Assembly: GCA_020851115.1 (NCBI GenBank)
Contig: JADZDJ010000092.1
Coordinates: 1-64,000 of the forward strand
Direction of reading: 5' to 3'
Source of the DNA: Pirellulales bacterium
Lineage (GTDB): Bacteria; Planctomycetota; Planctomycetia; Pirellulales; JADZDJ01
Length of the DNA stretch: 64,000 bases
Under the pieces are notes generated by a model. The model had not been told where the DNA came from. It searched no databases and saw only the letters and a list, made by a program, of their open reading frames with translations. The position numbers and the translations under genes were made by a program. Shown here one piece after another: positions 1 through 64,000 of this stretch (position 1 is the first letter of the stretch; the number at the start of each line of letters is the position of its first letter).

Positions 1-1007
1 ACTTCCCAAACCTCATGATTCCGCCGGACGTCGTCGAGCGTGACGGTGGCCGCTGCAATTCTCTTCTCGACTGGCTTCGAATCGGGCTTGGCGGCCGCTG
101 CCAGATCGCCGAACTCGAACGTTTCAATCTTACCGGGCATCAGCGCCGTCAGCGAACCCTTGAGCGAGTGAATCGACTTGGCGGAGCGTGGCGGCAATTC
201 AAACGGCAATTCCATCTGCACCGCTGTCCCCTGTGGCGCTGGGGCTTCGAGTTCCCCTTCGTCTTGCGCCGGCTTGACCAGGTGGCCTCGGTCATCGGTC
301 GCCTTGAGCGAGGCAAGTGCCTGCTGAAACAAGATCGGTCGCAGTCGCGGCTCCCAGGCAATTTCGAGCGCGAGCTTTAGCGAGCCGCTGTTCTTCACGC
401 CCGGTACGCGCTCGGCGGTCACTCTCGCCACTTCCAGCCGCAGCGGACCGACATAATCGGCCCTCGGCGCTCGAGCGAGTTGCTCCGGCGATTTCGCGAT
501 CAACGACAGATCCGCATCGTGGGCGTAGTTGTAAGTCGTCATGTTCGCGCGATCGAGCAACGTATCCAGGGCTTGCCAAAAGGGCGTTTTTTCAAAATCG
601 GTCGTCACCTCAGGATCGGTGACTTGCTGGCCAAATTGCTCGCGGTAGTCAACCACTTTGTTGCCGGTTTGCTTTTCGATCGCGGCAAGCGCTTGGGACA
701 GTCTCATCGAACCAGCCAAGCTCACTGCTGAGCCTTGCACCGAAACGGCGGCAGTTTGTTTCTCGATGGTTTGGCGAATCCGCTTCAGCCGTAGTTCGAT
801 CTCCGCCGAGCCGCCAGGCTGATTCGGCAACCGATCGAGCACCTCGACGCCCATGCCGATGAGTTTTTCCTCGGCCCCATTCCGCGCGCTCAACTCCGCG
901 GCATCAAGTTGCCGCACCAACCGACGAACTTCGGCGGCTCGATCATCTGCTGCCGCGCCATCGACTTGGCCGGCCAAGGCCAAAGAAATTAGGAAGAAAA
1001 ATGTCAC
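1..1007 (-). CDS. Hypothetical secreted protein, C-terminus cut by window edge
   Basis: An open frame on the minus strand runs without a stop from about 1007 off the left edge (about 335 residues visible). I do not recognise the family. It begins with a hydrophobic stretch (V-T-F-F-F-L-I-S-L-A-L-A-G) ending near A-A-A-D-D, consistent with a signal peptide, so the product is probably exported. Next comes a charged helical part (AAEVRRLVRQLDAAELSA...), then a segment reading MRLSQALAAIEKQTGNKVVD that resembles the short secretin/TonB N-terminal-type fold often seen in planctomycete secreted proteins; that resemblance is a guess. The GTG at 1007 was chosen because it opens the hydrophobic segment; the frame stays open a little further upstream without a better start. 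Codon use is normal for the window. The frame is firm, the function unknown. Confidence 0.7.
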   Translation of the reverse strand, partial: MTFFFLISLALAGQVDGAAADDRAAEVRRLVRQLDAAELSARNGAEEKLIGMGVEVLDRLPNQPGGSAEIELRLKRIRQTIEKQTAAVSVQGSAVSLAGSMRLSQALAAIEKQTGNKVVDYREQFGQQVTDPEVTTDFEKTPFWQALDTLLDRANMTTYNYAHDADLSLIAKSPEQLARAPRADYVGPLRLEVARVTAERVPGVKNSGSLKLALEIAWEPRLRPILFQQALASLKATDDRGHLVKPAQDEGELEAPAPQGTAVQMELPFELPPRSAKSIHSLKGSLTALMPGKIETFEFGDLAAAAKPDSKPVEKRIAAATVTLDDVRRNHEVWE

Positions 1008-1443
1008 AAAAGCATCGCTCCAAGCGAAAAGACCGCAGTTTGCCTCCGCCTTTAACCATACTACGCGGCTGCGGCGCGCGATGCCAGTCGGCGGCATTCG
1101 ACTTCGAGTCCCATCGCAGTCTGCTTTGGAGTCGAGGCACGACGGGCAGCCCGAAACGTGGAGCACCCGTAGCGGTAGATCGGTTTTCAATCCGTCTTCG
1201 GCATCCATTTGGTTTGTGCGGCAGGCTGCCAATTCGCTCTACCTTGGGCCGGAAAACCCCCCTATGTACTGCCCCAGGTTCCTTGATTCTAGATGGAAAG
1301 TGGGGTAAATTCGCTGCCAAACAATTGCTCTCATTGCGGTCGCGGTTGGTGTCTGATTGGGGGCGCCTTGACGCAGCCAATGGAGCGTTTGGGACGAAAC
1401 GGCGGACACCGATCAACTTTCCCCATACTTCTACGCAATAACA
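1008..1443. other. Intergenic region, no supported gene
   Basis: This stretch lies between the leftward secreted protein and the rightward oxidoreductase, so it should contain both promoters. Short overlapping frames here have no family resemblance. A segment near 1165-1245 has tRNA-like fragments but does not fold into a cloverleaf. No convincing sigma-70 boxes were found. Confidence 0.5.
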
Positions 1444-2577
1444 ATGGCCAAGAAAAAAGTTCGCGTGGCAATCGTCGGTTTAGGCTTCGGAGCGGAATTT
1501 ATTCCCCTTTATCAGCGACATCCCCATGCCGAGATGTACGCCATCTGTCGCCGCAACGAGGCCGAACTGAACAAGGTCGGCGACGTGTTCAAAGTGGAAA
1601 CACGATACACGAAGCTGGAGGACGTACTGGCCGATCCTAAAGTGGACGCGGTTCACATCAATTCGCCAATTCCCGATCATGCCGCGCAGACAATCGCTTC
1701 GCTTGACGCCGGCAAGCACGTCGCCTGCACGGTGCCGATGGGAACTTCGCTCGACGAATGCCGGCGGATTGTTGAAGCTCAGCGTCGCGCCAATAAGAAC
1801 TACATGATGATGGAAACCGTCGTCTATAGCCGCGAGTTTCTGTTCGTCAAGGAAATGTACGACAAAGGTGAGCTTGGCCGCATCCAGTTCCTCCGCGGCT
1901 CGCACCAGCAAGACATGGACGGCTGGCCCAACTATTGGCCCGGCTTGCCGCCGATGTGGTACGCGACGCATTGCGTCAGCCCGTGTTTGGCGCTGATGAA
2001 TAAGCTGGCGGAGAGCGTCGTTTGCCACGGTTCGGGGCGAATTCGTGAAGAACTAGTCCGGCACTACAACAGCCCGTATGCGATCGAGACGGCGACGTTC
2101 AAGATGCGCGATAGCGACGTGGTCGCCGAAGTGACTCGCAGCTTGTTCGACGTGGCCCGGCAATACCGCGAAAGTTTCGACGCCTACGGCGACAAAAAGA
2201 GCTTCGAGTGGCAGCAAATCGAGCACGAAAAGCCGACGATCCATACCAAGAACACTGCGGAAACGCCGCGCACGGAAGCGGAAATTCCGCAGCGCGTCAA
2301 AGTGCCCGACTACGCTCATCTGCTGCCGCGGTCGATTCGCAAATTCACGAAGAAGGGCGTCTACGACTTGGACGGAACGCAACATTTGTCGTTTACGCAA
2401 GGCGCTGGCCACGGCGGCTCGCACCCGCACTTGGCTCACGAATTTTTGATGTCGATCGTGGAAGAACGCCCTGCACGGCCAGACGCGGAAACAAGCGCCA
2501 ACTGGACGATGACGGGCATTTGCGCTCACGAATCGGCGGTGAGCGGCGGAACGCGGGTGGAGATTCCGCGGTTCTAG
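1444..2577 (+). CDS. Gfo/Idh/MocA-family oxidoreductase
   Basis: A 377-residue NAD(P)-dependent oxidoreductase of the glucose-fructose oxidoreductase/inositol dehydrogenase family, probably acting on a sugar or sugar acid in the cytoplasm. The N-terminal Rossmann fold is clear: VAIVGLGFG at residues 8-16 binds the dinucleotide and HINSPIPDHA at 71-80 is the usual second loop. The position that normally reads E-K-P, whose lysine is catalytic in classic members, here reads T-V-P-M-G (96-100), so the lysine is missing; some subfamilies share this. The C-terminal half is the alpha/beta substrate domain, with a conserved-looking GAGHGGSHPHLAHEF near 320. There is no signal peptide. The ATG at 1444 directly precedes the Lys-rich start MAKKKVRVAIVG. 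Family is certain; substrate is unknown. Confidence 0.9.
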   Translation: MAKKKVRVAIVGLGFGAEFIPLYQRHPHAEMYAICRRNEAELNKVGDVFKVETRYTKLEDVLADPKVDAVHINSPIPDHAAQTIASLDAGKHVACTVPMGTSLDECRRIVEAQRRANKNYMMMETVVYSREFLFVKEMYDKGELGRIQFLRGSHQQDMDGWPNYWPGLPPMWYATHCVSPCLALMNKLAESVVCHGSGRIREELVRHYNSPYAIETATFKMRDSDVVAEVTRSLFDVARQYRESFDAYGDKKSFEWQQIEHEKPTIHTKNTAETPRTEAEIPQRVKVPDYAHLLPRSIRKFTKKGVYDLDGTQHLSFTQGAGHGGSHPHLAHEFLMSIVEERPARPDAETSANWTMTGICAHESAVSGGTRVEIPRF

Positions 2578-2732
2578 TCAACGGGTCTGGCGAGCCATCC
2601 TTGGATTTTGCATCGCCAGTTTGCGATACCATTCGGCTGGCGGGGCGCAAGGATGCATTTCCTGAGCCAAGGCAGCGCGCAGCCCGTAAATATCGCCGAC
2701 TCCATTTCGTCCAGGGCGAGTGCGCCCGCCCG

Positions 2733-3413
2733 CTATAACTCTTTCACGTAGATATTCTTGAAATAGAGTGTATTGCCGTGGTTTTGCAGTTCGATGGCAC
2801 CGGTCGGATCGATGGGCTTGTCGCGATCCCAGTAATTCTCCATTGTTACGTTATCGACGACTTGTTTGCCGTTGAGCCAGACACTTACCTTGTCGCCGAC
2901 CATGCGGATGCGAAACGTATTCCACTGGCCGACCGGACGATCTGCCTTATCGGAAGGCTTGCTGGGATTTTTTTGATTGTTATATAGCCCGCCCGAACCA
3001 ACGTCGGCGTTGGCGTTGGCGGTATCCCAAATTTGAACCTGCGGCGAGCCGCGGAGGTAAATGCCGCTATCGCCTTTTGGTTCGATCTTCCAGTCGACCA
3101 ACATCTCAAAATCGCCGTAATCTTTGCTTGTGCAAAGGTTGTCGCCTTTGCCGTCGAACAGTAGCACGCCATCGACGGCCTTCCAATGTTCTCGCATGCT
3201 CTGGTCGGCCTTTTCCTGCTCCGCGGCCAGTTGCTCGGCCGTCATCTTGGCACGCTTCGGAGGATCGGCGACCAAGCCTTTCCAACCGGTCAAGTCTTGG
3301 CCGTTAAACAGCGGGGTGAACCCTGCCGGCGGCGTATTATCGGCGGCGTGAGCCAAAGCTGCGGACAAAAACAGACAGATGCAACAGGCAAAAAGCAGTA
3401 AATGAAGTTTCAT
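2733..3413 (-). CDS. DUF1080 (3-keto-disaccharide hydrolase-type) secreted protein
   Basis: A 226-residue exported protein with a single DUF1080 domain, a concanavalin-like beta sandwich very abundant in planctomycetes and linked to glycan breakdown (3-keto-glycoside hydrolase activity is known for some relatives). Residues 1-24 are a typical signal peptide ending AHAA. The domain opens with FTPLFNGQDLTGWK (32-45) and includes the signature GDSGIYLRGSPQVQIWD (114-130). The start overlaps the stop of the upstream PmoA-type gene by four bases (ATGA at 3410-3413), so the two are translationally coupled and probably act together on an imported or periplasmic sugar. Length is typical of single-domain members. 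The exact substrate cannot be read from sequence. Confidence 0.92.
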   Translation of the reverse strand: MKLHLLLFACCICLFLSAALAHAADNTPPAGFTPLFNGQDLTGWKGLVADPPKRAKMTAEQLAAEQEKADQSMREHWKAVDGVLLFDGKGDNLCTSKDYGDFEMLVDWKIEPKGDSGIYLRGSPQVQIWDTANANADVGSGGLYNNQKNPSKPSDKADRPVGQWNTFRIRMVGDKVSVWLNGKQVVDNVTMENYWDRDKPIDPTGAIELQNHGNTLYFKNIYVKEL

Positions 3414-4768
3414 GGTGCGTGGTTTCCGGTGCTGTTCGAGGACGAATCGGGAAATTGCGTTACGGTGACTTTCGGTGGTTCGTCAAAATCGGCATCCTTT
3501 GCCGCTGCTTGTTCGATCGTCATTTCGCCCGATTGAATCCATAGGCGATAGCGAACTTCGAGCGGCGCTGCTGGGGTCGCTTCGGCGACGAAGTACGAGC
3601 CAAAACGGCCGTAATCCCGTTCGCTGTAGCGAGCTTCCTTCGGATTGTTGGGCGAGTCCATATATTCTACCGTATACCGCTGGCCACCGACGACGATGCT
3701 CATGGCGTTCCACGGCAAATTGACCGTGTTGATCTCAGGCGTCTTCGCGTCCCAATTGCGAGTTTCGCCGAGTTTGCCTTTGCCGTCGGGGCGCAAGTAG
3801 TACGTTTGCGGGTTGGGTTGCAACTTCCCTTTGGCAATGAACCTGCGGTTGACGGCATCGTCTTGACCCGTTTGCGTCTGCATCGCCACCTCTTGTGCGG
3901 CGCGAAATTGAAACCCGGCATGTTGCGGATCGCCGTCAACTTTCATTGTTCCGCTGAGCGGCGCGACGCGCGACGCAAAATCGATCAACGTTCCGTCCGG
4001 CACATGGTAAACCGTCAGTTCACGCTCTTCGTTGGCAAATAGCTCGCTTGCTCTGCCGTGCCAGCTTATTGCGGAACGCTGCCGCGCCAGCACCGGTCCC
4101 GCCTCGCTGGAAATCACTTTTTCGTGTCGCTGGTAAGCACCGTCGCGGCAATGCCACACGTCGCAAACTTTGTCGCCGTCGTAGGTAACTTTCATGAAAC
4201 CGAAAAACAGCCCGCGATGATGCGTGAACAGCCCGCCGGGGCCTTTGGTCAACAACACCTTGCCCGACGGGTCGTACACATGATGAAACGGCTTCAATGT
4301 TGCCTCGCGCGCTTCCGGCGACGATTCATCGAGCGGCTTGCAGATATACGTTAGCACCAGGCGAGCGCCATCAAACAAGTCCATGGACTCGCCGGGGTGT
4401 TCTTCCCATCGAAAGCTGGCCGGTGGTTTGAGTTGAACCTCGGTTGTCTTGAATAGCTTGCTTTGCCCCGCGTCTTCCGACGGCAAGATAAAATGCAGTT
4501 CGTTCACGGCGTTCGGTGCAGCGAGCAGGCTCGGACCAGTGACTTGCGACAGGCATTTCCGCTCAGCGCCCGCGACGACGACGTTTCCGAGGTCAAGATT
4601 TTTCTGTGTGATTGGAACGACGATCGGTGAATGCCGTCGATCGAACTTGCCGGCCTCGACCGTGATCGTGATACCTGCCGCACGAACCGCCGAGGAAAAT
4701 GCAACGATGGCAGCCAGCAAGCAGGCGGCGCGCCGCACAGAGCAAGCTTTTTCCATGGTCGATGCCAA
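3410..4768 (-). CDS. PmoA-family (DUF6807) secreted protein
   Basis: A 452-residue protein of the PmoA/DUF6807 family, named for a methane-monooxygenase-like annotation but in planctomycetes and Bacteroidetes a secreted, carbohydrate-locus-associated beta-rich protein of unknown activity. A signal peptide covers about residues 1-30 (VRRAACLLAAIVAFSSAVRAA). Characteristic segments are LTKGPGGLFTHHRGLFFGF near 172-190 and a C-terminal SERDYGRFGSYF...RLWIQSGEMTIEQ. Its stop overlaps the start of the DUF1080 gene, making an operon. The translation could also start at the Met four residues later (4756). It faces the GDSL hydrolase gene divergently across about 250 bases. Family assignment is good; the biochemical role is not known. 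Confidence 0.85.
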   Translation of the reverse strand: MASTMEKACSVRRAACLLAAIVAFSSAVRAAGITITVEAGKFDRRHSPIVVPITQKNLDLGNVVVAGAERKCLSQVTGPSLLAAPNAVNELHFILPSEDAGQSKLFKTTEVQLKPPASFRWEEHPGESMDLFDGARLVLTYICKPLDESSPEAREATLKPFHHVYDPSGKVLLTKGPGGLFTHHRGLFFGFMKVTYDGDKVCDVWHCRDGAYQRHEKVISSEAGPVLARQRSAISWHGRASELFANEERELTVYHVPDGTLIDFASRVAPLSGTMKVDGDPQHAGFQFRAAQEVAMQTQTGQDDAVNRRFIAKGKLQPNPQTYYLRPDGKGKLGETRNWDAKTPEINTVNLPWNAMSIVVGGQRYTVEYMDSPNNPKEARYSERDYGRFGSYFVAEATPAAPLEVRYRLWIQSGEMTIEQAAAKDADFDEPPKVTVTQFPDSSSNSTGNHAP

Positions 4769-5020
4769 AAGGGTGGGATGGCGGGTGGGGAGCCTGAGGT
4801 TGCTGCGTCGTTACCGGCGTAGAACAGACCGCATCTAAGATACTCCTGCGCCCTGGCAGACTCAACTAGCTTGCGGAAAAAACATGGGTGCGGCGGCCAT
4901 GCTTGGCGTGAAAATGCTGGTTCAAACGCAAAAAACTCCTTCCTTCTTGACGATTCGCCTCGTATGCTAAGACCGTCCCGCCAAGTGTTCTCCTCCCTCC
5001 TGCCGAAAGGAAATTTTGAG

Positions 5021-5767
5021 ATGAATTCCGATGTTGCGCCTGCCCTGCCAGCTTTGATCGCCGTCGCCTTTCTTTCGACCGTCACTCCGTGCGTCGTATT
5101 GGCCCAGCGCCAAGCCGCCGAAAAAAACTCGGCAACGAGTCCCATGCTTCATCAGGGCACGGAAAAACGCCACGAAAGTTTTAATGCGCGCGCCAAGCAG
5201 GGTAAGGTGGACCTGATTTTCATCGGCGACTCGATTACCCAAGGCTGGGAAGGCGAGGGTAAAGATGTTTGGCGGAAATTCTACGATGGCCGCAAAGCAA
5301 TGAACCTCGGCATCGGCGGCGACCGCACCCAACACGTCCTCTGGCGACTGGAAAACGGCAACATCGACGGCATCAAACCGAAGCTGGCGGTCATCATGAT
5401 CGGCACGAACAATGTTCCCGCCGGCAACGCGCCGGATGAAATTGCCGCCGGCATCGAGGCGATCGTCAAAAAAATTCGAACCGCTTTGCCCGAAACCAAA
5501 ATCCTACTGCTCGGTATTTTCCCTCGCGACGCGAAGCCCGATAGCGAAATGCGTGCAAAGATCGGCAAGGTAAACGCGAAGATTTCCAAGCTTTCTGACG
5601 GCAGCAACGTCGTGTATCTCGATATTGGCCCGAAATTTTTGAACGCGGATGGCACGCTATCAAAAGAAATTATGCCCGACTTGCTCCATCTTTCACCTCA
5701 GGGTTACCAGATATGGGCCGATGCCATTGAACCGAAAGTGGCCGAGTTATTGGGTGAACACAAATAA
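5021..5767 (+). CDS. Secreted GDSL/SGNH hydrolase (PAF-acetylhydrolase-like)
   Basis: A 248-residue SGNH-fold esterase of the type annotated as platelet-activating factor acetylhydrolase beta/gamma-like, usually a deacetylase or esterase acting on glycans or lipids. All four SGNH blocks are visible: the serine nucleophile in IGDSITQGW (Ser71), the glycine of GIGGDR (about 97-102), the asparagine of GTNN (128-131) and the DLLHLSPQGY pair (Asp220, His223). The N-terminus to about residue 28 is a signal peptide ending VLAQ. The ATG at 5021 was chosen over an upstream in-frame ATG at 4871 because it follows a good ribosome site (GAAAGGA, 5005-5011) and opens the signal peptide. It is divergent from the PmoA/DUF1080 operon and may share its regulation. 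Confidence 0.9.
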   Translation: MNSDVAPALPALIAVAFLSTVTPCVVLAQRQAAEKNSATSPMLHQGTEKRHESFNARAKQGKVDLIFIGDSITQGWEGEGKDVWRKFYDGRKAMNLGIGGDRTQHVLWRLENGNIDGIKPKLAVIMIGTNNVPAGNAPDEIAAGIEAIVKKIRTALPETKILLLGIFPRDAKPDSEMRAKIGKVNAKISKLSDGSNVVYLDIGPKFLNADGTLSKEIMPDLLHLSPQGYQIWADAIEPKVAELLGEHK

Positions 5768-6017
5768 GAGGATTCGGGGAAAAATGCCCGCCCTTGCCAC
5801 CCTTGGGCCGTAAGGCTGCATCGTAGATTCGGGTTGAGCGCCGATCTTCCGACCCCGTACTCGGTCTCGATTGAACTTCTCCTAAAGCCAGGAGCGTACT
5901 GATAAAAAATACAGATTAGCGATCGTGAGCAGTTCCGTTTTTCATCTACTTCTCCACCACCGCGGCTGCTTCCCCTTCAAGGTGACTGCGGCCTGACGGC
6001 CGCGCCATGGAACAGAC

Positions 6018-7046
6018 ATGCTTCCGCCCGGCCAACAACTCGTTGCCTGCGACAAGTGGCCGCTGGTTGGCGAGCGAGCGCCAAACGGCGCGCTCGATCC
6101 GTGGATCATCCACGTTGCCGGGTTGGTTTCCAACCCTCAAATTCTCGCGCTGGGCGGGCTAAGAAAATTCGGCTGGGTCGAGCAAGTCGTCGACATCCAC
6201 TGCGTCACGCGCTGGTCAAAACCCGGCGTTCGATTTGGCGGCGTTACGCTCCAGTCGATTCTCGACCGCGCCTTGCCGCAGCCATCGGCTCGGTATATTT
6301 CGCTGGTCGCACACAGCCATCGGCATCACAGCACATCGCTGCCGCTAGCCGACGCTCTGGAACTGGACACGATGTTGGCGTTGGAAGTCAATGGCGAGCC
6401 GCTGCCGGTTGAACATGGTGGGCCGGTGCGCGTTGTTGTGCCGGGGCGATATTTTTATAAGAGCTTGAAATGGCTAGCGGCGATTGAGCTACTCGCCGAC
6501 GATCGACTTGGCTACTGGGAAAGCGTCGCCGGCTATCACAACCGGGCCGACCCGTGGCGCGAGCAGCGATATGTCGCCACAGGATTGACCAAGCAGCAGG
6601 CCCAAGTCATGCTGGCCGCGCGCGACATCCGCAGCCAAGAACTGCGAAACTTGGCGGCGGCCCAGTTCGACCTATCGGGCCTGACCGCGAGCCGGGCGAT
6701 CTTGCGAAACGCCAATTTTCGCCGCGCGAAGCTGTCCAAGGCAAACTTTGACGGCGCCAACCTCTCGAATGCCCACTTTGAGGACGCCGATTTGTCGTCC
6801 GCCAGCTTTGTCGGCGCCGATGTCGAAGGCGCGGATTTCCGCGGCAGCAATCTGCGCGGAGCCAATTTTTCCGGTGCATCGCTGGTGGGCGTTTCGTTTT
6901 GCGAGCCTTTCGAGAGTACGGCAGGCCATGATGCAATCTTCCAACATGGCGCGAAGCTGGACAGCACGACGCTGTTGCCACTCGGTGCCGCAGAAATGCT
7001 CACGCCCGACCAGTCTACCTATTTGAAACTGGTCCTACGAAATTGA
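6018..7046 (+). CDS. Molybdopterin-oxidoreductase domain fused to pentapeptide repeats
   Basis: A 342-residue two-part protein. Residues 1-180 match the sulfite-oxidase/YedY-type molybdopterin domain: DPWIIHVAGLV near the start, DIHCVTRWS with the cysteine (Cys62) that normally ligates molybdenum, and HGGPVRVVVPGRYFYKSLKW at 133-152. Residues about 210-294 form a pentapeptide-repeat helix (ANFRRAKLSKANFDGANLSNAHFEDADLSS pattern, A(D/N)LxX every five residues). A short tail follows. There is no twin-arginine or other signal peptide, so unlike YedY it should stay in the cytoplasm. The in-frame stop at 5994 leaves the ATG at 6018 as the first start. No partner reductase or cytochrome gene is adjacent. 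Both domains are clear; the reaction and the reason for the fusion are unknown. Confidence 0.85.
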   Translation: MLPPGQQLVACDKWPLVGERAPNGALDPWIIHVAGLVSNPQILALGGLRKFGWVEQVVDIHCVTRWSKPGVRFGGVTLQSILDRALPQPSARYISLVAHSHRHHSTSLPLADALELDTMLALEVNGEPLPVEHGGPVRVVVPGRYFYKSLKWLAAIELLADDRLGYWESVAGYHNRADPWREQRYVATGLTKQQAQVMLAARDIRSQELRNLAAAQFDLSGLTASRAILRNANFRRAKLSKANFDGANLSNAHFEDADLSSASFVGADVEGADFRGSNLRGANFSGASLVGVSFCEPFESTAGHDAIFQHGAKLDSTTLLPLGAAEMLTPDQSTYLKLVLRN

Positions 7047-7101
7047 TCTGCCGCCCGCTCAAAGCCGAACTACCCACGGCGATCATCGTGCCCACTGCGA
7101 A

Positions 7102-8262
7102 TTACTTGCCAAGAAAATGCGGCCAGAGTGCATCGCTGACAAACAGCCCTTCGCGCGTCAGCCGCACGGTGTCGCCGTCGTCCGCCAGCAGTCCGGCAAC
7201 GACAAATCGCCGTAACGGAACGGCAAACAGTTTGTCGATTTCGTAGCCGGTTCGATCGGCAAACCAGCCCCGCCGAACGCCTTGCAATCGCCGCAAGCCG
7301 AATACGAGTAGTTCGCGCGCACGATCTTCCGGCGAAAGTCGCTCTTGCTCGGCAATTGGCCGTTGGCCAGCCGACAGCTTTTGCAGCCATGCCGTCACGC
7401 TGCGAACGTTGGTTTCTCGCACACCGTCGATGTGCCGAGCGGCCGACGGTCCGGCGGCAAAGTACTCGCCGCCGGTCCAATAGACCTCGTTGTGATGGCA
7501 GCGCTTTCCGGGCCGGGCAAAATTAGAAACTTCGTAATGCTCGAAGCCCGCGGCGGTTAGGTCGTCGATGGCCGTCGCGTACATTTGCCGTTCTTCCTCT
7601 TCCCCCAGTGGTTGTAAATGGCCGGCGCGCAGGCGATTCCAAAACGTCGTGCCCCGCTCCAAGGTCAGCCCGTAGGTGGAAATATGATCGGGGCAAAGGC
7701 CGATGGCCGCTTGCAGGTCGCCCCGCCACTGAGCGAGCGTTTCGCCGGGCGCGCTGAAAATCAGATCGAGCGATACATCGAGCCGACGGCTTCCCGCAAT
7801 ATCAATTGCGGTGGCGATTTGCTCGGCCGTATGATCGCGCTCCAGCAATCGCAGTTTCTCGGCGTGCAACGACTGTGCGCCCAAGCTGAGCCGCGTCGTG
7901 CCGCTGTTCGCCAGAATATCAACCGTTTCCGCGTCGATATCGCTCGGATTCGCCTCGACGCTGAATTCAGCCACTTTCGACAGCGGATGCCATCGCAGCA
8001 CAATTTCCAATAGTCGCCGCAACTGATCGCCGCGCAAATGCGTCGGCGTGCCACCGCCGAGAAACAGCGTATCCACTTCGCAAGGCTGGCCCAGGAAGCC
8101 CAATTCGCGTTCGAGCGACGAGAGAAATGGTTCGATCAAATCATCGCGACCGGCTACCAAAGTGAAGTTGCAATACCCGCAGCGATGCTGACAAAACGGC
8201 ACGTGAATATATGCGGATCGCGACGAAACTTTCGCCTGCCTGTCGCCTGCTGCCTGCCGCAT
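7102..8262 (-). CDS. hemW: HemW-like radical SAM protein
   Basis: A 386-residue radical SAM protein of the HemN/HemW family. HemW proteins are heme chaperones and were long annotated as oxygen-independent coproporphyrinogen III oxidases. The 4Fe-4S motif CxxxCxxC is at Cys24, Cys28 and Cys31 within YIHVPFCQHRCGYCNF, followed by TLFLGGGTPTHL, the usual Gly-rich SAM site, and EANPSD. The C-terminal HemN domain (NEVYWTGGEYFAAGPSAARH) is complete. The short form lacking the HemN N-terminal extension and the single extra Cys of true CPO fits HemW. The start lies 13 bases downstream of the RNase Z-like gene's stop, so they are probably cotranscribed. Confidence 0.88.
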   Translation of the reverse strand: MRQAAGDRQAKVSSRSAYIHVPFCQHRCGYCNFTLVAGRDDLIEPFLSSLERELGFLGQPCEVDTLFLGGGTPTHLRGDQLRRLLEIVLRWHPLSKVAEFSVEANPSDIDAETVDILANSGTTRLSLGAQSLHAEKLRLLERDHTAEQIATAIDIAGSRRLDVSLDLIFSAPGETLAQWRGDLQAAIGLCPDHISTYGLTLERGTTFWNRLRAGHLQPLGEEEERQMYATAIDDLTAAGFEHYEVSNFARPGKRCHHNEVYWTGGEYFAAGPSAARHIDGVRETNVRSVTAWLQKLSAGQRPIAEQERLSPEDRARELLVFGLRRLQGVRRGWFADRTGYEIDKLFAVPLRRFVVAGLLADDGDTVRLTREGLFVSDALWPHFLGK

Positions 8263-8275
8263 AGCGCCCTCGCTC

Positions 8276-9115
8276 TCAAACCCACAAATGCAGCCGCCCG
8301 CCCAGCATGTCGGGAATTCGTCGCTCGACCAGGTGCCGGATGCGCTTGCCGGTGTACCGCGCGCTGAAATGGGCCGCGATAATCAGTTCGTTCTTGAATC
8401 GTTCGCGGCGTTCCAGCAGGTCGTCCAGATGGATATGGCCAAATTTGTGGATTTTTTCCTTGCGGTGAGAAGGGGCGATGAACGTCAACTCGGTAATCAG
8501 CACGCGGGCCTCGTACATCGCCGGGCAGCGGTCGAGTCCGCCAGGGGCGCTGTCTCCCAAATAGGCCAGCAGCGGCACGCGCACCTCGGCCGTCACTTCG
8601 GTGCCGGCCTGCCTCAGGTCGCGGATTTTGTCTCCCGGCAGGCCATGAAACTCGGGTTTCAGTTTGTGACGACGGTCCCACACGACAAACCCCAGCGACG
8701 GCACTCGATGCTCGGTGGCCGACACCGTGACAACGTGTTCCCGCGACAGGTCGATTTCGTCTCCCGGCTTGGTCGCCACCAGGTTGCAGGGCATCCGACC
8801 GCCGTCCAGTCGCGTGAACAATTTCAAAATCCGCTCGGCTGGCTCGACGGCGTATTCGGGCAGATAGATGGTCGGCGGCGTCATTTTCATCATCCGACGC
8901 CGGGCGACGTACACTGGCAGGGCGGCGATGTGATCGAGATGGCAATGCGACACGAACCACGTTTCGGTTCCCATAAATGCCCACGGCTGCAACCCCAAAT
9001 CGAATCCCAACTTCATTTCGGGCAGCCGCCAATAGGTTTGCACGGCGGCCCGCGAGTAGCCCTCGATCGTGAGGCCCTTGAACTCGAGCGATTTGACGGG
9101 AGCATTATCGATCAT
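8276..9115 (-). CDS. RNase Z-like metallo-beta-lactamase fold hydrolase
   Basis: A 279-residue metallo-beta-lactamase-fold protein closest in pattern to RNase Z/ElaC, the tRNA 3'-end nuclease. The metal motif HxHxDH is present as SHCHLDH (His57, His59, Asp61, His62), and later metal ligands appear in TEHRVPSLGF and GDSAPGGLDR, with a C-terminal HFSARYTGKRIRHLV. It is unusual in having EGYSRAAVQTYWRLPEMKLGFD before the motif, so a related but distinct phosphodiesterase role remains possible. The frame extends upstream to a TTG at 9208, but the ATG at 9115 matches the family N-terminus better. It is followed closely by hemW on the same strand. Confidence 0.8.
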   Translation of the reverse strand: MIDNAPVKSLEFKGLTIEGYSRAAVQTYWRLPEMKLGFDLGLQPWAFMGTETWFVSHCHLDHIAALPVYVARRRMMKMTPPTIYLPEYAVEPAERILKLFTRLDGGRMPCNLVATKPGDEIDLSREHVVTVSATEHRVPSLGFVVWDRRHKLKPEFHGLPGDKIRDLRQAGTEVTAEVRVPLLAYLGDSAPGGLDRCPAMYEARVLITELTFIAPSHRKEKIHKFGHIHLDDLLERRERFKNELIIAAHFSARYTGKRIRHLVERRIPDMLGGRLHLWV

Positions 9116-9419
9116 GCGGACGAGTCGATAAAATGAAGGCAAATGATGGAACGACACTTGTTGGCGAGGGCGATTTGCCGCGTCGCCGCGTCGCCGCCCA
9201 AGATACAATATTGGCGGGAGAAGATTCAGGGCTAAAATTTTAGGTGATGCCCTTCGCCAGCCAAATGGAAATCATGGATCGGAGGCGAATTCCTTCGCCA
9301 CTCGCGCTGATACCACTTCCATTGGCCAATGGGTTTGTTTTACCCACCCCGATTCCAGCGATTCCGTGGGCGAAATCGACATAGGTCGCGGCCTATGCCA
9401 AGACGGATTCGATGACGGC

Positions 9420-9671
9420 ATGGTTCGCTCGATGAAGTTCTTATGGGTCAGCCTCGTGCATGTGCCGGCCTGGCTGGTGATTGCGGCGGTGAAAGTCTAT
9501 CAGTGGACTCTCAGCCCGCTCGTGGGCCGACAGTGCCGATTTTATCCGACCTGCAGCAATTATATGATCGGGGCCGTGAAAAAATACGGCGCCGTTCGCG
9601 GCGTTGGCAAGGGTGTGCTGAGAATCTGCCGATGCCATCCGTGGAATCGCGGCGGGATCGATCCCCCATGA
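9420..9671 (+). CDS. yidD: YidD membrane protein insertion efficiency factor
   Basis: A small protein of about 83 residues with the YidD signature: WLVIAAVKVYQWTLSPLVGRQCRFYPTCSNYMIGAVKKYG and RICRCHPWNRGGIDPP. YidD assists insertion of inner-membrane proteins together with YidC. An amphipathic N-terminal segment associates with the membrane. The three cysteines (CRFYPTCSNY and CRCHPW) are typical. The usual neighbours rpmH, rnpA and yidC are absent, as happens in planctomycetes. Starts at 9366, 9420 or 9432 are all possible; 9420 gives the usual length. It converges on spoVG with almost no gap. Confidence 0.92.
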   Translation: MVRSMKFLWVSLVHVPAWLVIAAVKVYQWTLSPLVGRQCRFYPTCSNYMIGAVKKYGAVRGVGKGVLRICRCHPWNRGGIDPP

Positions 9672-9672
9672 G

Positions 9673-10332
9673 TTAAAAGATTCCAGCACCGAACTCATCG
9701 AGTTTATCCGAGCACGATCCTCCATCGTCGTTGCTGGGCGGAACATCTCTGGCGGGTAGGTGATGCGAAGGGGATTTCACCGACGTCCGATGCGGCCCTC
9801 TTGGTCCTGGCTGAGAGTTTTGCGCCCGTGGCGAGCGCTCGCTACCTAGGCGTGCGTAGTTGGTCGTCGGATGGTTGCGCGCCGCTCCGCGATTGCCGCG
9901 CGCCGCAGGATAATCGTCGATGTCGAAATCGTCGTAACGCGAAACGTAGCCCGGCTGCTTGGCCCGTTCCTGCTCTTCGCGAAACTCGCGAATTACGCGA
10001 TCCTGAATGGCCTCGCGACACATGCTGTTGATGGGATGCGCGATATCGGCATACAGCTTTGCTCGGCCGTCCTCGTCCAACGGCGCGCGGTTGGGATTCA
10101 ACTTCGCGCCGCATTCATTGCAGAAATTCGCACGCAAGTGATTTTTCGAACCGCACTGCGGGCAATGCGACGTGAGCTTGCGGCTGGGCATGGCCACGAA
10201 TGGACCGTTGGCACCCTCGATGATTTTCAGATCTCGGATGACGAAGCAGTCGTCGAACGTAATTGAGCAAAATGCCTGCAATCGCTCGCCTGGCTCGTCC
10301 ATTAACTTGATGCGGACTTCAGTGATTTCCAC
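9673..10332 (-). CDS. spoVG: SpoVG-family protein with an inserted zinc ribbon
   Basis: A 219-residue protein built on SpoVG, a small RNA/DNA-binding regulator of about 90 residues in Firmicutes. The core is split: residues 1-52 ([11 protein letters not shown]...[22 protein letters not shown]) and 94-120 ([21 protein letters not shown]) match SpoVG, while between them lies a four-cysteine zinc ribbon (Cys57, Cys60, Cys71, Cys74; CPQCG...CNECG). A low-complexity, Arg/Pro/Ser-rich tail of about 90 residues follows. The GTG at 10332 is preceded by AAGGAG at a proper distance and gives the canonical N-terminus, so it is preferred to the upstream start at 10356. It lies downstream of ispE, as in Bacillus where spoVG also follows ispE after two intervening genes. 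A nucleic-acid-binding regulatory role is inferred. Confidence 0.88.
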
Positions 10333-10445
10333 AGCCGTTCTCCTTGCGCAATTCACGCTCGCCCAATTTCCCTTGAGCGAGCTTCCCTATAAAAGCTCCG
10401 CTTGAACGACGCTTATTTCGCGTTCGGCAATTCTGCCGACGCCTC

Positions 10446-11447
10446 CTACCGAATAAACGCCTCCATAAAATTGTTCCCCTGCTGCATGGACCGAACCGTC
10501 CAAGTTCGCCCGATTCCTTCATTTCGCAATCGCCGTGCCAATTGTCTTGCATCGCGGCTGTTGCGGGCGATGGCAAAACAACTGCTGCCGCTGCCGCTCA
10601 TGCCAACCAGCGGGCATGCGGTCTCTTTCAATCGATCGAGCACCCTTCCGACGCTTGGCGACAACTCTCGCGCGGAAGTTAACAAGCCGTTGAACGCGAT
10701 GGGCCCAAGCGCCGTCCAGTTTCGACAGGTCAACTCCGCAACGACTCGATTCAACGAGGTAGACGGCTTGCCGGGCTGACAGGCCCGATAAACCGCGGCC
10801 GTCGAAAGCCCTTCCGGCGGCCTGACTACCACAAAATGTAACATTCCCAGTCCGGCAATCGGCTCGACTTTCTCGCCTCGGCCACGGCACGCGGCTGGTC
10901 CGCCAGCAAGAAAAAAAGGCACGTCGCTGCCCAATTGAGCAGCTACTTCGGTCAGTCGATCGAGCGGCCAACTCAAATTCCATACGCAGTTGGCCGCGAC
11001 TAGGGTCGCAGCGGCATCGCTCGACCCTCCTCCCAAGCCGGCCGCCGATGGAATCCGCTTCACCAATCTCACCCTGACGCCGCGACGAATTCCAGCGGCC
11101 CGTGCGAGCAGTCGGGCCGCACGCACGACAATGTTTTCATCTCCTTCGGGCATTGCTGGCAGGTTGTCGGTCGCCAAAGCGCCGCCCACCAAGCCCTGTC
11201 GATGGTTGTTAAGTCCTGTTACCCATGAGGCTTGCAGCGCAATCTCGCCGGTCGGATCGTCCTCGACAACGAGCGTGTCGCAAAGGCTGATGGGAACCAT
11301 GAGGGTTTCGATTTCGTGAAACCCGTCAGCGCGTCGGCCAATGACTTCGAAGAAGAGGTTGATTTTCGCCGGTGCCAATACTTCGACTCGATTGGCCCAT
11401 GGTCCTTCAGACCGAGCGGCCCGATTGGCACGGTGGCGAATTTGCAC
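10446..11447 (-). CDS. ispE: 4-diphosphocytidyl-2-C-methyl-D-erythritol kinase
   Basis: A 333-residue GHMP kinase that phosphorylates CDP-methylerythritol in the MEP isoprenoid pathway. Diagnostic segments are VLAPAKINLFFEVIGRRADGFHEIETLMVPI at the start and the ATP loop PSAAGLGGGSSDAAATLV (133-150), plus the C-terminal GMSGSGSSCFAI near 290. It is a little longer than the E. coli enzyme because of an N-terminal extension of about 20 residues, which may mean the true start is internal. It is the first gene of an apparent ispE-spoVG operon, with 113 bases between them. It has no other MEP genes nearby. Confidence 0.93.
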   Translation of the reverse strand: MQIRHRANRAARSEGPWANRVEVLAPAKINLFFEVIGRRADGFHEIETLMVPISLCDTLVVEDDPTGEIALQASWVTGLNNHRQGLVGGALATDNLPAMPEGDENIVVRAARLLARAAGIRRGVRVRLVKRIPSAAGLGGGSSDAAATLVAANCVWNLSWPLDRLTEVAAQLGSDVPFFLAGGPAACRGRGEKVEPIAGLGMLHFVVVRPPEGLSTAAVYRACQPGKPSTSLNRVVAELTCRNWTALGPIAFNGLLTSARELSPSVGRVLDRLKETACPLVGMSGSGSSCFAIARNSRDARQLARRLRNEGIGRTWTVRSMQQGNNFMEAFIR

Positions 11448-11793
11448 CCGACGTTCCCTCGACGGCCATTTACCCCGACGCAGCCAAATTGCTCACTCGT
11501 CAATTCAGCCGCACCCGATCAACCCAACTCAAACCAGCAAAAATATTCATTGAACGATGCCGGATCGGCTTGCCGATTCGTTCGGCTAAAAGCCTAAAAC
11601 CTTTAGAAATGTATCGGCCTTGACAAATCCCGTCAACTGTGGAAGAGAGCCAATGCGGACAAATAGCCGCCATCAACCCCATCCAAATAGCGGCTTTGCA
11701 CGGGGTACCAGAGGCTGAAACATGACCGGCGCACGGCGAATTTTGGTCAATATCGGCCGATTCAACCTCGTGGACGCTGCGGAAGAGGCGCTG
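11448..11793. other. Intergenic region between ispE and the PQQ-propeller gene
   Basis: Both flanking genes read leftwards, so this stretch holds the end of the PQQ-propeller transcript and the ispE promoter. I see no gene, no clear terminator and no convincing -35/-10 pair on the minus strand. Confidence 0.5.
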
Positions 11794-13098
11794 CTACATG
11801 GCCGACAGGCTAACGCAGACGATTTCTTTGTCGTTGCGTGCAAAAATGCAGCGATTCGCAAAGGCCGGATGCGACCAGCAGACCCCCTTGCGCTGGCCGA
11901 GCTGGTCGCGCGTGGGTTCGATCAGTTTGGCCCGACTAAGCTCCTCGAACCCCTGGGGAGACAGCTTTGCGATCAGAAGCTCACCGCGTTCATTGAACAT
12001 AAAAATGCGCCCGCCATTTTCAACCATGTGAATCGTGCTCCACCGCGCTTTGGGAACCGCTTTGAGACTTTCCCAAATTCGCTCGCCCGTGTCGGCATTC
12101 AAGCAGCGCAGCTCTCCGTAGCTATCGACGCCGTACACGAAATCGCCCGCCAAGATCGGTGTGCCGATCATGCAATGCAGGCCTTTCGTGTGCTGCTCAT
12201 CAATGCCCATCTCGCGCCAAACTCGCTCGACGGTTGGAGCGTCTTGATGCAGCTTCAACATTAATGAGCCATCGTAGAACGACGATACAAACAGCCGGCT
12301 GTTTGCCACCGTCGGCGTCACGACGCCAATGGGCATTTGCGATGGCTTCATTGGTTCGCGCCAGAAAACTCGGCCATCGGTCGGGTTAAGTCCGACGACG
12401 GCATCTCCCGTCCAGACAACCAACACGGGTTGGCCAGCCTGCTGAATGATGATCGGCGCTGAATACTGCGCTCGATCGTCGAGAGCCTTCCAAACTTCCG
12501 TGCCGGTGTCTTTATTCAATGCGACGACGCATGCGTGCTTACCGCCGATTTGCAAAATCAATCGCTGGCCATCGATCAGCGGCGAAGCAGCAATGCCCCA
12601 AATTGGCATTTGAATCTGATATTCGGCATTCAAGTCCTTTTTCCAAAGCATATCGCCCGAATGGGCGTCGAAACAAAACAGGTGCCCCATTGTACCGAGA
12701 GAATACGCCTTGCCAGTATCCATGGTCACCGCGGCGCGCGGGCCAGCCTGATAGCCGACTTGGTTGTAGACGCAATCGTAGGAGTAGTTCCATCTCGGTT
12801 CGCCCGTGGCCGCATCGAAACAATGCACCCGCTCAACCGGCTGCGGCTCCACCTGGCGGTCCATCACGTAAACCAACCCGTCGGCCACGGTCGGCCCGTT
12901 GTAACCAGGGCCGATTTTTTGTCGCCAACGGATCGCCAACTGCGGCGCGGCGAACTTGTTCAAAATGCCCTCTTCCCGCCAAACTCCGTCGCGCGTTGGT
13001 CCCCGCCACTGCGGCCAATCGTCGGCGACAGCCGACAGGCAGCCGAGCAAAAAAGCGACGATCCCCCAAGCGGAAACGAACCTGCGAGCTAGCATCAT
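11794..13098 (-). CDS. Secreted PQQ-like beta-propeller repeat protein
   Basis: A protein of about 434 residues made of a signal peptide (MMLARRFVSAWGIVAFLLGCLSAVA) and an eight-bladed PQQ-type propeller. It opens with DDWPQWRGPTRDGVW, the phrase that begins very many planctomycete PQQ-like proteins. Repeated blades show the A-x-D-x-x-T-G-x-x-x-W pattern, for example FDAATGEPRWNY, FDAHSGDMLWKK, NKDTGTEVWKA and NADTGERIWES. No catalytic quinoprotein residues can be argued for, so a scaffold or binding role (BamB-like) is as likely as dehydrogenase activity. The starts at 13098 and 13095 both follow GGAG; the longer frame to 13227 lacks support. It appears to be monocistronic. Confidence 0.88.
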   Translation of the reverse strand: MMLARRFVSAWGIVAFLLGCLSAVADDWPQWRGPTRDGVWREEGILNKFAAPQLAIRWRQKIGPGYNGPTVADGLVYVMDRQVEPQPVERVHCFDAATGEPRWNYSYDCVYNQVGYQAGPRAAVTMDTGKAYSLGTMGHLFCFDAHSGDMLWKKDLNAEYQIQMPIWGIAASPLIDGQRLILQIGGKHACVVALNKDTGTEVWKALDDRAQYSAPIIIQQAGQPVLVVWTGDAVVGLNPTDGRVFWREPMKPSQMPIGVVTPTVANSRLFVSSFYDGSLMLKLHQDAPTVERVWREMGIDEQHTKGLHCMIGTPILAGDFVYGVDSYGELRCLNADTGERIWESLKAVPKARWSTIHMVENGGRIFMFNERGELLIAKLSPQGFEELSRAKLIEPTRDQLGQRKGVCWSHPAFANRCIFARNDKEIVCVSLSAM

Positions 13099-13238
13099 TT
13101 GCTCCGATTTTTCGATTCGATGCGGCCCCTGTTGGCACTTTTCCGAATCCCGATCCGCGCGATTGAAAAAGCGACTGGTTCCTTTGCACTTCCTCACAAG
13201 GGCGAAGTGAAAATATCTAGCCTTCAATTTTCTTGTTG

Positions 13239-13586
13239 CTAAAAATCCAACATTTTCTTGCCTAACATTCCTGCTACGGCGATCATTGTACCTTTAGCGT
13301 CGTGTCGCAGCCAGCATTCGGTCGATACCCAGGACGATTGCATGTTAACGCACTTTCCGTAGGGAACTTGCAGTCGATAGTCGTCGTCCCTCGCAGCGCA
13401 GAGGCGTTTGGTCTTCATGCCGACCTTCTCGATCGAGTTGATTTTCAGCAGGCTTTGTGCCGTGCGCCGTAAGAGGCTGATGTTGGCGTCGGCGTGGCCT
13501 TTGCGGAAACGCTGGTCGTATGGAGCGGCGAATTTGGACACACTCCGATGGTGCAAGGCAACCTTCGACAGATCGTCGGATGGCAA
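13239..13586 (-). CDS. Possible small hypothetical protein
   Basis: A 115-residue frame on the same strand as both neighbours fills the gap between the alkaline phosphatase and the PQQ-propeller gene. Its composition is protein-like (SLLRRTAQSLLKINSIEKVG, then WLRHDAKGTMIAVAGMLGKK) and not the Arg/Pro-rich type of out-of-frame shadows here. I recognise no family, and no good ribosome site precedes the ATG; a shorter form starting at the internal Met of MKTKRLCAARDDD is possible. It could be spurious. Confidence 0.35.
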   Translation of the reverse strand: MPSDDLSKVALHHRSVSKFAAPYDQRFRKGHADANISLLRRTAQSLLKINSIEKVGMKTKRLCAARDDDYRLQVPYGKCVNMQSSWVSTECWLRHDAKGTMIAVAGMLGKKMLDF

Positions 13587-13652
13587 CAGTATTAATCAAC
13601 AACTTATGCCAAATCGGACAACCTTTTTCCGTGGCGCACCGAGAAATGCAGG

Positions 13653-15002
13653 CTAGCATCCAAACTGCCGCAGCGCCACGTCGCAAAGTTGCGTGTCGCG
13701 CAGGAGTTGGCTATTGAGCATGTCGGGGTGGGACGTGAGGACGACGCCTTGCCCACTTTCGCTTTCGACCGGCGCGCCGTGCGAGCCGCGGACGAGGGTG
13801 GCGTCAAGCGGGATGCTGCGCGTGGCCGGGTCGAAGAAGAGTTCGACGGGGTCGTAGCCAGGTTTGCGGTGGATATCGACGGTGCGGGCGAACTTCGGAG
13901 CGCGTGCGCCGTCATGCCACCAATAATAGGCCTGCCAACTGTTTGCAGTAGAGACGAGCAAGACTTGCCCAGCGCGCTCGTGGTTGAGGTGGTAGCGCGA
14001 AAGTTCGTCGCCGCTGAGGACTTCGGCGATGCCTTCTTTTCCTGCGAAGAGCTGGCACACCGCATCGATCGTGGTGGTGTCGTTGGGATCGGTGAAGATG
14101 TGCGAATGCTGATGATCGACCATGGCCCAGGCTTTGCTGGCCGCGAGATCGAGCAGTTCGCCCCCTTCTGCTTCGTGAACTTTCAATAGCCCCGCTTCGC
14201 GCAGGACTCGATTGGGGTAGGTCACGTGATCGACCGGGACGATGGCGTATTCGCTGGCGACGATGTAAATCGGATCGGCCGCGGCGGCGACTTCGCCAGG
14301 AGATGCGGACGGCGCGTAGGCTGCGGCCAATGAATTGAATAATTTGCCGAGTTCAGCATCGAGTTCGGCGACCGACTTGGCGGCTTCGGGACTATTGGGG
14401 CCGAATTTCTGGGCGGCGTAGTCGAGGTGGGGCAGGTAAATGTAGAAAAAGTCGGGCTGCTGTTCTTTCGCGGCGACGATGGCCGAGTCGATAATCCACG
14501 CCGTGCTTTTGATATTCGCCAGCGGGCCCCAAAAATGTTGTAGCGGAAAATGGCCGAGCTTGTCGCGCAGCTCGCCATACATTTCAGTAGGCCGCGTGTA
14601 GCACCACAGCGACTCGCTGCCGTCGGGGTTATGAACCGGTGCAGGGGTGCAAATCAGATCGGCGTGGCAGCCTTTGCTGTGCAGCGGAAACCAGACGGCG
14701 GTTTTCAACTCCGGATCGTGCTGATGCAAAATATCCCAAATCTGCGGTGAGAGGATGCAATCGTTCCACGCCGTCCACATTTCGACCTGCTGCTTGTCGC
14801 GCCAGTAAAAGCCGTTGGCGATAACGCCGTGCTCGGACGGCAATTTGCCGGTGGTCATGTTCGCTTGCACGGGGCACGTGACGGCAGGGAAGCTCGGAAT
14901 AAGAGCCGCCCGTTCGCCGCGGCGCGTCATTTCGCAGAGCTTGGGCATTGAAGCGAGGTCGCGCTCGCGCAGTCCAGGAATGGAAAGAAAAATGAGGGAC
15001 AT
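13653..15002 (-). CDS. Alkaline phosphatase/nucleotide pyrophosphatase-like protein (EboF-like)
   Basis: A protein of about 449 residues of the type I phosphodiesterase/nucleotide pyrophosphatase superfamily. The nucleophile region reads [15 protein letters not shown] (about 38-52) with GVIANGFYW after it, metal-binding residues appear in [14 protein letters not shown], and [10 protein letters not shown] and VRGSHGAPV carry further histidines. There is no signal peptide when started at the ATG at 15002 ([16 protein letters not shown]), so the enzyme seems cytoplasmic. It is followed upstream by a UbiA-type prenyltransferase and a TIM-barrel isomerase on the same strand, a set that recalls the EboF, EboC and EboE proteins of ebo clusters. 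The superfamily is clear, the ebo link is an inference. Confidence 0.83.
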
Positions 15003-15105
15003 GGCGGAAGGGTTATGGTTTAGGGAAAGAATGCAAAATGCAAATCGCCACATGAAGAATGGAGGCACTCGATGATCTTGATTGAGTCTTCCATTGCAAT
15101 TCGCC

Positions 15106-16053
15106 TCACGTGGAATATATCCATCGGCCGAGGAGGATCGTCGGCAGCAGCAACATCAACACTGCGACCGCCGCGAGCGGCCCGCGAACCCCGAACACGA
15201 TGACGGCATCGAGCACGATGATCGACAAAATACCCGTTTTTACCGCGGCTTGTACATAGGCCGACTGTGGCCGAAGAATCGCCCGAAAAGCCCGCCAACC
15301 GATGATCCAGGCGAGCAGCGCCCAGAGCAACGCCCAGTTTTGCGGCCGCGATTGCAGCAGCGGCAGAAGCATTTCTTGCGGCATCATTCGCGGCGACCAC
15401 CACAGCATTGCCATGCCGCCGAGCATGGTTGCCAGCGCCCCGGCAAGGTGAAGCCGCTTGCTGGTCGTCGCTTCGCTGCGAGAAAACCAGGTGATGCCAG
15501 CAATATAAATTCCGAAGCCGACGGCAACCAAGGGCTGGATCTCACGAACTGGTTCGGCGGCGCTCATGCCCAGCAACACGTTTAACGCGCGGCATCCGCC
15601 CATCAGCAGCGGCCCGATGGGGCCGACTCGCTTAGTTGCTCCAAGCCGATCGTACATCACGACGGCGGCGGCCAGCGCGGTGGCGAGAATGCCAGGCGCA
15701 AGACGGCAAGCCAGCCCTGCCGCCAACCAGCCCCACAAGATGCCTGCGGCCAACAGCGACCAGCCCAATCGCCAGGCGCCTTCGTAAGGAATCGCACCCG
15801 ATGGCAATGGCCGGCCAAGCCGCTCGCGGCGGTCCAATTCGACGTCGTAGACGTCGTTCAACACCATGCCGGCGGTGTAAAGACAACTCGAGGCGAGCAG
15901 CAGCAAGGCCAGCACGCCGAGCGGCCCGAACGATGAATGAGTAATCCAAAACCCCATCGCGATGTCGGCCATTGCCGTGAAAACGTTCGGCAGTCGCAGC
16001 AATTGCAGATAGGCGAGCAGGCGAGAAGAACGAGTTAGATGCGAGTGAGGCAT
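15106..16053 (-). CDS. UbiA-family prenyltransferase (EboC-like)
   Basis: A 315-residue polytopic membrane protein of the UbiA superfamily, with about eight to nine hydrophobic segments. The first aspartate-rich motif that binds the prenyl diphosphate via magnesium is [21 protein letters not shown] (66-86), matching N-D-x-x-D-x-x-x-D. The second motif is weaker than in UbiA itself. The gene lies about 100 bases upstream of the phosphatase and about 150 downstream of the TIM-barrel gene, all leftwards. EboC of ebo clusters is a UbiA-type protein with this company, but eboA, eboB and eboD are not in the window. Substrate unknown. Confidence 0.85.
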
Positions 16054-16203
16054 GCGTGTTGAGAATGACGAAATTCAATGGCAGAAAGAAATCTCAATGC
16101 ACTCATTTCTCATTGCAACACCTCTGCTGCTTCCTCGTTGGGACGTTGTGGCTGGGGGATTGATTCGTCATTCGAATTTCGCCATGGCGGTTCCTCGGTT
16201 CCA

Positions 16204-17064
16204 CTAGTTCAATGAAACGCCAACCTCTCGAGCCACTTTCGTGAGATGTTCCTTTGCCGCTTTCGCGGCGTTGTCGGGGTTTTCGATATATGGGTATAGC
16301 TCCACCGTAATCCATCCGCTGTAGTCGGTGCTTTGAATCGCCGCGAGCGTGGCGGCGAAGTCGATGGCGCCGTGGCCGGGGATCAGGTGCTTGTGGACGC
16401 GGGTGGGGGCGATGTCTTCAAAATGGTAGTGCAGCGTGTGCGGCGCCATGGTTTCAATCCACAGTTCGGGATCGTCGCCGACGCAGTAGGCGTGGCCGAT
16501 GTCGAAATTGAGCTTCACCCACGGCGACTTGATCCGCTGCACGAACTGTAAATATTGGCCAAAGGTTTCGATCAGCAGTGCCGGCTCCGGCTCGATCAGC
16601 AGCTTCACTTGCAGCGTTTCGGCCAGTTCGACGCAGGGCATGATCTCGTCGTAGAAAATCCGCGCGGCTTCGTCCCACGTTTGCTCGGGCGTGAGATGCC
16701 CGCCGGGAGACGTGGTGATGTTCGGCGCGCCGAGTTCGTGGGCAAGCTGCAACGCCCGCTTGGTGTGTTCGCGGCGGATGGCGCGATAGTGCGGATACGG
16801 GTCGGTCCATCCTGGATGCCAATACGGTTGCCGCGGATCGGCCACCGCGTTCATCATAAAGGCGTTGATGTTCGAGATTTTTAAATTGTGGCGATCGAGC
16901 GCATCGCGAATCGATTGCTTCTGCCCCGGCAGCAGCCCGGCCGGCCAGGCATGTGGCACGTCGGCGAGCAGTTCGATGCCCGTGTAGCCCAGATCGGCGA
17001 TCCGCGCGATCGTGTCCTCGATCGTGAAGTGCATGTAGGCATTGGAACTGAAGGCGAGCTTCAT
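16204..17064 (-). CDS. Sugar phosphate isomerase/epimerase (xylose isomerase-like TIM barrel)
   Basis: A 286-residue AP-endonuclease-2/xylose-isomerase-type TIM barrel. It starts MKLAFSSNAYMHFTIEDTIARIADLGYTGIEL, the standard opening of the family, and carries the usual metal-site strands: LLIEPEP (about 135-141), NFDIGHAYCVGD (187-198) and LHYHFEDIAP (213-222), with GHGAIDF and WITVELYP near the end. Relatives isomerise or epimerise sugars and inositols in the cytoplasm. It is the first gene of the leftward set with the prenyltransferase and phosphatase. It is shorter than canonical EboE (about 400 residues), which weakens but does not exclude an ebo assignment. Confidence 0.88.
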   Translation of the reverse strand: MKLAFSSNAYMHFTIEDTIARIADLGYTGIELLADVPHAWPAGLLPGQKQSIRDALDRHNLKISNINAFMMNAVADPRQPYWHPGWTDPYPHYRAIRREHTKRALQLAHELGAPNITTSPGGHLTPEQTWDEAARIFYDEIMPCVELAETLQVKLLIEPEPALLIETFGQYLQFVQRIKSPWVKLNFDIGHAYCVGDDPELWIETMAPHTLHYHFEDIAPTRVHKHLIPGHGAIDFAATLAAIQSTDYSGWITVELYPYIENPDNAAKAAKEHLTKVAREVGVSLN

Positions 17065-17131
17065 GGGATGATAGGCTTAGCTTGGGGGGAGATAATACAC
17101 TTCCTGTTCGCAAAACATTATTCGGCGCATC

Positions 17132-17557
17132 TCAGTGCAGCCAATTTTCCACCTGCAACCCAGGCGCTTGTTGGAAATCTCGCAAGTTCGCCGAGAGCAG
17201 CAACACATTTTCATCCAGTGCAATCGAAGCGATTTTCAAATCCTGCGTGCCGATGCGAATTCGGCCCTTCCGCAGTGCCTCGAACCGATCCGCGGCCGGC
17301 TCATGGAACGGCAAAATCTTCCACTTTTCCAGAAATCGGACCAGACCAATGAGCCGCGTGTAATATAGAATTAGGTTGTGAACAGCACGCGCGCGGCGGA
17401 TGGCTGCCAGCCAACCACGCATTTGTTCTTCGATGGTAATGGCGGTAAACGCAAAATCCTGATCTACCGAGTACTCCATCTTTGCGGTGAGGTGCGCAAA
17501 CTGCGAATGCTCAGGATAGCGCAGCACCGTCGCGTGATCGGTGTCGAGGATGATCAT
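17132..17557 (-). CDS. VapC-type PIN-domain toxin
   Basis: A 141-residue PIN-domain ribonuclease of the VapC type. It begins MIILDTDHATVLRYPEHS with the first acidic residue Asp5, has the conserved Glu in TAITIEEQMRGW (about 41-45) and the third acidic position in RIGTQDLKIASIALD (about 101-115), followed by LLSANLRDFQQAPGLQVENW. Such toxins cleave tRNA or rRNA and are held in check by a cognate antitoxin. The start overlaps the stop of the preceding small gene by four bases, the classical toxin-antitoxin arrangement. Confidence 0.88.
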   Translation of the reverse strand: MIILDTDHATVLRYPEHSQFAHLTAKMEYSVDQDFAFTAITIEEQMRGWLAAIRRARAVHNLILYYTRLIGLVRFLEKWKILPFHEPAADRFEALRKGRIRIGTQDLKIASIALDENVLLLSANLRDFQQAPGLQVENWLH

Positions 17558-17784
17558 CGGCGTTTGCGCGGCTTATATTTTCGATAGGCGCGTTGCCGAT
17601 CAGCTTCGCGAATTCTGCGAGCTTCCTCATCGATTTCTTTCATAATCGGATCGTTCGCGAACATGCCGATGGTAGATTTCCAATCGTCGCGGCCCGGCCC
17701 GGCCCCCGGCCACAATTTATCGGCCAAACGGGCGACCTCTTTCTCCAAGGCGGCCACGCGCTGTTCGAGAGTTTGTTGAGCCAT
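17554..17784 (-). CDS. Antitoxin-like protein paired with VapC toxin
   Basis: A 76-residue protein encoded directly upstream of the PIN toxin and overlapping it by four bases (17554-17557). The N-terminal 22 residues form a heptad-like helix (LEQRVAALEKEVARLADKL) suited to dimerisation; the C-terminal half is charged (IDEEARRIREADRQRAYRKYKPRKRR) and could wrap the toxin. No AbrB or ribbon-helix-helix DNA-binding domain is obvious, so self-repression of the operon is not assured. Role inferred from position, size and overlap. Confidence 0.75.
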   Translation of the reverse strand: MAQQTLEQRVAALEKEVARLADKLWPGAGPGRDDWKSTIGMFANDPIMKEIDEEARRIREADRQRAYRKYKPRKRR

Positions 17785-17895
17785 GGCAAGATCCGCTGAT
17801 GTTAACTTATGTTGGCAAGTCCGTTGAAGAAATGTCCGCGAACGAACTTCGTATGTTGACGATTAATTATAGTTGGCATGCTGCGGATAACCAGC

Positions 17896-18927
17896 TTAGT
17901 TAAACAGTCGCCCCTGCGGCCCATTCGATTCATCGGGCGCGGACATGCCCAAATGGTCGTAGCCCATCGGCGTCAGCTTTCTGCCGCGGGGTGTGCGAAT
18001 CACCAGTTCGCTGCGCAACAGAAACGGCTCAACTTCGTCGGAGAGCGTATCGGGAGCGGTATTGAGCGTGTGGGCAACCGCTTCCACGCCGACCGGGCCG
18101 CCGTGAAACACGCGGGCGATCGTATCGAGATATTTACGGTCCTGCCCGTCGAGACCGAGTGTGTCGATGCCTTGCATTTCCAGTGCGGCTTGGGCCACCG
18201 TAAGTGTGATCTCGCCGTTCGCGCGGCTGGTGGCATAATCGCGCACCCAGCGGAGGCGATTGTTCGCCAGCCGCGGCGTGCCGCGGCTGCGAGCCGCGAT
18301 TTCGCGAGCGCTGCGGTCGTCGATCTTCACGCGCAGCTTGGCCGAACTGCGGCGGACGATCTCGCTCAACTCTTCAACCGTATAAAAGTCGAGATGCTCG
18401 CGCATCTGGAACCGGTCGCGCAGCGGGGCCGACAGCAGGCCGGTTCGCGTCGTCGCGCCGATCAGCGTAAAGGGTCGCAGCGGCATGTTGATCGTGCGGG
18501 CATTCACCCCTTCGCCCAGGGTGATGTCGATCCGGAAATCCTCCATCGCCGGATACAAAAACTCTTCGACCGCCTTGGGGAGCCGGTGAATCTCGTCGAT
18601 AAATAGCACCGAGCCTTCCTCGGCGTTCGACAGATAGGGCACGAGGTCTTTCGGGGCCATGAGCGCCGCCCCGCTGGCAATTTGGCAACTCACGCCCAGA
18701 TCGCGTGGAATGCACGTGGCAAAGGTCGTTTTGCCCAATCCTGGCGGCCCATCGAAGAGAATGTGCCCAAGCACTTCACCTCGCTTGCGCGAAGCATCGA
18801 CCGCGATACCGACGCGCTCGGCTACTTCGCGCTGCCCGACCATCTCTCCCATCCGCTGCGGGCGGAGCAAGCGGTCGTCTTCCTCGGGAAGATCGTCGTG
18901 CGGCGGTTGCAAAATGGCTTCGCGCAT
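17896..18927 (-). CDS. ruvB: Holliday junction branch migration helicase RuvB
   Basis: A 343-residue AAA+ motor that drives branch migration with RuvA during recombination. Walker A is GPPGLGKTT (60-68), Walker B LFIDEIHRLPKAVEEFLYPAMED, sensor 1 LIGATTRTGLLSAPLRDRF, and the C-terminal winged helix ends FLLRSELVIRTPRGRKLT. The arginine-finger region normally reads RIANRLLRRVRD but here reads LANNRLRWVRDYA, a small departure. The frame extends to a TTG at 18963, but the ATG at 18927 matches usual length. ruvA and ruvC are not adjacent. Confidence 0.95.
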   Translation of the reverse strand: MREAILQPPHDDLPEEDDRLLRPQRMGEMVGQREVAERVGIAVDASRKRGEVLGHILFDGPPGLGKTTFATCIPRDLGVSCQIASGAALMAPKDLVPYLSNAEEGSVLFIDEIHRLPKAVEEFLYPAMEDFRIDITLGEGVNARTINMPLRPFTLIGATTRTGLLSAPLRDRFQMREHLDFYTVEELSEIVRRSSAKLRVKIDDRSAREIAARSRGTPRLANNRLRWVRDYATSRANGEITLTVAQAALEMQGIDTLGLDGQDRKYLDTIARVFHGGPVGVEAVAHTLNTAPDTLSDEVEPFLLRSELVIRTPRGRKLTPMGYDHLGMSAPDESNGPQGRLFN

Positions 18928-19241
18928 GGCAAGGCAGGCGTCTGAGTTGACCGATGCAAGCAATCTCCCAAGTGAACAAAGTTCTCAACAAAACGCAACC
19001 CCAATTGCGCCTGCTGAAATTCTATCGGAATGTCGAACGATGGGACTCCGCAACCGTGGAATTGTTGGCTTGCGCAGCGAATAGCTCCGGATGTCCTTGA
19101 CCAATGCTTGGCGCGACGTATCCCTTTCTGAAAGCATTCGCTGGGCGGGCAGCCTTGATTGAATGCTTCATGTTTCACCCCGGCTGAGGGCACCAGAGAG
19201 GCCCCGTCTCGCCCCTTGCCCTCAAAATTCTTTCAGCCCTC

Positions 19242-19269
19242 TTGACGCGGCGCACGCCTTTTGTATGAT
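19242..19269 (+). promoter_or_regulatory. Sigma-70 type promoter for candidate small RNA
   Basis: TTGACG at 19242-19247 and TATGAT at 19264-19269 are separated by 16 bases, close to the bacterial consensus. Transcription would begin near 19276. No open reading frame follows; a strong terminator does, about 40 bases on. Confidence 0.7.
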
Positions 19270-19275
19270 CTAAGG

Positions 19276-19355
19276 TACAGTTAGTGAATAAATACAAGGT
19301 ATTCGATTCCACGAAGCCCGCGGCTGGTCCATTCCAGCCAGCGGGTTGTTTTTTT
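19276..19355 (+). ncRNA. Candidate small RNA, about 80 nt
   Basis: Between ruvB and the DHA2 transporter, a promoter (19242-19269) and an intrinsic terminator (19317-19355) bracket a transcript of about 80 bases with no plausible coding sequence. The 5' half is AU rich (AGTTAGTGAATAAATACAAGG), leaving it single-stranded for pairing, and the 3' half is the terminator hairpin with a uridine tail, the layout of a typical trans-acting sRNA. It does not match any riboswitch or known RNA family that I recognise. Target and function unknown. Confidence 0.5.
19317..19355 (+). terminator. Intrinsic terminator
   Basis: An 11-bp stem: CCCGC and GGCTGG (19317-19327) pair with CCAGCC and GCGGG (19334-19345) around a six-base loop, with one bulged A at 19340. 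It is followed by TTGTTTTTTT (19346-19355). This is the clearest rho-independent terminator in the window apart from the one at 63500. Confidence 0.85.
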
Positions 19356-19404
19356 GGCCAGTTGCCATTGGCCACCTACCACACACTGCGGCTCACCAAT
19401 CGCC

Positions 19405-19610
19405 CCTTATTTTCCATCGACCCTCGCCACGCCTCAAACGTCAAAAACACTCGTAAATTCTCGATCCATTTTGCTTGCTCCACCCGAATTTCTGCTCACC
19501 CCCCCCGGAAATGAACCGGAAATCCGCCGCGATCCAATCTCGCGACGGGCTCGAGAAAAACCGACTTTTCGCCCCTTCTCATTTCCACCATAAAAAATTT
19601 TTACAGAAAC
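19405..19610. repeat. Dispersed repeat, copy 1
   Basis: About 206 bases closely resembling 50177-50383 in the same orientation. The first 67 bases are almost identical (one difference), beginning CCTTATTTTCCATCGACC; the rest shares blocks such as CCCCCCCGGAAATGAACCGG and CTCGAGAAAAACCG with indels between. It contains no gene, and I see no clear terminal inverted repeats. It lies in the gap between ruvB and the DHA2 transporter. Confidence 0.85.
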
Positions 19611-19722
19611 CGGAACTCTCAAACCGCTCGCACCGCCTTTTTCCCTGCCTCCCCGCGATCTCTCCATGTCTCAGTGACTCGGCGGTGAAAAGCCCGCGCC
19701 AAGACTCGACGCCATGACAACC

Positions 19723-21315
19723 TCAACTCTGCATCGCTTCCAGCGGATCGACCTCCACCATCGCTTTGCCGTGCGAGCGCGGCATCAGCAGCGTGACCAA
19801 GACTTGGATCATCGCCAGCAGCGCCATGGCCACAAACACCCAGGTCAATCCGGAATCGATCATCGTTCGAACGATCGCCAGCGACTCGGACGGCAATGTC
19901 GATCGCGTGTGTGGATCCATGATCGACGCCGGGCTGACGCCCAGGCTGCGCAACTGTTCCATCTGCGCGGCAGCCAGCACGTTGAACAGCATCCCCAACA
20001 AACCGATGCCCACCGCACCCCCCATCGTACGAAAGAATTGAATCGCGCTGGTGACGATGCCACGCTGTCCCCAAGCGACGACATCTTGGGCGGACAGCAA
20101 GTACGGCATCGAGACCGAGCCAAACCCCACGCCGCCGACCACAAGCACGCTCGCCAACACCCAGCCAGACGCCTCCGCCACCGCGCAGGCCACCAAGCCC
20201 GTAAAGCTGATCGCCGCCAGCAGGCTGCCGGCCACGGCAACGCGGCGAAATCCCCAGCGAATCAGCAGCGGCGCGACAAAGATACCGCTAGCGGCCCAGG
20301 CGAACATCAGCGGCGTTATCACGCCCGCGGCGGCCGATGCGTCGCCGCCGGTGGTTCCTTGTACATAAAGCGGAACGTAGGTTTCGACGCCGAAGAACAA
20401 CACGCCCATCAGCGCGCTGCCGACCAGCGCTGGGCCGATGCCGCGGTGCATCATGAGTTCGAGCGGGAAAATCGGATTGCTCGCTCGCCGCTCGACGCGC
20501 ACAAACCAGGCAAATCCCACCACGAAAACGGCCAACAGCAGCGACGCGACCAGCCAAGGCGAGTCCGTCGATCCCACCACGGATACCAATCCCAACAGCG
20601 CCGAACATGCGATGGCCAACAGCGCAACCCCCGGCAAATCGAGACTGGTCGCCTGCGGCTGCTCTCGATCGTGATAGTGCCATGCCAACACGCCAAGTCC
20701 CAGCGCGCCCAGCGGCAGATTCACAAAGAAGATCGATCGCCAGCCGAACGCATTCACCAAAACCGCGCCGATGGCCGGTCCAGCCAGCGCCGAAGTGCCC
20801 CAAACAGCGCTAAACCAACCTTGAATCTTGGCCCGCTCTTCGAGCGTGAAGATATCGCCCAAAATCGTCAGCACGACGGGCATGATGCCCCCGGCTCCCA
20901 AACCTTGAAGACCGCGGTACACAATCAATTGCCACATCGACTGCGAGGTGGACGCCAGCACCGATGCGCCGCAGAACAAGCCGATCGAAAACAGCACGAC
21001 CGGCTTGCGACCCAACGCATCGGCCAGGCGGCCATAGAGCGGCATGGTCACCGTACACATCAGCAAGTAAACCGAAGTGACCCAAGCATAGTGCTCCAGC
21101 CCGTGCAGTTCGCCGATGATTGTCGGCATGGCCGTGCTGGTAATGGTCATTTCCATGGCCGCCAGCACCATCACGGTCATCAAGGCGGCCGTCACCCAGC
21201 CGCGATGCAGATGAATCAGTGGCTGGGTCGGCGAATTGGCAGGCTTTCCCTCCGTTTGCCCGACTGTCTCGGCTTCGCCGCTGTGCGCCGATGGTGTCGA
21301 GGTCTCAAGTCTCAC
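19723..21315 (-). CDS. DHA2-family MFS drug exporter
   Basis: A protein of about 530 residues with 14 predicted membrane segments, as in EmrB/QacA proton-driven multidrug exporters. Family hallmarks are AAMEMTITSTAMPTIIGEL in helix 1, the loop LYGRLADALGRKPVV (motif A) and GLGAGGIMPVVLTILGDIF with AGPAIGAVLVNAFGWRSIFFVNLPLGALGL (motif C). An N-terminal cytoplasmic arm of about 35 Ser/Thr/Pro-rich residues precedes helix 1. Starts are unclear: TTG at 21360 or GTG at 21315 both lack a strong ribosome site. No regulator or outer-membrane partner is adjacent, so the substrate cannot be inferred. Confidence 0.9.
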   Translation of the reverse strand: MRLETSTPSAHSGEAETVGQTEGKPANSPTQPLIHLHRGWVTAALMTVMVLAAMEMTITSTAMPTIIGELHGLEHYAWVTSVYLLMCTVTMPLYGRLADALGRKPVVLFSIGLFCGASVLASTSQSMWQLIVYRGLQGLGAGGIMPVVLTILGDIFTLEERAKIQGWFSAVWGTSALAGPAIGAVLVNAFGWRSIFFVNLPLGALGLGVLAWHYHDREQPQATSLDLPGVALLAIACSALLGLVSVVGSTDSPWLVASLLLAVFVVGFAWFVRVERRASNPIFPLELMMHRGIGPALVGSALMGVLFFGVETYVPLYVQGTTGGDASAAAGVITPLMFAWAASGIFVAPLLIRWGFRRVAVAGSLLAAISFTGLVACAVAEASGWVLASVLVVGGVGFGSVSMPYLLSAQDVVAWGQRGIVTSAIQFFRTMGGAVGIGLLGMLFNVLAAAQMEQLRSLGVSPASIMDPHTRSTLPSESLAIVRTMIDSGLTWVFVAMALLAMIQVLVTLLMPRSHGKAMVEVDPLEAMQS

Positions 21316-21548
21316 GGCAACGATACGTCCTCTGGCGATCGCTTGGGTACCGATGCCCAAGGGGATGACCGGGGCAAGATCAAAGTTCGGTCGAAGGCGG
21401 GGAAAATCGTAGTGTATCGAATGCGACCAATTATTCTACGGCCAATGCGAGTGGCGTTTCCACGAATCGCATTGCGCTCGGCCGCCGGATTACAAAATTG
21501 CCAGACTGCAGATTCCCCCAAGTCGAGAGCGCCGAGGTCCATCGAGAT

Positions 21549-22424
21549 TTACGCGGTCAATTGCAGCTTCGCGGCCCGTAATGTGTTCTCCAGTAGCATC
21601 GCGATCGTCAGCGGCCCGACGCCGCCGGGGACGGGAGTAATCGCTGCTGCGACTTGCGCGACGCAGTCGAAATCGACGTCGCCGCAGAGTTTGCCGCCGG
21701 CGCGGTTGATGCCAACGTCGATCACGGCCGCGCCCGGCTTCACCATGTCGGCCGTCACGAAGCGCGGCTTGCCAATGGCGACGATCAAAATATCGGCCTG
21801 GCGCGTCAGTTCGGCCAGATGTTGCGTGCGGCTGTGGCAGATTGTCACGGTCGCATCGGCACCGGGGCCGTGTTGGACGAGCATCAGTGCCATCGGCTTG
21901 CCCACGATCTCACTTCGACCGAGGACGACCACATGCTTTCCCGCCGTTTCAATGCCGCCGCAAACCAACAATTGTTGAATACCATGCGGCGTGCAGGGCA
22001 AAAACCGCGGCCGACCTTGCACGATGCGACCGACATTCTCGGGATGGAACGCATCGACGTCCTTGAGCGGCAGGACGGCATCGAGGATGTGCGATTCGTG
22101 GATGTGCTTGGGCAGCGGCAGTTGCACCAAAATGCCATGCACGGGTTGCTCGGCCGGCGAATCGTTCAATCGACCGATCAATTCAAGCAACTCGCTCTCG
22201 GTCGCACTCGCCGGCAATCGATGAAGTTGACTCGACATGCCAACGCGTTCGCATCCGCGCTGTTTGTTGCGAACGTAGACTTCGCTGGCCGGATCGTCGC
22301 CAACGAGTACCGCGGCCAGACAGGGCGTGATGCCCGTGGCGGTCTTGAACTCCGCCACGCGCGTGGCAATATCCGTTTGCAATGTCGCCGCCAACGATTT
22401 GCCATCCAAAATTCGCGCGGTCAT
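21549..22424 (-). CDS. folD: Methylenetetrahydrofolate dehydrogenase/cyclohydrolase
   Basis: A 291-residue bifunctional enzyme interconverting 5,10-methylene- and 10-formyl-tetrahydrofolate in one-carbon metabolism. Signatures: LVGDDPASEVYVRNKQRGCERVGM with the catalytic lysine of the VxxK region (about 40-62), ILVQLPLPKHI, PCTPHGIQQLL and the dinucleotide-binding VVVLGRSEIVGKPMALML, ending in ITPVPGGVGPLTIAMLLENT. The ATG at 22424 overlaps the pgpA stop by four bases (22421-22424), so the two genes are coupled. The longer open frame to 22895 is just pgpA read out of frame. Confidence 0.96.
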   Translation of the reverse strand: MTARILDGKSLAATLQTDIATRVAEFKTATGITPCLAAVLVGDDPASEVYVRNKQRGCERVGMSSQLHRLPASATESELLELIGRLNDSPAEQPVHGILVQLPLPKHIHESHILDAVLPLKDVDAFHPENVGRIVQGRPRFLPCTPHGIQQLLVCGGIETAGKHVVVLGRSEIVGKPMALMLVQHGPGADATVTICHSRTQHLAELTRQADILIVAIGKPRFVTADMVKPGAAVIDVGINRAGGKLCGDVDFDCVAQVAAAITPVPGGVGPLTIAMLLENTLRAAKLQLTA

Positions 22425-22927
22425 GTTATTCCAAGCCAATTTATCAGCAGATGCAATCCAATCCAAGAATAGATGCCAGCCGCGATGTCGTCGGCCATGA
22501 TCCCCAGTCCCGTCGGCAGATGCTCCAACTGCCGCGCCGGAGGCGGCTTCGTAATGTCGAACAATCGATGCAATACGAATCCGGCCACCAAGACCCACGG
22601 CCGCTCCAACTGCTCGCGCGGCACAAGAAAAAACGTCACCGGCAGGCTCACGATCTCGTCGAGCACGATTGCGCCAGGGTCTTTCTTGCCGCCGAGCTGC
22701 TCCGCCGCGGCGGTACAGATCGGAACGGAAACCGCGAACAAGATCGCAATGATGGCTATTTGAAGCCACGGACTCTCGACCACCGAAATACCCCAAGCCA
22801 AAGGCAGGCCGAGCAGCGCTCCAAATGTGCCAGGCGCTACTGGCATGCGGCCAAACCACCATCCGGTCGCAATCACGACGGCCGGATGCATCCAATTCGC
22901 TGTTTTTCGCACTCCAGGAGTTTCCAT
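22421..22927 (-). CDS. pgpA: Phosphatidylglycerophosphatase A
   Basis: A 168-residue integral membrane phosphatase that makes phosphatidylglycerol from its phosphate. Conserved blocks are GWWFGRMPVAPGTFGALLGLPLAW, the acidic DPGAIVLDEIVSLPVTFF (about 83-100) and FVLHRLFDITKPPPARQLEHLPTGLGIMADDIAAGIYSW (118-156), including the R-x-F-D-x-x-K-P-x-P and DD motifs. Four hydrophobic segments are visible. It precedes folD with a four-base overlap, a pairing without obvious metabolic logic. Confidence 0.93.
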   Translation of the reverse strand: METPGVRKTANWMHPAVVIATGWWFGRMPVAPGTFGALLGLPLAWGISVVESPWLQIAIIAILFAVSVPICTAAAEQLGGKKDPGAIVLDEIVSLPVTFFLVPREQLERPWVLVAGFVLHRLFDITKPPPARQLEHLPTGLGIMADDIAAGIYSWIGLHLLINWLGIT

Positions 22928-22985
22928 TTCGACGAATGCTACCGGAAATTGCCCTCGTCGGTTAGCAGGCGGTTCTGTATTATCC

Positions 22986-23014
22986 TTGACAGTACGACAG
23001 AAATGATAATAATT
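22986..23014 (+). promoter_or_regulatory. Probable promoter upstream of sulfite reductase
   Basis: TTGACA at 22986-22991 is followed after 17 bases by ATAATT (23009-23014) in a markedly AT-rich stretch that includes the palindrome ATAATTAT. A second, weaker pair is TTGCGT (23041) and TATACT (23066) with 19 bases between. Both point towards the sulfite reductase, leaving a leader of about 170-220 bases. The 313-base gap between pgpA and the reductase holds no gene. Confidence 0.45.
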
Positions 23015-23240
23015 ATGCTAATCTTGATAAACATTAAATGTTGCGTTTTTCGACGTCGTTGCGCTTATACTTTGCCTGACGATGGGTGAGTTGCATTTTC
23101 CAATTCCGCCCGTCAGGAAGTCGAGTTGAAGAACCGCTTTCTGTCGGGGGCGGCCAAGGCTCCGCCAGCCGCGTTGCGGTCGGCAGGGTCGGACGCCTAC
23201 CATCAGTGTTCCGTAACCGATTCAACCCTCCAATTTGATC

Positions 23241-25142
23241 ATGTCCGAACCCCAGAGCGCTGCCGAAAAACTCTCCGCCATCGAAGCGATCAAGTCGAGC
23301 AGCCACTTGCTGCGCGGCACGATTGCGCAGGAATTGGTGGATGGCAACGACAATTTTGGCAAAGACAATGTCCAATTGCTGAAGTTTCACGGCACCTACC
23401 AACAGGATGACCGCGAACAACGGACGCGGCGCGAGGGGGGAAAAAGCGCTCGAACGTACATCTTTATGGTCCGCTCGCGCATTCCTGGCGGCAAGCTGAC
23501 GAGCGATCAACTGCTCGGCGAACTCGATATCTGCGAACAGTTGGCAGGCGGCACATTGCGGATTACCAGCCGGCAAGGCTTGCAGATTCACGGTGTGCCG
23601 AAGCGCGAATTGCACGCGACCATTCGGCGAATCAACGAAATCAAGCTTTGCACGCTCGCGGCCTGCGGCGATGTAAATCGCAATGTCATGTGCTGCCCAG
23701 CGCCGCACCACGGCGATCCGGTCCATGTCGAAATGCAAGCGCTGGCCACTCGGTTGGCGCTGCACTTTGCTCCGAAAACCGGCGCTTATCACGAACTGTG
23801 GCTGCGCGATTTGGCCAGCGGCGAAGAACAATATCTCGGCGGCTCGAATGAGCATCCGCCCACCCGACTCGCTCGAGGGGGAAATGGTCAAATCGACGAC
23901 CCTTCTCGCAGCCCTCTGGCGGGTGCGCAGGTTTGGCACGCGAACGGCCACTCGGCGAATGGGCACGCTTCCGGCAACGGGCATGCCACGAACGGTCACG
24001 CCAACGGCGCGGTCGAGCACGAGTCGATCTACGGCGCAGCCTATTTGCCGCGAAAGTTCAAAATGGCCGTCGGTTTGCCAGGCGATAATTGCGTCGATAT
24101 GTACGCCAACGATCTGGCGTTCATGGCCATCTGCCAAGATTGGAAAATCGTTGGATACAACTTGCTCGTCGGCGGCAGCATGGGAGTGACGCCGAGTGTC
24201 GCGAAGACCTTTCCCGCGGTGGCCAAGCGGCTGGCGTTCATCGAGCCACACGAGGCGATCGACGTGGCCACGGCCATCGTCAAAGTGCAGCGCGATTTCG
24301 GCAACCGATCCGACCGTAAAGTGGCCCGCTTGAAATACCTCCTCGCCAATCGCGGGCTTGAATGGTTCAAAGCCAAAGTCGAAGAATATTACGGCAAGCC
24401 GCTGGCCGAGCCAAATCCGGAAGACGTCTGGGGCTTCGACGATCATCTCGGTTGGCACGATCAAGGCGACGGCCGCTGGTTCTATGGGCTGAATATCGAA
24501 AACGGTCGGCTGCTCGACAACGACGAAGTGCAACTGAAAGCCGCGCTGCGGGAGGTTTGCCATACCTTCAGGCCCGGCATTCGCTTGACGTCGCATCAAA
24601 GCATTTTGTTCACCGATTTATCGGCGGAAGCGCGCGAACCGCTCGAAGCGACGTTGCGCAAGCACGGCGTGAAGCTGTCGGAACAGATTTCCAATGTCCG
24701 CCGCTGGTCGATGGCCTGCGTGGCGTATCCGACGTGTGGATTATCGATAACCGAGGCCGAACGAGCGCTGCCGAGCGTGATCGACGAATTGGAAATCGAA
24801 CTGGCGAAGCTCGGCTTGGCCCGCGAAACCTTCACGGTCCGCATGACTGGTTGCCCCAACGGCTGCGCCCGTCCGTACAACTGCGACATCGGCCTGGTTG
24901 GTAAGACCGCCGGAAAGTACACCGTCTTCCTGGGCGGACGCCTGCTCGGCGATCGACTCAACACGCTCTATAAGGATCTCGTTCCGACCGAAGAGATTGT
25001 TCCGACGCTGGTGCCGCTGTTGATGTACTTCAAAGCAGAGCGGCACGATGGCGAAACCTTCGGCGACTTCTGCCACCGCAAGGGCATGGCCGACCTGGCG
25101 AATTGGGCCGAGCAATTTGCACTGCAAACGGTTGCGGTGTGA
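23241..25142 (+). CDS. Assimilatory sulfite reductase, siroheme hemoprotein subunit
   Basis: A 633-residue nitrite/sulfite reductase-type hemoprotein that reduces sulfite to sulfide with six electrons. The siroheme/4Fe-4S cysteines are Cys493 and Cys499 (MACVAYPTCGLSITEAERA) and Cys538 and Cys542 (MTGCPNGCARPYNCDIG); this spacing and ITEAER favour sulfite over nitrite reductase. ITSRQGLQIHGV and VMCCPAPHHGDP are the N-terminal ferredoxin-like blocks. Residues about 233-256 carry an insert of A-N-G-H units not expected in the family. The ATG at 23241 is preferred to the TTG two codons earlier. No flavoprotein subunit is adjacent, so the donor may be ferredoxin. Nitrite reductase is the alternative. 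Confidence 0.88.
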   Translation: MSEPQSAAEKLSAIEAIKSSSHLLRGTIAQELVDGNDNFGKDNVQLLKFHGTYQQDDREQRTRREGGKSARTYIFMVRSRIPGGKLTSDQLLGELDICEQLAGGTLRITSRQGLQIHGVPKRELHATIRRINEIKLCTLAACGDVNRNVMCCPAPHHGDPVHVEMQALATRLALHFAPKTGAYHELWLRDLASGEEQYLGGSNEHPPTRLARGGNGQIDDPSRSPLAGAQVWHANGHSANGHASGNGHATNGHANGAVEHESIYGAAYLPRKFKMAVGLPGDNCVDMYANDLAFMAICQDWKIVGYNLLVGGSMGVTPSVAKTFPAVAKRLAFIEPHEAIDVATAIVKVQRDFGNRSDRKVARLKYLLANRGLEWFKAKVEEYYGKPLAEPNPEDVWGFDDHLGWHDQGDGRWFYGLNIENGRLLDNDEVQLKAALREVCHTFRPGIRLTSHQSILFTDLSAEAREPLEATLRKHGVKLSEQISNVRRWSMACVAYPTCGLSITEAERALPSVIDELEIELAKLGLARETFTVRMTGCPNGCARPYNCDIGLVGKTAGKYTVFLGGRLLGDRLNTLYKDLVPTEEIVPTLVPLLMYFKAERHDGETFGDFCHRKGMADLANWAEQFALQTVAV

Positions 25143-25216
25143 ACTGCACTGAGGTTTGCATAGAATCGCGGCTCGGTCTCCGTCGTCAAAATATCACTGA
25201 ATAGGATCGAGTTCAC

Positions 25217-25357
25217 TTGCTCGACATGATCGATGTCGGCTTGCTCGACGCCCCTTCGCCCGCGCGATTTCCGTCGGTGCTTGACAGCCGCCTGCAGGAA
25301 CTACTGGATACTTCCGACTCTCTGTTCCTGCTGCGGCTGGCTGGCAATTTGCCCTAA
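25217..25357 (+). CDS. Possible very small protein downstream of sulfite reductase
   Basis: A 46-codon frame starting TTG at 25217 (or ATG at 25226) encodes MIDVGLLDAPSPARFPSVLD..., ending LRLAGNLP. Composition and third-position bias look coding, but there is no ribosome site, no known family, and it may be a remnant or chance frame. Confidence 0.2.
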   Translation: MLDMIDVGLLDAPSPARFPSVLDSRLQELLDTSDSLFLLRLAGNLP

Positions 25358-26063
25358 CTGCCTGCGGGCAGTGCGGCGGTGAAAATACACGCAGCCAATT
25401 TGAAGCAACGCGCCGGATCGGTAAAAGGTTCGCTGAGGCTAACAGTGATCAGCGGAACCGCATCCGCGCTAACCGTGTTAGCGACCGTGGGCCAGGGATG
25501 CTCTCGGAAAAACGGACTGCGCACCAGCGCCGGGCAGTTTTCCCAACGCGGATCGGTGACCGGCAGATCGTATCTTGCCGATTGCAATTCAAATCTCACG
25601 CGAAGCTGCCGGAATCCGCTATTGTTCTCCTTGGAATAGAAGCGAAGTTGCTGCGGGCGAACGAGTGTCAGCGATTGAGACGCCGTTTGAATGGCGAACA
25701 TTTCCTGCGCGATCCACGCGGCTGTCGAACCGAAGATTTCCGGCCCCGTTTCCACGCGCCCACGAAGTAGCTCCAACGTCGTTGGATTTGCCGGCCGCGC
25801 GATGAGTTCAATCGGCGTAGGCGCCAGCACCCAATTTTCCGGCTGATACGGCAGCGGCCGCGGCCCCATCAGGAGACGCGCAGCACGTCGAGCGCTTGCG
25901 GCGGAGTGCCGTCGTAGAGTTGGCACCGAGCGCTGGTCAGCGTGCCATCCGATTGCTTTGAAACCGGCCGCACCCAGCCGCTACCGTCGGTTCGCAAGCC
26001 GGCAATGCAGCGGCCTTGATGTTTTCGCGAATAAGCCATACAGAGAAACTCAACCGGTGTCAT
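25354..26063 (-). pseudogene. Dual-OB-domain protein, frameshifted
   Basis: Two overlapping frames together spell one protein of the dual OB domain family. The first (26063 to 25869) reads MTPVEFLCMAYSRKHQGRC and GLRTDGSGWVRPVSKQSDGT, ending QALDVLRVS-stop. The second, one base out of register, continues at once with LMGPRPLPYQPENWVL and runs to 25354. The switch lies near 25865-25885. With one extra base the protein would be about 235 residues, with two OB-like barrels. It sits next to two DUF488 genes on the same strand, a company I recall for dual-OB proteins, but about 430 bases separate them. A sequencing error, recent mutation or programmed shift cannot be told apart here. Confidence 0.7.
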
Positions 26064-26494
26064 GTTTGGCTCCAGCAGGGCTAAAATGCGGTTTGCGAGA
26101 CGTTCGGAGTGATTTTTCCGTTTACGTTCATGGACCTCGAAATCGCCGAAAGCGGCCTGTCAGCAGCGGCGGATCGAGGATTTTCAGAATTCTCCTGCTG
26201 CTACGATTTCCAGTTCTCTGTTTTGCAAATTCGCAAACTTTGGCTCTACAGGCAACGTGTTACCAGCGGTAGAAATGGCAGGCAGCAGCATTCTCGAACG
26301 CAAATCGGCGTTCTGCGTTCATCCTGGAGATCGCCAGAATGCACGCGAATGTTCGGTGATGAGCGCTCCTGCTCGACGGCCTCTACTTCGCGATTTCTAC
26401 TGTCGCCGTTCAATTTTGGTTGCAATCTGATCGGCGCGCAGCACATTCAGAGCTCACTACGCACTCTGATCGGTTATTTCTGTCTCTCGGGTTT
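26064..26494. other. Gap inside the DUF488/dual-OB cassette
   Basis: About 430 bases between the DUF488 gene and the broken dual-OB gene. A 150-codon frame on the plus strand and a 66-codon frame on the minus strand show no family resemblance. It may be the scar of a lost gene or the promoter of the dual-OB gene; nothing specific can be supported. Confidence 0.4.
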
Positions 26495-26932
26495 TCATAA
26501 ATGTGTAATGCACAAGTTTTCCCATCGATTATGCAAATACTCGAGCACGAGTCGGCGATGACAATGGTCTGCCGTCGGTTCGCTGCAGAGTAGTACAGTC
26601 GGCGTGGTGAATAATCTTCGGTCGAGCGCGTTCTCGATCTGGCGGTCGGCCATCAAGTCGAGAAATCGCCGCTCGTATTCTTGCCATGCGCCTTTTTGCT
26701 TCTTATAGGCCCCCAGCATATCCGACGTCGGTGTCAACAGTGGCTCGTGGAGATAGACCGCGCCACACAACTCCTTGAGAAAGAATGTCAAGTCGCCGCG
26801 TTTGGCGAAGCCCGCCAATTGCGACGAGTTGTTCAGCCGCACGTCGACCAGTTGTCGTACGCCGGCCGCCGTCAACTTTCCAAAGAACTCGGCGGCGGAT
26901 TTTTGGGTAAAACCGATCGAATAGATTTCCAT
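26495..26932 (-). CDS. DUF488-family protein (short form)
   Basis: A 145-residue DUF488 protein. It begins MEIYSIGFTQKSAAEFFGKL, has the usual arginine strand LVDVRLNNSSQLAGFAKRGDL and ends with the family signature LLCSEPTADHCHRRLVLEYL, in which a Cys and a Cys-His-Arg are spaced as in a metal- or nucleotide-binding site. The biochemical function of DUF488 is unknown. Its first 61 bases overlap the end of the upstream DUF488 gene; the MEIYSIGFTQ start is fixed by similarity to the other DUF488 N-terminus. Translational coupling of the two genes is likely. Confidence 0.85.
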   Translation of the reverse strand: MEIYSIGFTQKSAAEFFGKLTAAGVRQLVDVRLNNSSQLAGFAKRGDLTFFLKELCGAVYLHEPLLTPTSDMLGAYKKQKGAWQEYERRFLDLMADRQIENALDRRLFTTPTVLLCSEPTADHCHRRLVLEYLHNRWENLCITHL

Positions 26933-27471
26933 GCGTCGTCCTCGACATCAAACAGCGTTCGCTGGCCGTGGTCCTTTTCGTCGGCAGCCTGCTTGACCAC
27001 TTCTTGATACGATTGCAATTGGCCGTCGCCGCGGATATGGATCACTTGATTGCTGCGACCGCACAGCACGCGGCCGATCAGCAAGTGGCGATGGCAGATG
27101 GCCGGATTTTCTTCGCTGCACAGCAAAGCCGTTCGCTTTTGCGACGCGAGCTGCTCGACCTGCTCGATGCCGCGACGAAATTCCGCCGATTCGGCCAGGC
27201 TGGAATAGAGCACTCTCCCTTCAGCGTCATAAAACTGATCCCCCTGCGGTCGGCCTCCGAGCTGCCGGCCGAAAAACAAATACTCGATGCCGACGCTGCG
27301 CAATTCCGCGGTCAACTCGCGGTCGTTGAATTGCGCAGCGTATTTGGAATAGGGCGACGAGCGGGTATCGGCCACCACTTGCACGCGGTGCTGCCGGAGC
27401 AACTCCAGAAAGCGTTCGATCGAGTGATTCGAGTGGCCGATCGAGTAAATGGCGGTCGCTGTCGAGTTCAT
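26872..27471 (-). CDS. DUF488-family protein (long form)
   Basis: A 199-residue DUF488 protein. AIYSIGHSNHSIERFLELLRQH opens the fold, VVADTRSSPYSKYAAQFN supplies the conserved arginine/proline loop and TALLCSEENPAICHRHLLIGRVL is the Cys...Cys-His-Arg signature. A C-terminal tail of about 40 polar residues (QEVVKQAADEKDHGQRTLFD...) extends over the start of the next gene. The ATG at 27471 was chosen because it directly precedes the domain; a longer frame to 27552 is not supported. The two DUF488 proteins are only distantly alike, so they are probably two subunits rather than a recent duplication. Confidence 0.85.
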   Translation of the reverse strand: MNSTATAIYSIGHSNHSIERFLELLRQHRVQVVADTRSSPYSKYAAQFNDRELTAELRSVGIEYLFFGRQLGGRPQGDQFYDAEGRVLYSSLAESAEFRRGIEQVEQLASQKRTALLCSEENPAICHRHLLIGRVLCGRSNQVIHIRGDGQLQSYQEVVKQAADEKDHGQRTLFDVEDDAWKSIRSVLPKNPPPSSLES

Positions 27472-27711
27472 CGATGAGCGCCTGAAACCAAGTTGGTATG
27501 ATTGTTGGGCGATGAAATCGGTTCTGGGGGCGCTTTCTAGCCTACACGTCATGCTCCGCGCGATGCAATGCCTCTCAGCCCCATTTACGTAAAGCGAAAG
27601 AATTGCCCGTTTCTAGCCATGCAGCTCACATCCCAGATCTACCGCACCCCATGAAATCGGCGACTATTTGTTAGAAACCCCAATTAGTGGGTATATTGCG
27701 GACGCGGATCG

Positions 27712-28076
27712 ATGGCCTATGGCATTGGTTACACACCAGTTCCAATTTCGGCGTTCGGCCGCGACGGATACGATCCGTTACCGATGGTTGGCAATGCGAT
27801 GGCGGTTCCGACTCAATTGTACCACGGCAGGTACGATGCAAGCGGTCCACAACCGAATGATGCGATTGATCAACCGCGTAACTATGCGGCGATAACATAT
27901 CTATCTGTACCCGCCCCCGATGAATCTAAGAAGCCAGTTCCCCCCCCGACCGAATTAACGATCGATTCGACGTCATTCATTACAACATTTCCATGGTACC
28001 GGAATCGGCCACTTTCATCAGCGCCGCTGTCGGAGCATTCTGCATCTTGGCCGTCTACGCATTTCGGAGCACGATG
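27712..28076 (+). pseudogene. Hypothetical membrane-anchored protein split by a poly-C shift
   Basis: From the ATG at 27712 a protein-like frame (MAYGIGYTPVPISAFGRDGY...VPAPDESKKPVPPP) runs to a tract of eight C at 27940-27947. Beyond it the same frame degrades, whereas the frame one base over gives PDRINDRFDVIHYNIS, then a membrane helix ATFISAAVGAFCILAVYAF and a basic tail RSTMKVA-stop at 28076. One extra C would join them into about 122 residues with a C-terminal anchor. I recognise no family. Either a recent homopolymer mutation, an error, or slippage-controlled expression would explain it. Confidence 0.35.
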
Positions 28077-28316
28077 AAAGTCGCTTGAAAAACCGTTCAT
28101 GGTTTGGTTGCCACTACGGGTTTTGCATAAACTCAGCAGTGCAATCATCGTATGGCTCCGTATAGCATCGTCTCATTGCCCGGCAGCCATCTACTTGTGC
28201 ATTCGATGTCGCACATGCTTTTCGATGGATATTTGTAAATCGAGGCAGTTTCGGTACGAAGGATCTAGCAGCACTAGAAAATCGAACTCTCCAGGGGCGC
28301 TACAAGCACAGCCGCG

Positions 28317-28718
28317 TTATTTTCTCACCACTGCGCTCTCCGGCGTAATCGTGCGCACATAGGGCCTCATTCGTTCAAAGGTCTTTGGCCCGATGCCCCG
28401 GACTCGCTGCAGATCATCGATCGAAGCGAACGGACCGCGCTGGCGGCGGTCATCGACGATGCGTTTGGCGAGCGTTTCGCCGACGTCGGGAAGCGTCGTT
28501 ATCTCGGGCCAATCGGCCTGATTCACATCGACCAAGAACTCGATTTTCAACGGATCGGCGCGGTCGATTTCAATGAGTCGGCCGCGATGTCCACTGTGAG
28601 CGAGCCAAAATGCGCCCATTGCCGCGAGCGCAAAAAGAGACAGCCCGGCAATCGCCACTTGATCGAGGCGGCGCAAGAGCCAACGCGGCGGCGACTTATC
28701 TGGGCTTAAGTGCGACAT
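28317..28718 (-). CDS. ComEA-like helix-hairpin-helix protein
   Basis: A 133-residue protein with one membrane anchor (VAIAGLSLFALAAMGAFWLAHSG, about 22-44) and a C-terminal helix-hairpin-helix pair: DVNQADWPEITTLPDVGETLAKRIVDDRRQRGPFASIDDLQRVRGIGPKTFERMRPYV. The two LPDVG and VRGIG hairpins bind DNA backbone non-specifically. In ComEA this presents DNA for uptake; in planctomycetes the role is untested. The frame begins two codons earlier with TTG, but the ATG at 28718 is the better start. No other competence genes are near. Confidence 0.88.
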   Translation of the reverse strand: MSHLSPDKSPPRWLLRRLDQVAIAGLSLFALAAMGAFWLAHSGHRGRLIEIDRADPLKIEFLVDVNQADWPEITTLPDVGETLAKRIVDDRRQRGPFASIDDLQRVRGIGPKTFERMRPYVRTITPESAVVRK

Positions 28719-29252
28719 AAGCAAATTGAACGGCAGCCGAATCGCGACGCCGCATTATACCGGCCTCACTCAATCGTGAGGATGCCGACAATTTCTAGCA
28801 CTATTTCGATGTAAACGAGTCGCGCGAGCGACGGTAAATAAAGGCCTCGGCGCGGCGCGTCCAAAATCCGCGCCGGCAGAGCGCGGTGGCACATGGCGTC
28901 AAATCTCCTCCGTGTCTCTATGGTTGATTCTCCACTCGTCCGCGAAGCAAAAATCGGAAGCAATCCGAACGCGCAGGGGATCCAGAAGCTGCATTATGCT
29001 CGAAGAAACCTCACAATTATCGATGGCCAAATCTTGTGGCCGAGGGGAAATAGATCACACCGTAGTAGTTTGCATCCCAACCAGCAAGGATTTTGTGTCC
29101 AATTCCAATCCATCTGCGGTAGACGGCTGGGACAACGATCTGCCAGACCGTAAACTTACGCCACATTTGCCGTGAGGTATTCCACAAGCGGATCTATGCG
29201 CGGATCTTTACCGCATAGCCAGCGGCTGGAAACCGTCTCGGCCGCACCCACG
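28719..29252. other. Intergenic region without a supported gene
   Basis: About 530 bases between the leftward ComEA-like gene and the rightward symporter. A 59-codon frame at 28996-29175 (MLEETSQLSMAKSCGRGEID...) has a reasonable composition but no ribosome site or family. It should contain the two divergent promoters, but none stands out. Confidence 0.4.
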
Positions 29253-30596
29253 ATGCTTGAAAAACCGCACTTACTCGAAAACGCTCAGACGCCGTCGCGG
29301 GGGCTGCTCACCCGGTACCGGGCGGTGCCGCTGTATTTGCGCATCTTGATCGCCTTTGTCCTCGGCGCGGTTTTAGGTTTGCTGCTAGGCCAAACCGCCG
29401 AACCCTTGAAATGGGGTAGCCAAATTGTGCTGCGATTCTTGGGAGCGCTTGCGCCGGCGCTCATCCTCGTCGCCGTCATGGATTCAATCCTGAACGCCAA
29501 TATCCAAAGTCGCAGCGCAGCTCGGTTGGCATTTCTGCTGTTGTTGAACACCTTGGTGGCAATCTTGATCGGCCTCGTGGTCGTCAATCTCGTTCGGCCA
29601 GGAGAACGCGAGCATCCAAGCGTTGCGTCCGCAACCAAACTGGCTGGTGGCACCGGCGCTGGGCCTGCCGCCAACACGGAGCGAAAACAACCGACCGCCG
29701 GAGAACTGGGTGAACAATTGATCGGCAACATCCCCAAGAGCGTCTTGGAGCCGCTGGTGACCAACAACGTCATCGGCGTGGTGTTTCTGGCTGTCGCATT
29801 TGGCGTTGCCTTTCGCAAGCTGTCCACGTCACACGATTTGGCAATCATCAATCAGTTTATCTCGCTGTCGTTCAAGGCAATCGTCGTCGTCCTGCACTGG
29901 GTCATCGACTTAGTGCCGCTGGCCGTGTTTTGCACGGTGGCGGCAACCGTGGGAGAACAAGGGTTTTCGCCGCTGCTAGACCTGATGTGGTTTGTGGTGG
30001 CCGTGTTGATCGCGCTGGCAGGGCAAGTCGCGTGGTATTTGGCGCGCATTCATTTCGGCTGTTGGGCAAGGCCGTGGGATGTCGTTCGCGGCGTGCGCGA
30101 CGCCTTGGTGATGGCGTTTTCGACCGCCAGCAGTACGGCAACCATGCCCGTCACCTATGCGTGTCTGCGAGACAAGGTTGGCCTGCGCGAGGACTCCGCC
30201 TCGATGGGCGCACTCGTAGGCTCAAACTTCAACAACGACGGCACCGCCCTCTACGAAGCGGTAGCCGCACTGTTCGTCGCCCAAGTCTACTCGATCGAAC
30301 TGTCGCTGTGGCATCAATTGGTCGTCGTCGTCATGGCGATTGTCGCTTCGATCGGCGCTGCGGGAATTCCTGAAGCGGGCCTGGTGACAATGACGCTCGT
30401 CTTTAAGGCCGTCGGGCTGCCTCTCGAATATATTCCGCTTCTGATTCCTGTCGATTGGTTCCTCGACCGCTGTCGCACGGCGATCAATGTGCTGGGCGAT
30501 GTGAATGTTTCCTGCATGTTTGAAGGGAAAATAAGGTCAGCACCGGCGGCAGAAGCCGCGACCGCCGCCGTACCGCAAGATGCGCCAACACCGTAA
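29253..30596 (+). CDS. Dicarboxylate/amino acid:cation symporter (DAACS family)
   Basis: A 447-residue membrane transporter of the GltP/DctA family that imports dicarboxylates or acidic amino acids with sodium or protons. AVLGLLLGQTAEPLKWGSQIVLRFLGALAPALIL is the N-terminal family block, the serine-rich hairpin AFSTASSTATMPVTYACLRDK (about 287-307) is the substrate site, NFNNDGTALYEAVAALFVAQVY replaces the usual NMDGTA, and GIPEAGLVTMTLV and DRCRTAINVLGDVNVSCMFE complete it. The start at 29253 (MLEKPHLLEN) is preferred over 29172. NFNNDGTA rather than N-M-D-G-T-A is a modest variant that might alter cation coupling. Confidence 0.92.
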   Translation: MLEKPHLLENAQTPSRGLLTRYRAVPLYLRILIAFVLGAVLGLLLGQTAEPLKWGSQIVLRFLGALAPALILVAVMDSILNANIQSRSAARLAFLLLLNTLVAILIGLVVVNLVRPGEREHPSVASATKLAGGTGAGPAANTERKQPTAGELGEQLIGNIPKSVLEPLVTNNVIGVVFLAVAFGVAFRKLSTSHDLAIINQFISLSFKAIVVVLHWVIDLVPLAVFCTVAATVGEQGFSPLLDLMWFVVAVLIALAGQVAWYLARIHFGCWARPWDVVRGVRDALVMAFSTASSTATMPVTYACLRDKVGLREDSASMGALVGSNFNNDGTALYEAVAALFVAQVYSIELSLWHQLVVVVMAIVASIGAAGIPEAGLVTMTLVFKAVGLPLEYIPLLIPVDWFLDRCRTAINVLGDVNVSCMFEGKIRSAPAAEAATAAVPQDAPTP

Positions 30597-30640
30597 ACCC
30601 TGAACGATCGACGTCACGTCGTTCGACACCCCTCGAAACC

Positions 30641-31240
30641 ATGCCCAAACCACTCATTCGTTGCCCGTGGCCCCCTGTCGATGATCCGCTGTACATCGAG
30701 TATCACGACACCGAATGGGGCGTCCCGGTGTACGATGACCGCAAGTTGTTCGAGTTTATTGTGCTCGAAGTCTTTCAAGCCGGGCTGTCGTGGCGAACCG
30801 TGCTCCACAAGCGTCAGAATTTTCGCAAGGCGTTCGCGGGCTTTGATTATCGCAGGGTAGCCGACTTTACGGCTCGAGAGGTAAAGCGTCTGGTTGGGAA
30901 TGAAGGCATCATCCGCAATCGGGCGAAAATCGAGGCGGCCGTGAACAACGCCCAACGGCTCTTGGAAGTGCGCAATGAATTCGGCACGTTTGCCAAATAC
31001 ATGTGGTTGTGGGTCGACGGCCGGCCGATCGTCAATCGCCATCGCACGATGAAAGATTGCAAGCCTTACACCGACGAAGCCGTCGCATGGGCAGCAGACC
31101 TCAAACAGCGTGGCTTCAAGTTTCTCGGACCCACCGTGATATACGCACACATGCAGGCAGTCGGCATGGTCAACGATCACCTGGTGGATTGCTTTCGTTA
31201 TCGAGAAGTACAACGGCTGCGACGCCATCCGCTTGGTTAG
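30641..31240 (+). CDS. tag: DNA-3-methyladenine glycosylase I
   Basis: A 199-residue base-excision repair enzyme removing 3-methyladenine from alkylated DNA. Tag signatures are RCPW near the N-terminus (a zinc-ligand Cys), YHDTEWGVPVYDDRKLFEFIVLEVFQAGLSWRTVL (21-55) and KFLGPTVIYAHMQAVGMVNDHLVDCFRY (about 160-187), where the last His/Cys also bind zinc. It is 44 bases downstream of the symporter and might share its transcript. Length and motifs are standard. Confidence 0.95.
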   Translation: MPKPLIRCPWPPVDDPLYIEYHDTEWGVPVYDDRKLFEFIVLEVFQAGLSWRTVLHKRQNFRKAFAGFDYRRVADFTAREVKRLVGNEGIIRNRAKIEAAVNNAQRLLEVRNEFGTFAKYMWLWVDGRPIVNRHRTMKDCKPYTDEAVAWAADLKQRGFKFLGPTVIYAHMQAVGMVNDHLVDCFRYREVQRLRRHPLG

Positions 31241-31378
31241 TAGAAAAGGAACGCCGCGAGTCCTCACGGCAAGGACCGAATCAGGCTGGCAATTCACCTA
31301 GGGTGCTCCCTCGTTAGTCGGGAAAGATTGGTCACGCATGTGAAAAAACGATGGGACTCGAAGTCGCCCGCCTCTCTG

Positions 31379-31407
31379 TTAACTCTCGCCATTTTTTTCG
31401 ATACAAT
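31379..31407 (+). promoter_or_regulatory. Probable promoter of the squalene-oxidase-repeat pair
   Basis: TTAACT (31379-31384) and TACAAT (31402-31407) with a 17-base T-rich spacer form a good sigma-70 type promoter about 70 bases before the ATG at 31476. Confidence 0.5.
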
Positions 31408-31475
31408 AAAGAGCGTCGGATCGGCCGTCGGCCATCCGGCTTCTCGCTCGAAACGCTGTTCGGAGCCGGTAGCAG

Positions 31476-33194
31476 ATGGCGACCCTGCCCATTACCAGCG
31501 AAGCAACTCGCGAATCCGTCGCGACTTTGCCGATTGGCCATCCGGCGACAGTGGTTCCACCGCCGCTGCCAGCCAGTTATGGCGCGAATGATCGCGCTTC
31601 CGTCGCTTCCGCCGCACCGGCATCAGCCATTGCATCAGTGGTCGAGCCGATCAGCGCAGGCGACCAGCCAAAAGCCAGACGAACTTCGCTCCAGCCCGAC
31701 AAGTTCGATCAGTTTGCCGCCGCCCTGCGATGCTGGTGGCGAGGGGTGCCCAGTTGGTTAGCCAGCCTATTGATTCACACGACGGCACTGATCGTGCTCG
31801 GCTTGATTTATGTCGCACCTGAGCACAAATCGAGTGACTTGGAGATCGTCGCCCATCCGACGGCGCCCAGCGATTCACTCGCAGACTTGGACTCCTTGAC
31901 CGACGCCGATGTGACCAGTTTGAATTCAACGCTCAGCACCATCGACAGCGGACCGATGGTCGATATCCCGCTCAATCCGCTGGCCGACGACATCGACGCC
32001 GCGGCAGCAAGCCTCGACGTGGCCTCGTTGAACGATGCACTCGCTCCGCAGCAAGATTTGCTGAAGACGATGGGCGTTGCCGGCGGCTCCGGCGAAGGCC
32101 TGGGAGGACGCTCGGGCGCGCTCAAGGGAGCGCTGCTTAAGAAAGGCGGGACGGATGCCAGCGAGGCGGCCGTCGCCCGCGCTTTGCGGTGGATTTCCAA
32201 GCATCAACTACCCGACGGCGGTTGGAGTTTCGATTTGCAGCAGTGTCCAACTTGTCGCGGGCTGTGTCAAAATTCGGGCGAATATGGCGAGGCGCGGCTG
32301 GGCGCTACGGCGATGGCGCTGTTGCCGTTTTTAGGCTCGGGGCAAACTCACCGGCAAGGCCAGTATCGAGAAGTCGTGCGCAAAGGAATTTATTACCTCA
32401 CCACTCACACGAAGAACACCGGCGGCTTTTTGAGCATGCACGAGCCGAAAGGCACCATGTACTCGCACGGTCTGGGAACCATTGCGCTATGCGAGGCCTA
32501 CGCGATGACCAACGACCTTGCGCTCAAGCCCTATGCACAAGGGGCGGTGAACTTCACCGTGTACGCCCAAGATCCTGTTGGGGGTGGATGGCGCTACGAG
32601 CCGCGACAAGATGGCGACACATCGGTCGTTGGCTGGCAGATCATGGCGCTGAAAAGCGCCGAAATGGCGGGATTGGATGTCCCTAGCTCGGTCTTCACTC
32701 GTGCGACGAAGTTTCTCGACAGCGTGCAATCCGACGATGGGGCGGCCTACGGTTACGTGGCTCCGGCAAACGGCTTTCCCCGCGCCACATCCGCCGTCGG
32801 CCTGCTCTGCCGCATGTATTTAGGTTGGAAGAAAGACAATCCTGGACTCAAGCGTGGAATCGCCGCCATTGCGCGTGAGGGTCCGTCGATTCCCGCACGT
32901 ACGAATAATTCGGCCGACATGTATTACAATTACTACGCGACACAAGTCCTGCGACATTGGGGCGGCTACGAGTTCGACCGGTGGAACGGCAAGACACGCG
33001 ACTGGCTGATTGAAAGCCAATCCAGCAAAGGCCATGAGGCAGGAAGCTGGTACTTCGATTTCGCCTCGCATTCCCGCGCCGGCGGACGACTCTACTGCAC
33101 TTCGATGGCGACGATGATGCTGGAAGTCTACTACCGCCATCTCCCCATCTACGGCAGCAAAGCCGTGAATGATGAATTCTCGCGCAATGAATAG
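31476..33194 (+). CDS. Membrane-anchored prenyltransferase/squalene-oxidase-repeat protein 1
   Basis: A 572-residue protein with a disordered, Ala/Ser/Pro-rich N-terminus (1-75), one membrane helix (about 91-114, WLASLLIHTTALIVLGLIYVA), an acidic linker (DLDSLTDADVTSLNST) and then an alpha/alpha barrel of squalene-oxidase-type repeats, e.g. ALRWISKHQLPDGGWSFD, AVNFTVYAQDPVGGGWRYEP and FLDSVQSDDGAAYGYV. The D-x-D-D motif of true terpene cyclases is absent, so it is unlikely to be a cyclase. CPTCRGLC (about 258-265) is an extra Cys cluster. The barrel should face the periplasm. It is followed by a paralogue 296 bases on. Function unknown in planctomycetes, where the family is expanded. Confidence 0.85.
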   Translation: MATLPITSEATRESVATLPIGHPATVVPPPLPASYGANDRASVASAAPASAIASVVEPISAGDQPKARRTSLQPDKFDQFAAALRCWWRGVPSWLASLLIHTTALIVLGLIYVAPEHKSSDLEIVAHPTAPSDSLADLDSLTDADVTSLNSTLSTIDSGPMVDIPLNPLADDIDAAAASLDVASLNDALAPQQDLLKTMGVAGGSGEGLGGRSGALKGALLKKGGTDASEAAVARALRWISKHQLPDGGWSFDLQQCPTCRGLCQNSGEYGEARLGATAMALLPFLGSGQTHRQGQYREVVRKGIYYLTTHTKNTGGFLSMHEPKGTMYSHGLGTIALCEAYAMTNDLALKPYAQGAVNFTVYAQDPVGGGWRYEPRQDGDTSVVGWQIMALKSAEMAGLDVPSSVFTRATKFLDSVQSDDGAAYGYVAPANGFPRATSAVGLLCRMYLGWKKDNPGLKRGIAAIAREGPSIPARTNNSADMYYNYYATQVLRHWGGYEFDRWNGKTRDWLIESQSSKGHEAGSWYFDFASHSRAGGRLYCTSMATMMLEVYYRHLPIYGSKAVNDEFSRNE

Positions 33195-33490
33195 GCCCAT
33201 GGTTCAGAGTTCAAGTGACGAAGCGCCGCCGCGGTTGTTCGCTCCTGCCGTACCGTTCATCTGAGCGGTCTTTGAGTTCGTGCGACAGAGTCCCCGCGGA
33301 GAATTCGTGAACTCCGAACGCGCAAATCCTGAACCCTGAATCCTCCGTTTCCACCGCCAACACAAATCCTTTCAGGACAGATCCTCGCTCCAACCGCACG
33401 TTATAATTGAAGGATGCACCTTTGACCTGCACTTGAGACCGGCTCGGCGGAGTTGTACCGGCCTGTCCGCCCCAGCTTTGAGTCGCCGCG

Positions 33491-35146
33491 ATGCCTTCCG
33501 AGCTTTCCAGCCCCAGTGAAACGCCTCCGGCGACGTCGCCGGAGGTCGAAATGCGCGGCGATGCGCGATGCGGTCGCTGGCGCGATGAGCCTGTGGCAAG
33601 CAAGCCGTCGCGCGCGACGATCGCGCTTTCGAGGTCGATCACTGCCGACTCCGTGATCGTTGCCGCAAGCCGCGCGGCATTTTGGCGCGTGGCCCAATGG
33701 GAACGGATTTTCGCGCCACGCGACGGTACAAATCCGTGGATATTGAGCACGATGGTCCATTGTGCCGCGATCATTGTGCTAGGACTTTTGATCGCGAAAC
33801 CCGACACAGCTTCGTCCCCGGCGGCAATCAACTTGACGGCGGTCCAAGGATTGACCATCGGCGGGGAAGAATTGCTGACCGACGCCGACGTCGCTCCGAC
33901 GCCCTTCGCTGCTTCCAGCGAAGCGCTGGTTCAATCGCTGGCCGAATTACCGATCGAGCCATTGGAATTCGCAGCGAGCGAGTCGATCGACGCCCAATCG
34001 GTGACAATTCCTGTCGTGCCACGGTCGCTGACCGGCGCTACACCCCTTTCGTTCGCAGACCATGGAACGAACTGGGGAGTATCCATTTCCAACGGAGGTG
34101 GGCTAAACGGCCGCAGCCGCGGCATGCGGGGCAAGCTAGCCGGTCAAGGAGGCGGTTCGCATCGCAGCGAAGAGGCTGTCGAACGTGGGCTGAAATGGCT
34201 TCTCGCCCATCAGCACGAAGACGGCTCTTGGCGATTTAGCTTTGACGGGCTGCCTTGCAACAGCGCCTGCCGCAATGCAGGAACCGAAACAACCAGCACG
34301 GGCGCGACAGCGCTGGCGCTGCTCCCTTTTTACGGTGCAGGTTACACGCATCGTGAAGGCCCCTATGCGGAACAGGTGAACAAAGGGTTGTACTACCTGT
34401 GCAATCGGATGTTGATCCTGCCGCAAGGAGGCGATTTGCAAGAAGGGACGATGTACGCCCAGGCGCTCTCGACCATCGTGCTCTGCGAAGCCTACGCGAT
34501 GTCGCAGGACGCCAAGCTGCGGCCCTATGCTGAAAAAGCCGTGAAATTCGTCCTCTACGCGCAAGATCTGCACGGCGGCGGCTGGCGATACACCCCAGGA
34601 ATGCCCGGCGACACCACCATGACCGGCTGGCAACTGATGGCCCTCAAAAGTGCCGTGCTGGCCGGATTGGATGTCCCCAGAGACCGGTTTTATCTGGCGG
34701 GCAAGTTCCTCGATAGTGTGCAATCGGAACGCGGAGCCGCCTACGGTTACCGTACGACGATCAAGCGACCATGCACCTCTGCCGTAGGCTTGCTTTGCCG
34801 CATGTATCTCGGCTGGCCGAAAACGCATCCGGCGATCCGCGAGGGCGTGCGATTCTTCGATCGCCAAGGCCCGTCGCCGACCGACCTCTACCTCGACTAT
34901 TACGCCTCGCAACTCATGTTCCACCACGGCAGCGCGCCTTGGGAACGCTGGAATAAGAAAATGCGCGAATACCTCATCCAGACGCAGGCCAATCAAGGGC
35001 ACGAGGCAGGGAGTTGGCACTTCGACGACCAACACGGCAACGCTGGCGGCCGGCTCTACAGCACCGCAATGGCGATATTGACGCTGGAAGTCTACTACCG
35101 CTACTTGCCGATTTATTCGTCACGAGTGGTGGATGACGGGTTTTAG
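33491..35146 (+). CDS. Membrane-anchored prenyltransferase/squalene-oxidase-repeat protein 2
   Basis: A 551-residue paralogue of the preceding gene with the same layout: polar N-terminus, membrane helix at about 83-103 (PWILSTMVHCAAIIVLGLLIA), a linker that keeps the phrase LLTDADV, a Gly-rich hinge (SNGGGLNGRSRGMRGKLAGQGGG) and the repeat barrel. Barrel segments match closely (KFLDSVQSERGAAYGYR, GHEAGSWHFDDQH, LEVYYRYLPIY) while the N-terminal third has diverged. The Cys cluster is reduced to LPCNSACRNAG. The pair looks like an old tandem duplication and may form a heteromer. Confidence 0.85.
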   Translation: MPSELSSPSETPPATSPEVEMRGDARCGRWRDEPVASKPSRATIALSRSITADSVIVAASRAAFWRVAQWERIFAPRDGTNPWILSTMVHCAAIIVLGLLIAKPDTASSPAAINLTAVQGLTIGGEELLTDADVAPTPFAASSEALVQSLAELPIEPLEFAASESIDAQSVTIPVVPRSLTGATPLSFADHGTNWGVSISNGGGLNGRSRGMRGKLAGQGGGSHRSEEAVERGLKWLLAHQHEDGSWRFSFDGLPCNSACRNAGTETTSTGATALALLPFYGAGYTHREGPYAEQVNKGLYYLCNRMLILPQGGDLQEGTMYAQALSTIVLCEAYAMSQDAKLRPYAEKAVKFVLYAQDLHGGGWRYTPGMPGDTTMTGWQLMALKSAVLAGLDVPRDRFYLAGKFLDSVQSERGAAYGYRTTIKRPCTSAVGLLCRMYLGWPKTHPAIREGVRFFDRQGPSPTDLYLDYYASQLMFHHGSAPWERWNKKMREYLIQTQANQGHEAGSWHFDDQHGNAGGRLYSTAMAILTLEVYYRYLPIYSSRVVDDGF

Positions 35147-35228
35147 ATCGTGCTCAGGTTGCACGAGATTTCGACGCTGCTCCAACAAGACTGGCTCGAA
35201 CGAATCCTGGGCGATGCGAAACACGACT

Positions 35229-35684
35229 CTAACGGAGCAAATAATACACATCCGTCCGAATTTTTCCGGGATCTTTGTTCCACTCGTCTTCCCAATGCGC
35301 ATAAACTTCCCAACTCGGTCCACCTAGCGCCCGCCCATTGGCCGCGCACCATTGCTGAATTGCTTCGTGCGCCTTGTAGAGGCCGCCGTAGGGGCCATAG
35401 TGGGTTGTTGCAGCAACGGGTCCGGTAGGGAGTGAGGAACCGATGACTTCGCCTTGCCCGACAAAGGGCGCGGTCAGTTCGACGCCGACTTCCAAGTTAA
35501 TCGCGCAGTCAAAATAAATGGCAACATGCCGTCCTGCGCCGGCAACTTGATCGGCGCGAATGACGCTCCAGACCGCTCCACAGGCTTCCGGCACAACTTT
35601 GGGCAATTCCAACTGCTTCGCTCGTCGGCGCACCACGGCAAGCGGACAATAGTCTTGTTGCTCCAAACGGATCTCGTATTCCAT
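35229..35684 (-). CDS. GyrI-like small-molecule-binding protein
   Basis: A 151-residue single-domain protein of the GyrI/AraC effector-binding (SRPBCC-like SOUL/GyrI) fold. Supporting segments are LPKVVPEACGAVWSVIRA, VAIYFDCAINLEVGVEL, the typical PTGPVAATTHYGPYGGLYKAHEAIQQWCAANG and the end SWEVYAHWEDEWNKDPGKIRTDVYYLLR. Such proteins bind hydrophobic ligands or gyrase. There is no DNA-binding domain. The ATG at 35684 starts the domain; the frame runs on to 36005 but that part overlaps the kinase gene and is not protein-like. Confidence 0.85.
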   Translation of the reverse strand: MEYEIRLEQQDYCPLAVVRRRAKQLELPKVVPEACGAVWSVIRADQVAGAGRHVAIYFDCAINLEVGVELTAPFVGQGEVIGSSLPTGPVAATTHYGPYGGLYKAHEAIQQWCAANGRALGGPSWEVYAHWEDEWNKDPGKIRTDVYYLLR

Positions 35685-35983
35685 GCAAACAACCTCGGGT
35701 GGCCTTGAAAATAAGGAAGTGGCAAGTCGGTAAAGTGCTGTCGGACGGTTCAAAGATGCTATCCGGAGGGCGGCAAAAACTAAAGCCCGCGCGACCTTTG
35801 AAATTGACGAGCGCTCAACCACCGCGTTCTCACAAGCGAGGCTCGGAACAGGGATGTTACGCGCATCGGCGTCGCTGCTGTTGGGGCCGAAGTTGGAAGT
35901 CCATCGGGATCCATCGGGATCGACGAAGTTCAAGGTTCGTCTCGACAACTTCCACTCGCCCGAAGGATGGCAACGAGCGTCGC

Positions 35984-37087
35984 TTATTCCAACTCCTCCA
36001 GCCACAATCTTAGCTCATTTTCGTACTCGCTAGCCAAACCACCAACGATGAGTTGGCGTAAAAAGCTCGCGGCCCCTTCTTTGACCAGGTCGGCCGCTTC
36101 GGCGCTGGGAAAACGCCGAGCTGGGTCGGGAGAAATCAGGCCGCGGCAGAAGGTCATCAGGAGTTCGTTGCAGGTGACTTCGTCCGGCAGAATGGTCGGC
36201 AGCTTATGGGCAAGCGTGCGTTTGCCTTCCAACAAGTCCTTATAGGTCGTCATCCCGGCAAAAGGCGAACGCCCGGCCAGCATTTCAATCAGCACATAGC
36301 CCAGGCTGGCCAAATCGGAACGAGGAGAATGATTCCCGCCCTCAAGCACTTCAGGGGCGGCATACGTCGGAGTGCAGGTCCGCAGCGGAGGCATGGCGTC
36401 GAGCGCCAATGCAGAGCCCATATCCACGATCTTCGCGTTGCCGGTTCGCTTGAGCATGATGTTCGACGGCTTGACGTCGCCATGTACGATATTGTCGCGA
36501 TGCAAGGCAGCCAGTCCCGCCAGGCAGTCGCGGACAATGCTCACGGCAATCCCCGGTTTCAGTCGCGGCTGCATCGGCCCGGACGTGATCACAACGTTGT
36601 TCAAATACGCCCAACGCTTGTCGTTCACCTGCTTGCGCACGTGGTCGTACATGCTGCGCGTCAGCAGTTGGGCGAGGTCGTACCCATCGATCCACTCCAT
36701 TTCCATCAGCCGAATGCGGTTGCGATCGACAAAATTATGTACGTCAAGCAAATTGTCTTGCTGAATCTGCGCGATCCGAGCCGCGACTGCGGCGATCCGC
36801 CCCATGGCCTCATCGTAGGCGCAGGCGTCTTCATATCGCTCTGGCGAGAAAATCTTAACGGCTACTGGAAGAGTGAAACCATCCGTCCCGCGACGCTGGC
36901 TCAGATAGACGACGCCCTGACCGCCAGCCCCCAGCAGCTTGTGCAGGTGCAGGTGCTCGGTCCAGCTCATCCGCTGGTCATCTATCAGCTTGTGATACCG
37001 ATCGAGCAATTCGTCGCAGTTGCGTCGAACTGCATGCCCGCCGTGCGTGATGGTGAGCGGGTTGTCCAACAGAAAGGTGGTGTTCAT
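35984..37087 (-). CDS. Serine/threonine protein kinase
   Basis: A 367-residue Hanks-type kinase without a membrane helix or sensor domain. The glycine loop is LLGAGGQGVVYLSQ (from about residue 52), the ATP lysine is Lys78 in VAVKIF, the catalytic loop is HGDVKPSNIML (202-212) in place of H-R-D, and the magnesium loop is DMG (222-224) in place of D-F-G; the catalytic Asp and Asn and the metal Asp are all kept, so activity is likely. TPTYAAPEVLEGG and LASLGYVLIEMLAGRSPF close the core. Lack of Arg in H-G-D means it is not regulated by the usual activation-loop phosphate pocket. The ATG at 37087 is preferred over 37135. Confidence 0.9.
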   Translation of the reverse strand: MNTTFLLDNPLTITHGGHAVRRNCDELLDRYHKLIDDQRMSWTEHLHLHKLLGAGGQGVVYLSQRRGTDGFTLPVAVKIFSPERYEDACAYDEAMGRIAAVAARIAQIQQDNLLDVHNFVDRNRIRLMEMEWIDGYDLAQLLTRSMYDHVRKQVNDKRWAYLNNVVITSGPMQPRLKPGIAVSIVRDCLAGLAALHRDNIVHGDVKPSNIMLKRTGNAKIVDMGSALALDAMPPLRTCTPTYAAPEVLEGGNHSPRSDLASLGYVLIEMLAGRSPFAGMTTYKDLLEGKRTLAHKLPTILPDEVTCNELLMTFCRGLISPDPARRFPSAEAADLVKEGAASFLRQLIVGGLASEYENELRLWLEELE

Positions 37088-37347
37088 CGAAGCGAGTAAT
37101 ACAGCGGTGTGGTGGGTGCCGTCAATCTTTGGCAAGCCTCATTTTAAGTTGAGGCGTTCGGCGGTGGGAAGGCGAAACGTGGAAAATGGCCTTACGCTCG
37201 CGGACGGATCCTCCTTATAGCAAAATTGCACGAATTCGCCGACCACAAATGGCAATTTTACCGCGGCAGTCGCTGGTCTGGCCAATAGCCGAAATGTTAT
37301 ACTGCTAGCTCCTATCTTTCCGCTGCCGAGGCGTTCTGATATCCACG

Positions 37348-37636
37348 ATGCGATTCTCCCGCCGGCCGAGTTTGTTCGCGCTCGTTTGCGTCTGGCTTCT
37401 TCCCGCCGACCTTTTTACCGACGCCGATGACAAACCCATGGTCGACGCAAAAAACCGCGCTGGCGGCGGTCAGCTATTACCGCGAAATTCGCACGCTCTT
37501 TCAAGAGCATTGCCACGGCTGCCAACTGCCGCCAAAAAAGAGCGGAGACTACGTGATGACCTTGTATGCCGAATTGCTCAAGGCTGGCGAGAGCAAACAC
37601 CGGAGATCGTTCCGGGTAACCCAAGACCTGGTTTGA
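37348..37636 (+). pseudogene. Remnant of a PSD1-type cytochrome c protein
   Basis: The ATG at 37348 opens a signal peptide (MRFSRRPSLFALVCVWLLPADLF) ending in DADDKPMVDAK. Around an A6 tract (37449-37454) the coding frame shifts, and the other frame reads AAVSYYREIRTLFQEHCHGCQLPPKKSGDY, the heme c motif region (CHGC) that starts planctomycete Planctomycete-cytochrome-C/DUF1549 proteins. After GES at about 37592 another shift gives a TPEIVPGNP phrase, and nothing resembling the rest of these proteins (usually over 700 residues) follows. It is therefore a decayed N-terminal fragment with at least two frameshifts. Confidence 0.75.
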
Positions 37637-37791
37637 GCGCTCATCAACAACGCGGCATTTCTGCTGAATCGGTGATTTCGCGGCATTTCGCGGCGAACTC
37701 GCATGGCGTCGGTGGCCGCGGCGCGCCATAATACGGGAACTTACCCAGGTTCTACGGATTCAATTTTTCTCTCGCCTACGGAGTGCGTGTC

Positions 37792-39441
37792 ATGCGAACT
37801 GTTCTGCGCCTGCTGCCGGTCGTGGTCGCGGCAGTTTTTCTTTCGCTCGTGTCCACCAGCCATGCCGAAAACGAAGGCCAAGACGATCTATCGGCGGCAA
37901 TCGACAAGCGGCTCGCGACCCAAAAAAGCCTGGCCGACTTGGAGACGATCATTCGCCTGTGCGAAAGCGCCATTCAAAAAGGGCTTGATGAATCGAATAC
38001 GAAGTTGGCGAATAACGTGCTGACCAGTACCCTGCTGGAACGCGCCAACGAGCGCACCAGGTTGATCGTAACGCAAGTTCCGCCGAACTGGGCTCAACTT
38101 CGCCAACAAGCGCTCGAGGACTTGGAACAAGCCCTCAAGCGCGATCCGAAACTAGCGAAGGCGCATTTGCTTGTCGCACGACTGCAAAGCCTTCCCCCCG
38201 GCGACCGGGTGGCTGCGGAAAAAGCCGCCGAGAAGGCGGTCGAGCTTGCGGGAGACGACGCCGAAACCAAAGTCGAATCGCTCATCGTCTCGGCGAACCT
38301 CACCGACGAAGTGGCGAAAAAACTGGACCTGATCAACCAAGCCGCCAACCTTGTTCCGAACAACAGCGAAGTGTTGCGGATGCGCGGTATTGTCTTGTTG
38401 GCCGTCGGCAAAGTGGCGGAAGCAGTGGCCGACTTTCAAGCGCTGGTCAAGGCCGATCCCAAAAATGCCGAAGCGCTGAACGATCTCGGCTCAGCGCTCA
38501 TGCTGGCAAATCGAGACAACGAGGCGGTGGAAGCTTTTGGGGCGGCGATTGAGCAATCGCCCGAAGAACCTCGCTGGTATTTGAACCGCGCGCGCGCTTA
38601 TTTGCTCGGCCGCCATTTCGGCAAGGCCCTCGAAGATTTGGACTACACGCACAAGCTCGCCCCCGGTAATCCGCTGGTGCTGCTCTTTCGCGCGCGAGCC
38701 AACCAAGGCGCTGGCAATTTAGACGCGGCAAAGGACGATATCGCAGCCGCGCTGAAAGACCGCCCCCAGATGCCGCCGGCCGCGTTGGCAATTCTTTCAC
38801 TGGGCAGCGAAAACGTCCATCAGGCCGCCGCCGATCTAGAAGAACTTGTCAAAGTCGTTCCGAACAATGCAGCGCTATCGGCGCAACTGGGAATGGTCTA
38901 TCTGGGTAATAAACAGCCCCACAAGTCCATTGAAAAATGCGCCGCGGCTTTGGAGCAAGACCCCGAGAACTATTTGGCCCTCCGCACGCGGGCCGATGCG
39001 CTGCTGAGCGTCGGCCAACATGCGGAAGCGATTGCCGACTACGAAAAGGCCATCCGGATGAAGCCCAACGACGACGGCGTCTTAAACAATCTGGCCTGGG
39101 TGCTGGCCACGTCACCGGACGACAAACTGCGCGATGGGAAGCGGTCCATCGAAATCGCCAAGCGGGCCTGTGAAGCGACCGGCTACCGCAAGGCAACCAT
39201 GCTTAGCACGCTGGCGGCAGCCTATGCAGAGACGGGCGATTGGGAAAAAGCCGTCGAGTGGTCGAAAAAAGCCGCCGAAGCGGGAGATGAAGCCGACGAC
39301 ACCTCCGATCAGCTCCAGCGCGAATTGGCCAGCTACGAGGCCAAGAAACCGTGGCGCGAAAAGCAAGAAATGAAAGACGAAACGCCGCCCAAAGCCGAAA
39401 ACAACGGCGCGGCCACTCCGGAAGATTCCGCGGCGAAGTAG
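37792..39441 (+). CDS. Exported tetratricopeptide-repeat protein
   Basis: A 549-residue protein with a signal peptide (MRTVLRLLPVVVAAVFLSLVSTSHA) and about ten TPR units covering most of its length, e.g. VLRMRGIVLLAVGKVAEAVADFQALVKADPKNAEALNDLGSALMLANRDNEAVEAFGAAIEQSP written in 34-residue steps. TPRs bind partner proteins. The tail (about 520-549) is charged and Pro/Ala rich. The ATG at 37792 follows GGAG at 37780; a GTG three codons upstream is less likely. Terminated by the hairpin at 39453. Partner unknown. Confidence 0.88.
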   Translation: MRTVLRLLPVVVAAVFLSLVSTSHAENEGQDDLSAAIDKRLATQKSLADLETIIRLCESAIQKGLDESNTKLANNVLTSTLLERANERTRLIVTQVPPNWAQLRQQALEDLEQALKRDPKLAKAHLLVARLQSLPPGDRVAAEKAAEKAVELAGDDAETKVESLIVSANLTDEVAKKLDLINQAANLVPNNSEVLRMRGIVLLAVGKVAEAVADFQALVKADPKNAEALNDLGSALMLANRDNEAVEAFGAAIEQSPEEPRWYLNRARAYLLGRHFGKALEDLDYTHKLAPGNPLVLLFRARANQGAGNLDAAKDDIAAALKDRPQMPPAALAILSLGSENVHQAAADLEELVKVVPNNAALSAQLGMVYLGNKQPHKSIEKCAAALEQDPENYLALRTRADALLSVGQHAEAIADYEKAIRMKPNDDGVLNNLAWVLATSPDDKLRDGKRSIEIAKRACEATGYRKATMLSTLAAAYAETGDWEKAVEWSKKAAEAGDEADDTSDQLQRELASYEAKKPWREKQEMKDETPPKAENNGAATPEDSAAK

Positions 39442-39452
39442 CTCAAGCAACA

Positions 39453-39480
39453 AAGCCCAGAGGATGAATCCCCTGGGCTT
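39453..39480. terminator. Hairpin between convergent genes, possible bidirectional terminator
   Basis: AAGCCCAG at 39453-39460 pairs with CTGGGCTT at 39473-39480, with further GG/CC pairs inside and a short loop. It lies directly after the TPR gene stop and before the convergent 39553 gene. There is no long T run, so termination efficiency is uncertain. Confidence 0.55.
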
Positions 39481-39552
39481 GTCGCACATCGTGTCGTGCC
39501 GGGCCTCCGTGCCGTCGGTCGCCTTTCGGCGCTTCGTTCATTGGACCAGGCG

Positions 39553-40332
39553 TTATTCAGCCGAGACCGTCCAATCGCCGTCGGCCGAAATATTCAGGAA
39601 GTAAATGCCCGGATTCTCGATGCTCACCGGCTTCGAGCCTTCAAATTGGCCCAGCGTGTTCACCAAGTGGGTCACGGTTCGGCCGTCTCGGTCGGCCAAG
39701 CGCACCTTGAATCGGCCCTCGCCGTTGTGGTTCAACTTGAATACCACAAGGCCCTTGTCGAGCTGAATGAAGGGTGTGGTTTTGTGGCCATTGCCTTCGA
39801 GCGTGGTTGGCGTCGATTGGCCGACTTCTGGTGTCGGCTGAGTCAACGTCGCTCGCCACTGGCCATCGGTTTCCACGTCGAGCAGCGCTTGCATCGGTCG
39901 ATCGACGAACAAGCTCGTTTCCCCCACGAACGGCCCAATCTGGTTTACCGGCGTGTCGATTTCCTTGCCGTTGTCGTCGAGCAAGCGGACGATGAAATTC
40001 GTGTCGCCGTCGTTTTCGACTTTCAAAATGCACAAGCCGCGCTGCAAGTTGAACTTCTTCGATGCCTGGCGGCCATGGCCTTGCAATTCGATGGCTTTGG
40101 TTTCAGCCTGCCGCGCATGCTGTCGATCGGCCGATCGGCGCTGGGAGGTCTCGTCGCTGAAGTTCTGCTCGTCGTCGGTTGGCTGCGATTGCTCGTACTG
40201 CTTGGTCTGCAATTGCGGGCGGCTTTCGTTGCCGTACTGGTCGTCGCGGGCGAACGCCATCACGGCGACCGTAAAGCCAAACGTACAGCCCGCCAGCAGC
40301 GCGGCCCAGCCAAAAGTCTTTCGGAAAATCAT
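39553..40332 (-). CDS. Hypothetical exported protein with two internal repeats
   Basis: A 259-residue protein with an N-terminal hydrophobic signal or anchor (WAALLAGCTFGFTVAVMAF), a Gln/Asp/Ser-rich linker (about 30-80) and two beta-rich repeats: about 84-170 (GHGRQASKKFNLQRGL...ETDGQWRATL) and about 179-259 (GNGHKTTPFIQLDKGL...SADGDWTVSAE). Both show the order GHG/GNGH, L-x-x-G-L, V/L-x-x-(N/H)-G, F-x-V-R-L-x-D-x-(D/N)-G-(K/R), D-G-x-W. The ATG follows a good ribosome site (GAGGAG). I do not recognise the family; repeats resemble carbohydrate- or cell-surface sandwich domains. Confidence 0.8.
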   Translation of the reverse strand: MIFRKTFGWAALLAGCTFGFTVAVMAFARDDQYGNESRPQLQTKQYEQSQPTDDEQNFSDETSQRRSADRQHARQAETKAIELQGHGRQASKKFNLQRGLCILKVENDGDTNFIVRLLDDNGKEIDTPVNQIGPFVGETSLFVDRPMQALLDVETDGQWRATLTQPTPEVGQSTPTTLEGNGHKTTPFIQLDKGLVVFKLNHNGEGRFKVRLADRDGRTVTHLVNTLGQFEGSKPVSIENPGIYFLNISADGDWTVSAE

Positions 40333-40565
40333 GCCTGTTTCTCCTCAATAATCTGAATAGCCCCGAAGCGTGCAAAGTGCGTTCGCTTCAGCAAGCATCG
40401 GCCAGTTCGAAGTAAGGGCCGGCGCTTACCACCCAAATATGGGTTAGAGAATTGCGCGATACCACCGCGAAACACCCCTGAGCGAGAATCTTGATCGACG
40501 CATCCAGGCTGGCCCAAGTCGCTGTGGCTGCCAGACAACGGCGTCGTAATTCGGCAACAGCGGCG

Positions 40566-41123
40566 TCACCGCCGCCGCGTGGCGCAGGCGCTAGAAACCG
40601 CACAAGCGGTGGCGCAAAGTGTGCATCCGCGTCCTGCGGCTTCCTCGGTCCCGCAACCGGGGCCGCAGCCTTCCGACAGCGTTGCGGCAAATTGACGAAA
40701 TTGCGATGCGGCGTCGTAAACCTCAGCCAGTTCCGCGGTGATTGCTTCGACCTCGGCGGTGATTTCGCCAAGAAAATAGAAGAACAGCGAACGGCCGTCG
40801 AACAGGTGCTCGACGTCGACCAGCGTGGTCGATATGCCGCGATCCTGCAACCGCGTCGCACAAGCATCGAGCGCGGCCTGCCGTTTCTGCTGAAGTCTAG
40901 ACTCCAATAATTCGTCCTCCACGGTCATTCCACGGAGAATCGACCCATCGGAGTGGCCACCGGTGGTTTGTTCGTCGGCCGGTCCCAGCACTTCGCCGAT
41001 TTCCAGCCCGCGACTGGTGCGGACGATCACCCGGCTCGCGCGGCGGTACGCCACGGCATCGACCGACGTAAACCGCCCGACGTGCCCCATCGCACCGACA
41101 CGAATGAAATGCTGCCGCGACAT
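40566..41123 (-). CDS. PSP1-domain protein (YaaT/RicT-like)
   Basis: A 185-residue protein with the PSP1 C-terminal domain: HFIRVGAMGHVGRFTSVDAVAYRRASRVIVRTSRGLEIGEVL, then RLQDRGISTTLVDVEHLFDGRSLFFYFLGE. In Bacillus the relative RicT takes part in a 4Fe-4S-containing Y-complex affecting RNase Y. The C-terminal Cys-rich tail (GCGPGCGTEEAAGRGCTLCATACAVSSAC) holds seven Cys and could bind an Fe-S cluster or zinc, which is a known planctomycete trait. The ATG at 41123 suits the domain. The 230-base gap downstream holds a short frame ending LTHIWVVSAGPYFELADAC (stop at 40388) that looks coding but has no visible start. Confidence 0.85.
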   Translation of the reverse strand: MSRQHFIRVGAMGHVGRFTSVDAVAYRRASRVIVRTSRGLEIGEVLGPADEQTTGGHSDGSILRGMTVEDELLESRLQQKRQAALDACATRLQDRGISTTLVDVEHLFDGRSLFFYFLGEITAEVEAITAELAEVYDAASQFRQFAATLSEGCGPGCGTEEAAGRGCTLCATACAVSSACATRRR

Positions 41124-41357
41124 GTTCAAAATCCAAGGCTCTCGACCGAACTTTGTTCGCAAACTGGCTTCGGCCTCTCATCGCGACCGCGTCGAGTAAG
41201 CCATTGAAAGGGCGTTCCGCGCCACCGCTCGATGATACAATACGAATGCAATTTCGTCAGCATCTTCGCGCTGCAGCGGCCGAATAATCCGCTGCGCAGC
41301 TCGAACATGCGTCCCCTTCAGCTCGAGGGTTCCGCGGGAGCCAAGTCGTCCGATCCA

Positions 41358-42860
41358 TCATTGTTCCCAGCCCAACGTCCGCTCGACCGCCCGCTTCCAT
41401 CGCGATTGTTTGGCCGCGCGATCATCGGCCGACATCGTGGGGGAAAATGCGTGGTCGAGGGCCCAGTTCTTCGTAATCTCCGCCGTGTCGTTCCAAAAGC
41501 CGACGGCCAGCCCGGCCAGATAGGCGGCGCCCAGGGCCGTGGTTTCGGCGACCGTGGGGCGGACGACGGGAACGCCGAGAATGTCGGCTTGAAATTGCAT
41601 CAAGTGATTGTTGATGCTGGCGCCGCCGTCCACCTTGAGACGGGCGAGCTTGATGCCGGCGTCTTGTTCCATCGCGTGCAGCACGTCGCACGTTTGAAAC
41701 GCCATCGATTCGAGGGCCGCCCGCGCAAGATGGCCGGCCGTGGTGCCGCGGGTAATGCCGAACATCGCTCCGCGAGCGTATTGATCCCAGTACGGAGCAC
41801 CCAGACCTACCAGCGCAGGGACGAAAACCACGCCACCGGAATCTTCCACCGTGGCGGCGAGCTTTTCGATTTCAACGCTACGCTCGATGATGCGCAGACC
41901 GTCGCGGAGCCATTGGACGACCGCGCCGGCGATGAACACCGAGCCTTCGAGACAGTATGTCGTTTTGCCGTTCCGTTGCCAGCCGACCGTGGTCAGAAGT
42001 TGGTGCTTCGACACGACAGGCTTGTCGCCGACATTGAGCAGCATGAAGCAGCCCGTGCCGTAGGTGTTTTTGGCGTCGCCCACCTCGAAGCAAGCCTGGC
42101 CGAACGTGGCGGCTTGCTGGTCGCCGGCGCAGCCGCTAATGCGAATGGGTGCGTCGAACAAGTGCGGATCGGTCTCACCGTAAACCTCGCTCGACGATCT
42201 TACTTCCGGGAGCATCGCGCGCGGAACATCGAGAAGTTTTAATAAGTCGTCGTCCCAATCGAGTGCCTTCAAGTTGAAGAGCATCGTCCGACTGGCATTG
42301 GTGACATCGGTGACGTGGCACTTGCCGCCGGTGAGCCGCCAGATGAGCAGCGAGTCGATCGTGCCAAACAGGATTTCGCCGTGGGCGGCGCGTTGGCGCA
42401 GGCCAGGGTTTGAATCGAGCAAATGTTTGATCTTGGTGCCGGAGAAATAGGCGTCGATCACCAGCCCCGTTTTTTCGCGAACCATTTTCTCGTGCCCGTC
42501 GGCTTTCAGGCGGTCGCAGATCGGCGCGCTGACGCGGCTTTGCCAAACGATCGCGTTGGCGATCGGCTTGCCCGTGTCGCGCTCCCACAAGACGGTCGTT
42601 TCGCGCTGGTTCGTGATGCCGATCGCAGCAATGTCGGCGGCCTTTGCGCCGGCGCGGGCCATCGCTTCGCGGGCGACGGAAAGCTGCGTGTTCCAAATCG
42701 CTTCGGCATCGTGTTCGACAATGCCGGGCGATGGCAGAAGTTGCGGGAATTCTTGCTGAGCCATCGCCACCGGGCGGCCGTCGTGGCCGAACACGATCGC
42801 TCGGCTCGAGGTGGTGCCTTGGTCGAGAGCGAGGATGAATCGCTTCGTGGTGCTGCTCAT
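41358..42860 (-). CDS. glpK: Glycerol kinase
   Basis: A 500-residue FGGY kinase that converts glycerol to glycerol 3-phosphate. Hallmarks: [17 protein letters not shown] at the N-terminus, [96 protein letters not shown] and the C-terminal [27 protein letters not shown]. The ATG at 42860 gives the standard length; the track-length frame to 42950 adds a basic extension that is not family-like. No glpF or glpD is adjacent, and a phosphatase gene lies just upstream on the same strand. Confidence 0.96.
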
Positions 42861-42864
42861 GGGG

Positions 42865-43425
42865 TCATGCCTCGAGCGTAAGCCCTGCGGCGGTTCTCTC
42901 GAAAATGTACGCTTTCGCATACTTCGCGAACCGAATCTTCGGCCCGACAAAGCCGCGGCGACGAAGTTCGACGCTCAAAGACGACATCACACCCGCGTGC
43001 GAAACAACGAGCGTATCTCGATCCATGGCGCAAAGCCGATCGGAGACCGCAGCGATGCGCGTGCGAAATTCGTCTCGGCACGCACGCTGCGACGGATGCC
43101 CCGTCAACCACGACAGCCACAGCAGCCATGTCCATGCCACCAGCGGCAACCGCAAGCTGCCCGTTTGAAACGGCGAGAACTGCGCCTCGCGGAGCAACGG
43201 GGTATAGGCGATTTCTCCCCGAAAAACCGCGGTTGCCGTGCATCGCGCCCGCGACATGTCGCTTGCCAGACACGCCCGCCACGAAACGTTCCCTAATTCA
43301 AAGTCCCCCACGGTCGTCTCCGCCGCATCGTACCGCTCGAGCCACGCTTGCAATTCCCCGGCCGTTTTCCAACCGCTGGGAAACGGCTCGGCGACGGGGA
43401 AATGTCGTAGTAGTCCGATGCGCAC
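42865..43425 (-). CDS. Histidine phosphatase family protein
   Basis: A protein of about 186 residues of the phosphoglycerate-mutase/histidine phosphatase family, shown by the phosphohistidine motif GLLRHFPV (R-H) at the N-terminus, [13 protein letters not shown] for the second arginine, and [11 protein letters not shown] with the second histidine. Start uncertain: the GTG at 43425 sits at the domain edge; the open frame continues to 43536 through the neighbouring gene. It ends five bases before the glpK start. Substrate unknown; related proteins dephosphorylate cobalamin precursors or sugar phosphates. Confidence 0.82.
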
Positions 43426-43477
43426 AGTTAAATTTTCATGAGCCAGACGGATGCCGATGCTTCCAATCGTTTCCGCC

Positions 43478-43870
43478 TCATCGCCGGCCGCAGCAGTGCT
43501 TATATTTCCGTCCGCTGCCGCACGGACGGAGCGCATTGCGACGCGTTTCCGGCTGTGGATCGACTCGGCGAGGTATCGCAGCGAATCTGGAGGTGGAACG
43601 GCTCCGGTGCAAGCCTGGAAACATGTCCTCGTGGCGCTGAATCATCGGCTCGATCACTTTTTGCCGAAACTCTACAAGTTCGTCCCCTTCCAATCCCAAA
43701 GCTTGCTCGATGGTTGCCAAGAATTCGGCTCGTTTCGTCTCCGGCAGCAGCGCCAAGCTCCAGCAAATTTGCCCGATTGAAAACGCACGTTCCAATTGTT
43801 TCTTGGAGCCATCGGTGGCTTCGATCAACGGGCTCGTATATTCCACGAAGCGGCCTGCAATCGCTCCCAT
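43478..43870 (-). CDS. SEC-C motif protein
   Basis: A 130-residue protein whose C-terminus is a SEC-C zinc motif (PCGSGRKYKHCCGRR), as at the end of SecA; the first of the four usual Cys is replaced by Arg-Pro (RPCGSG rather than C-P-C-G-S-G). The N-terminal 85 residues are helical (FVEYTSPLIEATDGSKKQLERAFSIGQICWSLALL...). SEC-C proteins outside SecA are mostly uncharacterised. It precedes the histidine phosphatase gene on the same strand with a gap of about 50 bases. Confidence 0.75.
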   Translation of the reverse strand: MGAIAGRFVEYTSPLIEATDGSKKQLERAFSIGQICWSLALLPETKRAEFLATIEQALGLEGDELVEFRQKVIEPMIQRHEDMFPGLHRSRSTSRFAAIPRRVDPQPETRRNALRPCGSGRKYKHCCGRR

Positions 43871-44173
43871 CCCAAGACCTCCTGTATCGAGGGTCGTAAC
43901 CGATCAAAGCCAGCACGATCAATCCTCGCCGCACAGGGCGCGCGGCGTCGTTCAAAACAGCCACAACTCACGTCCCGTCGCATCGCCGGGGAAGAAGCGG
44001 AAGACACTAGTCAGCGTGTCTCTCTCGCCGATGGTCGTGGTTTCCGCTGCCATGCTATCTCGCAATTCGCTCGTTTGGCAATAGCGCTACGGTGTAGATT
44101 TTCGGAACGGAGTTCGCAGGATGTCCGCCGTGCCCAAGGCGCTGCATGGAGCCGTCGTGGTTGAATCCAGCGA
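43871..44173. other. Intergenic region
   Basis: Both flanking genes read leftwards. Several short frames here have no family resemblance, and no terminator or promoter stands out. Confidence 0.4.
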
Positions 44174-45286
<1,113 letters not shown>

Positions 45287-45584
45287 GGGCGGAACGTTCG
45301 AGGTTCGAGGTTCGGGAGTCGAGCAGCAAGGAACCGGATTCAACAACACGCCAGAGGCGACAATCTGCCCACCGGGTTGAACGATTCTAACGGATCAAGG
45401 CCGTTGTTTCATGGCTTCCGACCGCAACGGCGGCCATTTTCCGAGCAGCGAGCGGCTGAAGCGCGAGGCAATTCCCGATTGGCTCTCGATTCGCCGCCGG
45501 TCGGTCGGCTACACGCCCTTCAGCCAGTCCACGGTCTACAATAGCAGCGACGGCAGTCCGCCCGGCACGTCCGCCATCAAGTAG
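45287..45584. other. Start of accessory region, no supported gene
   Basis: The region from 45287 to 46189 has no intact gene. This first part includes the aminotransferase promoter and in-frame pieces of a decayed RHS protein on the plus strand (VYNSSDGSPPGTSAIK, then stop TAG at 45582). Confidence 0.45.
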
Positions 45585-45695
45585 AAGATCCTTTACACCG
45601 GCCGGCAGCTCGACCCCGAGACGTTGCTCTACGATTACCGAGCGCGGTATTATCATCCCACGCTAAGCAGGTTCGTGGGGAGCGGGCCGGAAGCA
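45585..45695 (+). pseudogene. RHS-repeat core remnant
   Basis: Plus-strand frame 45585 reads KILYTGRQLDPETLLYDYRA followed by RYYHPTLSRFVGSGPE. This is the RHS-repeat-associated core signature (L-Y-T-G-R-x-x-D-P-E-T-G-L-Y-x-x-R-A-R-Y-Y). An in-frame TAG directly precedes it and no open frame continues on either side, so it is a remnant of a large RHS/YD-repeat protein, a class of toxin or surface protein common in horizontally acquired DNA. Confidence 0.75.
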
Positions 45696-46189
45696 GCACG
45701 CGCCGCAGACCTCGGCCATGTTACGACGACTGGCAGTGTCCATCTTGCCAGCGGACACTTCCCTAAAAGATAACATCCGCGGCAAACACTACCGAGCGTG
45801 CCTCTCGACTGACGTGCTGGAGCAGCGGATCCTCAATTTTGCCAAGAAAGTAAGATGCGATTGCCGTGGTGAGGCAAACCATCGAATCACCAGCAGGATA
45901 CGCCGCCAGTTCCTTCTCGCCTATAACACAACTTTTGATTATATCTCGTATTGTTGCAGACTTCGGCTTGTTTCAGGCCGAGATGAAACAACAATAGCAC
46001 GTCTAACTTCAGCCACACGAGCCGATCCTCGTGCTCCAGACGATCTCGACGCACCAACTCCTGTTCTGCTTCGCAGAATTCCACCGTGCGCCACGACACT
46101 TTGACCCCACCAAAAGGATGGTTGGCCGTGTGGAACGGGTGCCGTTCGCGTGGGAGTGGGGGCGAGTAGGTGGTTAGCAAACACCTCTT
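45696..46189. other. Accessory DNA without a supported gene
   Basis: A 97-codon minus-strand frame (45887-46180, TTG start; FGGVKVSWRTVEFCEAEQELVRRDRLEHEDRL...) lies nine bases after the methylase stop and is partly protein-like, so a small co-operon gene or relic is possible but unproven. Nothing else is visible. Confidence 0.3.
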
Positions 46190-48262
46190 TCAATCAATCA
46201 TTTCTCGGGCGATCGCTGTTCCCTCAGTTCTTGCGTCGAGCAGCCTACCGAGTCCTGCAATCTCATAGACATCCGAGAGCGTCGTTAGAAGTTGTCCAAA
46301 CATGACAATTCGACAATCATTCGCAGACAGCTTCAAGCCGATGTCACGAAGCCGGATCAGCTTCTCCTCTGCCACAATCATAGCGGCCTCCACGCGATTG
46401 GCTTTCCACGAACGGGACTTTTTGCGGCACACAAGAATGATGTCCAGTTGAATGGGCTCCTTCGCCTGACTCTTTGGCGTAGCAACTGACATTTCAGACT
46501 TCACTGGGTGGGAATTGACGATCACAAATCCGGCCCCCAGAACTGCATTCGCCACCGCCTCCCATCCTTCGTTTCGCGAATGATGGTAGGTAAACACGAG
46601 CAAGCCGTTATCGACCATAACTCGGTGGCACTCGCGAAATACGTCTTGCAGCTTCTTTGTGAATCCATCCACTTTAGTATCTTGCACCTCACAGCTATGG
46701 CGAGTTGACCGTGCAATATCGCCATTCTGCCACTCAAGCTGTTGCCAGGCGTAAAAGAAGTCCGCCAACTCTGAATAATGTACGTTGTCAAAGAAAGGAG
46801 GGTCAGTGACTACCAAGTCAACACTTTTAGACTGCAGACCTGATTCGGCCGAATCTCCACAGGAGATCGCGATGCCTCGATCCGGAATTGTATCGTTCGA
46901 TGGCCACTCCATCAGCTGACCCGAGAAAGGTTCCGAACATACCTTTCCTTTGGTGCCGTTGTTCCCATAGATTTCAATTGGTTCTTCACGGTACTGAAGT
47001 GCCCGAAGTAATCTTGACTTGAAAAGATTTAAGAAAGATCCCGAACTCTTCGGCGTCCCCCAAACATTCGCCTCGAGCGGAGTGCGCTCAGGCTTCAGGA
47101 TGTGATGCGAGAACATGTGGCGAACAGCACCGGTGCCTTCGCCCTTGTACGACGCGAAGAGGTTGTTGAACTCCAAAAGACCAGAAAAGAGAGTTTGAAT
47201 CACTCGGCGGGCATCACCATCCTCAATCTGATTGATGGCTGCGCTCAACCACCCCAATGCAAGCAACTGCCGAGAATTAAAGAAGTCTCGCCAGGATCTG
47301 AAGTTATATCCTATTGCCTGCCGCGTATTGAACCCGTCAGCCAGTCTGAGAGAGGGAATCGAAATCGAATTCCGCCCCAATTCTTCTGCGAGTCTTCTTT
47401 CGCACGCAGCGAATGCCGCCAAGTCCTCACTATTCGCCATCAGATACTGCTTCTGGTTATCGCATGTCAAAACAAGCTTGCCAAACAGCTTAAAAGTCGG
47501 CCGGTCATCAGTAGCCTGAATCGTCTTCGCAACTACAAAAGAGTTATTGCAATGAACGCATGAAGCCTTGCTGCCATTTGCCGGGCCATTTGCTTTCACG
47601 AAGCGGTGAGCACAGCAAGTACATTCTACTTCGATGTCGGTGTAGATCCCTTGGAAGATCCATCCACACTGTGGGCATACAACTTGTATTTCGGGTTTTC
47701 GTTTTGGGTAAGCATTGCGGGCGATAACATATGATGAGAACAAGTCGACGGGGAATTGACAATCGGGGCACCCGACTTGCATGACCCAGAAGTAATACAG
47801 CACGTCACAGGGCCGGCCACGTCTGTCTGTTGTGATGTAAAGTTCTCGAATCTTGCGACCAACTCCACGATCTAGTTCTTTGAACACTCGGTCAAGTGCT
47901 CGGCGATTCATTGGTCCGAGTGCAACCTTTACAGCGTTTGTCGCTACAGGATTAATGTCGCGACCGAGGCTCTTGAGGCCCAGCTTGTGCGCCTCGCCAA
48001 TTGTCGTCCCTGACCCCATAAATGGGTCGAAGACAGCTGTCGAGGATACTGGTCGAGTGTGATAGAACTCTTTTGTGATGTCATCGCTCTCGTCGAGCTC
48101 ACATCCCAGTAGGATGCCCCGAAAAACTGAACCGAGTCGCTTCGCCCACCACTTGTGTACGTGGTAAACGGGCCTATGGATTTCCTTTCGCCAACTTTCG
48201 CGCTCACCAATCTGCGAAAGAAACTCGAAGGGAAATGAATCGACCTCAATTAACTTCGCCAC
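46190..48262 (-). CDS. DNA methyltransferase with zinc-ribbon insert (restriction-modification partner)
   Basis: A protein of about 690 residues resembling DUF1156-type adenine/N4-cytosine methylases. HVHKWWAKRLGSVFRGILL is the N-terminal lobe, FDPFMGSGTTIGEA (about 78-91) the SAM loop and VVTDPPFFDNVHYSELADFFYAW (DPPF at about 487-490) the catalytic loop typical of amino-methylases. Between them lie four CxxC pairs (about 165/168, 196/199, 214/217, 235/238), suggesting two zinc ribbons for DNA recognition. The GTG at 48262 begins two bases after the nuclease stop; upstream in-frame residues overlap the nuclease gene and are not family-like. GC content and codon use are lower than in the flanks. 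It should protect host DNA from the adjacent nuclease. Confidence 0.85.
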   Translation of the reverse strand: MAKLIEVDSFPFEFLSQIGERESWRKEIHRPVYHVHKWWAKRLGSVFRGILLGCELDESDDITKEFYHTRPVSSTAVFDPFMGSGTTIGEAHKLGLKSLGRDINPVATNAVKVALGPMNRRALDRVFKELDRGVGRKIRELYITTDRRGRPCDVLYYFWVMQVGCPDCQFPVDLFSSYVIARNAYPKRKPEIQVVCPQCGWIFQGIYTDIEVECTCCAHRFVKANGPANGSKASCVHCNNSFVVAKTIQATDDRPTFKLFGKLVLTCDNQKQYLMANSEDLAAFAACERRLAEELGRNSISIPSLRLADGFNTRQAIGYNFRSWRDFFNSRQLLALGWLSAAINQIEDGDARRVIQTLFSGLLEFNNLFASYKGEGTGAVRHMFSHHILKPERTPLEANVWGTPKSSGSFLNLFKSRLLRALQYREEPIEIYGNNGTKGKVCSEPFSGQLMEWPSNDTIPDRGIAISCGDSAESGLQSKSVDLVVTDPPFFDNVHYSELADFFYAWQQLEWQNGDIARSTRHSCEVQDTKVDGFTKKLQDVFRECHRVMVDNGLLVFTYHHSRNEGWEAVANAVLGAGFVIVNSHPVKSEMSVATPKSQAKEPIQLDIILVCRKKSRSWKANRVEAAMIVAEEKLIRLRDIGLKLSANDCRIVMFGQLLTTLSDVYEIAGLGRLLDARTEGTAIAREMID

Positions 48263-48264
48263 AG

Positions 48265-49056
48265 CTATTCGCTCTCCTCGCCATCTGTTTCCTCGGACTC
48301 CAGTTCCTCGCCATTGACGAGTCGCATCTTCACAGGGGTGGTCGCCGAACCTACCAGACGCCACGCACGAAAGTGATGCTGCCTTCCTGCATGTGGATTC
48401 GGGATCGTTTCCGCCATAATTTTATTCGCCTGGAGGTTGAATGAGTAGCCAACGATGAGGTCAGAAGCCTCTGTGCGTACTAGCGCACCCACCTCGAAGA
48501 AATCATCACCCGGAACAAATTTGTCTGGCAACACCAGTGTCTGGTGATGGGCGGAGCCTTCAATCAGTCGGAACGGGGTTGGAACAACGTACATCTTTCG
48601 ATCACGAATCATGATGTCCCCGTAACTGCCAAAACCTTTGACGTTACGGTTCTTGTGGACGTAGTTGTGATTTGCGTTCAAGAAGTCTCCGTGGCATACA
48701 ACGAGGTCCAGAACGGGATACGTGTCTCCGTCAGGTTTTTTCGGGTATCGACCAAACACGTAGTAAATCGAACGGCCATTGTGAGAACCGGTGGGTACCT
48801 GGCTGTTAGCGTCGTAAGTTGCGTCACGTCCTGGGTAGGCAAGACCTTTGAGTTCGTACCCGTCGGTCACCTCGACAAGGCTGAAGTCTGGGTAGCTGTT
48901 CCTACCTCCGGATTCAAACAGGAAGGTGGTTTTCTGAAGCCTGGACTTGAACCAGTTCTGGAAATGAAACTCCTTGTCCTGACGACTTACTCGCCGGATC
49001 AGAACTTTTCTGTTGATAGCCTCGACGCAGCATTTGAAAACCTGAGCAACACTCAT
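48265..49056 (-). CDS. Putative type II restriction endonuclease (PD-(D/E)XK)
   Basis: A 263-residue protein that I do not match to a named enzyme. Its N-terminal 80 residues carry a PD-(D/E)xK nuclease site: SYPDFSLVEVTDGYELKGLAYPG with Asp57, Glu68 and Lys70 in the canonical spacing. Later segments are DLVVCHGDFLNANHNYVHKN and a beta-rich C-terminus with an acidic tail. The ATG at 49056 follows AAGGA at a good distance; the frame extends to 49194 without similarity. It is the first gene of a two-gene operon with the methylase, which starts two bases after its stop. Restriction function follows from fold motif plus partner. Confidence 0.75.
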   Translation of the reverse strand: MSVAQVFKCCVEAINRKVLIRRVSRQDKEFHFQNWFKSRLQKTTFLFESGGRNSYPDFSLVEVTDGYELKGLAYPGRDATYDANSQVPTGSHNGRSIYYVFGRYPKKPDGDTYPVLDLVVCHGDFLNANHNYVHKNRNVKGFGSYGDIMIRDRKMYVVPTPFRLIEGSAHHQTLVLPDKFVPGDDFFEVGALVRTEASDLIVGYSFNLQANKIMAETIPNPHAGRQHHFRAWRLVGSATTPVKMRLVNGEELESEETDGEESE

Positions 49057-49324
49057 CTCGATTCCTTGGACCCTCAACGACTTCGGAAGCATCGGCAACC
49101 GGATATAAGATCGATCGCGGTGCTCCCAAATAATACGTGTTGTATCATAACCGGCTGCGCCAAAACAGGATGCGGCATAAAGTCTGATCAGCAAGTAAGT
49201 GAAGTGGGAAGAGCGCAGCCCAACCGAGATGGAATTCAGAACATTTCTTCAGATTTCCGTGGAGGATCCTACCGCCCTCGCGTGGATTAGTGAAATAGGG
49301 GCCGCAGCGCCTCAAAGAGGATAG

Positions 49325-49595
49325 ATGGGTGACGACCGTTACTCGTCAGACGACATGTGCCCGATTGCCCAGATGTTGGTGCGGAAACTCATCAAAAAGC
49401 ACGGACTTCGATGGAGTGAGCACCGCACCGAGGATGTCGAGCAGGAACTTTTCCTGGCCGGATGGCAGGTCTAACAGGACGAGGGCGACGTCGGGCATGT
49501 CAAGAATCGTACTGAAAAGTCGCACGGCAAACCTGATTCGCGACTACGGCGCGGAACGAATGCACGAACCTAATATGCCGTTGGACCAACTTTAG
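49325..49595 (+). pseudogene. Sigma-factor-like protein remnant
   Basis: Two frames together suggest one protein. The first, from the ATG at 49325, reads MGDDRYSSDDMCPIAQMLV, RKLIKKHGLRWSEHRTEDVE, QELFLAGWQV and ends in TAA (49472). The following bases still read QDEGDVGHVKNR in that frame, and one base over read IVLKSRTANLIRDYGAERMHEP to a stop at 49595. The order E-D-V-x-Q-E-L-x-L-x-x-W ... R-T-x-N-x-I-R-D-Y resembles region 2 of ECF-type sigma factors in planctomycetes. A nonsense change and a frameshift have both accumulated. Confidence 0.6.
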
Positions 49596-50176
49596 ACGCC
49601 CGGAATCGACGAGTAGGCGGAAGAAAAGCCAGTCGTCTCGACCACGAGTGAAGCGTTGGGCTGGGCAAACAACTTAGCGAAGCATTCACAGGCGTACAAC
49701 CAGACGGTGTATCGAGCCCCGAAAACATCCTTTAGTGGAGGCCGACTTGGTCCTGACACAGAAAAGGCCACATTAATTTTGGGGGAAGATAAAGTGGTAG
49801 GAGCCGATTCTTGAGCTTCGTGCTTTCGTGATCCGATTATCGCTCGGCAGCCCTGATCCCAAATATCTAATCACTCGCCCCTTGACAGCCACCTATACAT
49901 GCGATAACATGAACAGGCCAGCACCATCGCTGGCGCGATCCGCAGTGCCGAACAGCATGTTGTGGCCGACGATCTTTGACAAGATAAACTACGCACATCG
50001 CTACCTGCGGCCACTGTCCGGCCGTGTCGCAGTTCGCTCCAGGCTCATTGCTTGACGGCTTCCTTCATGCCCGCTCCGCGCTTTTGCATGAGGTTGCCGA
50101 TTTGCTCATGGGCGGATCAAGCAGCGTTCAAAAGCGAGAAAAGGAACCTGGATCAACGGTCATCCAGCAGCCACCT
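49596..50176. other. Accessory DNA without a supported gene
   Basis: Includes a good sigma-70 type promoter pair on the plus strand at 49882-49910 (TTGACA, 17-base spacer, TAACAT), but no supported gene follows before the dispersed repeat at 50177. It may be a leftover promoter. Confidence 0.4.
49882..49910 (+). promoter_or_regulatory. Orphan sigma-70 type promoter
   Basis: TTGACA (49882-49887) and TAACAT (49905-49910) are 17 bases apart. Transcription would start near 49917 and run into the dispersed repeat at 50177; no gene is visible downstream on that strand until 50687. Confidence 0.35.
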
Positions 50177-50383
50177 CCTTATTTTCCATCGACCCTCGCC
50201 ACGCCTCAAACCTCAAAAACACTCGTAAATTCTCGATCCATTTCGCTTCCACCTCCCAGTTTTATGCGTACCCCCCCGGAAATGAACCGGAAATGAATTC
50301 CGCAAGAATCTTCGCGACGCTCGAGAAAAACCGCACGTCTCCCGCCCCTTCATTTCCACACAAAAAGTATTTTGTAAAAATCC
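50177..50383. repeat. Dispersed repeat, copy 2
   Basis: Second copy of the repeat at 19405-19610, same orientation, about 207 bases. The first 67 bases differ at one position; the GGAAATGAACCGGAAAT block and the CTCGAGAAAAACCG block are shared, with substitutions and indels elsewhere. Ends in AAAAGTATTTTGTAAAAATCC, comparable to the AT-rich end of copy 1. Confidence 0.85.
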
Positions 50384-50686
50384 AACCATGCCAACGAGTT
50401 GTGCAAGACCCGAGCACGTGCCGCCGAATGCATCATCCTCGATTGAGCAAAGATGGCGAAGAGCTTAGCTAGAACTGCGAAGCGAGGATCCGAATCGCGA
50501 TGATTCAACTCTTGCTCCATCGACTCTGCCGCCTGCCCAGCCGGCCGCACCGATGCTAGCAATCAACCGACACCTTCTGAAACTTGGGCTAGAACTGAAA
50601 ATACAAGAACGGCGAATCGCCGCCAGATGCCAGCATCGCCATGGTTGCATCGGCTTGGCCGCCGAATCGATTCAAAACGTGAAGAA

Positions 50687-51400
50687 ATGAAAAAACGCCC
50701 ACACTCGCGAAGACGCTGGATCACTTTGAACGATCAGATCGTTGCATGCCAGCGCTGTCCGCGACTGCGCAAGTATTGTCGCCGCGTCGCGGACGAAAAG
50801 CGAAAAGCGTTCGCCGACTGGACGTATTGGGGTCGGCCGGTGCCGAATTTCGGCGATCCGAATGCCCGGCTGCTCGTGGTCGGCTTGGCCCCCGCGGCAC
50901 ATGGGGGGAATCGAACCGGGCGGGTGTTTACAGGGGATCGCAGCGGCGATTGGTTGTTTCGGGCATTGCACAAAGCCGGCTTCGCAAATCAACCGACGAG
51001 CGATTCGATCGATGATGGCCTGCGGCTCATCGATTGCGCGATTACGGCTGCGGCTCACTGCGCCCCGCCCGACAATAAGCCAACGCCGCAGGAATTGTCG
51101 AACTGCCGCGAATGGCTCGTCGAGACGATCGATCAGTTGCTGCCGCGCGTGATGATCTGCCTGGGGCAGCTTGCATTTCGGGCCGCGATCGCTCAAGCGA
51201 TTCGCTGCGGCTGGTTCGAGGGAAAGCTGCCGAAATTCGGGCACGGCGTGGAAGTGAAACTAGCCGAAGGACGCTGGCTGCTGGCGAGCTATCATCCCAG
51301 CCAGCAGAATACGTTTACGGGAAAGCTCACGGAGAAAATGTTTGACTGCGTTTTTGAGCGAGCGAGGCAATTGCTCGATGAGCAGCAGCAATTTCACTGA
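50687..51400 (+). CDS. Uracil-DNA glycosylase, family 5-like (UdgB)
   Basis: A protein of about 237 residues of the family 4/5 uracil-DNA glycosylases, which remove uracil from DNA and usually carry a 4Fe-4S cluster. IVACQRCPRLRKYCRRV gives the N-terminal Cys ligands, GLAPAAHGGNRTGRVFTGDRSGDWLFRAL is the family 5 active site (A instead of the E/D water-activating residue seen in family 4) and LASYHPSQQNTFTGKLT the C-terminal motif. AITAAAHCAPPDNKP contains the remaining Cys. The ATG at 50687 (MKKRPHSRRRW) and an ATG at 50627 are both possible. Family 5 is common in thermophiles and actinobacteria. Confidence 0.9.
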   Translation: MKKRPHSRRRWITLNDQIVACQRCPRLRKYCRRVADEKRKAFADWTYWGRPVPNFGDPNARLLVVGLAPAAHGGNRTGRVFTGDRSGDWLFRALHKAGFANQPTSDSIDDGLRLIDCAITAAAHCAPPDNKPTPQELSNCREWLVETIDQLLPRVMICLGQLAFRAAIAQAIRCGWFEGKLPKFGHGVEVKLAEGRWLLASYHPSQQNTFTGKLTEKMFDCVFERARQLLDEQQQFH

Positions 51401-51437
51401 ACAAGGTGCCGCATCTGGTAGCGCGCGGCAGCCACCA

Positions 51438-51587
51438 TCAGTCTCGCACCTGCTCCATGTAAAACACGCCTCGCTTGTTCGAACAAACCACATCCAGCAG
51501 GCCGTCGCTGTTGACGTCGGCCACTTCAAATTGTGTACCAACGCCACTCGTTTCGTGGATGGTGTGCTTCGCCCACGCAGCTTTCAG
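51438..51587 (-). pseudogene. C-terminal remnant of an FG-GAP/VCBS-repeat protein
   Basis: On the minus strand the last 40-odd codons before a TGA at 51438 read KHTIHETSGVGTQFEVADVN then SDGLLDVVCSNKRGVFYMEQVRD. D-V-N-x-D-G-x-x-D-V-V is the calcium-binding FG-GAP/VCBS loop and the ending matches C-termini of large secreted planctomycete proteins. Upstream the frame is closed by a stop after a few residues, so only the last exon-like piece of a larger gene survives. Confidence 0.65.
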
Positions 51588-51715
51588 TCATCCATCGTGT
51601 CTCGCCACGCGGCCATTGTCCAGTATCACTTGTGGCGAAGTATGAGCTTTTTGTACTCTTGCATTGTTCAGAAACTGCGATTGCCACTTTTCGACGGTCG
51701 TGGTACACAGCGCGA

Positions 51716-52519
51716 ATGACTTTTGCGTTCCCCAACCGCGAATGCGGCTCAAATGATCCAGTCCGGTCTGCCCGCTGGGTGCCCATTTCGATCAATCGGC
51801 GGCTGGTTCACGACGGGCTAAGCTTCGCCCGCCGCGTCCCCCTGTTTCCCGCGGAAAAATGGTTTGAACTGGCCGATGTGGCGACGATCCGCAAGCAAGT
51901 CCCGCAGCGGATTTCTTGGGCGGCGCTGTTCGTGAAAGCTTATGCGACAACGGCCCGACATCACCCCCCCTTGCGTCAAACCTACGTCCGCTGGCCGTGG
52001 CCTCATGTGGTCGAAGAACCGCACAGTACGGCCATGGTCGTCGTCAACCGGCAGTATCTTGGTGAGGATCGAATTTGCTGGGGGCGGCTTGTGCATCCTG
52101 AAGAGCAACCGCTGGTTGAACTGCAGCGGCAGCTCAATGCTTATCAGATCGATCCTGTCGAGCGCATCTTTCGGCAGCAATTGCGGTTGAGCCGGATGCC
52201 AACGCCGGTGCGGAGAGCGCTGTATTGGCTAAACATGAATTTCGGCGGACGCAAGCGGGCAAAGCGGCTCGGCACGTTCACGATGAGCACGCTTGCCGGC
52301 CAGGGAGTACTGAATCGAATGCATCAGACGTTTTTGACGACGAGCCTTACTTACGGTCCGTTAGATGAACAAGGCCGTGCGCTGGTGACGCTGCTATGCG
52401 ATCACCGCGTGGTAGATGGAATGGTTGCGGCACGTGCGCTGGGAGAACTCGAAGCGGTGCTGAAGGGAGCGATCGCGACGGAGCTAAAATCGCTTGCGAT
52501 AAAACAAACAGCGGCGTGA
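51716..52519 (+). CDS. 2-oxoacid dehydrogenase E2-type catalytic domain protein
   Basis: A protein of about 267 residues made only of the catalytic (CAT-like) domain of lipoamide acyltransferases. RRLVHDGLSFARRVPLFPAEKWFELADVATIRKQ is the N-terminal strand and TLLCDHRVVDGMVAARALGELEAVL (about 228-252) is the H-x-x-x-D-G active-site motif, with His and Asp in place. There is no lipoyl or peripheral-subunit-binding domain and no E1 or E3 gene nearby, so it is probably an acyltransferase acting on coenzyme A directly. The frame upstream of 51716 (from 51533) is not protein-like. Confidence 0.8.
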   Translation: MTFAFPNRECGSNDPVRSARWVPISINRRLVHDGLSFARRVPLFPAEKWFELADVATIRKQVPQRISWAALFVKAYATTARHHPPLRQTYVRWPWPHVVEEPHSTAMVVVNRQYLGEDRICWGRLVHPEEQPLVELQRQLNAYQIDPVERIFRQQLRLSRMPTPVRRALYWLNMNFGGRKRAKRLGTFTMSTLAGQGVLNRMHQTFLTTSLTYGPLDEQGRALVTLLCDHRVVDGMVAARALGELEAVLKGAIATELKSLAIKQTAA

Positions 52520-52607
52520 CGACCAGCAGCTTCAACTGCGTGGGGCGGATATTCCTGTCTGCGAAATACTCCCAGGAAGATGGCAAAGTCCGTAATCGTG
52601 TTTCGAT

Positions 52608-52663
52608 GAATGGGAGAAAGAGGGAAGGATATTTTCGTCCGCCACTCTCGGCGTCTCCCATTC
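52608..52663. terminator. Long-arm inverted repeat between convergent genes
   Basis: GAATGGGAGA at 52608-52617 and TCTCCCATTC at 52654-52663 are exact inverted copies around a 36-base loop; flanking AAAGAGGGA and TCCCTTTCTTTT may extend the arm. It lies between the convergent E2-like and ATPase genes, where a bidirectional terminator would be expected. Confidence 0.45.
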
Positions 52664-52773
52664 TCCCTTTCTTTTGGTGCCACGCATCGACTTTGCGATC
52701 ATCCCGCAAACTCGGCTGCCTACTGAAAATGGCCGGCAAGAAAGCCTGCACTACGGCGGTAGTGAACCTGCTT

Positions 52774-54939
52774 CTAATCGCGCTGGATCATTCGCATTCC
52801 ATTGGCGATCACCAGCAAGCTGGCCCCGACATCGGCGGCGATCGCCATCCACATCGTTGCCAAGCCCGCGAGGGCCAGCAGCATGACAAACAGTTTGGTT
52901 CCCAAAGCAAACGCGATATTCTGTTTAAGCAACTTGCGGCAGCGGCGGCCGAGTCGCATCAGCGTCGGCAATTTGGCCAAGTCCGGCGCCATAATCACAA
53001 CGTCGGCCGTTTCCATGGCCGTGTCGCTCGATTGGCCGCCCAGGGCAATTCCAAGATCGGCGGCGGCCAGCGCGGGAGCATCATTCACACCGTCGCCGAC
53101 CATTGCCAGCGTGCCGCCGGAGGACATCGAGCGCACGCGGTTGATTTTGTCTTGCGGCAAAAGGTCGGCGTACACCTCGCCGATGCCAACCTCGCGGGCG
53201 ATCTTTTCCGCAGCTTGTCGTTGATCGCCGGTCAACATCGCGACTCGCTCTACACCCAACCGCTGCAGCGCAGCGAGCGCTTCGCGCGCTGCCGGCCGCG
53301 GGCGATCAGCCATTTGGATGACGCCCATCAAAACGTTGGCAGTTCCCAACCACGCGTATGTCGTCGCGGAGCCGTTTGTCGCCGGGGGGGAGTCGATGCG
53401 GTGGAGATCGTCGGTGGAAAGCGAGAAGTGCGACTGCCGAAACAGTCGTGAAGTTCCCAGATAGTAGGTCTGGCCATCCAGCTCGCCTTGAACGCCGAAA
53501 CCCCGTAGTGCAGTGACGCCACGGGTTGAAATGGGAGCAACCTGCTGTTGCTCGGCAGCCGTCCGAATCGCCACGGCCAGCGGATGTTCGCTATGACGTT
53601 CCAGTGCCGCGGCGATTGCCAGGACATCCTGGGGTGAATGGTCGTTGAACGATTCGATCGCCACGAGTTCCATCTTGCCGGTGGTTAAAGTGCCGGTCTT
53701 GTCGAGCGCAATGGTGCGGATTTTGGCGGCTTTTTCTAAAAATTCGCCGCCTTTGACAAGTATGCCGTGCCGCGTGGCCTGGTGCAGTCCGCTGACGATG
53801 GTCACTGGAGTTGAAATGACCAGTGCACAGGGGCAAGCGATGACCAGCAGTACGAGGCCGCGAGAAATCCAATCGACCGCGGAAGGGGTCGCCGCCCATT
53901 GGACGCCTAGCGAAGCAAGTATCAGCGGTCCAATCATCGCTGTCACCGCCAGTGCGATAACGGCAGGCGTATATCGGCGCGCGAAGGCGTCGACAAACCG
54001 CTCGGTGGGAGAACGCGAGGCGCGAGCTTCCTCGACGAGCCGGGCGATATGAGACAAAGTCGTGTCGCTGCTGATTCGGCGGACCGACACGACCAGCGAA
54101 CCTTCGCCATTGAGCGTACCGGCGAAAACGCGATCGCCACTGCGTTTTTCGACCGGAACGCTTTCACCGGTGATGGTCGCTTGGTTGACCGACGACTCTC
54201 CCGAAGCGACGTCGCCGTCGATCGGGATGCGCTCGCCGGGGCGAATCAGAATCGACTCGCCGATCGCTAAGTCGGCAGGTGTTACATCTTCGACTTGCTC
54301 TGCGGAGCTGCCGTCGTTCAGCAAGCGGTGTGTAAGGCTCGGCGACAATTCCACCAGCGATCGAATGGCGCGATGAGCGCGGGCCAAACTGAGCCGTTCG
54401 AGCCAAAGTGATATGGCAAACAAAAACATCGCCGTGGCCGCTTCAAACACATCGCCGATGGCAACTGCGCCTGTCGCGGCAACCATCATCAGGACATTCA
54501 TGTCGAACATTTTGAGCTTCACGGCCCGCCAGGCAGCCGCGGCGACTCGCGTGCCGGAAACAACCGCCGAAGCGATCGCAAGTGCAATGACGAGCCAGGT
54601 CGTTTCACCCTGGATGAATCGGGCGGTGGCTGCCGCCAACAGGAGGATCCCGCCGACGACTACCGTTTTGGCAATCGAAATGCTCGCGTCGACAGCAACG
54701 GGCGGCGGAGCTGAAGTCACGGACAGGGCGATTTGCGCCGGAAAACCCGCCGCTTGAATGGTCTGGACGATGCGTCCGGCGGTCGTGCGATTCGGATCGA
54801 ACTCGATACGCAGATTTCGTCCCAAATAATCGGGATCGAGCTTGTCAATGCCTTCGACCCGCTGAAGCCCGCGTTCGATCAAGGCCCACTCGTCGGGGCA
54901 ATCGAGCGCAGGAACGTGGAACGTTGCAGTCTGGGACAT
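52774..54939 (-). CDS. Heavy-metal-translocating P1B-type ATPase
   Basis: A 721-residue ATPase exporting Zn2+/Cd2+/Pb2+-type ions. Domains: an N-terminal HMA-like domain (1-70) whose binding loop reads LDCPDEW with a single Cys14 rather than CxxC, paired membrane helices, the TGES dephosphorylation loop (257-260), the ion channel CPC (369-371) and DKTGT phosphorylation site (413-417), then GDGVNDAPALAAADLGIAL and C-terminal helices. The CPC with Lys/Asp around the last helices suits the zinc group (P1B-2), as does D-C-P-D-E in place of GMTCxxC. No MerR regulator is adjacent. It converges on the E2-like gene. Confidence 0.93.
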   Translation of the reverse strand: MSQTATFHVPALDCPDEWALIERGLQRVEGIDKLDPDYLGRNLRIEFDPNRTTAGRIVQTIQAAGFPAQIALSVTSAPPPVAVDASISIAKTVVVGGILLLAAATARFIQGETTWLVIALAIASAVVSGTRVAAAAWRAVKLKMFDMNVLMMVAATGAVAIGDVFEAATAMFLFAISLWLERLSLARAHRAIRSLVELSPSLTHRLLNDGSSAEQVEDVTPADLAIGESILIRPGERIPIDGDVASGESSVNQATITGESVPVEKRSGDRVFAGTLNGEGSLVVSVRRISSDTTLSHIARLVEEARASRSPTERFVDAFARRYTPAVIALAVTAMIGPLILASLGVQWAATPSAVDWISRGLVLLVIACPCALVISTPVTIVSGLHQATRHGILVKGGEFLEKAAKIRTIALDKTGTLTTGKMELVAIESFNDHSPQDVLAIAAALERHSEHPLAVAIRTAAEQQQVAPISTRGVTALRGFGVQGELDGQTYYLGTSRLFRQSHFSLSTDDLHRIDSPPATNGSATTYAWLGTANVLMGVIQMADRPRPAAREALAALQRLGVERVAMLTGDQRQAAEKIAREVGIGEVYADLLPQDKINRVRSMSSGGTLAMVGDGVNDAPALAAADLGIALGGQSSDTAMETADVVIMAPDLAKLPTLMRLGRRCRKLLKQNIAFALGTKLFVMLLALAGLATMWMAIAADVGASLLVIANGMRMIQRD

Positions 54940-55115
54940 GGGTTGTAAAAAAAAAATTGTCTGGCGCTGGGTGTTGATTCAGGCGCTGCGACAAGGCATG
55001 GAATTATACGTTGCGCCGGCGGCTACTGGCAGGCGAATTGCTTTTTCGCCATACTGGCAGTGGATTTGCTGGCTCGGTCAACTTGGCTCTCAACCTGCAC
55101 AATTTAAATCGCGTT

Positions 55116-55658
55116 ATGAAAGGTCGCTCGACGACCATTCTTACGGTGCGCCATCAGGGAAAGGTCGCCATTGGCGGCGACGGGCAGGTGACGTTGGGGG
55201 CCACCGTGATGAAAGGAGACGCGGTCAAAATCCGACGCTTGGCGGACGGTAAAGTCATTACGGGTTTTGCGGGTTCAAGCGCCGACGCATTTGCTCTGCT
55301 CGAGCGATTTGAAGGGAAACTTAAAGACTATCCTGGCAACATGCCCCGCGCGGCGACCGAGCTGGCTAAGGAATGGCGAACCGACCGGGTTCTTCGACGG
55401 CTCGAAGCGCTGCTAGCGGTGGTTGACGCTCGCAACACGCTGCTTGTCACTGGCACGGGGGACGTGATCCAGCCGACCGATGGCGTATTGGGCATCGGCT
55501 CGGGCGGCTCTTTTGCAATTGCTGCCGCGCGCGCGCTGGTAGGGCATTCGTCCCTGAGCGCCGCGGAGATTGTCCGTCATTCGCTGGAAATTGCCGCGGG
55601 AATCGATATCTACACAAACACGAATATCTTGGTTGAAGAATTGTTATGCGAGAGCTAA
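55116..55658 (+). CDS. hslV: ATP-dependent protease peptidase subunit HslV
   Basis: A 180-residue subunit of the HslVU proteasome-like protease. [42 protein letters not shown] contains the N-terminal threonine (Thr-Thr of STTIL, probably exposed by removal of a short propeptide) and GDGQVT, while [29 protein letters not shown] holds the substrate-channel core. Its last 13 bases overlap the start of hslU, so the two are coupled. The frame extends upstream to TTG at 55011, but the ATG at 55116 matches the family. Confidence 0.95.
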
Positions 55659-56980
55659 CACCCCGCCAGATTGTCACCGAACTCGACCGGCACATCGTCG
55701 GTCAGGCCGAAGCCAAGCGGGCCGTGGCGATCGCCATTCGCAATCGTTGGCGGCGGCAAAGTCTGCCCGACGACATGAAGGCTGAAGTTGCGCCGAAAAA
55801 TATTTTGATGATTGGCCCTACGGGCGTCGGCAAGACCGAAAGTGCCCGGCGGCTGGCGAAGCTCACGGGAGCGCCATTTATCAAGGTGGAAGCGACGAAG
55901 TACACCGAGGTTGGCTATTACGGCCGCGACGTCGAGAGCATGGTCCGTGAACTGGTCGAAAACGCCATCACGCTCGTCACCGAGCGCGAACGCAAAACCG
56001 TCGAAGAGACCGCCAAGACCCGCGTAAACGACCGTCTGCTCGACTTGCTCGCCCCGCCCCCTCCCAGCTTCGACACGACGGCCGACAGCGCCGATTCCAC
56101 GCAGCGGTACGAGCGAACGAGGGAGAAAATGCGGGCGATGCTGGTGGCCGGCGAACTGGAACAGCGCAAAGTCGAAATCACGATCGAACAAAAAGCCGTG
56201 CCGATGATGTTCACCGGCATGGGCATTGAGCAGGTGGATTTTGATTTGCAAGGCATGTTCGAGAAGATTTTGCCGAAGAACACCGTCCGCCGCGAAGTGC
56301 CCGTCGCCGACGCCCGCAAGATCTTGTTCGAGCACGAATGCGAAGCGCTCTTAAACAAAGAGAACATTCACCAGCAAGCGATCGAGCTAGCCGAAAATCT
56401 CGGGATCATCTTTCTGGACGAAGTCGACAAGATCGTCGCCAGCGAGTCGAAGGGGGCCGATGTATCGCGCCAAGGAGTGCAGCGCGACTTGCTGCCCATT
56501 GTCGAAGGGACCACGATACAAACGAAGTACGGCTACGTGCGCACCGATCACGTGCTGTTTGTCGCCGCAGGGGCATTTCATCGCGCCAAACCGAGCGACC
56601 TGATGCCGGAGTTGCAGGGGCGGTTCCCAATTCGCGTCGAATTGACCGACCTGACGAAAGACGACTTCATCCGCATCCTGACCGAACCCAAAAGCGCGCT
56701 GACCAAGCAATATGCTGCGCTGATGAAAACCGAGGGAGTGGAACTCGAATTCACTGCCGACGCCGTTGACGCGCTGGCCGAGTTCGCCTATCGCGTGAAC
56801 CAGACGACGCAAAACATCGGCGCTCGCCGATTGTATACGATCATGGAGCGGATGCTTGAGGAACTGAGTTTTGAAGCCCCCGACATGGGACACGGCAAAG
56901 TTGCGGTGAATGCAACCTACGTCAAGGAAAAACTTGCGGCGCTGGCCGAAGACGAAGATTTGAGTAAGTTCATTTTGTGA
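55646..56980 (+). CDS. hslU: ATP-dependent protease ATPase subunit HslU
   Basis: A 444-residue AAA+ unfoldase of the HslVU complex. [37 protein letters not shown] is the standard N-terminus, Walker A is GPTGVGKT (57-64), pore loop GYYGRDVES, Walker [12 protein letters not shown] and the C-terminal tail ends [12 protein letters not shown], the segment that inserts between HslV subunits. The I-domain (about 110-230) is complete. Immediately after hslV, overlapping by 13 bases. Confidence 0.97.
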
Positions 56981-57040
56981 TCCAGATGCGTCGCCAGACG
57001 AATATGCCGCTGCGCCGCTCACATCAAGGAGAAAATCGAG

Positions 57041-57259
57041 ATGATTAAAAAGTGGACGCTTGCTTGCGCGGCCGTTCTGCTTGCTGCGATAGTCGGCTGC
57101 GAAGACAAGAAGCCGGCTCCCTTGGGCGAAAAGGGAGTTGAGATCAATGCGCCAGGAGTGAACGTCGAAATCGGCGATAAAGCCGAGGGTGGCGGCATCG
57201 AAGTGAAAGCGGGTGAGACGAAAGTCGATGTCGATAAGAAGCAGCCAGGCTCCAACTAA
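57041..57259 (+). CDS. Small lipoprotein
   Basis: A 72-residue protein with a lipoprotein signal peptide ending in the lipobox AAIVGC (Cys20), so the mature 53-residue chain is lipid anchored. The mature part is Gly/Glu/Lys/Val rich with alternating valines (GVNVEIGDKAEGGGIEVKAGETKVDVDKK), compatible with a short beta hairpin. AAGGAG (about 57025) is a strong ribosome site. It sits 60 bases after hslU and may be cotranscribed. No family recognised. Confidence 0.8.
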   Translation: MIKKWTLACAAVLLAAIVGCEDKKPAPLGEKGVEINAPGVNVEIGDKAEGGGIEVKAGETKVDVDKKQPGSN

Positions 57260-57291
57260 TCTGTCAAGCTGTGCCGAGATGGCAGTCAGCT

Positions 57292-58779
57292 TCACATCTT
57301 CGCCGGTCCGATCGCGCGTTTGAGTGTATCCCGCATCTGCTCCGCAGGCGCGTCTTTGCCGGTGAGCAGCTTGAATTGCAGCGCTGCCTGACGGACGAAC
57401 ATTTCGACGCCGGTCACCACAATTGCTCCTGCGGTTCGCGCCTCTTTCACCAACAACGTGTTTTCCGGATTATAAACCGTATCGAAAACAACCACGTCGG
57501 CACGCATGTGTCGCTTGTCGTACGGCGTTTCGTCCACGTTGGGGTGCATTCCCACCGGCGTGCAGTTCACAATGATGTCGGGTGAAATGCCGTGACGATT
57601 GTCCCAGTCAATCGCATCGCCGCCGATGGCTTGCGCCAGCGCCATCGACCGCTTCAGCGTGCGGCTGGAGACAATCACATTGGCGCCATGCTTCTGCAGG
57701 CCGAATGCAACGGCCCTGGCCGCTCCGCCGGCCCCCAAAACAAGCGCCTTCTTATCTTCGATACCGCCGCGTTCGTACAGCGGCGGCTTCATCGCGTTTT
57801 CCAAGCTATCGATCGCGGCGCGGTAATCGGTGTTGTAGCCGATCAAATCTTCCCCCTCCCAGCGGAGTGTGTTCGCAGCGCCGATTCCTTTCACCGCCGG
57901 GTCGTACTTGGTCAGTTTTTTCAATACGGCTTCTTTGTGCGGAATAGTCACGCTTAAACCGCGAATTCCCCATTCTTTCGCATCCGTCAAAAACTGATCC
58001 AAATGCTCCGCGGGGACGCGAAATGGCACGTAGACGGCATTCATCCCGGTCGGCCGCAGCGCGGCATTGTAGATGAGCGGGCTCATACTATGGCCGATCG
58101 GGTCGGCGATCACGCCAAAGATGGCCGTCTCGCGATCGATCAGATCGTAATGGTAAATCTCTGTCGTCTGCTGGTAGCTCAACTGCCCGGGCGCAAGCAA
58201 TCGCTCGTGATGAAACGAGGCATACGTGAAGGGAGAACCGAACCGACCACATAAGATCCGCGACGGCGTGCCGAGGTCTCCCATGCACATGCCGACTGTC
58301 GGCACTTTGGCCGACTGCACCAACCGCATCATCCGCACGTTATCGTGCGGACTATTGGCCATCGTCGTGATCTTCACGATGTCCGGGTCGAGCGTCGCCA
58401 ACCTGGCGTGAATTGTTGTCAGATCTTCCGGCGTTTGGCGAAAATCGTGATGGCTGACGATGCGCTTCGTTTTGCCATATCGCCGAATGGCTTTGGCGGC
58501 GTCCTCCTCGAGATCGACGTAATCGACGCCATCGACGATTGCCGCCCGCATGAGCATCTGCCGCTGCTCTTCGGTTCCCTTCCATTTGCCGCCATCCACC
58601 TCGCGGCGAATGGTCACAATCGTGGGGCAAGGCCGCTCGCCCAGCAACCGCTTCAAATTCACTTCGCCGTTGACGTAATCGAGCCGCAATTCAACTAGCT
58701 TCGCCCCCTGCGAAACCAGGTGACGATGCTCGGCGATCATGTGCCGATGCCGACCGCGGCCGATCGAGACGCAGATCAT
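57292..58779 (-). CDS. aroDE: Bifunctional 3-dehydroquinate dehydratase/shikimate dehydrogenase
   Basis: A 495-residue fusion covering two successive shikimate-pathway steps. Residues 1-215 are a type I dehydroquinase with Schiff-base Lys136 (DIVKITTMA) and the catalytic His110 (RIVSHHDF). Residues about 220-490 are AroE: FGVIADPIGHSMSPLIYNAAL, LSVTIPHKEAVLKKL, ALVLGAGGAARAVAFGL for NADP binding, and VNCTPVGMHPN. The fusion occurs in plants, chlamydiae and planctomycetes, whereas most bacteria keep aroD and aroE apart. No linker defects are seen. Confidence 0.96.
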   Translation of the reverse strand: MICVSIGRGRHRHMIAEHRHLVSQGAKLVELRLDYVNGEVNLKRLLGERPCPTIVTIRREVDGGKWKGTEEQRQMLMRAAIVDGVDYVDLEEDAAKAIRRYGKTKRIVSHHDFRQTPEDLTTIHARLATLDPDIVKITTMANSPHDNVRMMRLVQSAKVPTVGMCMGDLGTPSRILCGRFGSPFTYASFHHERLLAPGQLSYQQTTEIYHYDLIDRETAIFGVIADPIGHSMSPLIYNAALRPTGMNAVYVPFRVPAEHLDQFLTDAKEWGIRGLSVTIPHKEAVLKKLTKYDPAVKGIGAANTLRWEGEDLIGYNTDYRAAIDSLENAMKPPLYERGGIEDKKALVLGAGGAARAVAFGLQKHGANVIVSSRTLKRSMALAQAIGGDAIDWDNRHGISPDIIVNCTPVGMHPNVDETPYDKRHMRADVVVFDTVYNPENTLLVKEARTAGAIVVTGVEMFVRQAALQFKLLTGKDAPAEQMRDTLKRAIGPAKM

Positions 58780-58922
58780 GCGGAATGGGGGTTAGTGGCT
58801 AGGATCGAGGGGCGAAGGAAAATTCATGAGAGACGCGACTATCGAGATTATACGTTAAAACCCCCGCTGCCGAAGCCGCCGCAATTGCCTCGCCTCACGC
58901 ATCTAGCTCTTCGCCCTTTGCT

Positions 58923-60896
58923 TCATGTTCGCATAAACTGGCGATCGAGGTCATCGCGCGAAAAGACCAACACCGTCGGGCGACCGTGGGGGCAATGATG
59001 ACTGTCTTGCGCCAAGTGGCGCAATTCCACCAGAGCGGAAACTTCCTCGGGCGACAGCCGGTCGCCAGCTTTGATGGCCGCTTTGCAGGCGATCATGTGG
59101 AGTAGCTCGTCGAGCAAATCGCGGCGCTCGATAGTTGTACCGCCGGCGACGAGTTGACTCACCAAATCCCGCAACACTTCGGCCGGGCGGAAGTTTGCCA
59201 GCATGGCTGGGTAGGAGGTGACCAGTATGGTGTCGCCGCCGAACGCAGAGACTTCGACTCCCAGTTGGCCGAGCAGTTCCGCATTGGATGTGGCCGCCGC
59301 CGCTTCGGCCGGGCTAAGATCGACGGCCTCCGGCACCAGGAGTCGCTGGCTTTCGAGCGCGCCGGCGAGCACACGCTGGCGAAGCTGCTCATACAGCACT
59401 CGTTCGTGCAGCGCGTGTTGATCGATGACGACAAGCCCCTCCTCGCTTTCGGCCACGAGGTATCGATTGTGGACCTGCATCGCGCCGCGCGGCGCGGGAG
59501 GATGAATCGTGTGGCTTGGCGTCGCAACACTCGGCGCATGATGCTCGCTCGCAGGACTCGGCTGGCTAGGCTGTGGGACAAATTGCGGAGGTCGCGATTC
59601 GGCCGCTGCAGCGATTGGAGCGACAACTACCGACGAATCGTGTGCCAACGACACGGGCCGATCGATGCGGACAATCTCCAGCGGCTTGCGCTGCAGCCAG
59701 GGCTCGTCGAATTGTGGAAACGTCGGCGGTGTCGCAGTTGGCTCCGCGGACGGTACTGTTGGAAATGCTGGCCCTCGTGCGGCGAATTCTCCCTTGGCCC
59801 ACGCGACCAATTCTTCCCGCTTCTTTGCAGCATGTTGTTCGTCGATCGCTAAATGGGGATCGCCGAACGGGCTTGTTGCGGTCGTTGGCTGCAATTTGGC
59901 CGTCAAATCGGCGGTCAAGAATTTCGTTCGCAGCGTGCTGAGCAACTGACTGTAGATCCGTCCTGAATCTTGAAACCGCACTTCTAATTTCGTTGGATGA
60001 ACATTGACATCGACGGCATCCGCGGGCATTTCGATCCTCAAGAACGCCACTGGGTAGCGGCCGGTAAGCACTAAACCGCGATAGGCTTCGCTCAGTGCGT
60101 GCTGCAACGCCCGATCGCGAATCGCCCGGCCGTTGAGAAACACATACTGCATTCGCGGATGGCTGCGCGTGTGATTCGGATGAGCGGCATAACCGACCAG
60201 TTTGACCGGCCCGTCCTGACTTTCCACCGGAATCAATGCATCGGCCAGTTCGTCTCCAAAAAACGCGGCGATCCGCCGCGGCCAATCCTCGGTGGGCGGC
60301 AGGTCGTAGACCGTCTTTTCCTGCTGCCGCAGCGTGAAATGAATGTGCGGCTGGGCTAGCGCTACCCGAGTGAGCGCCTCGCCGGCATGTCCCATCTCCG
60401 TTTGTGCCGTCCGCAAAAACTTCCGCCGAACGGGTGTATTGAAAAATAAATGGTGAACCTCGATTGACGTCCCAACGGGGCAGCCGCACGGCTGAACTTC
60501 TTCCGGTCGGCCACCGACCACGACAAGCTCCGCCCCCGCGTCGGCATCCGCCGGCCGGCTGCGCATCATCAGCTTGCTTACCTCCGCGATCGACGCCAGC
60601 GCTTCGCCTCGAAACCCCAAGGTGCCAACGCGAAACAAATCATCGGCATCCTGAATTTTGCTGGTCGCATGGGGTGCCACCGCCAGTGGCAATTGATCGG
60701 CTGTGATTCCGCAGCCGTTATCAACCACGCGCACTAGTTCGCTGCCGCCGCCGACCACCGTCACGTCAATCCGTGTTGCCCCGGCGTCCACGGCATTCTC
60801 AAGCAGCTCTTTCACCACGCTCGCCGGCCGCTCAATGACTTCGCCCGCGGCAATCTTATTGACGACGCTCGGGGATAATTGGCGAATGATGGGCAT
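58923..60896 (-). CDS. mutL: DNA mismatch repair protein MutL
   Basis: A 657-residue GHKL ATPase that couples MutS recognition to strand removal. Motifs I-III are clear: KELLENAVDAGATRIDV, VDNGCGI and TLGFRGEALASI, followed by NTPVRRKFLR. The C-terminal region contains DQHALHERVLYE (about 492-503), the DQHA(x)2E(x)4E endonuclease motif, so this MutL can nick DNA itself; that is expected where MutH is absent. The linker (about 360-470) is Pro/Ala rich. Start chosen at the conserved MPIIRQLSPSVVNKIAAGEV. Confidence 0.96.
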   Translation of the reverse strand: MPIIRQLSPSVVNKIAAGEVIERPASVVKELLENAVDAGATRIDVTVVGGGSELVRVVDNGCGITADQLPLAVAPHATSKIQDADDLFRVGTLGFRGEALASIAEVSKLMMRSRPADADAGAELVVVGGRPEEVQPCGCPVGTSIEVHHLFFNTPVRRKFLRTAQTEMGHAGEALTRVALAQPHIHFTLRQQEKTVYDLPPTEDWPRRIAAFFGDELADALIPVESQDGPVKLVGYAAHPNHTRSHPRMQYVFLNGRAIRDRALQHALSEAYRGLVLTGRYPVAFLRIEMPADAVDVNVHPTKLEVRFQDSGRIYSQLLSTLRTKFLTADLTAKLQPTTATSPFGDPHLAIDEQHAAKKREELVAWAKGEFAARGPAFPTVPSAEPTATPPTFPQFDEPWLQRKPLEIVRIDRPVSLAHDSSVVVAPIAAAAESRPPQFVPQPSQPSPASEHHAPSVATPSHTIHPPAPRGAMQVHNRYLVAESEEGLVVIDQHALHERVLYEQLRQRVLAGALESQRLLVPEAVDLSPAEAAAATSNAELLGQLGVEVSAFGGDTILVTSYPAMLANFRPAEVLRDLVSQLVAGGTTIERRDLLDELLHMIACKAAIKAGDRLSPEEVSALVELRHLAQDSHHCPHGRPTVLVFSRDDLDRQFMRT

Positions 60897-61130
60897 AAAA
60901 TCCGGTTTCACCACAGAGGCCCAGAGCTGAGTAAGGCGAAGCTTCAATCCGATTGCAGCGACTAGGAATACACCGATGACATCAGCTCAGAAAAATTGAA
61001 CGCAGTTCAGGCAATTTGATGTCTTTTCTTCCGCTTCTGATTTCATCCGTATGTTCCCTCAACACATCCGATGGACCATGCCCGGATTCTCCGAAACTCT
61101 ATGCCTCCGTGGTTCTATTGTATCCAGCAC

Positions 61131-62549
61131 TTAAAGTCCGTATTCCTTGATCTTCCGATACAACGTCCGTTCGCCGATTCCTAACATCTCTGCCGCTTGC
61201 TCGCGGTTGCCGCCGGTAAGCTTGAGCGTCTCCGTGATGCAGATTCTTTCCACTTCCGTGAGAGGCTGGCCGATCAAAGCGCCAAAGCCGCCGGTTTGTG
61301 CGGCCTGGCTGTCGGTGGCGATTGCCGGCGGCCCGCTGCCGACAAATTCCATCGGTAGATCGTCGACGTCGAGTACACTGTCGAAATCGACGACGACCAT
61401 GCTTTCGATCGTGTTGCGCAGCTCGCGCACATTGCCCGGCCAGTGGTAGGCCATCAGTTTCAGCCGCGCGGCCGGCGACATGCTTTTGATCTGCTGATGA
61501 TGCCGCTTGGAGAATTGACGAATGAAGTGTTCGATTAAGAGTGGAATATCTCGCGCCCGATCGATCAGCCGCGGTAGCGCGATCGTCACCACTTTCAGCC
61601 GGTGATAGAGGTCGCTGCGAAACGTGCCGGCCGCGATTGCGTCTTCTAGATTTCGATTCGTGGCGGATAAAATCCGTACGTTAACCTTGATCGGCGTATT
61701 GCTGCCGACGCGGGTGATTTCGCCATTTTCCAGCACACGCAGCAGTTTAATCTGCGTTGCCAGCGGCATATCGCCGACTTCGTCCAAAAACAGCGTTCCG
61801 CCGTGAGCATATTCAAACTTTCCGACTCGGTCGGTCGAGGCATCCGTGAACGCCCCTTTCACGTGGCCGAAAAGTTCACTCTCTAAGATGTTCTCGCTTA
61901 ACGCCGCGCAATTCAGTCCGACGAACGGTTTATGTTTCCGGGGGCTGTTTTGATGGATCGCCTGCGCGACCAATTCCTTGCCCGTACCTGTTTCGCCCGT
62001 GATGAGTACGCTGGCGTCGGTCGGCGCAATCCGCCGCAGCCGATCGATGACGGCATTCATCTGCGGACTCGAACCGACAACCCCCTCGAAGCCGAATTTT
62101 TCGTCCAGGCGGCGATTTAGTTCGACGTTCGCCTGCCGCAGCCGGGCCGAGTCCGCCGCCTTTTCGGCCACCACGCGCAATTGAGCCAAATCGAGCGGCT
62201 TTTGCAAATAGTTGAACGCTCCCTGCTGCATGGACTGAACCGCGGAGGGGATGGTCGCATGGCCGGTGACCAAAATCACTTCCGCTTCCGGCAGCGCTTG
62301 CCTGGTGCGTTTGAGCAGTTCCAACCCATCCAAGTCGGGCATCTTCAGGTCGGTAATCACGACATCAAAGGTGTCGTTGGCAACCATTGCGGCCCCCTGA
62401 TTGCCGGATGTCGCCACGGCACAGTCAAAACCGATCCGTTCCAAACTTTCAGCTACCGTCTGCGCATGGGCGATGTCATTATCGACGATTAGCGCCCGAG
62501 TGCCGACGATTTGCGCGACTGAATCACTATTTTCCGCTGCCGATGCCAT
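61131..62549 (-). CDS. Sigma-54-dependent response regulator (NtrC/AtoC type)
   Basis: A 472-residue transcription activator. Receiver domain residues 15-130 with phospho-Asp67 ([13 protein letters not shown]); the AAA+ domain has Walker A GETGTGKE (185-192), the sigma-54 contact loop GAFTDA (232-237) and LDEVGDMPL; a Fis-type helix-turn-helix closes the protein ([43 protein letters not shown]). A cognate histidine kinase is not in the window. The ATG at 62549 suits the receiver domain; the longer frame to 62693 adds a Pro-rich stretch that is unlikely. Confidence 0.93.
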
Positions 62550-62689
62550 GCGGCCGATGATAACGACAAGCGGTGGGAAATGGCTAGTGGTAGCCGAATC
62601 ACAATGAAAAGGAGGGAGGTAAATAGGGGGGGAAATCAAGTTTGGATCGTATCGGGTATTCGGCACCCCTTCGCCCTTTCCCCCGTTGT

Positions 62690-63055
62690 TCATACCACCA
62701 ACACGGTATCGTGATGTTCATAGGGCGGAGCGCAGCAGCACAAGAACACCAGCGGCACATCACCAGTATTGAGAATTTGATGCACCTGGCCCGGCGGAAT
62801 CGCGATCGCATCCATTGGGCCAACTTGCCGTACTTCATCACCGATGGTCATCTGCCCGCCGCCAGAGAGGATGTAATAGATTTCCTCCGTTTTGCGATGA
62901 TAATGGGCGGTCGTCGCAGCCCCCGGCGGCAGCCGCGCCTCGGCCAAGCTTTGCTGCCGAATGCACGAATTGCGATGAGCTAATAGCTCTCGGATTTCAG
63001 AGCCGTCCTTCGTGATAAACGGCGTAGTCTGTTGCAGATTGATAACGTCCATCAT
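62690..63055 (-). CDS. Cupin-domain protein
   Basis: A protein of about 121 residues forming one cupin barrel. The metal motif is [22 protein letters not shown] (H-x-H-x(3)-E form) and the second motif is [13 protein letters not shown]. Cupins of this size are dioxygenases, epimerases or sensors; the substrate is not deducible. Starts at 63055 and 63052 are both possible; the longer frame to 63271 contains the neighbouring gene out of frame. It lies 23 bases after a small membrane-protein gene and just before the response regulator, on the same strand. Confidence 0.83.
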
Positions 63056-63078
63056 CTCGATAAATCGATCCGCTTGGC

Positions 63079-63288
63079 TCACGTCATTTGATCGTTTTTG
63101 ACTTGGCGCTGACCAGATCGCAAATACCAAAAAGTGATCGCAACGCCTGCTAGAAACGGCGGAATTCCGATGTACTCGACGATTGCCATTGGTCGGTTTT
63201 CCCTGCGAGCTTTCTTTGAAAACCCAGTTGTCGTAACGCCGCCTATTACCAGCAACACAAGCCCAATCCACATTAGCGTAGTCCTCAT
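63079..63288 (-). CDS. Small two-helix membrane protein
   Basis: A 69-residue protein with two hydrophobic helices: MWIGLVLLVIGGVTTTGF and IGIPPFLAGVAITFWYL, joined by a basic loop (SKKARRENRPMAIVEY). The frame continues to 63387 upstream but the ATG at 63288 fits. Function unknown. It probably heads the operon with the cupin gene. Confidence 0.6.
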   Translation of the reverse strand: MRTTLMWIGLVLLVIGGVTTTGFSKKARRENRPMAIVEYIGIPPFLAGVAITFWYLRSGQRQVKNDQMT

Positions 63289-63499
63289 GACCGCATTGTA
63301 CTGATTTTTCGCTTGACCCCGACGCCCCCGTCGTCTAAAGTTTTGGCAGACGGCCTGCCGATCAATTGCAGAGCTTGAGTTTCTCATTTTTTAGTGAATT
63401 TTCGCAAAATTGACCAACCTACAGCTTAGCTTGTCGAGCTCGTTATTGCTTGCTCCCAGCAGGCCGTAGGGTTTTTGCACACTTGCTAAACACAAGACG

Positions 63500-63535
63500 A
63501 ACCCCAGGGCCCGATGACGGCCATGGGGTTTTTTA
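63500..63535 (+). terminator. Strong intrinsic terminator in the leuA leader
   Basis: AACCCCA (63500-63506) with GGCC pairs with GGCC and TGGGGTT (63518-63530), forming an 11-bp GC-rich stem with a seven-base loop and one unpaired base, followed by TTTTTT. It lies about 200 bases before leuA on its strand. TTG and CTA leucine codons (63483-63488) stand just before the stem, as in an attenuator. Confidence 0.75.
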
Positions 63536-63637
63536 TTGGGCTTATGCGATGGACGCGGATTGCAAAATGCACATTACAAACTTTCCACAATACTCCGATC
63601 GACCCGTTCGGTCATCGAGGGCTTGGTTGGCGTTGCT

Positions 63638-63668
63638 CAGGCCCAGAGCTAAACAGCTTCTGGGCCTG
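63638..63668 (+). promoter_or_regulatory. Perfect hairpin in the leuA 5' leader
   Basis: CAGGCCCAGA (63638-63647) and TCTGGGCCTG (63659-63668) form a perfect 10-bp stem, extended by GCT/AGC inside. It has no T run. It lies 65 bases before the leuA start and may be an antiterminator partner or transcript-stabilising element. Confidence 0.5.
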
Positions 63669-63733
63669 ATCGGTTGACGATTTCCATTCATCCAACCCAA
63701 AATCAATTCAGCACACCAACCAACCTATCATTT

Positions 63734-64000
63734 ATGAATGTCACCACCAACGCATCGACAAAGAACCAAACGGCGGTTAGCCAAACGACTACGCCACGCA
63801 TCATTAAAATCTTCGATACAACGCTCCGCGACGGCGAGCAATCGCCGGGCGCGAGCATGAACATTACCGAGAAACTGGAAATCGCCCAGGCGCTGGTCGA
63901 TCTGGGTGTCGACATCATCGAAGCGGGCTTTCCGATCGCCTCTCCCGGCGATTTTGAAGCCGTCAAGCAAATCGCCGCCAATATTCGCGGCTCGACGATC
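63734..64000 (+). CDS. leuA: 2-isopropylmalate synthase, C-terminus beyond window
   Basis: The first 89 codons of LeuA, which condenses 2-ketoisovalerate with acetyl-CoA at the start of leucine synthesis. A polar N-terminal extension of about 20 residues ([20 protein letters not shown]) is followed by the HMGL-like barrel start [20 protein letters not shown], with the catalytic metal Asp and Gln in place, then [32 protein letters not shown] at 63734 is the first in-frame start. Homocitrate and citramalate synthases share this opening, but the phrase [11 protein letters not shown] fits LeuA. The gene continues off the right edge. Confidence 0.9.

Follow-up and report, generated by a model that had tools for sequence, protein, structure and literature searches.

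Among the molybdenum enzymes with the sulfite oxidase fold, MsrP (YedY) has a twin-arginine (Tat) signal as its defining feature and, to our knowledge, no domain III, the dimerization domain, of which we take Arg450 of the chicken enzyme to be a part. A further group of unfused, cytosolic 'sulfite oxidase-like' oxidoreductases presumably corresponds to the YuiH type, for which we know of no function. DNA mimicry and scaffolding are known roles of pentapeptide-repeat helices. In chicken sulfite oxidase, His283, Arg288 and Lys301 hold the pterin phosphate and Arg450 hydrogen-bonds both substrate and product, as described in PMC5856855, and Arg374 of the plant enzyme is important for substrate binding according to PMC3365070 and PMC10574614.

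The protein compared here with these systems is encoded on contig JADZDJ010000092.1 of a Pirellulales bacterium (GCA_020851115.1), of which positions 1 to 64,000 of the forward strand were analyzed (the window). It joins the two folds in one chain, and its main features are:

6018..7046, + strand: whole fused protein, 342 aa, without signal peptide (open reading frame and alignments of relatives)
6093..6518, + strand: Oxidored_molyb (PF00174) molybdopterin domain, residues 26-167 (Pfam, 118.8 bits; sulfite oxidase fold, Z 18-23)
6636..6899, + strand: pentapeptide-repeat beta-helix, residues ~207-294, 88 residues (Pfam PF00805; predicted structure)
6951..7043, + strand: C-terminal cap, residues 312-342 (L328 invariant and Q332 in 34/35 rows of alignment A1)

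Domain Architecture and Distribution of the Fused Family

It is near certain that the gene encodes a sulfite-oxidase-type molybdopterin domain followed by a pentapeptide helix. The 342-residue protein scores 118.8 bits against PF00174 (gathering cut-off 24) and its repeat stretch 74.6 bits against PF00805 (cut-off 20.2), which bears out the preliminary description of a molybdopterin domain joined to about 85 residues of pentapeptide repeats, the repeat here measuring about 88. Both models are matched at E<=0.001 by 35/35 aligned orthologues, and no Mo-co dimerization domain was found among these 35 members, which match PF00174 and the repeat models alone. Full-length relatives are 49-59% identical, and the fusion is therefore not due to chance. 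The fused proteins form a real, conserved protein family that is apparently so far without description in the literature; our literature search found no publication combining pentapeptide repeat, molybdopterin and sulfite oxidase or treating this fusion, and none combining YuiH with sulfite oxidase.

A full-length match (E ~1e-98 or better) is present in 22/57 genomes of the order, and E 1e-40 is reached in 8/294 genomes drawn across the phylum, this genome being included in both counts. A genome scan, from which the best 80 of 559 relatives were kept, yielded 36 fused loci (L028-L063) of near-constant length and 44 unfused ones (L064-L107); mixed fused and unfused cases may occur further out, beyond these best 80. 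The fused loci among the best 80 of 559 are mostly from Planctomycetota, and the rest stand under the record titles Nevskia, Acidobacteria, Verrucomicrobia, Zixiibacteriota, Anaerolineales, Acidimicrobiia, Thermoanaerobaculia, Fraserbacteria and Myxococcota, although single titles may reflect misbinning because most records are metagenome bins. In a catalytic-domain tree of 94 rows, built by a quick method with SH-aLRT support only, one branch (support 100) separates 50 fused from 44 unfused rows, so that the fused proteins are one subfamily and not a local accident. The tree and the counts of 50 exclude L009, L013, L014, L023 and L025, which come from genomes represented twice, as well as L057, a locus at a contig edge; L039 and L057 are absent from A1 (35 rows). 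The fusion had been called unusual, which holds for the superfamily, given its absence from the 44 unfused relatives, but not within its own branch, where it is standard (36 of the best 80 loci).

A split-gene (Rosetta stone) reading of loci L073, L076, L079 and L107, whose matches extend beyond residue 190 as if a separate repeat gene adjoined, was rejected, since their open reading frames show no adjoining repeat gene and chance pieces had been joined. This genome also holds a second catalytic-domain relative (L002; contig C31 of G000, 10403-10885, - strand), which lies within an open frame of 548 residues and is 34% identical to the fused protein over residues 5-160.

Cellular Location

An in-frame stop lies 7 codons 5' of the ATG, so that an upstream start cannot add a signal peptide; such a start was accordingly discarded as an explanation, and the reported lack of a twin-arginine signal, of the kind that MsrP carries, stands. 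In the upstream open frames of the fused loci, a Tat-like string occurs in 1/36 (L050, where it is located 5' of the nearest ATG) and a hydrophobic stretch in 1/36 (L030), and among the unfused relatives each occurs in 2/44. Unfused relatives without a convincing signal include those of Paenibacillus, Pseudomonas, Nocardioides and others, and because these too show none, cytosolic placement looks, from sequence, like the rule in this branch for fused and unfused proteins alike. The cytoplasmic location proposed earlier is thus supported, as no signal is possible, but it is not unusual for this branch, since the 44 unfused relatives also lack a convincing signal.

Residues of the Catalytic Domain

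The residues of the catalytic domain with predicted roles are:

6201..6203, + strand: C62, predicted Mo-ligand cysteine, in HCVTRW (in the alignment, opposite the cysteine of HCV/RCV in MsrP)
6414..6470, + strand: H133, R138 and K151, predicted pterin-phosphate binders (phmmer alignment onto chicken His283, Arg288 and Lys301)
6534..6536, + strand: Y173, probably near the place of chicken Tyr322 (invariant in 35/35; one residue off the extended alignment)

The cysteine that the preliminary description had singled out as molybdenum ligand corresponds to C62, which is >97% conserved in the 50 fused and in the 44 unfused rows and does not vary within A1 (35 rows). No recognizable counterpart of the sulfite oxidase substrate arginine Arg190 was found in the fused protein, where spacing would put its place near S67. 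The fused and unfused rows (50 vs 44) have no residue in common at positions 147 (Y vs W), 107 (S vs N) and 104 (H vs Y/F), and G18 of the fused proteins is replaced by H, T or S in almost every one of the 44 unfused rows; T stands at position 107 in 3/7 further planctomycete fused loci. These complete switches indicate that the catalytic domain changed together with the fusion. The molybdopterin synthesis genes for which a check had been suggested earlier are present in this genome, with matches to MoaC, MoaE and MoeA above cut-off, and the cofactor can therefore probably be made.

Predicted Structure and Placement of the Repeat Helix

Structure prediction, likewise proposed beforehand, gave two confident AlphaFold models, one of the fused protein (model 1; pLDDT 93.5, pTM 0.88) and one of the acidobacterial L060 protein, 42% identical to it (model 2; pLDDT 94.2, pTM 0.88), so that a fixed arrangement of the domains is predicted. 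In Foldseek and VIA-align comparisons, sulfite oxidases, SorA, SorT, SoxC and MsrP match the first half and pentapeptide proteins match the second, with a Z of 18.7 for the repeat helix of model 1 against AT2G44920 (3n90). PruR structures match the fold as well (7kos_D, Z 16.4, 125 residues, rmsd 2.0), which would suit a PruR-like protein that binds pterin or acts as a sensor and is not an enzyme; we consider this very improbable, as C62 and the phosphate-binding residues are retained, model 1 aligns over a greater length with full sulfite oxidases (167-180 residues, Z 16-23) and the genome has genes for cofactor synthesis.

The placement of the helix was examined through the end points of alignments to 25 entries that we take to bear domain III (2xts, 2blf, 2c9x, 2ca3, 2ca4, 1ogp, 1sox, 2a99, 2a9a, 2a9b, 2a9c, 2a9d, 3hbg, 3hbp, 3hbq, 3hc2, 3r18, 3r19, 4pw3, 5k3x, 5wa0, 2bih, 2bii, 8s5s and 6y0k). 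With model 1, the last aligned residue is 230, 231, 250 or 251 in 22/25 entries, more often 250/251 than 230/231, and the remaining 3/25 alignments (3hbg, 2bii and 2a9d) stop before the helix; with model 2, whose numbering is shifted by +10, the last residue is 241, 260 or 261 in 16/25, the partners being almost unchanged, 8/25 stop before the helix and 1/25 ends at 303, all of these counts being read with the provisos that the VIA range shows end residues only, that one chicken enzyme accounts for many of the rows and that the two models are homologous. The end partners for model 1 are chicken 450/451 (454 once), plant 375, SorA 356/359, SorT 381/383 and SoxC 407, such that residues 230/231 and 250/251 pair with a residue at or beside the substrate arginine of the chicken (Arg450) and plant (Arg374) enzymes. 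As the alignments end at the place of the substrate arginine, the helix seems to occupy the position of domain III, and the models support the view that it takes the spatial place of this domain, probably closing over the active site.

Conserved Face of the Repeat Helix

Two features of the helix bear on its role:

6705..6707, + strand: R230, outward-facing repeat position, predicted substitute for the sulfite oxidase substrate arginine (conservation and structural end pairs)
6759..6830, + strand: conserved ridge N248, S250, N251, D268, E270 and G271 on one helix face (alignment conservation)

Position 230 is Arg or Lys in 57/57 fused proteins (50/50 and 7/7 further planctomycete loci), and the highest Arg/Lys count among the 17 other i+1 positions of the repeats is 37/50. 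Within A1, K230 is limited to 12 rows (L051-L056 and L058-L063) and all others have R230; since K230 is thus confined to one side of a two-group split, the basic charge has survived about one swap and not many changes. R230 belongs with N248, S250/N251, D268, E270 and G271 to a conserved helix face, on which N248 and G271 are present in 50/50 proteins, D268 in 48/50 and E270 in 48/50 (the other two having D).

That the helix merely stabilizes the catalytic domain, with neither a catalytic nor a binding role, would agree with its rigid docking (pTM 0.88 in both models) and with the existence of unfused relatives that do without it; we regard this as unlikely, because nearly invariant outward residues would be needless in a mere spacer and because complete switches in the catalytic domain accompany the fusion. 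A more probable alternative, though less so than the pocket role proposed below, is that the helix is a docking or oligomerization platform that makes no substrate contact and holds an electron-transfer partner or another subunit on its conserved face. Pentapeptide helices are protein-binding scaffolds, and the ridge of N248, D268 and E270 might just as well form an interface. In SorT, moreover, the domain at this place is named a dimerization domain in PMC4760952. Against such a platform, the ridge maps at the sulfite oxidase substrate arginine in most structural alignments, and no constant partner gene is seen across lineages.

Gene Neighbors and Metabolic Context

In this genome, the fused gene has a GDSL hydrolase on one side and HemW, in convergent orientation, on the other; its neighbors differ between lineages. 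They were called from composition-scored open reading frames, family scans and tblastn with reference neighbors; an all-against-all clustering of neighbors was dropped, as it was swamped by antisense shadow frames. By tblastn with reference neighbors, fae and mtdB lie upstream on the same strand in 10/20 Pirellulales regions examined (G056 not being among the 20), and a Cys/Met PLP enzyme lies downstream in 2/20. Among the 36 fused contig loci, fae and mtdB occur in 6 and a Cys/Met PLP enzyme in 6, 2 of the 6 fae loci belonging to genomes that are also among the 20 regions. The end of mtdB is <=40 bases from the fused gene in L031, L048, L115, L127, L130 and L133, and bshB1 (BshB1 neighbor, 195.2 bits vs cut-off 182.5) follows the fused gene in L028 (same genome as L121), L032 and L133. 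ATGA stop/start overlaps join the fused gene to bshB1 in L028 and to the Cys/Met enzyme in L041. Together, the fae, mtdB, bshB1 and Cys/Met neighbors suggest cytosolic thiol or C1 metabolism but do not point to one substrate.

Across 57 genomes, all 6 without fae also lack the fused gene, and 29 with fae lack it too, counting G005, whose match is partial and lies at the edge of a contig. The one-sided chance of this co-presence is ~0.045 by our own arithmetic and, the genomes being related, is only suggestive.

Several further observations concern these genes and the window. This genome has two Fae homologues (contigs C158 and C185; 238.7 and 199.3 bits) away from the fused gene, and the family relatives G001 and G002 have no Fae homologue. 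The Cys/Met PLP enzymes adjoining the fused gene in L045 (7171-8961) and L041 (6996-8774) have ~595 residues, of which ~135 at the N-terminus are without a Pfam match. In the window, a short open reading frame at 9366-9671 (+ strand) resembles the YidD membrane insertion factor, as recognized by eye, and 8276-9208 (- strand) encodes a metallo-beta-lactamase-like protein that is RNase Z-like but scores 55.7 bits against a cut-off of 292.95.

Proposed Function

Alongside the domains, conservation, single branch, predicted docking and gene neighbors, all of which come from calculation, we propose, at slightly under an even chance, a cytosolic Mo-cofactor oxidoreductase in which the helix replaces the dimerization domain and completes the substrate pocket, acting on an anionic sulfur compound in thiol or C1 metabolism. 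The N-terminal half would bind the cofactor, with C62 on the molybdenum and H133, R138 and K151 on the pterin phosphate, and the C-terminal pentapeptide helix would be fixed where sulfite oxidases carry domain III. The helix face of R230, N248, S250/N251, D268 and E270 would then lie over the active site and complete the substrate pocket, R/K230 acting as the sulfite-binding arginine does in the chicken (Arg450) and plant (Arg374) enzymes, and the enzyme would probably convert this anionic sulfur compound within the thiol and C1 metabolism of the cytosol, the substrate and the direction of the reaction being putative. The narrower statement, that the repeat helix both replaces the dimerization domain and supplies R/K230 as an active-site residue in a cytosolic enzyme for thiol- or formaldehyde-linked sulfur compounds, is put forward more tentatively.

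If true, a pentapeptide helix closing a metal active site would be something new, and it would illustrate how the substrate-binding domain of a molybdenum enzyme can be exchanged. The fused subfamily also gives access to the cytosolic group of sulfite-oxidase-type enzymes, and its neighbors fae, mtdB, bshB1 and the Cys/Met enzyme indicate a field of metabolism that can be tested.

Comparison with Known Systems

The unfused YuiH-type proteins resemble the fused protein in the HCVTRW and YF-KS-KW motifs, in having no convincing signal and in a catalytic domain that is 37-48% identical, but they are mostly 185-225 aa long, have no repeat helix and carry W147, N107 and Y/F104 instead of Y, S and H. 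The 'YedY-type' label given earlier is apt insofar as MsrP/YedY (1xdq) is the nearest solved sequence (E 2.6e-12) and the surroundings of the Mo ligand are MsrP-like (CV--WS), but not as a class assignment, since the protein falls far below the cut-off of the MsrP NCBIfam equivalog model (69.5 vs 207 bits). MsrP also has no repeat helix and is periplasmic, as the title of PMC10653988 states, whereas the fused protein has no signal. The pentapeptide proteins AT2G44920, Rfr23 and HetL share the fold of the repeat helix (Z 15.8-18.7) and, unlike the 342-residue protein, have no molybdenum domain fused to it. The curated models of SoxC (56.4/420 bits), SorA (48.6/600) and SorT (38.3/570) are missed by far. 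With sulfite oxidase, SorA, SorT and SoxC, the protein nonetheless has the catalytic fold in common (Z 16-23), and His283, Arg288 and Lys301 of sulfite oxidase are matched by H133, R138 and K151; the basic residue R/K230 may lie near the place of Arg450. Where these enzymes have a dimerization domain, the fused protein has a pentapeptide helix in its stead.

Follow-up and report, generated by a model that had tools for sequence, protein, structure and literature searches.

The segment at positions 19242-19355 of the window, as we call the whole 64,000-nt stretch of Pirellulales DNA that was analysed, is probably the promoter end of a diverged copy of an interspersed repeat, whose transcript would be stopped after about 80 nt by a terminator acquired locally. 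The short RNA would most likely be a by-product without a trans-acting role. As reported in the initial annotation, a promoter (TTGACG-N16-TATGAT) and a hairpin with a T tail were found in this segment (Table 1), and the promoter scan matched the former to 10 of 12 consensus positions. Transcription by RNA polymerase is predicted to begin near 19276 and to end around 19355, yielding an RNA of approximately 80 nt; none of 200 shuffles of this predicted transcript folded as stably as the native sequence. The position and the T tail of the annotated terminator proved right, but the stem, given there as 11 bp, contains 13 bp with one bulge, spanning 19315-19347 and followed by GTTTTTTT at 19348-19355. 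The absence of a coding sequence between promoter and terminator was likewise borne out. An open reading frame that starts with GTG and encodes 76 aa (19284-19514) passes through the terminator into the repeat core and gave no match in a Pfam search, and it was rejected as a small-protein gene on both grounds. Elsewhere in the window, positions 63499-63532 form a nearly symmetrical hairpin that has a T-rich tail on each strand and appears to be a bidirectional terminator.

Table 1. Features of the window discussed in the text.
Feature	Position	Strand	Evidence or details
ruvB, divergent neighbour	17896..18927	-	Pfam RuvB_N 1.2e-61, RuvB_C 1.1e-24
Promoter and first part of leader, putatively homologous to the B subfamily	19196..19320	+	HMM; alignment versus shuffles
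Sigma-70-type promoter	19242..19269	+	-35 TTGACG 19242-19247; spacer 16 bp; -10 TATGAT 19264-19269
Predicted transcript of ~80 nt	19276..19355	+	Fold -28.9 kcal/mol, z -4.87; start and end predicted
Weak 5' hairpin of predicted transcript	19284..19312	+	Folding
Intrinsic terminator	19315..19355	+	13-bp stem (one A bulged), loop of 6 nt, T7 tail; found in this copy only
Repeat core (~50 copies), C-rich, G-poor, rut-like	19403..19612	+	34-mer match; alignment; C minus G
MFS transporter gene, convergent neighbour	19723..21360	-	Pfam MFS_1 1.2e-49
Promoter of second window copy ('mod'), TTGACA-N17-TAACAT	49882..49910	+	Repeat-copy comparison
boxA-like GATCTTTGACAA of second window copy	49971..49982	+	Motif as in relatives' rRNA-leader boxA
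Core of second repeat copy in window	50177..50373	+	Repeat search; 34-mer; C minus G

The promoter-terminator unit lies on the plus strand between ruvB and the convergent MFS gene, and no gene was recognised on the plus strand of this gap, so neither the promoter nor the terminator is likely to belong to a neighbour on that strand. The window copy would drive no gene, because the next gene, encoding the MFS transporter, points the opposite way, and the terminator would prevent the synthesis of RNA antisense to that gene. The region upstream of ruvB was not syntenic in two other members of the family or in three other genomes; when genome contigs were searched, the MFS neighbour yielded no relative and ruvB yielded distant planctomycetes only.

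Searching the whole intergenic region revealed that the 210 bp at 19403-19612, beginning 47 nt past the terminator, are the core of a repeat. The core in the window contains an exact match to a 34-mer that, with up to three mismatches allowed, identified 50 copies in the genome and none for the reversed control, and it is about 80% identical to the other copies. Alignment of 47 copies showed little or no variation over much of the first ~130 bases of the core. Apart from one short 33-nt match, the core had no counterpart in 196 other genomes of the order. The copies share a layout in which a strong sigma-70-type promoter is followed by a leader of 93-273 nt and then by the conserved, C-rich 210-nt core. 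Among the 42 copies whose left flank extended for 330 nt, a promoter matching at least 10 of 12 positions occurred within 330 nt upstream on the core strand in 39 and on the other strand in none, although the promoters of a given subfamily duplicate one another and these counts therefore represent few independent events. By comparison, promoters of this quality were present in the right flanks of 5 of 37 copies on the core strand and of 1 of 37 on the other. By left flank, 24 of 42 copies belong to a type designated 'mod', homologous to about -500, and 12 of 42 to a type designated B, homologous to about -190, with a few others. Promoter sequence varies from type to type, with at least four types distinguished (mod, B and those of copies L183 and L185), which indicates that the link of a promoter with a core behind it has arisen or been retained more than once. 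The ~50 copies in the genome include L157-L196 and L283-L292, and many assembly contigs end at or near a copy.

The window copy carries both the 210-bp core and an upstream promoter on the core strand, and its promoter region resembles that of the B type. A hidden Markov model of the B left flank, built with this copy left out, had its best match in the 64-kb window at 19210-19259 (envelope 19195-19314, E 0.0036), on the strand and the side of the core where it was expected. When the segment was aligned to B copies, only 2 of 2000 shuffles scored as well as the upstream part and 26 of 2000 as well as the leader; the evidence for homology to B consists of a divergent promoter region, with an E value of 0.0036 over the 64 kb, and a leader that matches weakly. 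The leader showed no resemblance to 'mod' leaders (1299 of 2000 shuffles scoring as well), nor did the terminator segment to B leaders (856 of 2000). Furthermore, of the 39 promoter-bearing copies, none but the window copy has a strong terminator in the stretch from promoter to core. With a B-like promoter and leader and a terminator foreign to B, the best reading of the unit is a B-type promoter and the first ~45 nt of a B-type leader, joined to a hairpin present in this copy only. In the other copies, the transcript would instead enter the rut-like core, giving short Rho-limited transcripts or Rho-attenuated leaders.

How far the promoter and the terminator by themselves argue for transcription was assessed against shuffled sequence. 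A pair was defined as a promoter matching at least 10 of 12 positions with a hairpin of -20 kcal/mol or lower and a T tail within 160 nt. One such pair was obtained in 300 dinucleotide shuffles of the 64-kb window, and at this rate about 0.25 chance pairs are expected over the whole 5.2-Mb genome; for this reason the pair on its own is suggestive and not proof of a transcription unit. Weaker promoter-like and terminator-like strings were not clearly enriched in the region when it was scanned. The consensus TTGAC-N16-18-TATNAT, by contrast with its reversed control, occurred 27 times genome-wide versus 4, and is therefore a real promoter signal in this genome. That promoter-like and terminator-like strings merely lie close together here and nothing is transcribed would agree with the expected 0.25 pairs and with the lack of conservation of the unit. 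We nevertheless regard such a coincidence as very improbable, given that the promoter sits where nearly all other repeat copies have theirs and on the same strand, that its region matches the B type, and that its consensus is enriched genome-wide. A promoter of this consensus followed by TTTTTT 50-80 nt on was found 14 times in 40 genomes versus none for the control; two of these places are in this genome, and none of the 12 in the 39 relatives resembles 19242-19355 in sequence. A second unit of promoter, hairpin and T6 in this genome (L208, G000:C286:2740-2826; TTGACA and TATGAT; predicted transcript of 53 nt, -24.5 kcal/mol) is likewise unrelated to it in sequence.

The initial annotation had proposed a small RNA candidate, and a short, gene-free promoter-to-terminator unit is indeed plausible; what found no support is a dedicated regulatory sRNA gene. 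Such a gene would produce an RNA of ~80 nt that pairs with mRNAs, the adjacent repeat being either coincidental or the source of the promoter. In its favour are the full architecture of promoter and terminator, reached once in 300 shuffles, the strong fold, and a terminator that is specific to the window copy and not leader sequence, as though acquired so as to yield a discrete RNA. However, the unit is single-copy in the genome, and a DNA search of 296 other genomes of the order detected no relative. The covariance search that the annotation had suggested, run in 39 related genomes, reached a best E of 0.013 and likewise detected no relative of the unit. Conservation therefore lends no support to a regulatory sRNA; the nearest genomes compared belong to another genus, though, so the lack of conservation at that distance would be compatible with a young RNA. 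As for joint conservation of promoter and stem, by which the annotation was to stand or fall, the promoter is common to other repeat copies but the stem is absent from them. Searches of 40 and 297 genomes with the unit returned short matches only (E at least 1.5e-4), and most of those inspected fell within genes or in hairpins unrelated to it. Rfam gave no match for the unit, and nothing in 18950-19730 up to an E of 5. Hfq (PF17209) was absent at E 0.01 with the controls detected, in a genome that is 98.8% complete, where a missed gene is possible, and this counts against an Hfq-dependent sRNA. Thus, although 19242-19355 resembles standalone bacterial sRNA genes in having a promoter and an intrinsic terminator that bound a short noncoding segment, it differs from them in having no conservation, Hfq or Rfam match and in a promoter and leader that belong to a repeat, and we consider a dedicated sRNA unlikely. 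One point speaks against the reading as a diverged repeat copy with an acquired terminator: the retention of so strong a terminator 47 nt ahead of the core could mean that a separate RNA is under selection. A repeat-borne promoter joined by one acquired terminator would also be a possible route to an sRNA gene. More generally, when a promoter and a terminator are the only grounds for calling an sRNA candidate, the candidate can turn out to be a repeat-borne promoter, and it was the search for copy number that changed the reading here. The open-access literature yielded nothing on small RNAs or on such repeats in planctomycetes.

The genes to the right of the repeat copies are of many different kinds. 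As judged by a home-made codon-usage gene caller, the right-hand gene ran in the same direction as the repeat in 8 of 9 readable B copies, compared with 11 of 23 'mod' copies. This bias among B copies raises the alternative that the repeat is a 5' regulatory leader of genes, combining a promoter with a Rho/Nus attenuator, and that the window copy is a decayed leader whose gene has been lost or inverted, with the hairpin as debris or a repaired end. The genes that follow B copies, as read from their translations, include those for an RpoD-type sigma factor, a NuoI-type ferredoxin, an ABC permease and a glycosyltransferase; the rut-like core and the boxA of the 'mod' subfamily would suit an attenuator as well. 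Yet 8 of 9 is a small sample, the 'mod' copies have no orientation preference (11:12), and the downstream genes are mutually unrelated, which fits insertion equally. A role as a gene leader is accordingly a doubtful explanation of the window copy, one we hold to be quite unlikely.

The composition of the core resembles that of a Rho-loading (rut) site, being a long C-rich, G-poor and unstructured stretch, and Rho may act on it. On the strand of the promoter, the C minus G value of 27 in 78 nt within the window core is the maximum for either strand of the window, tied with one other place, and the core of the second copy has the next-highest value. Values of 26-27 per 78 nt fall in the top ~0.01% of windows, and there are 33 YC dimers per 110 nt, roughly double the mean of 15; an excess of C over G indicates Rho loading only crudely, and since the core is shared by all copies, these figures amount to one observation and not fifty. 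The core as an RNA with covarying stems was unsupported, and its conserved first half was predicted to be mostly unpaired.

The 'mod' subfamily carries an additional set of signals. In these copies (for example, L158:937-1154), the promoter is followed by GC-rich stem-loops and then by the boxA-like GATCTTTGACAATT. The same GATCTTTGACAATT is found in the rRNA leader of one relative, G(C/G)TCTTTGACAATT in those of three others and GATCTTTGACATGTT in that of a fifth, so that the motif agrees exactly or nearly with the boxA that precedes 16S rRNA in five relatives of the same lineage, suggesting that Nus factors may act on 'mod' copies through boxA. This match is confined to the 'mod' subfamily, and boxA is absent from the window's own B-like unit. 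The assembly of this genome itself yielded no 16S gene. The 'mod' hairpins displayed one-sided changes only, with no compensatory ones. With its promoter, GC-rich stem-loops and GATCTTTGACAATT, the 'mod' type resembles the leader of an rRNA operon, but its copies are followed by the C-rich core and no rRNA. In the suhB 5' UTR of Escherichia coli, boxA has been shown experimentally to adjoin a region of Rho termination (PMC5725501). If the core is a rut site, 'mod' copies would have the same order of promoter, boxA and Rho region within a few hundred nucleotides, for which suhB would be a working precedent; suhB, however, has a single gene leader established by experiment, whereas 'mod' is part of a repeat of ~50 copies known here from sequence alone.

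A more far-reaching, and in our view rather improbable, proposal is that the ~50 copies constitute a mobile transcription unit assembled from elongation-control signals, namely a strong promoter, an rRNA-type stem-loop with boxA in one subfamily and a Rho-loading core. It would disperse promoters governed by Nus and Rho, some of them before housekeeping genes, and the window copy would have become a discrete sRNA gene by gaining a terminator. Should the repeat family function in the way its components imply, promoters with built-in elongation control (boxA and a Rho site) would be spread by a mobile element, which would bear on gene rewiring in planctomycetes, whose transcription has received little study.

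The repeat is presumably mobile, and small mobile sequences with putative promoters are known in the Correia/NEMIS repeats of Neisseria (PMC2229807). Like these, the planctomycete repeat is dispersed, short, mainly intergenic, specific to a genome group and equipped with putative promoters; Correia elements can alter the transcription of their neighbours, as the planctomycete repeat may do too. Correia elements, however, are ~100-155 bp long, are bounded by terminal inverted repeats and carry putative divergent promoters, whereas the planctomycete repeat spans ~370-740 bp, its ends being mapped to within tens of bases, has a promoter that points one way into the core, and displayed no terminal inverted repeats by eye. 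Three 'mod' copies are adjoined at their left edge by fragments of a group II intron (RF02005), located at 49610-49841, L166:1891-2023 (minus strand) and L173:1745-1918 (minus strand), of which two scored above the gathering score and that of L173 below it. Near the second copy in the window, a DNA methylase gene (N6_N4_Mtase, 46190-48364, minus strand) overlaps the end of a 309-aa open reading frame (48265-49194, minus strand) that had no Pfam match, and 46190-49194 may be a restriction-modification locus. In one repeat copy (L291:1282-1561, minus strand), the 11-bp unit CCGGAAATGAA, present twice in other copies, is expanded to about seven tandem copies.
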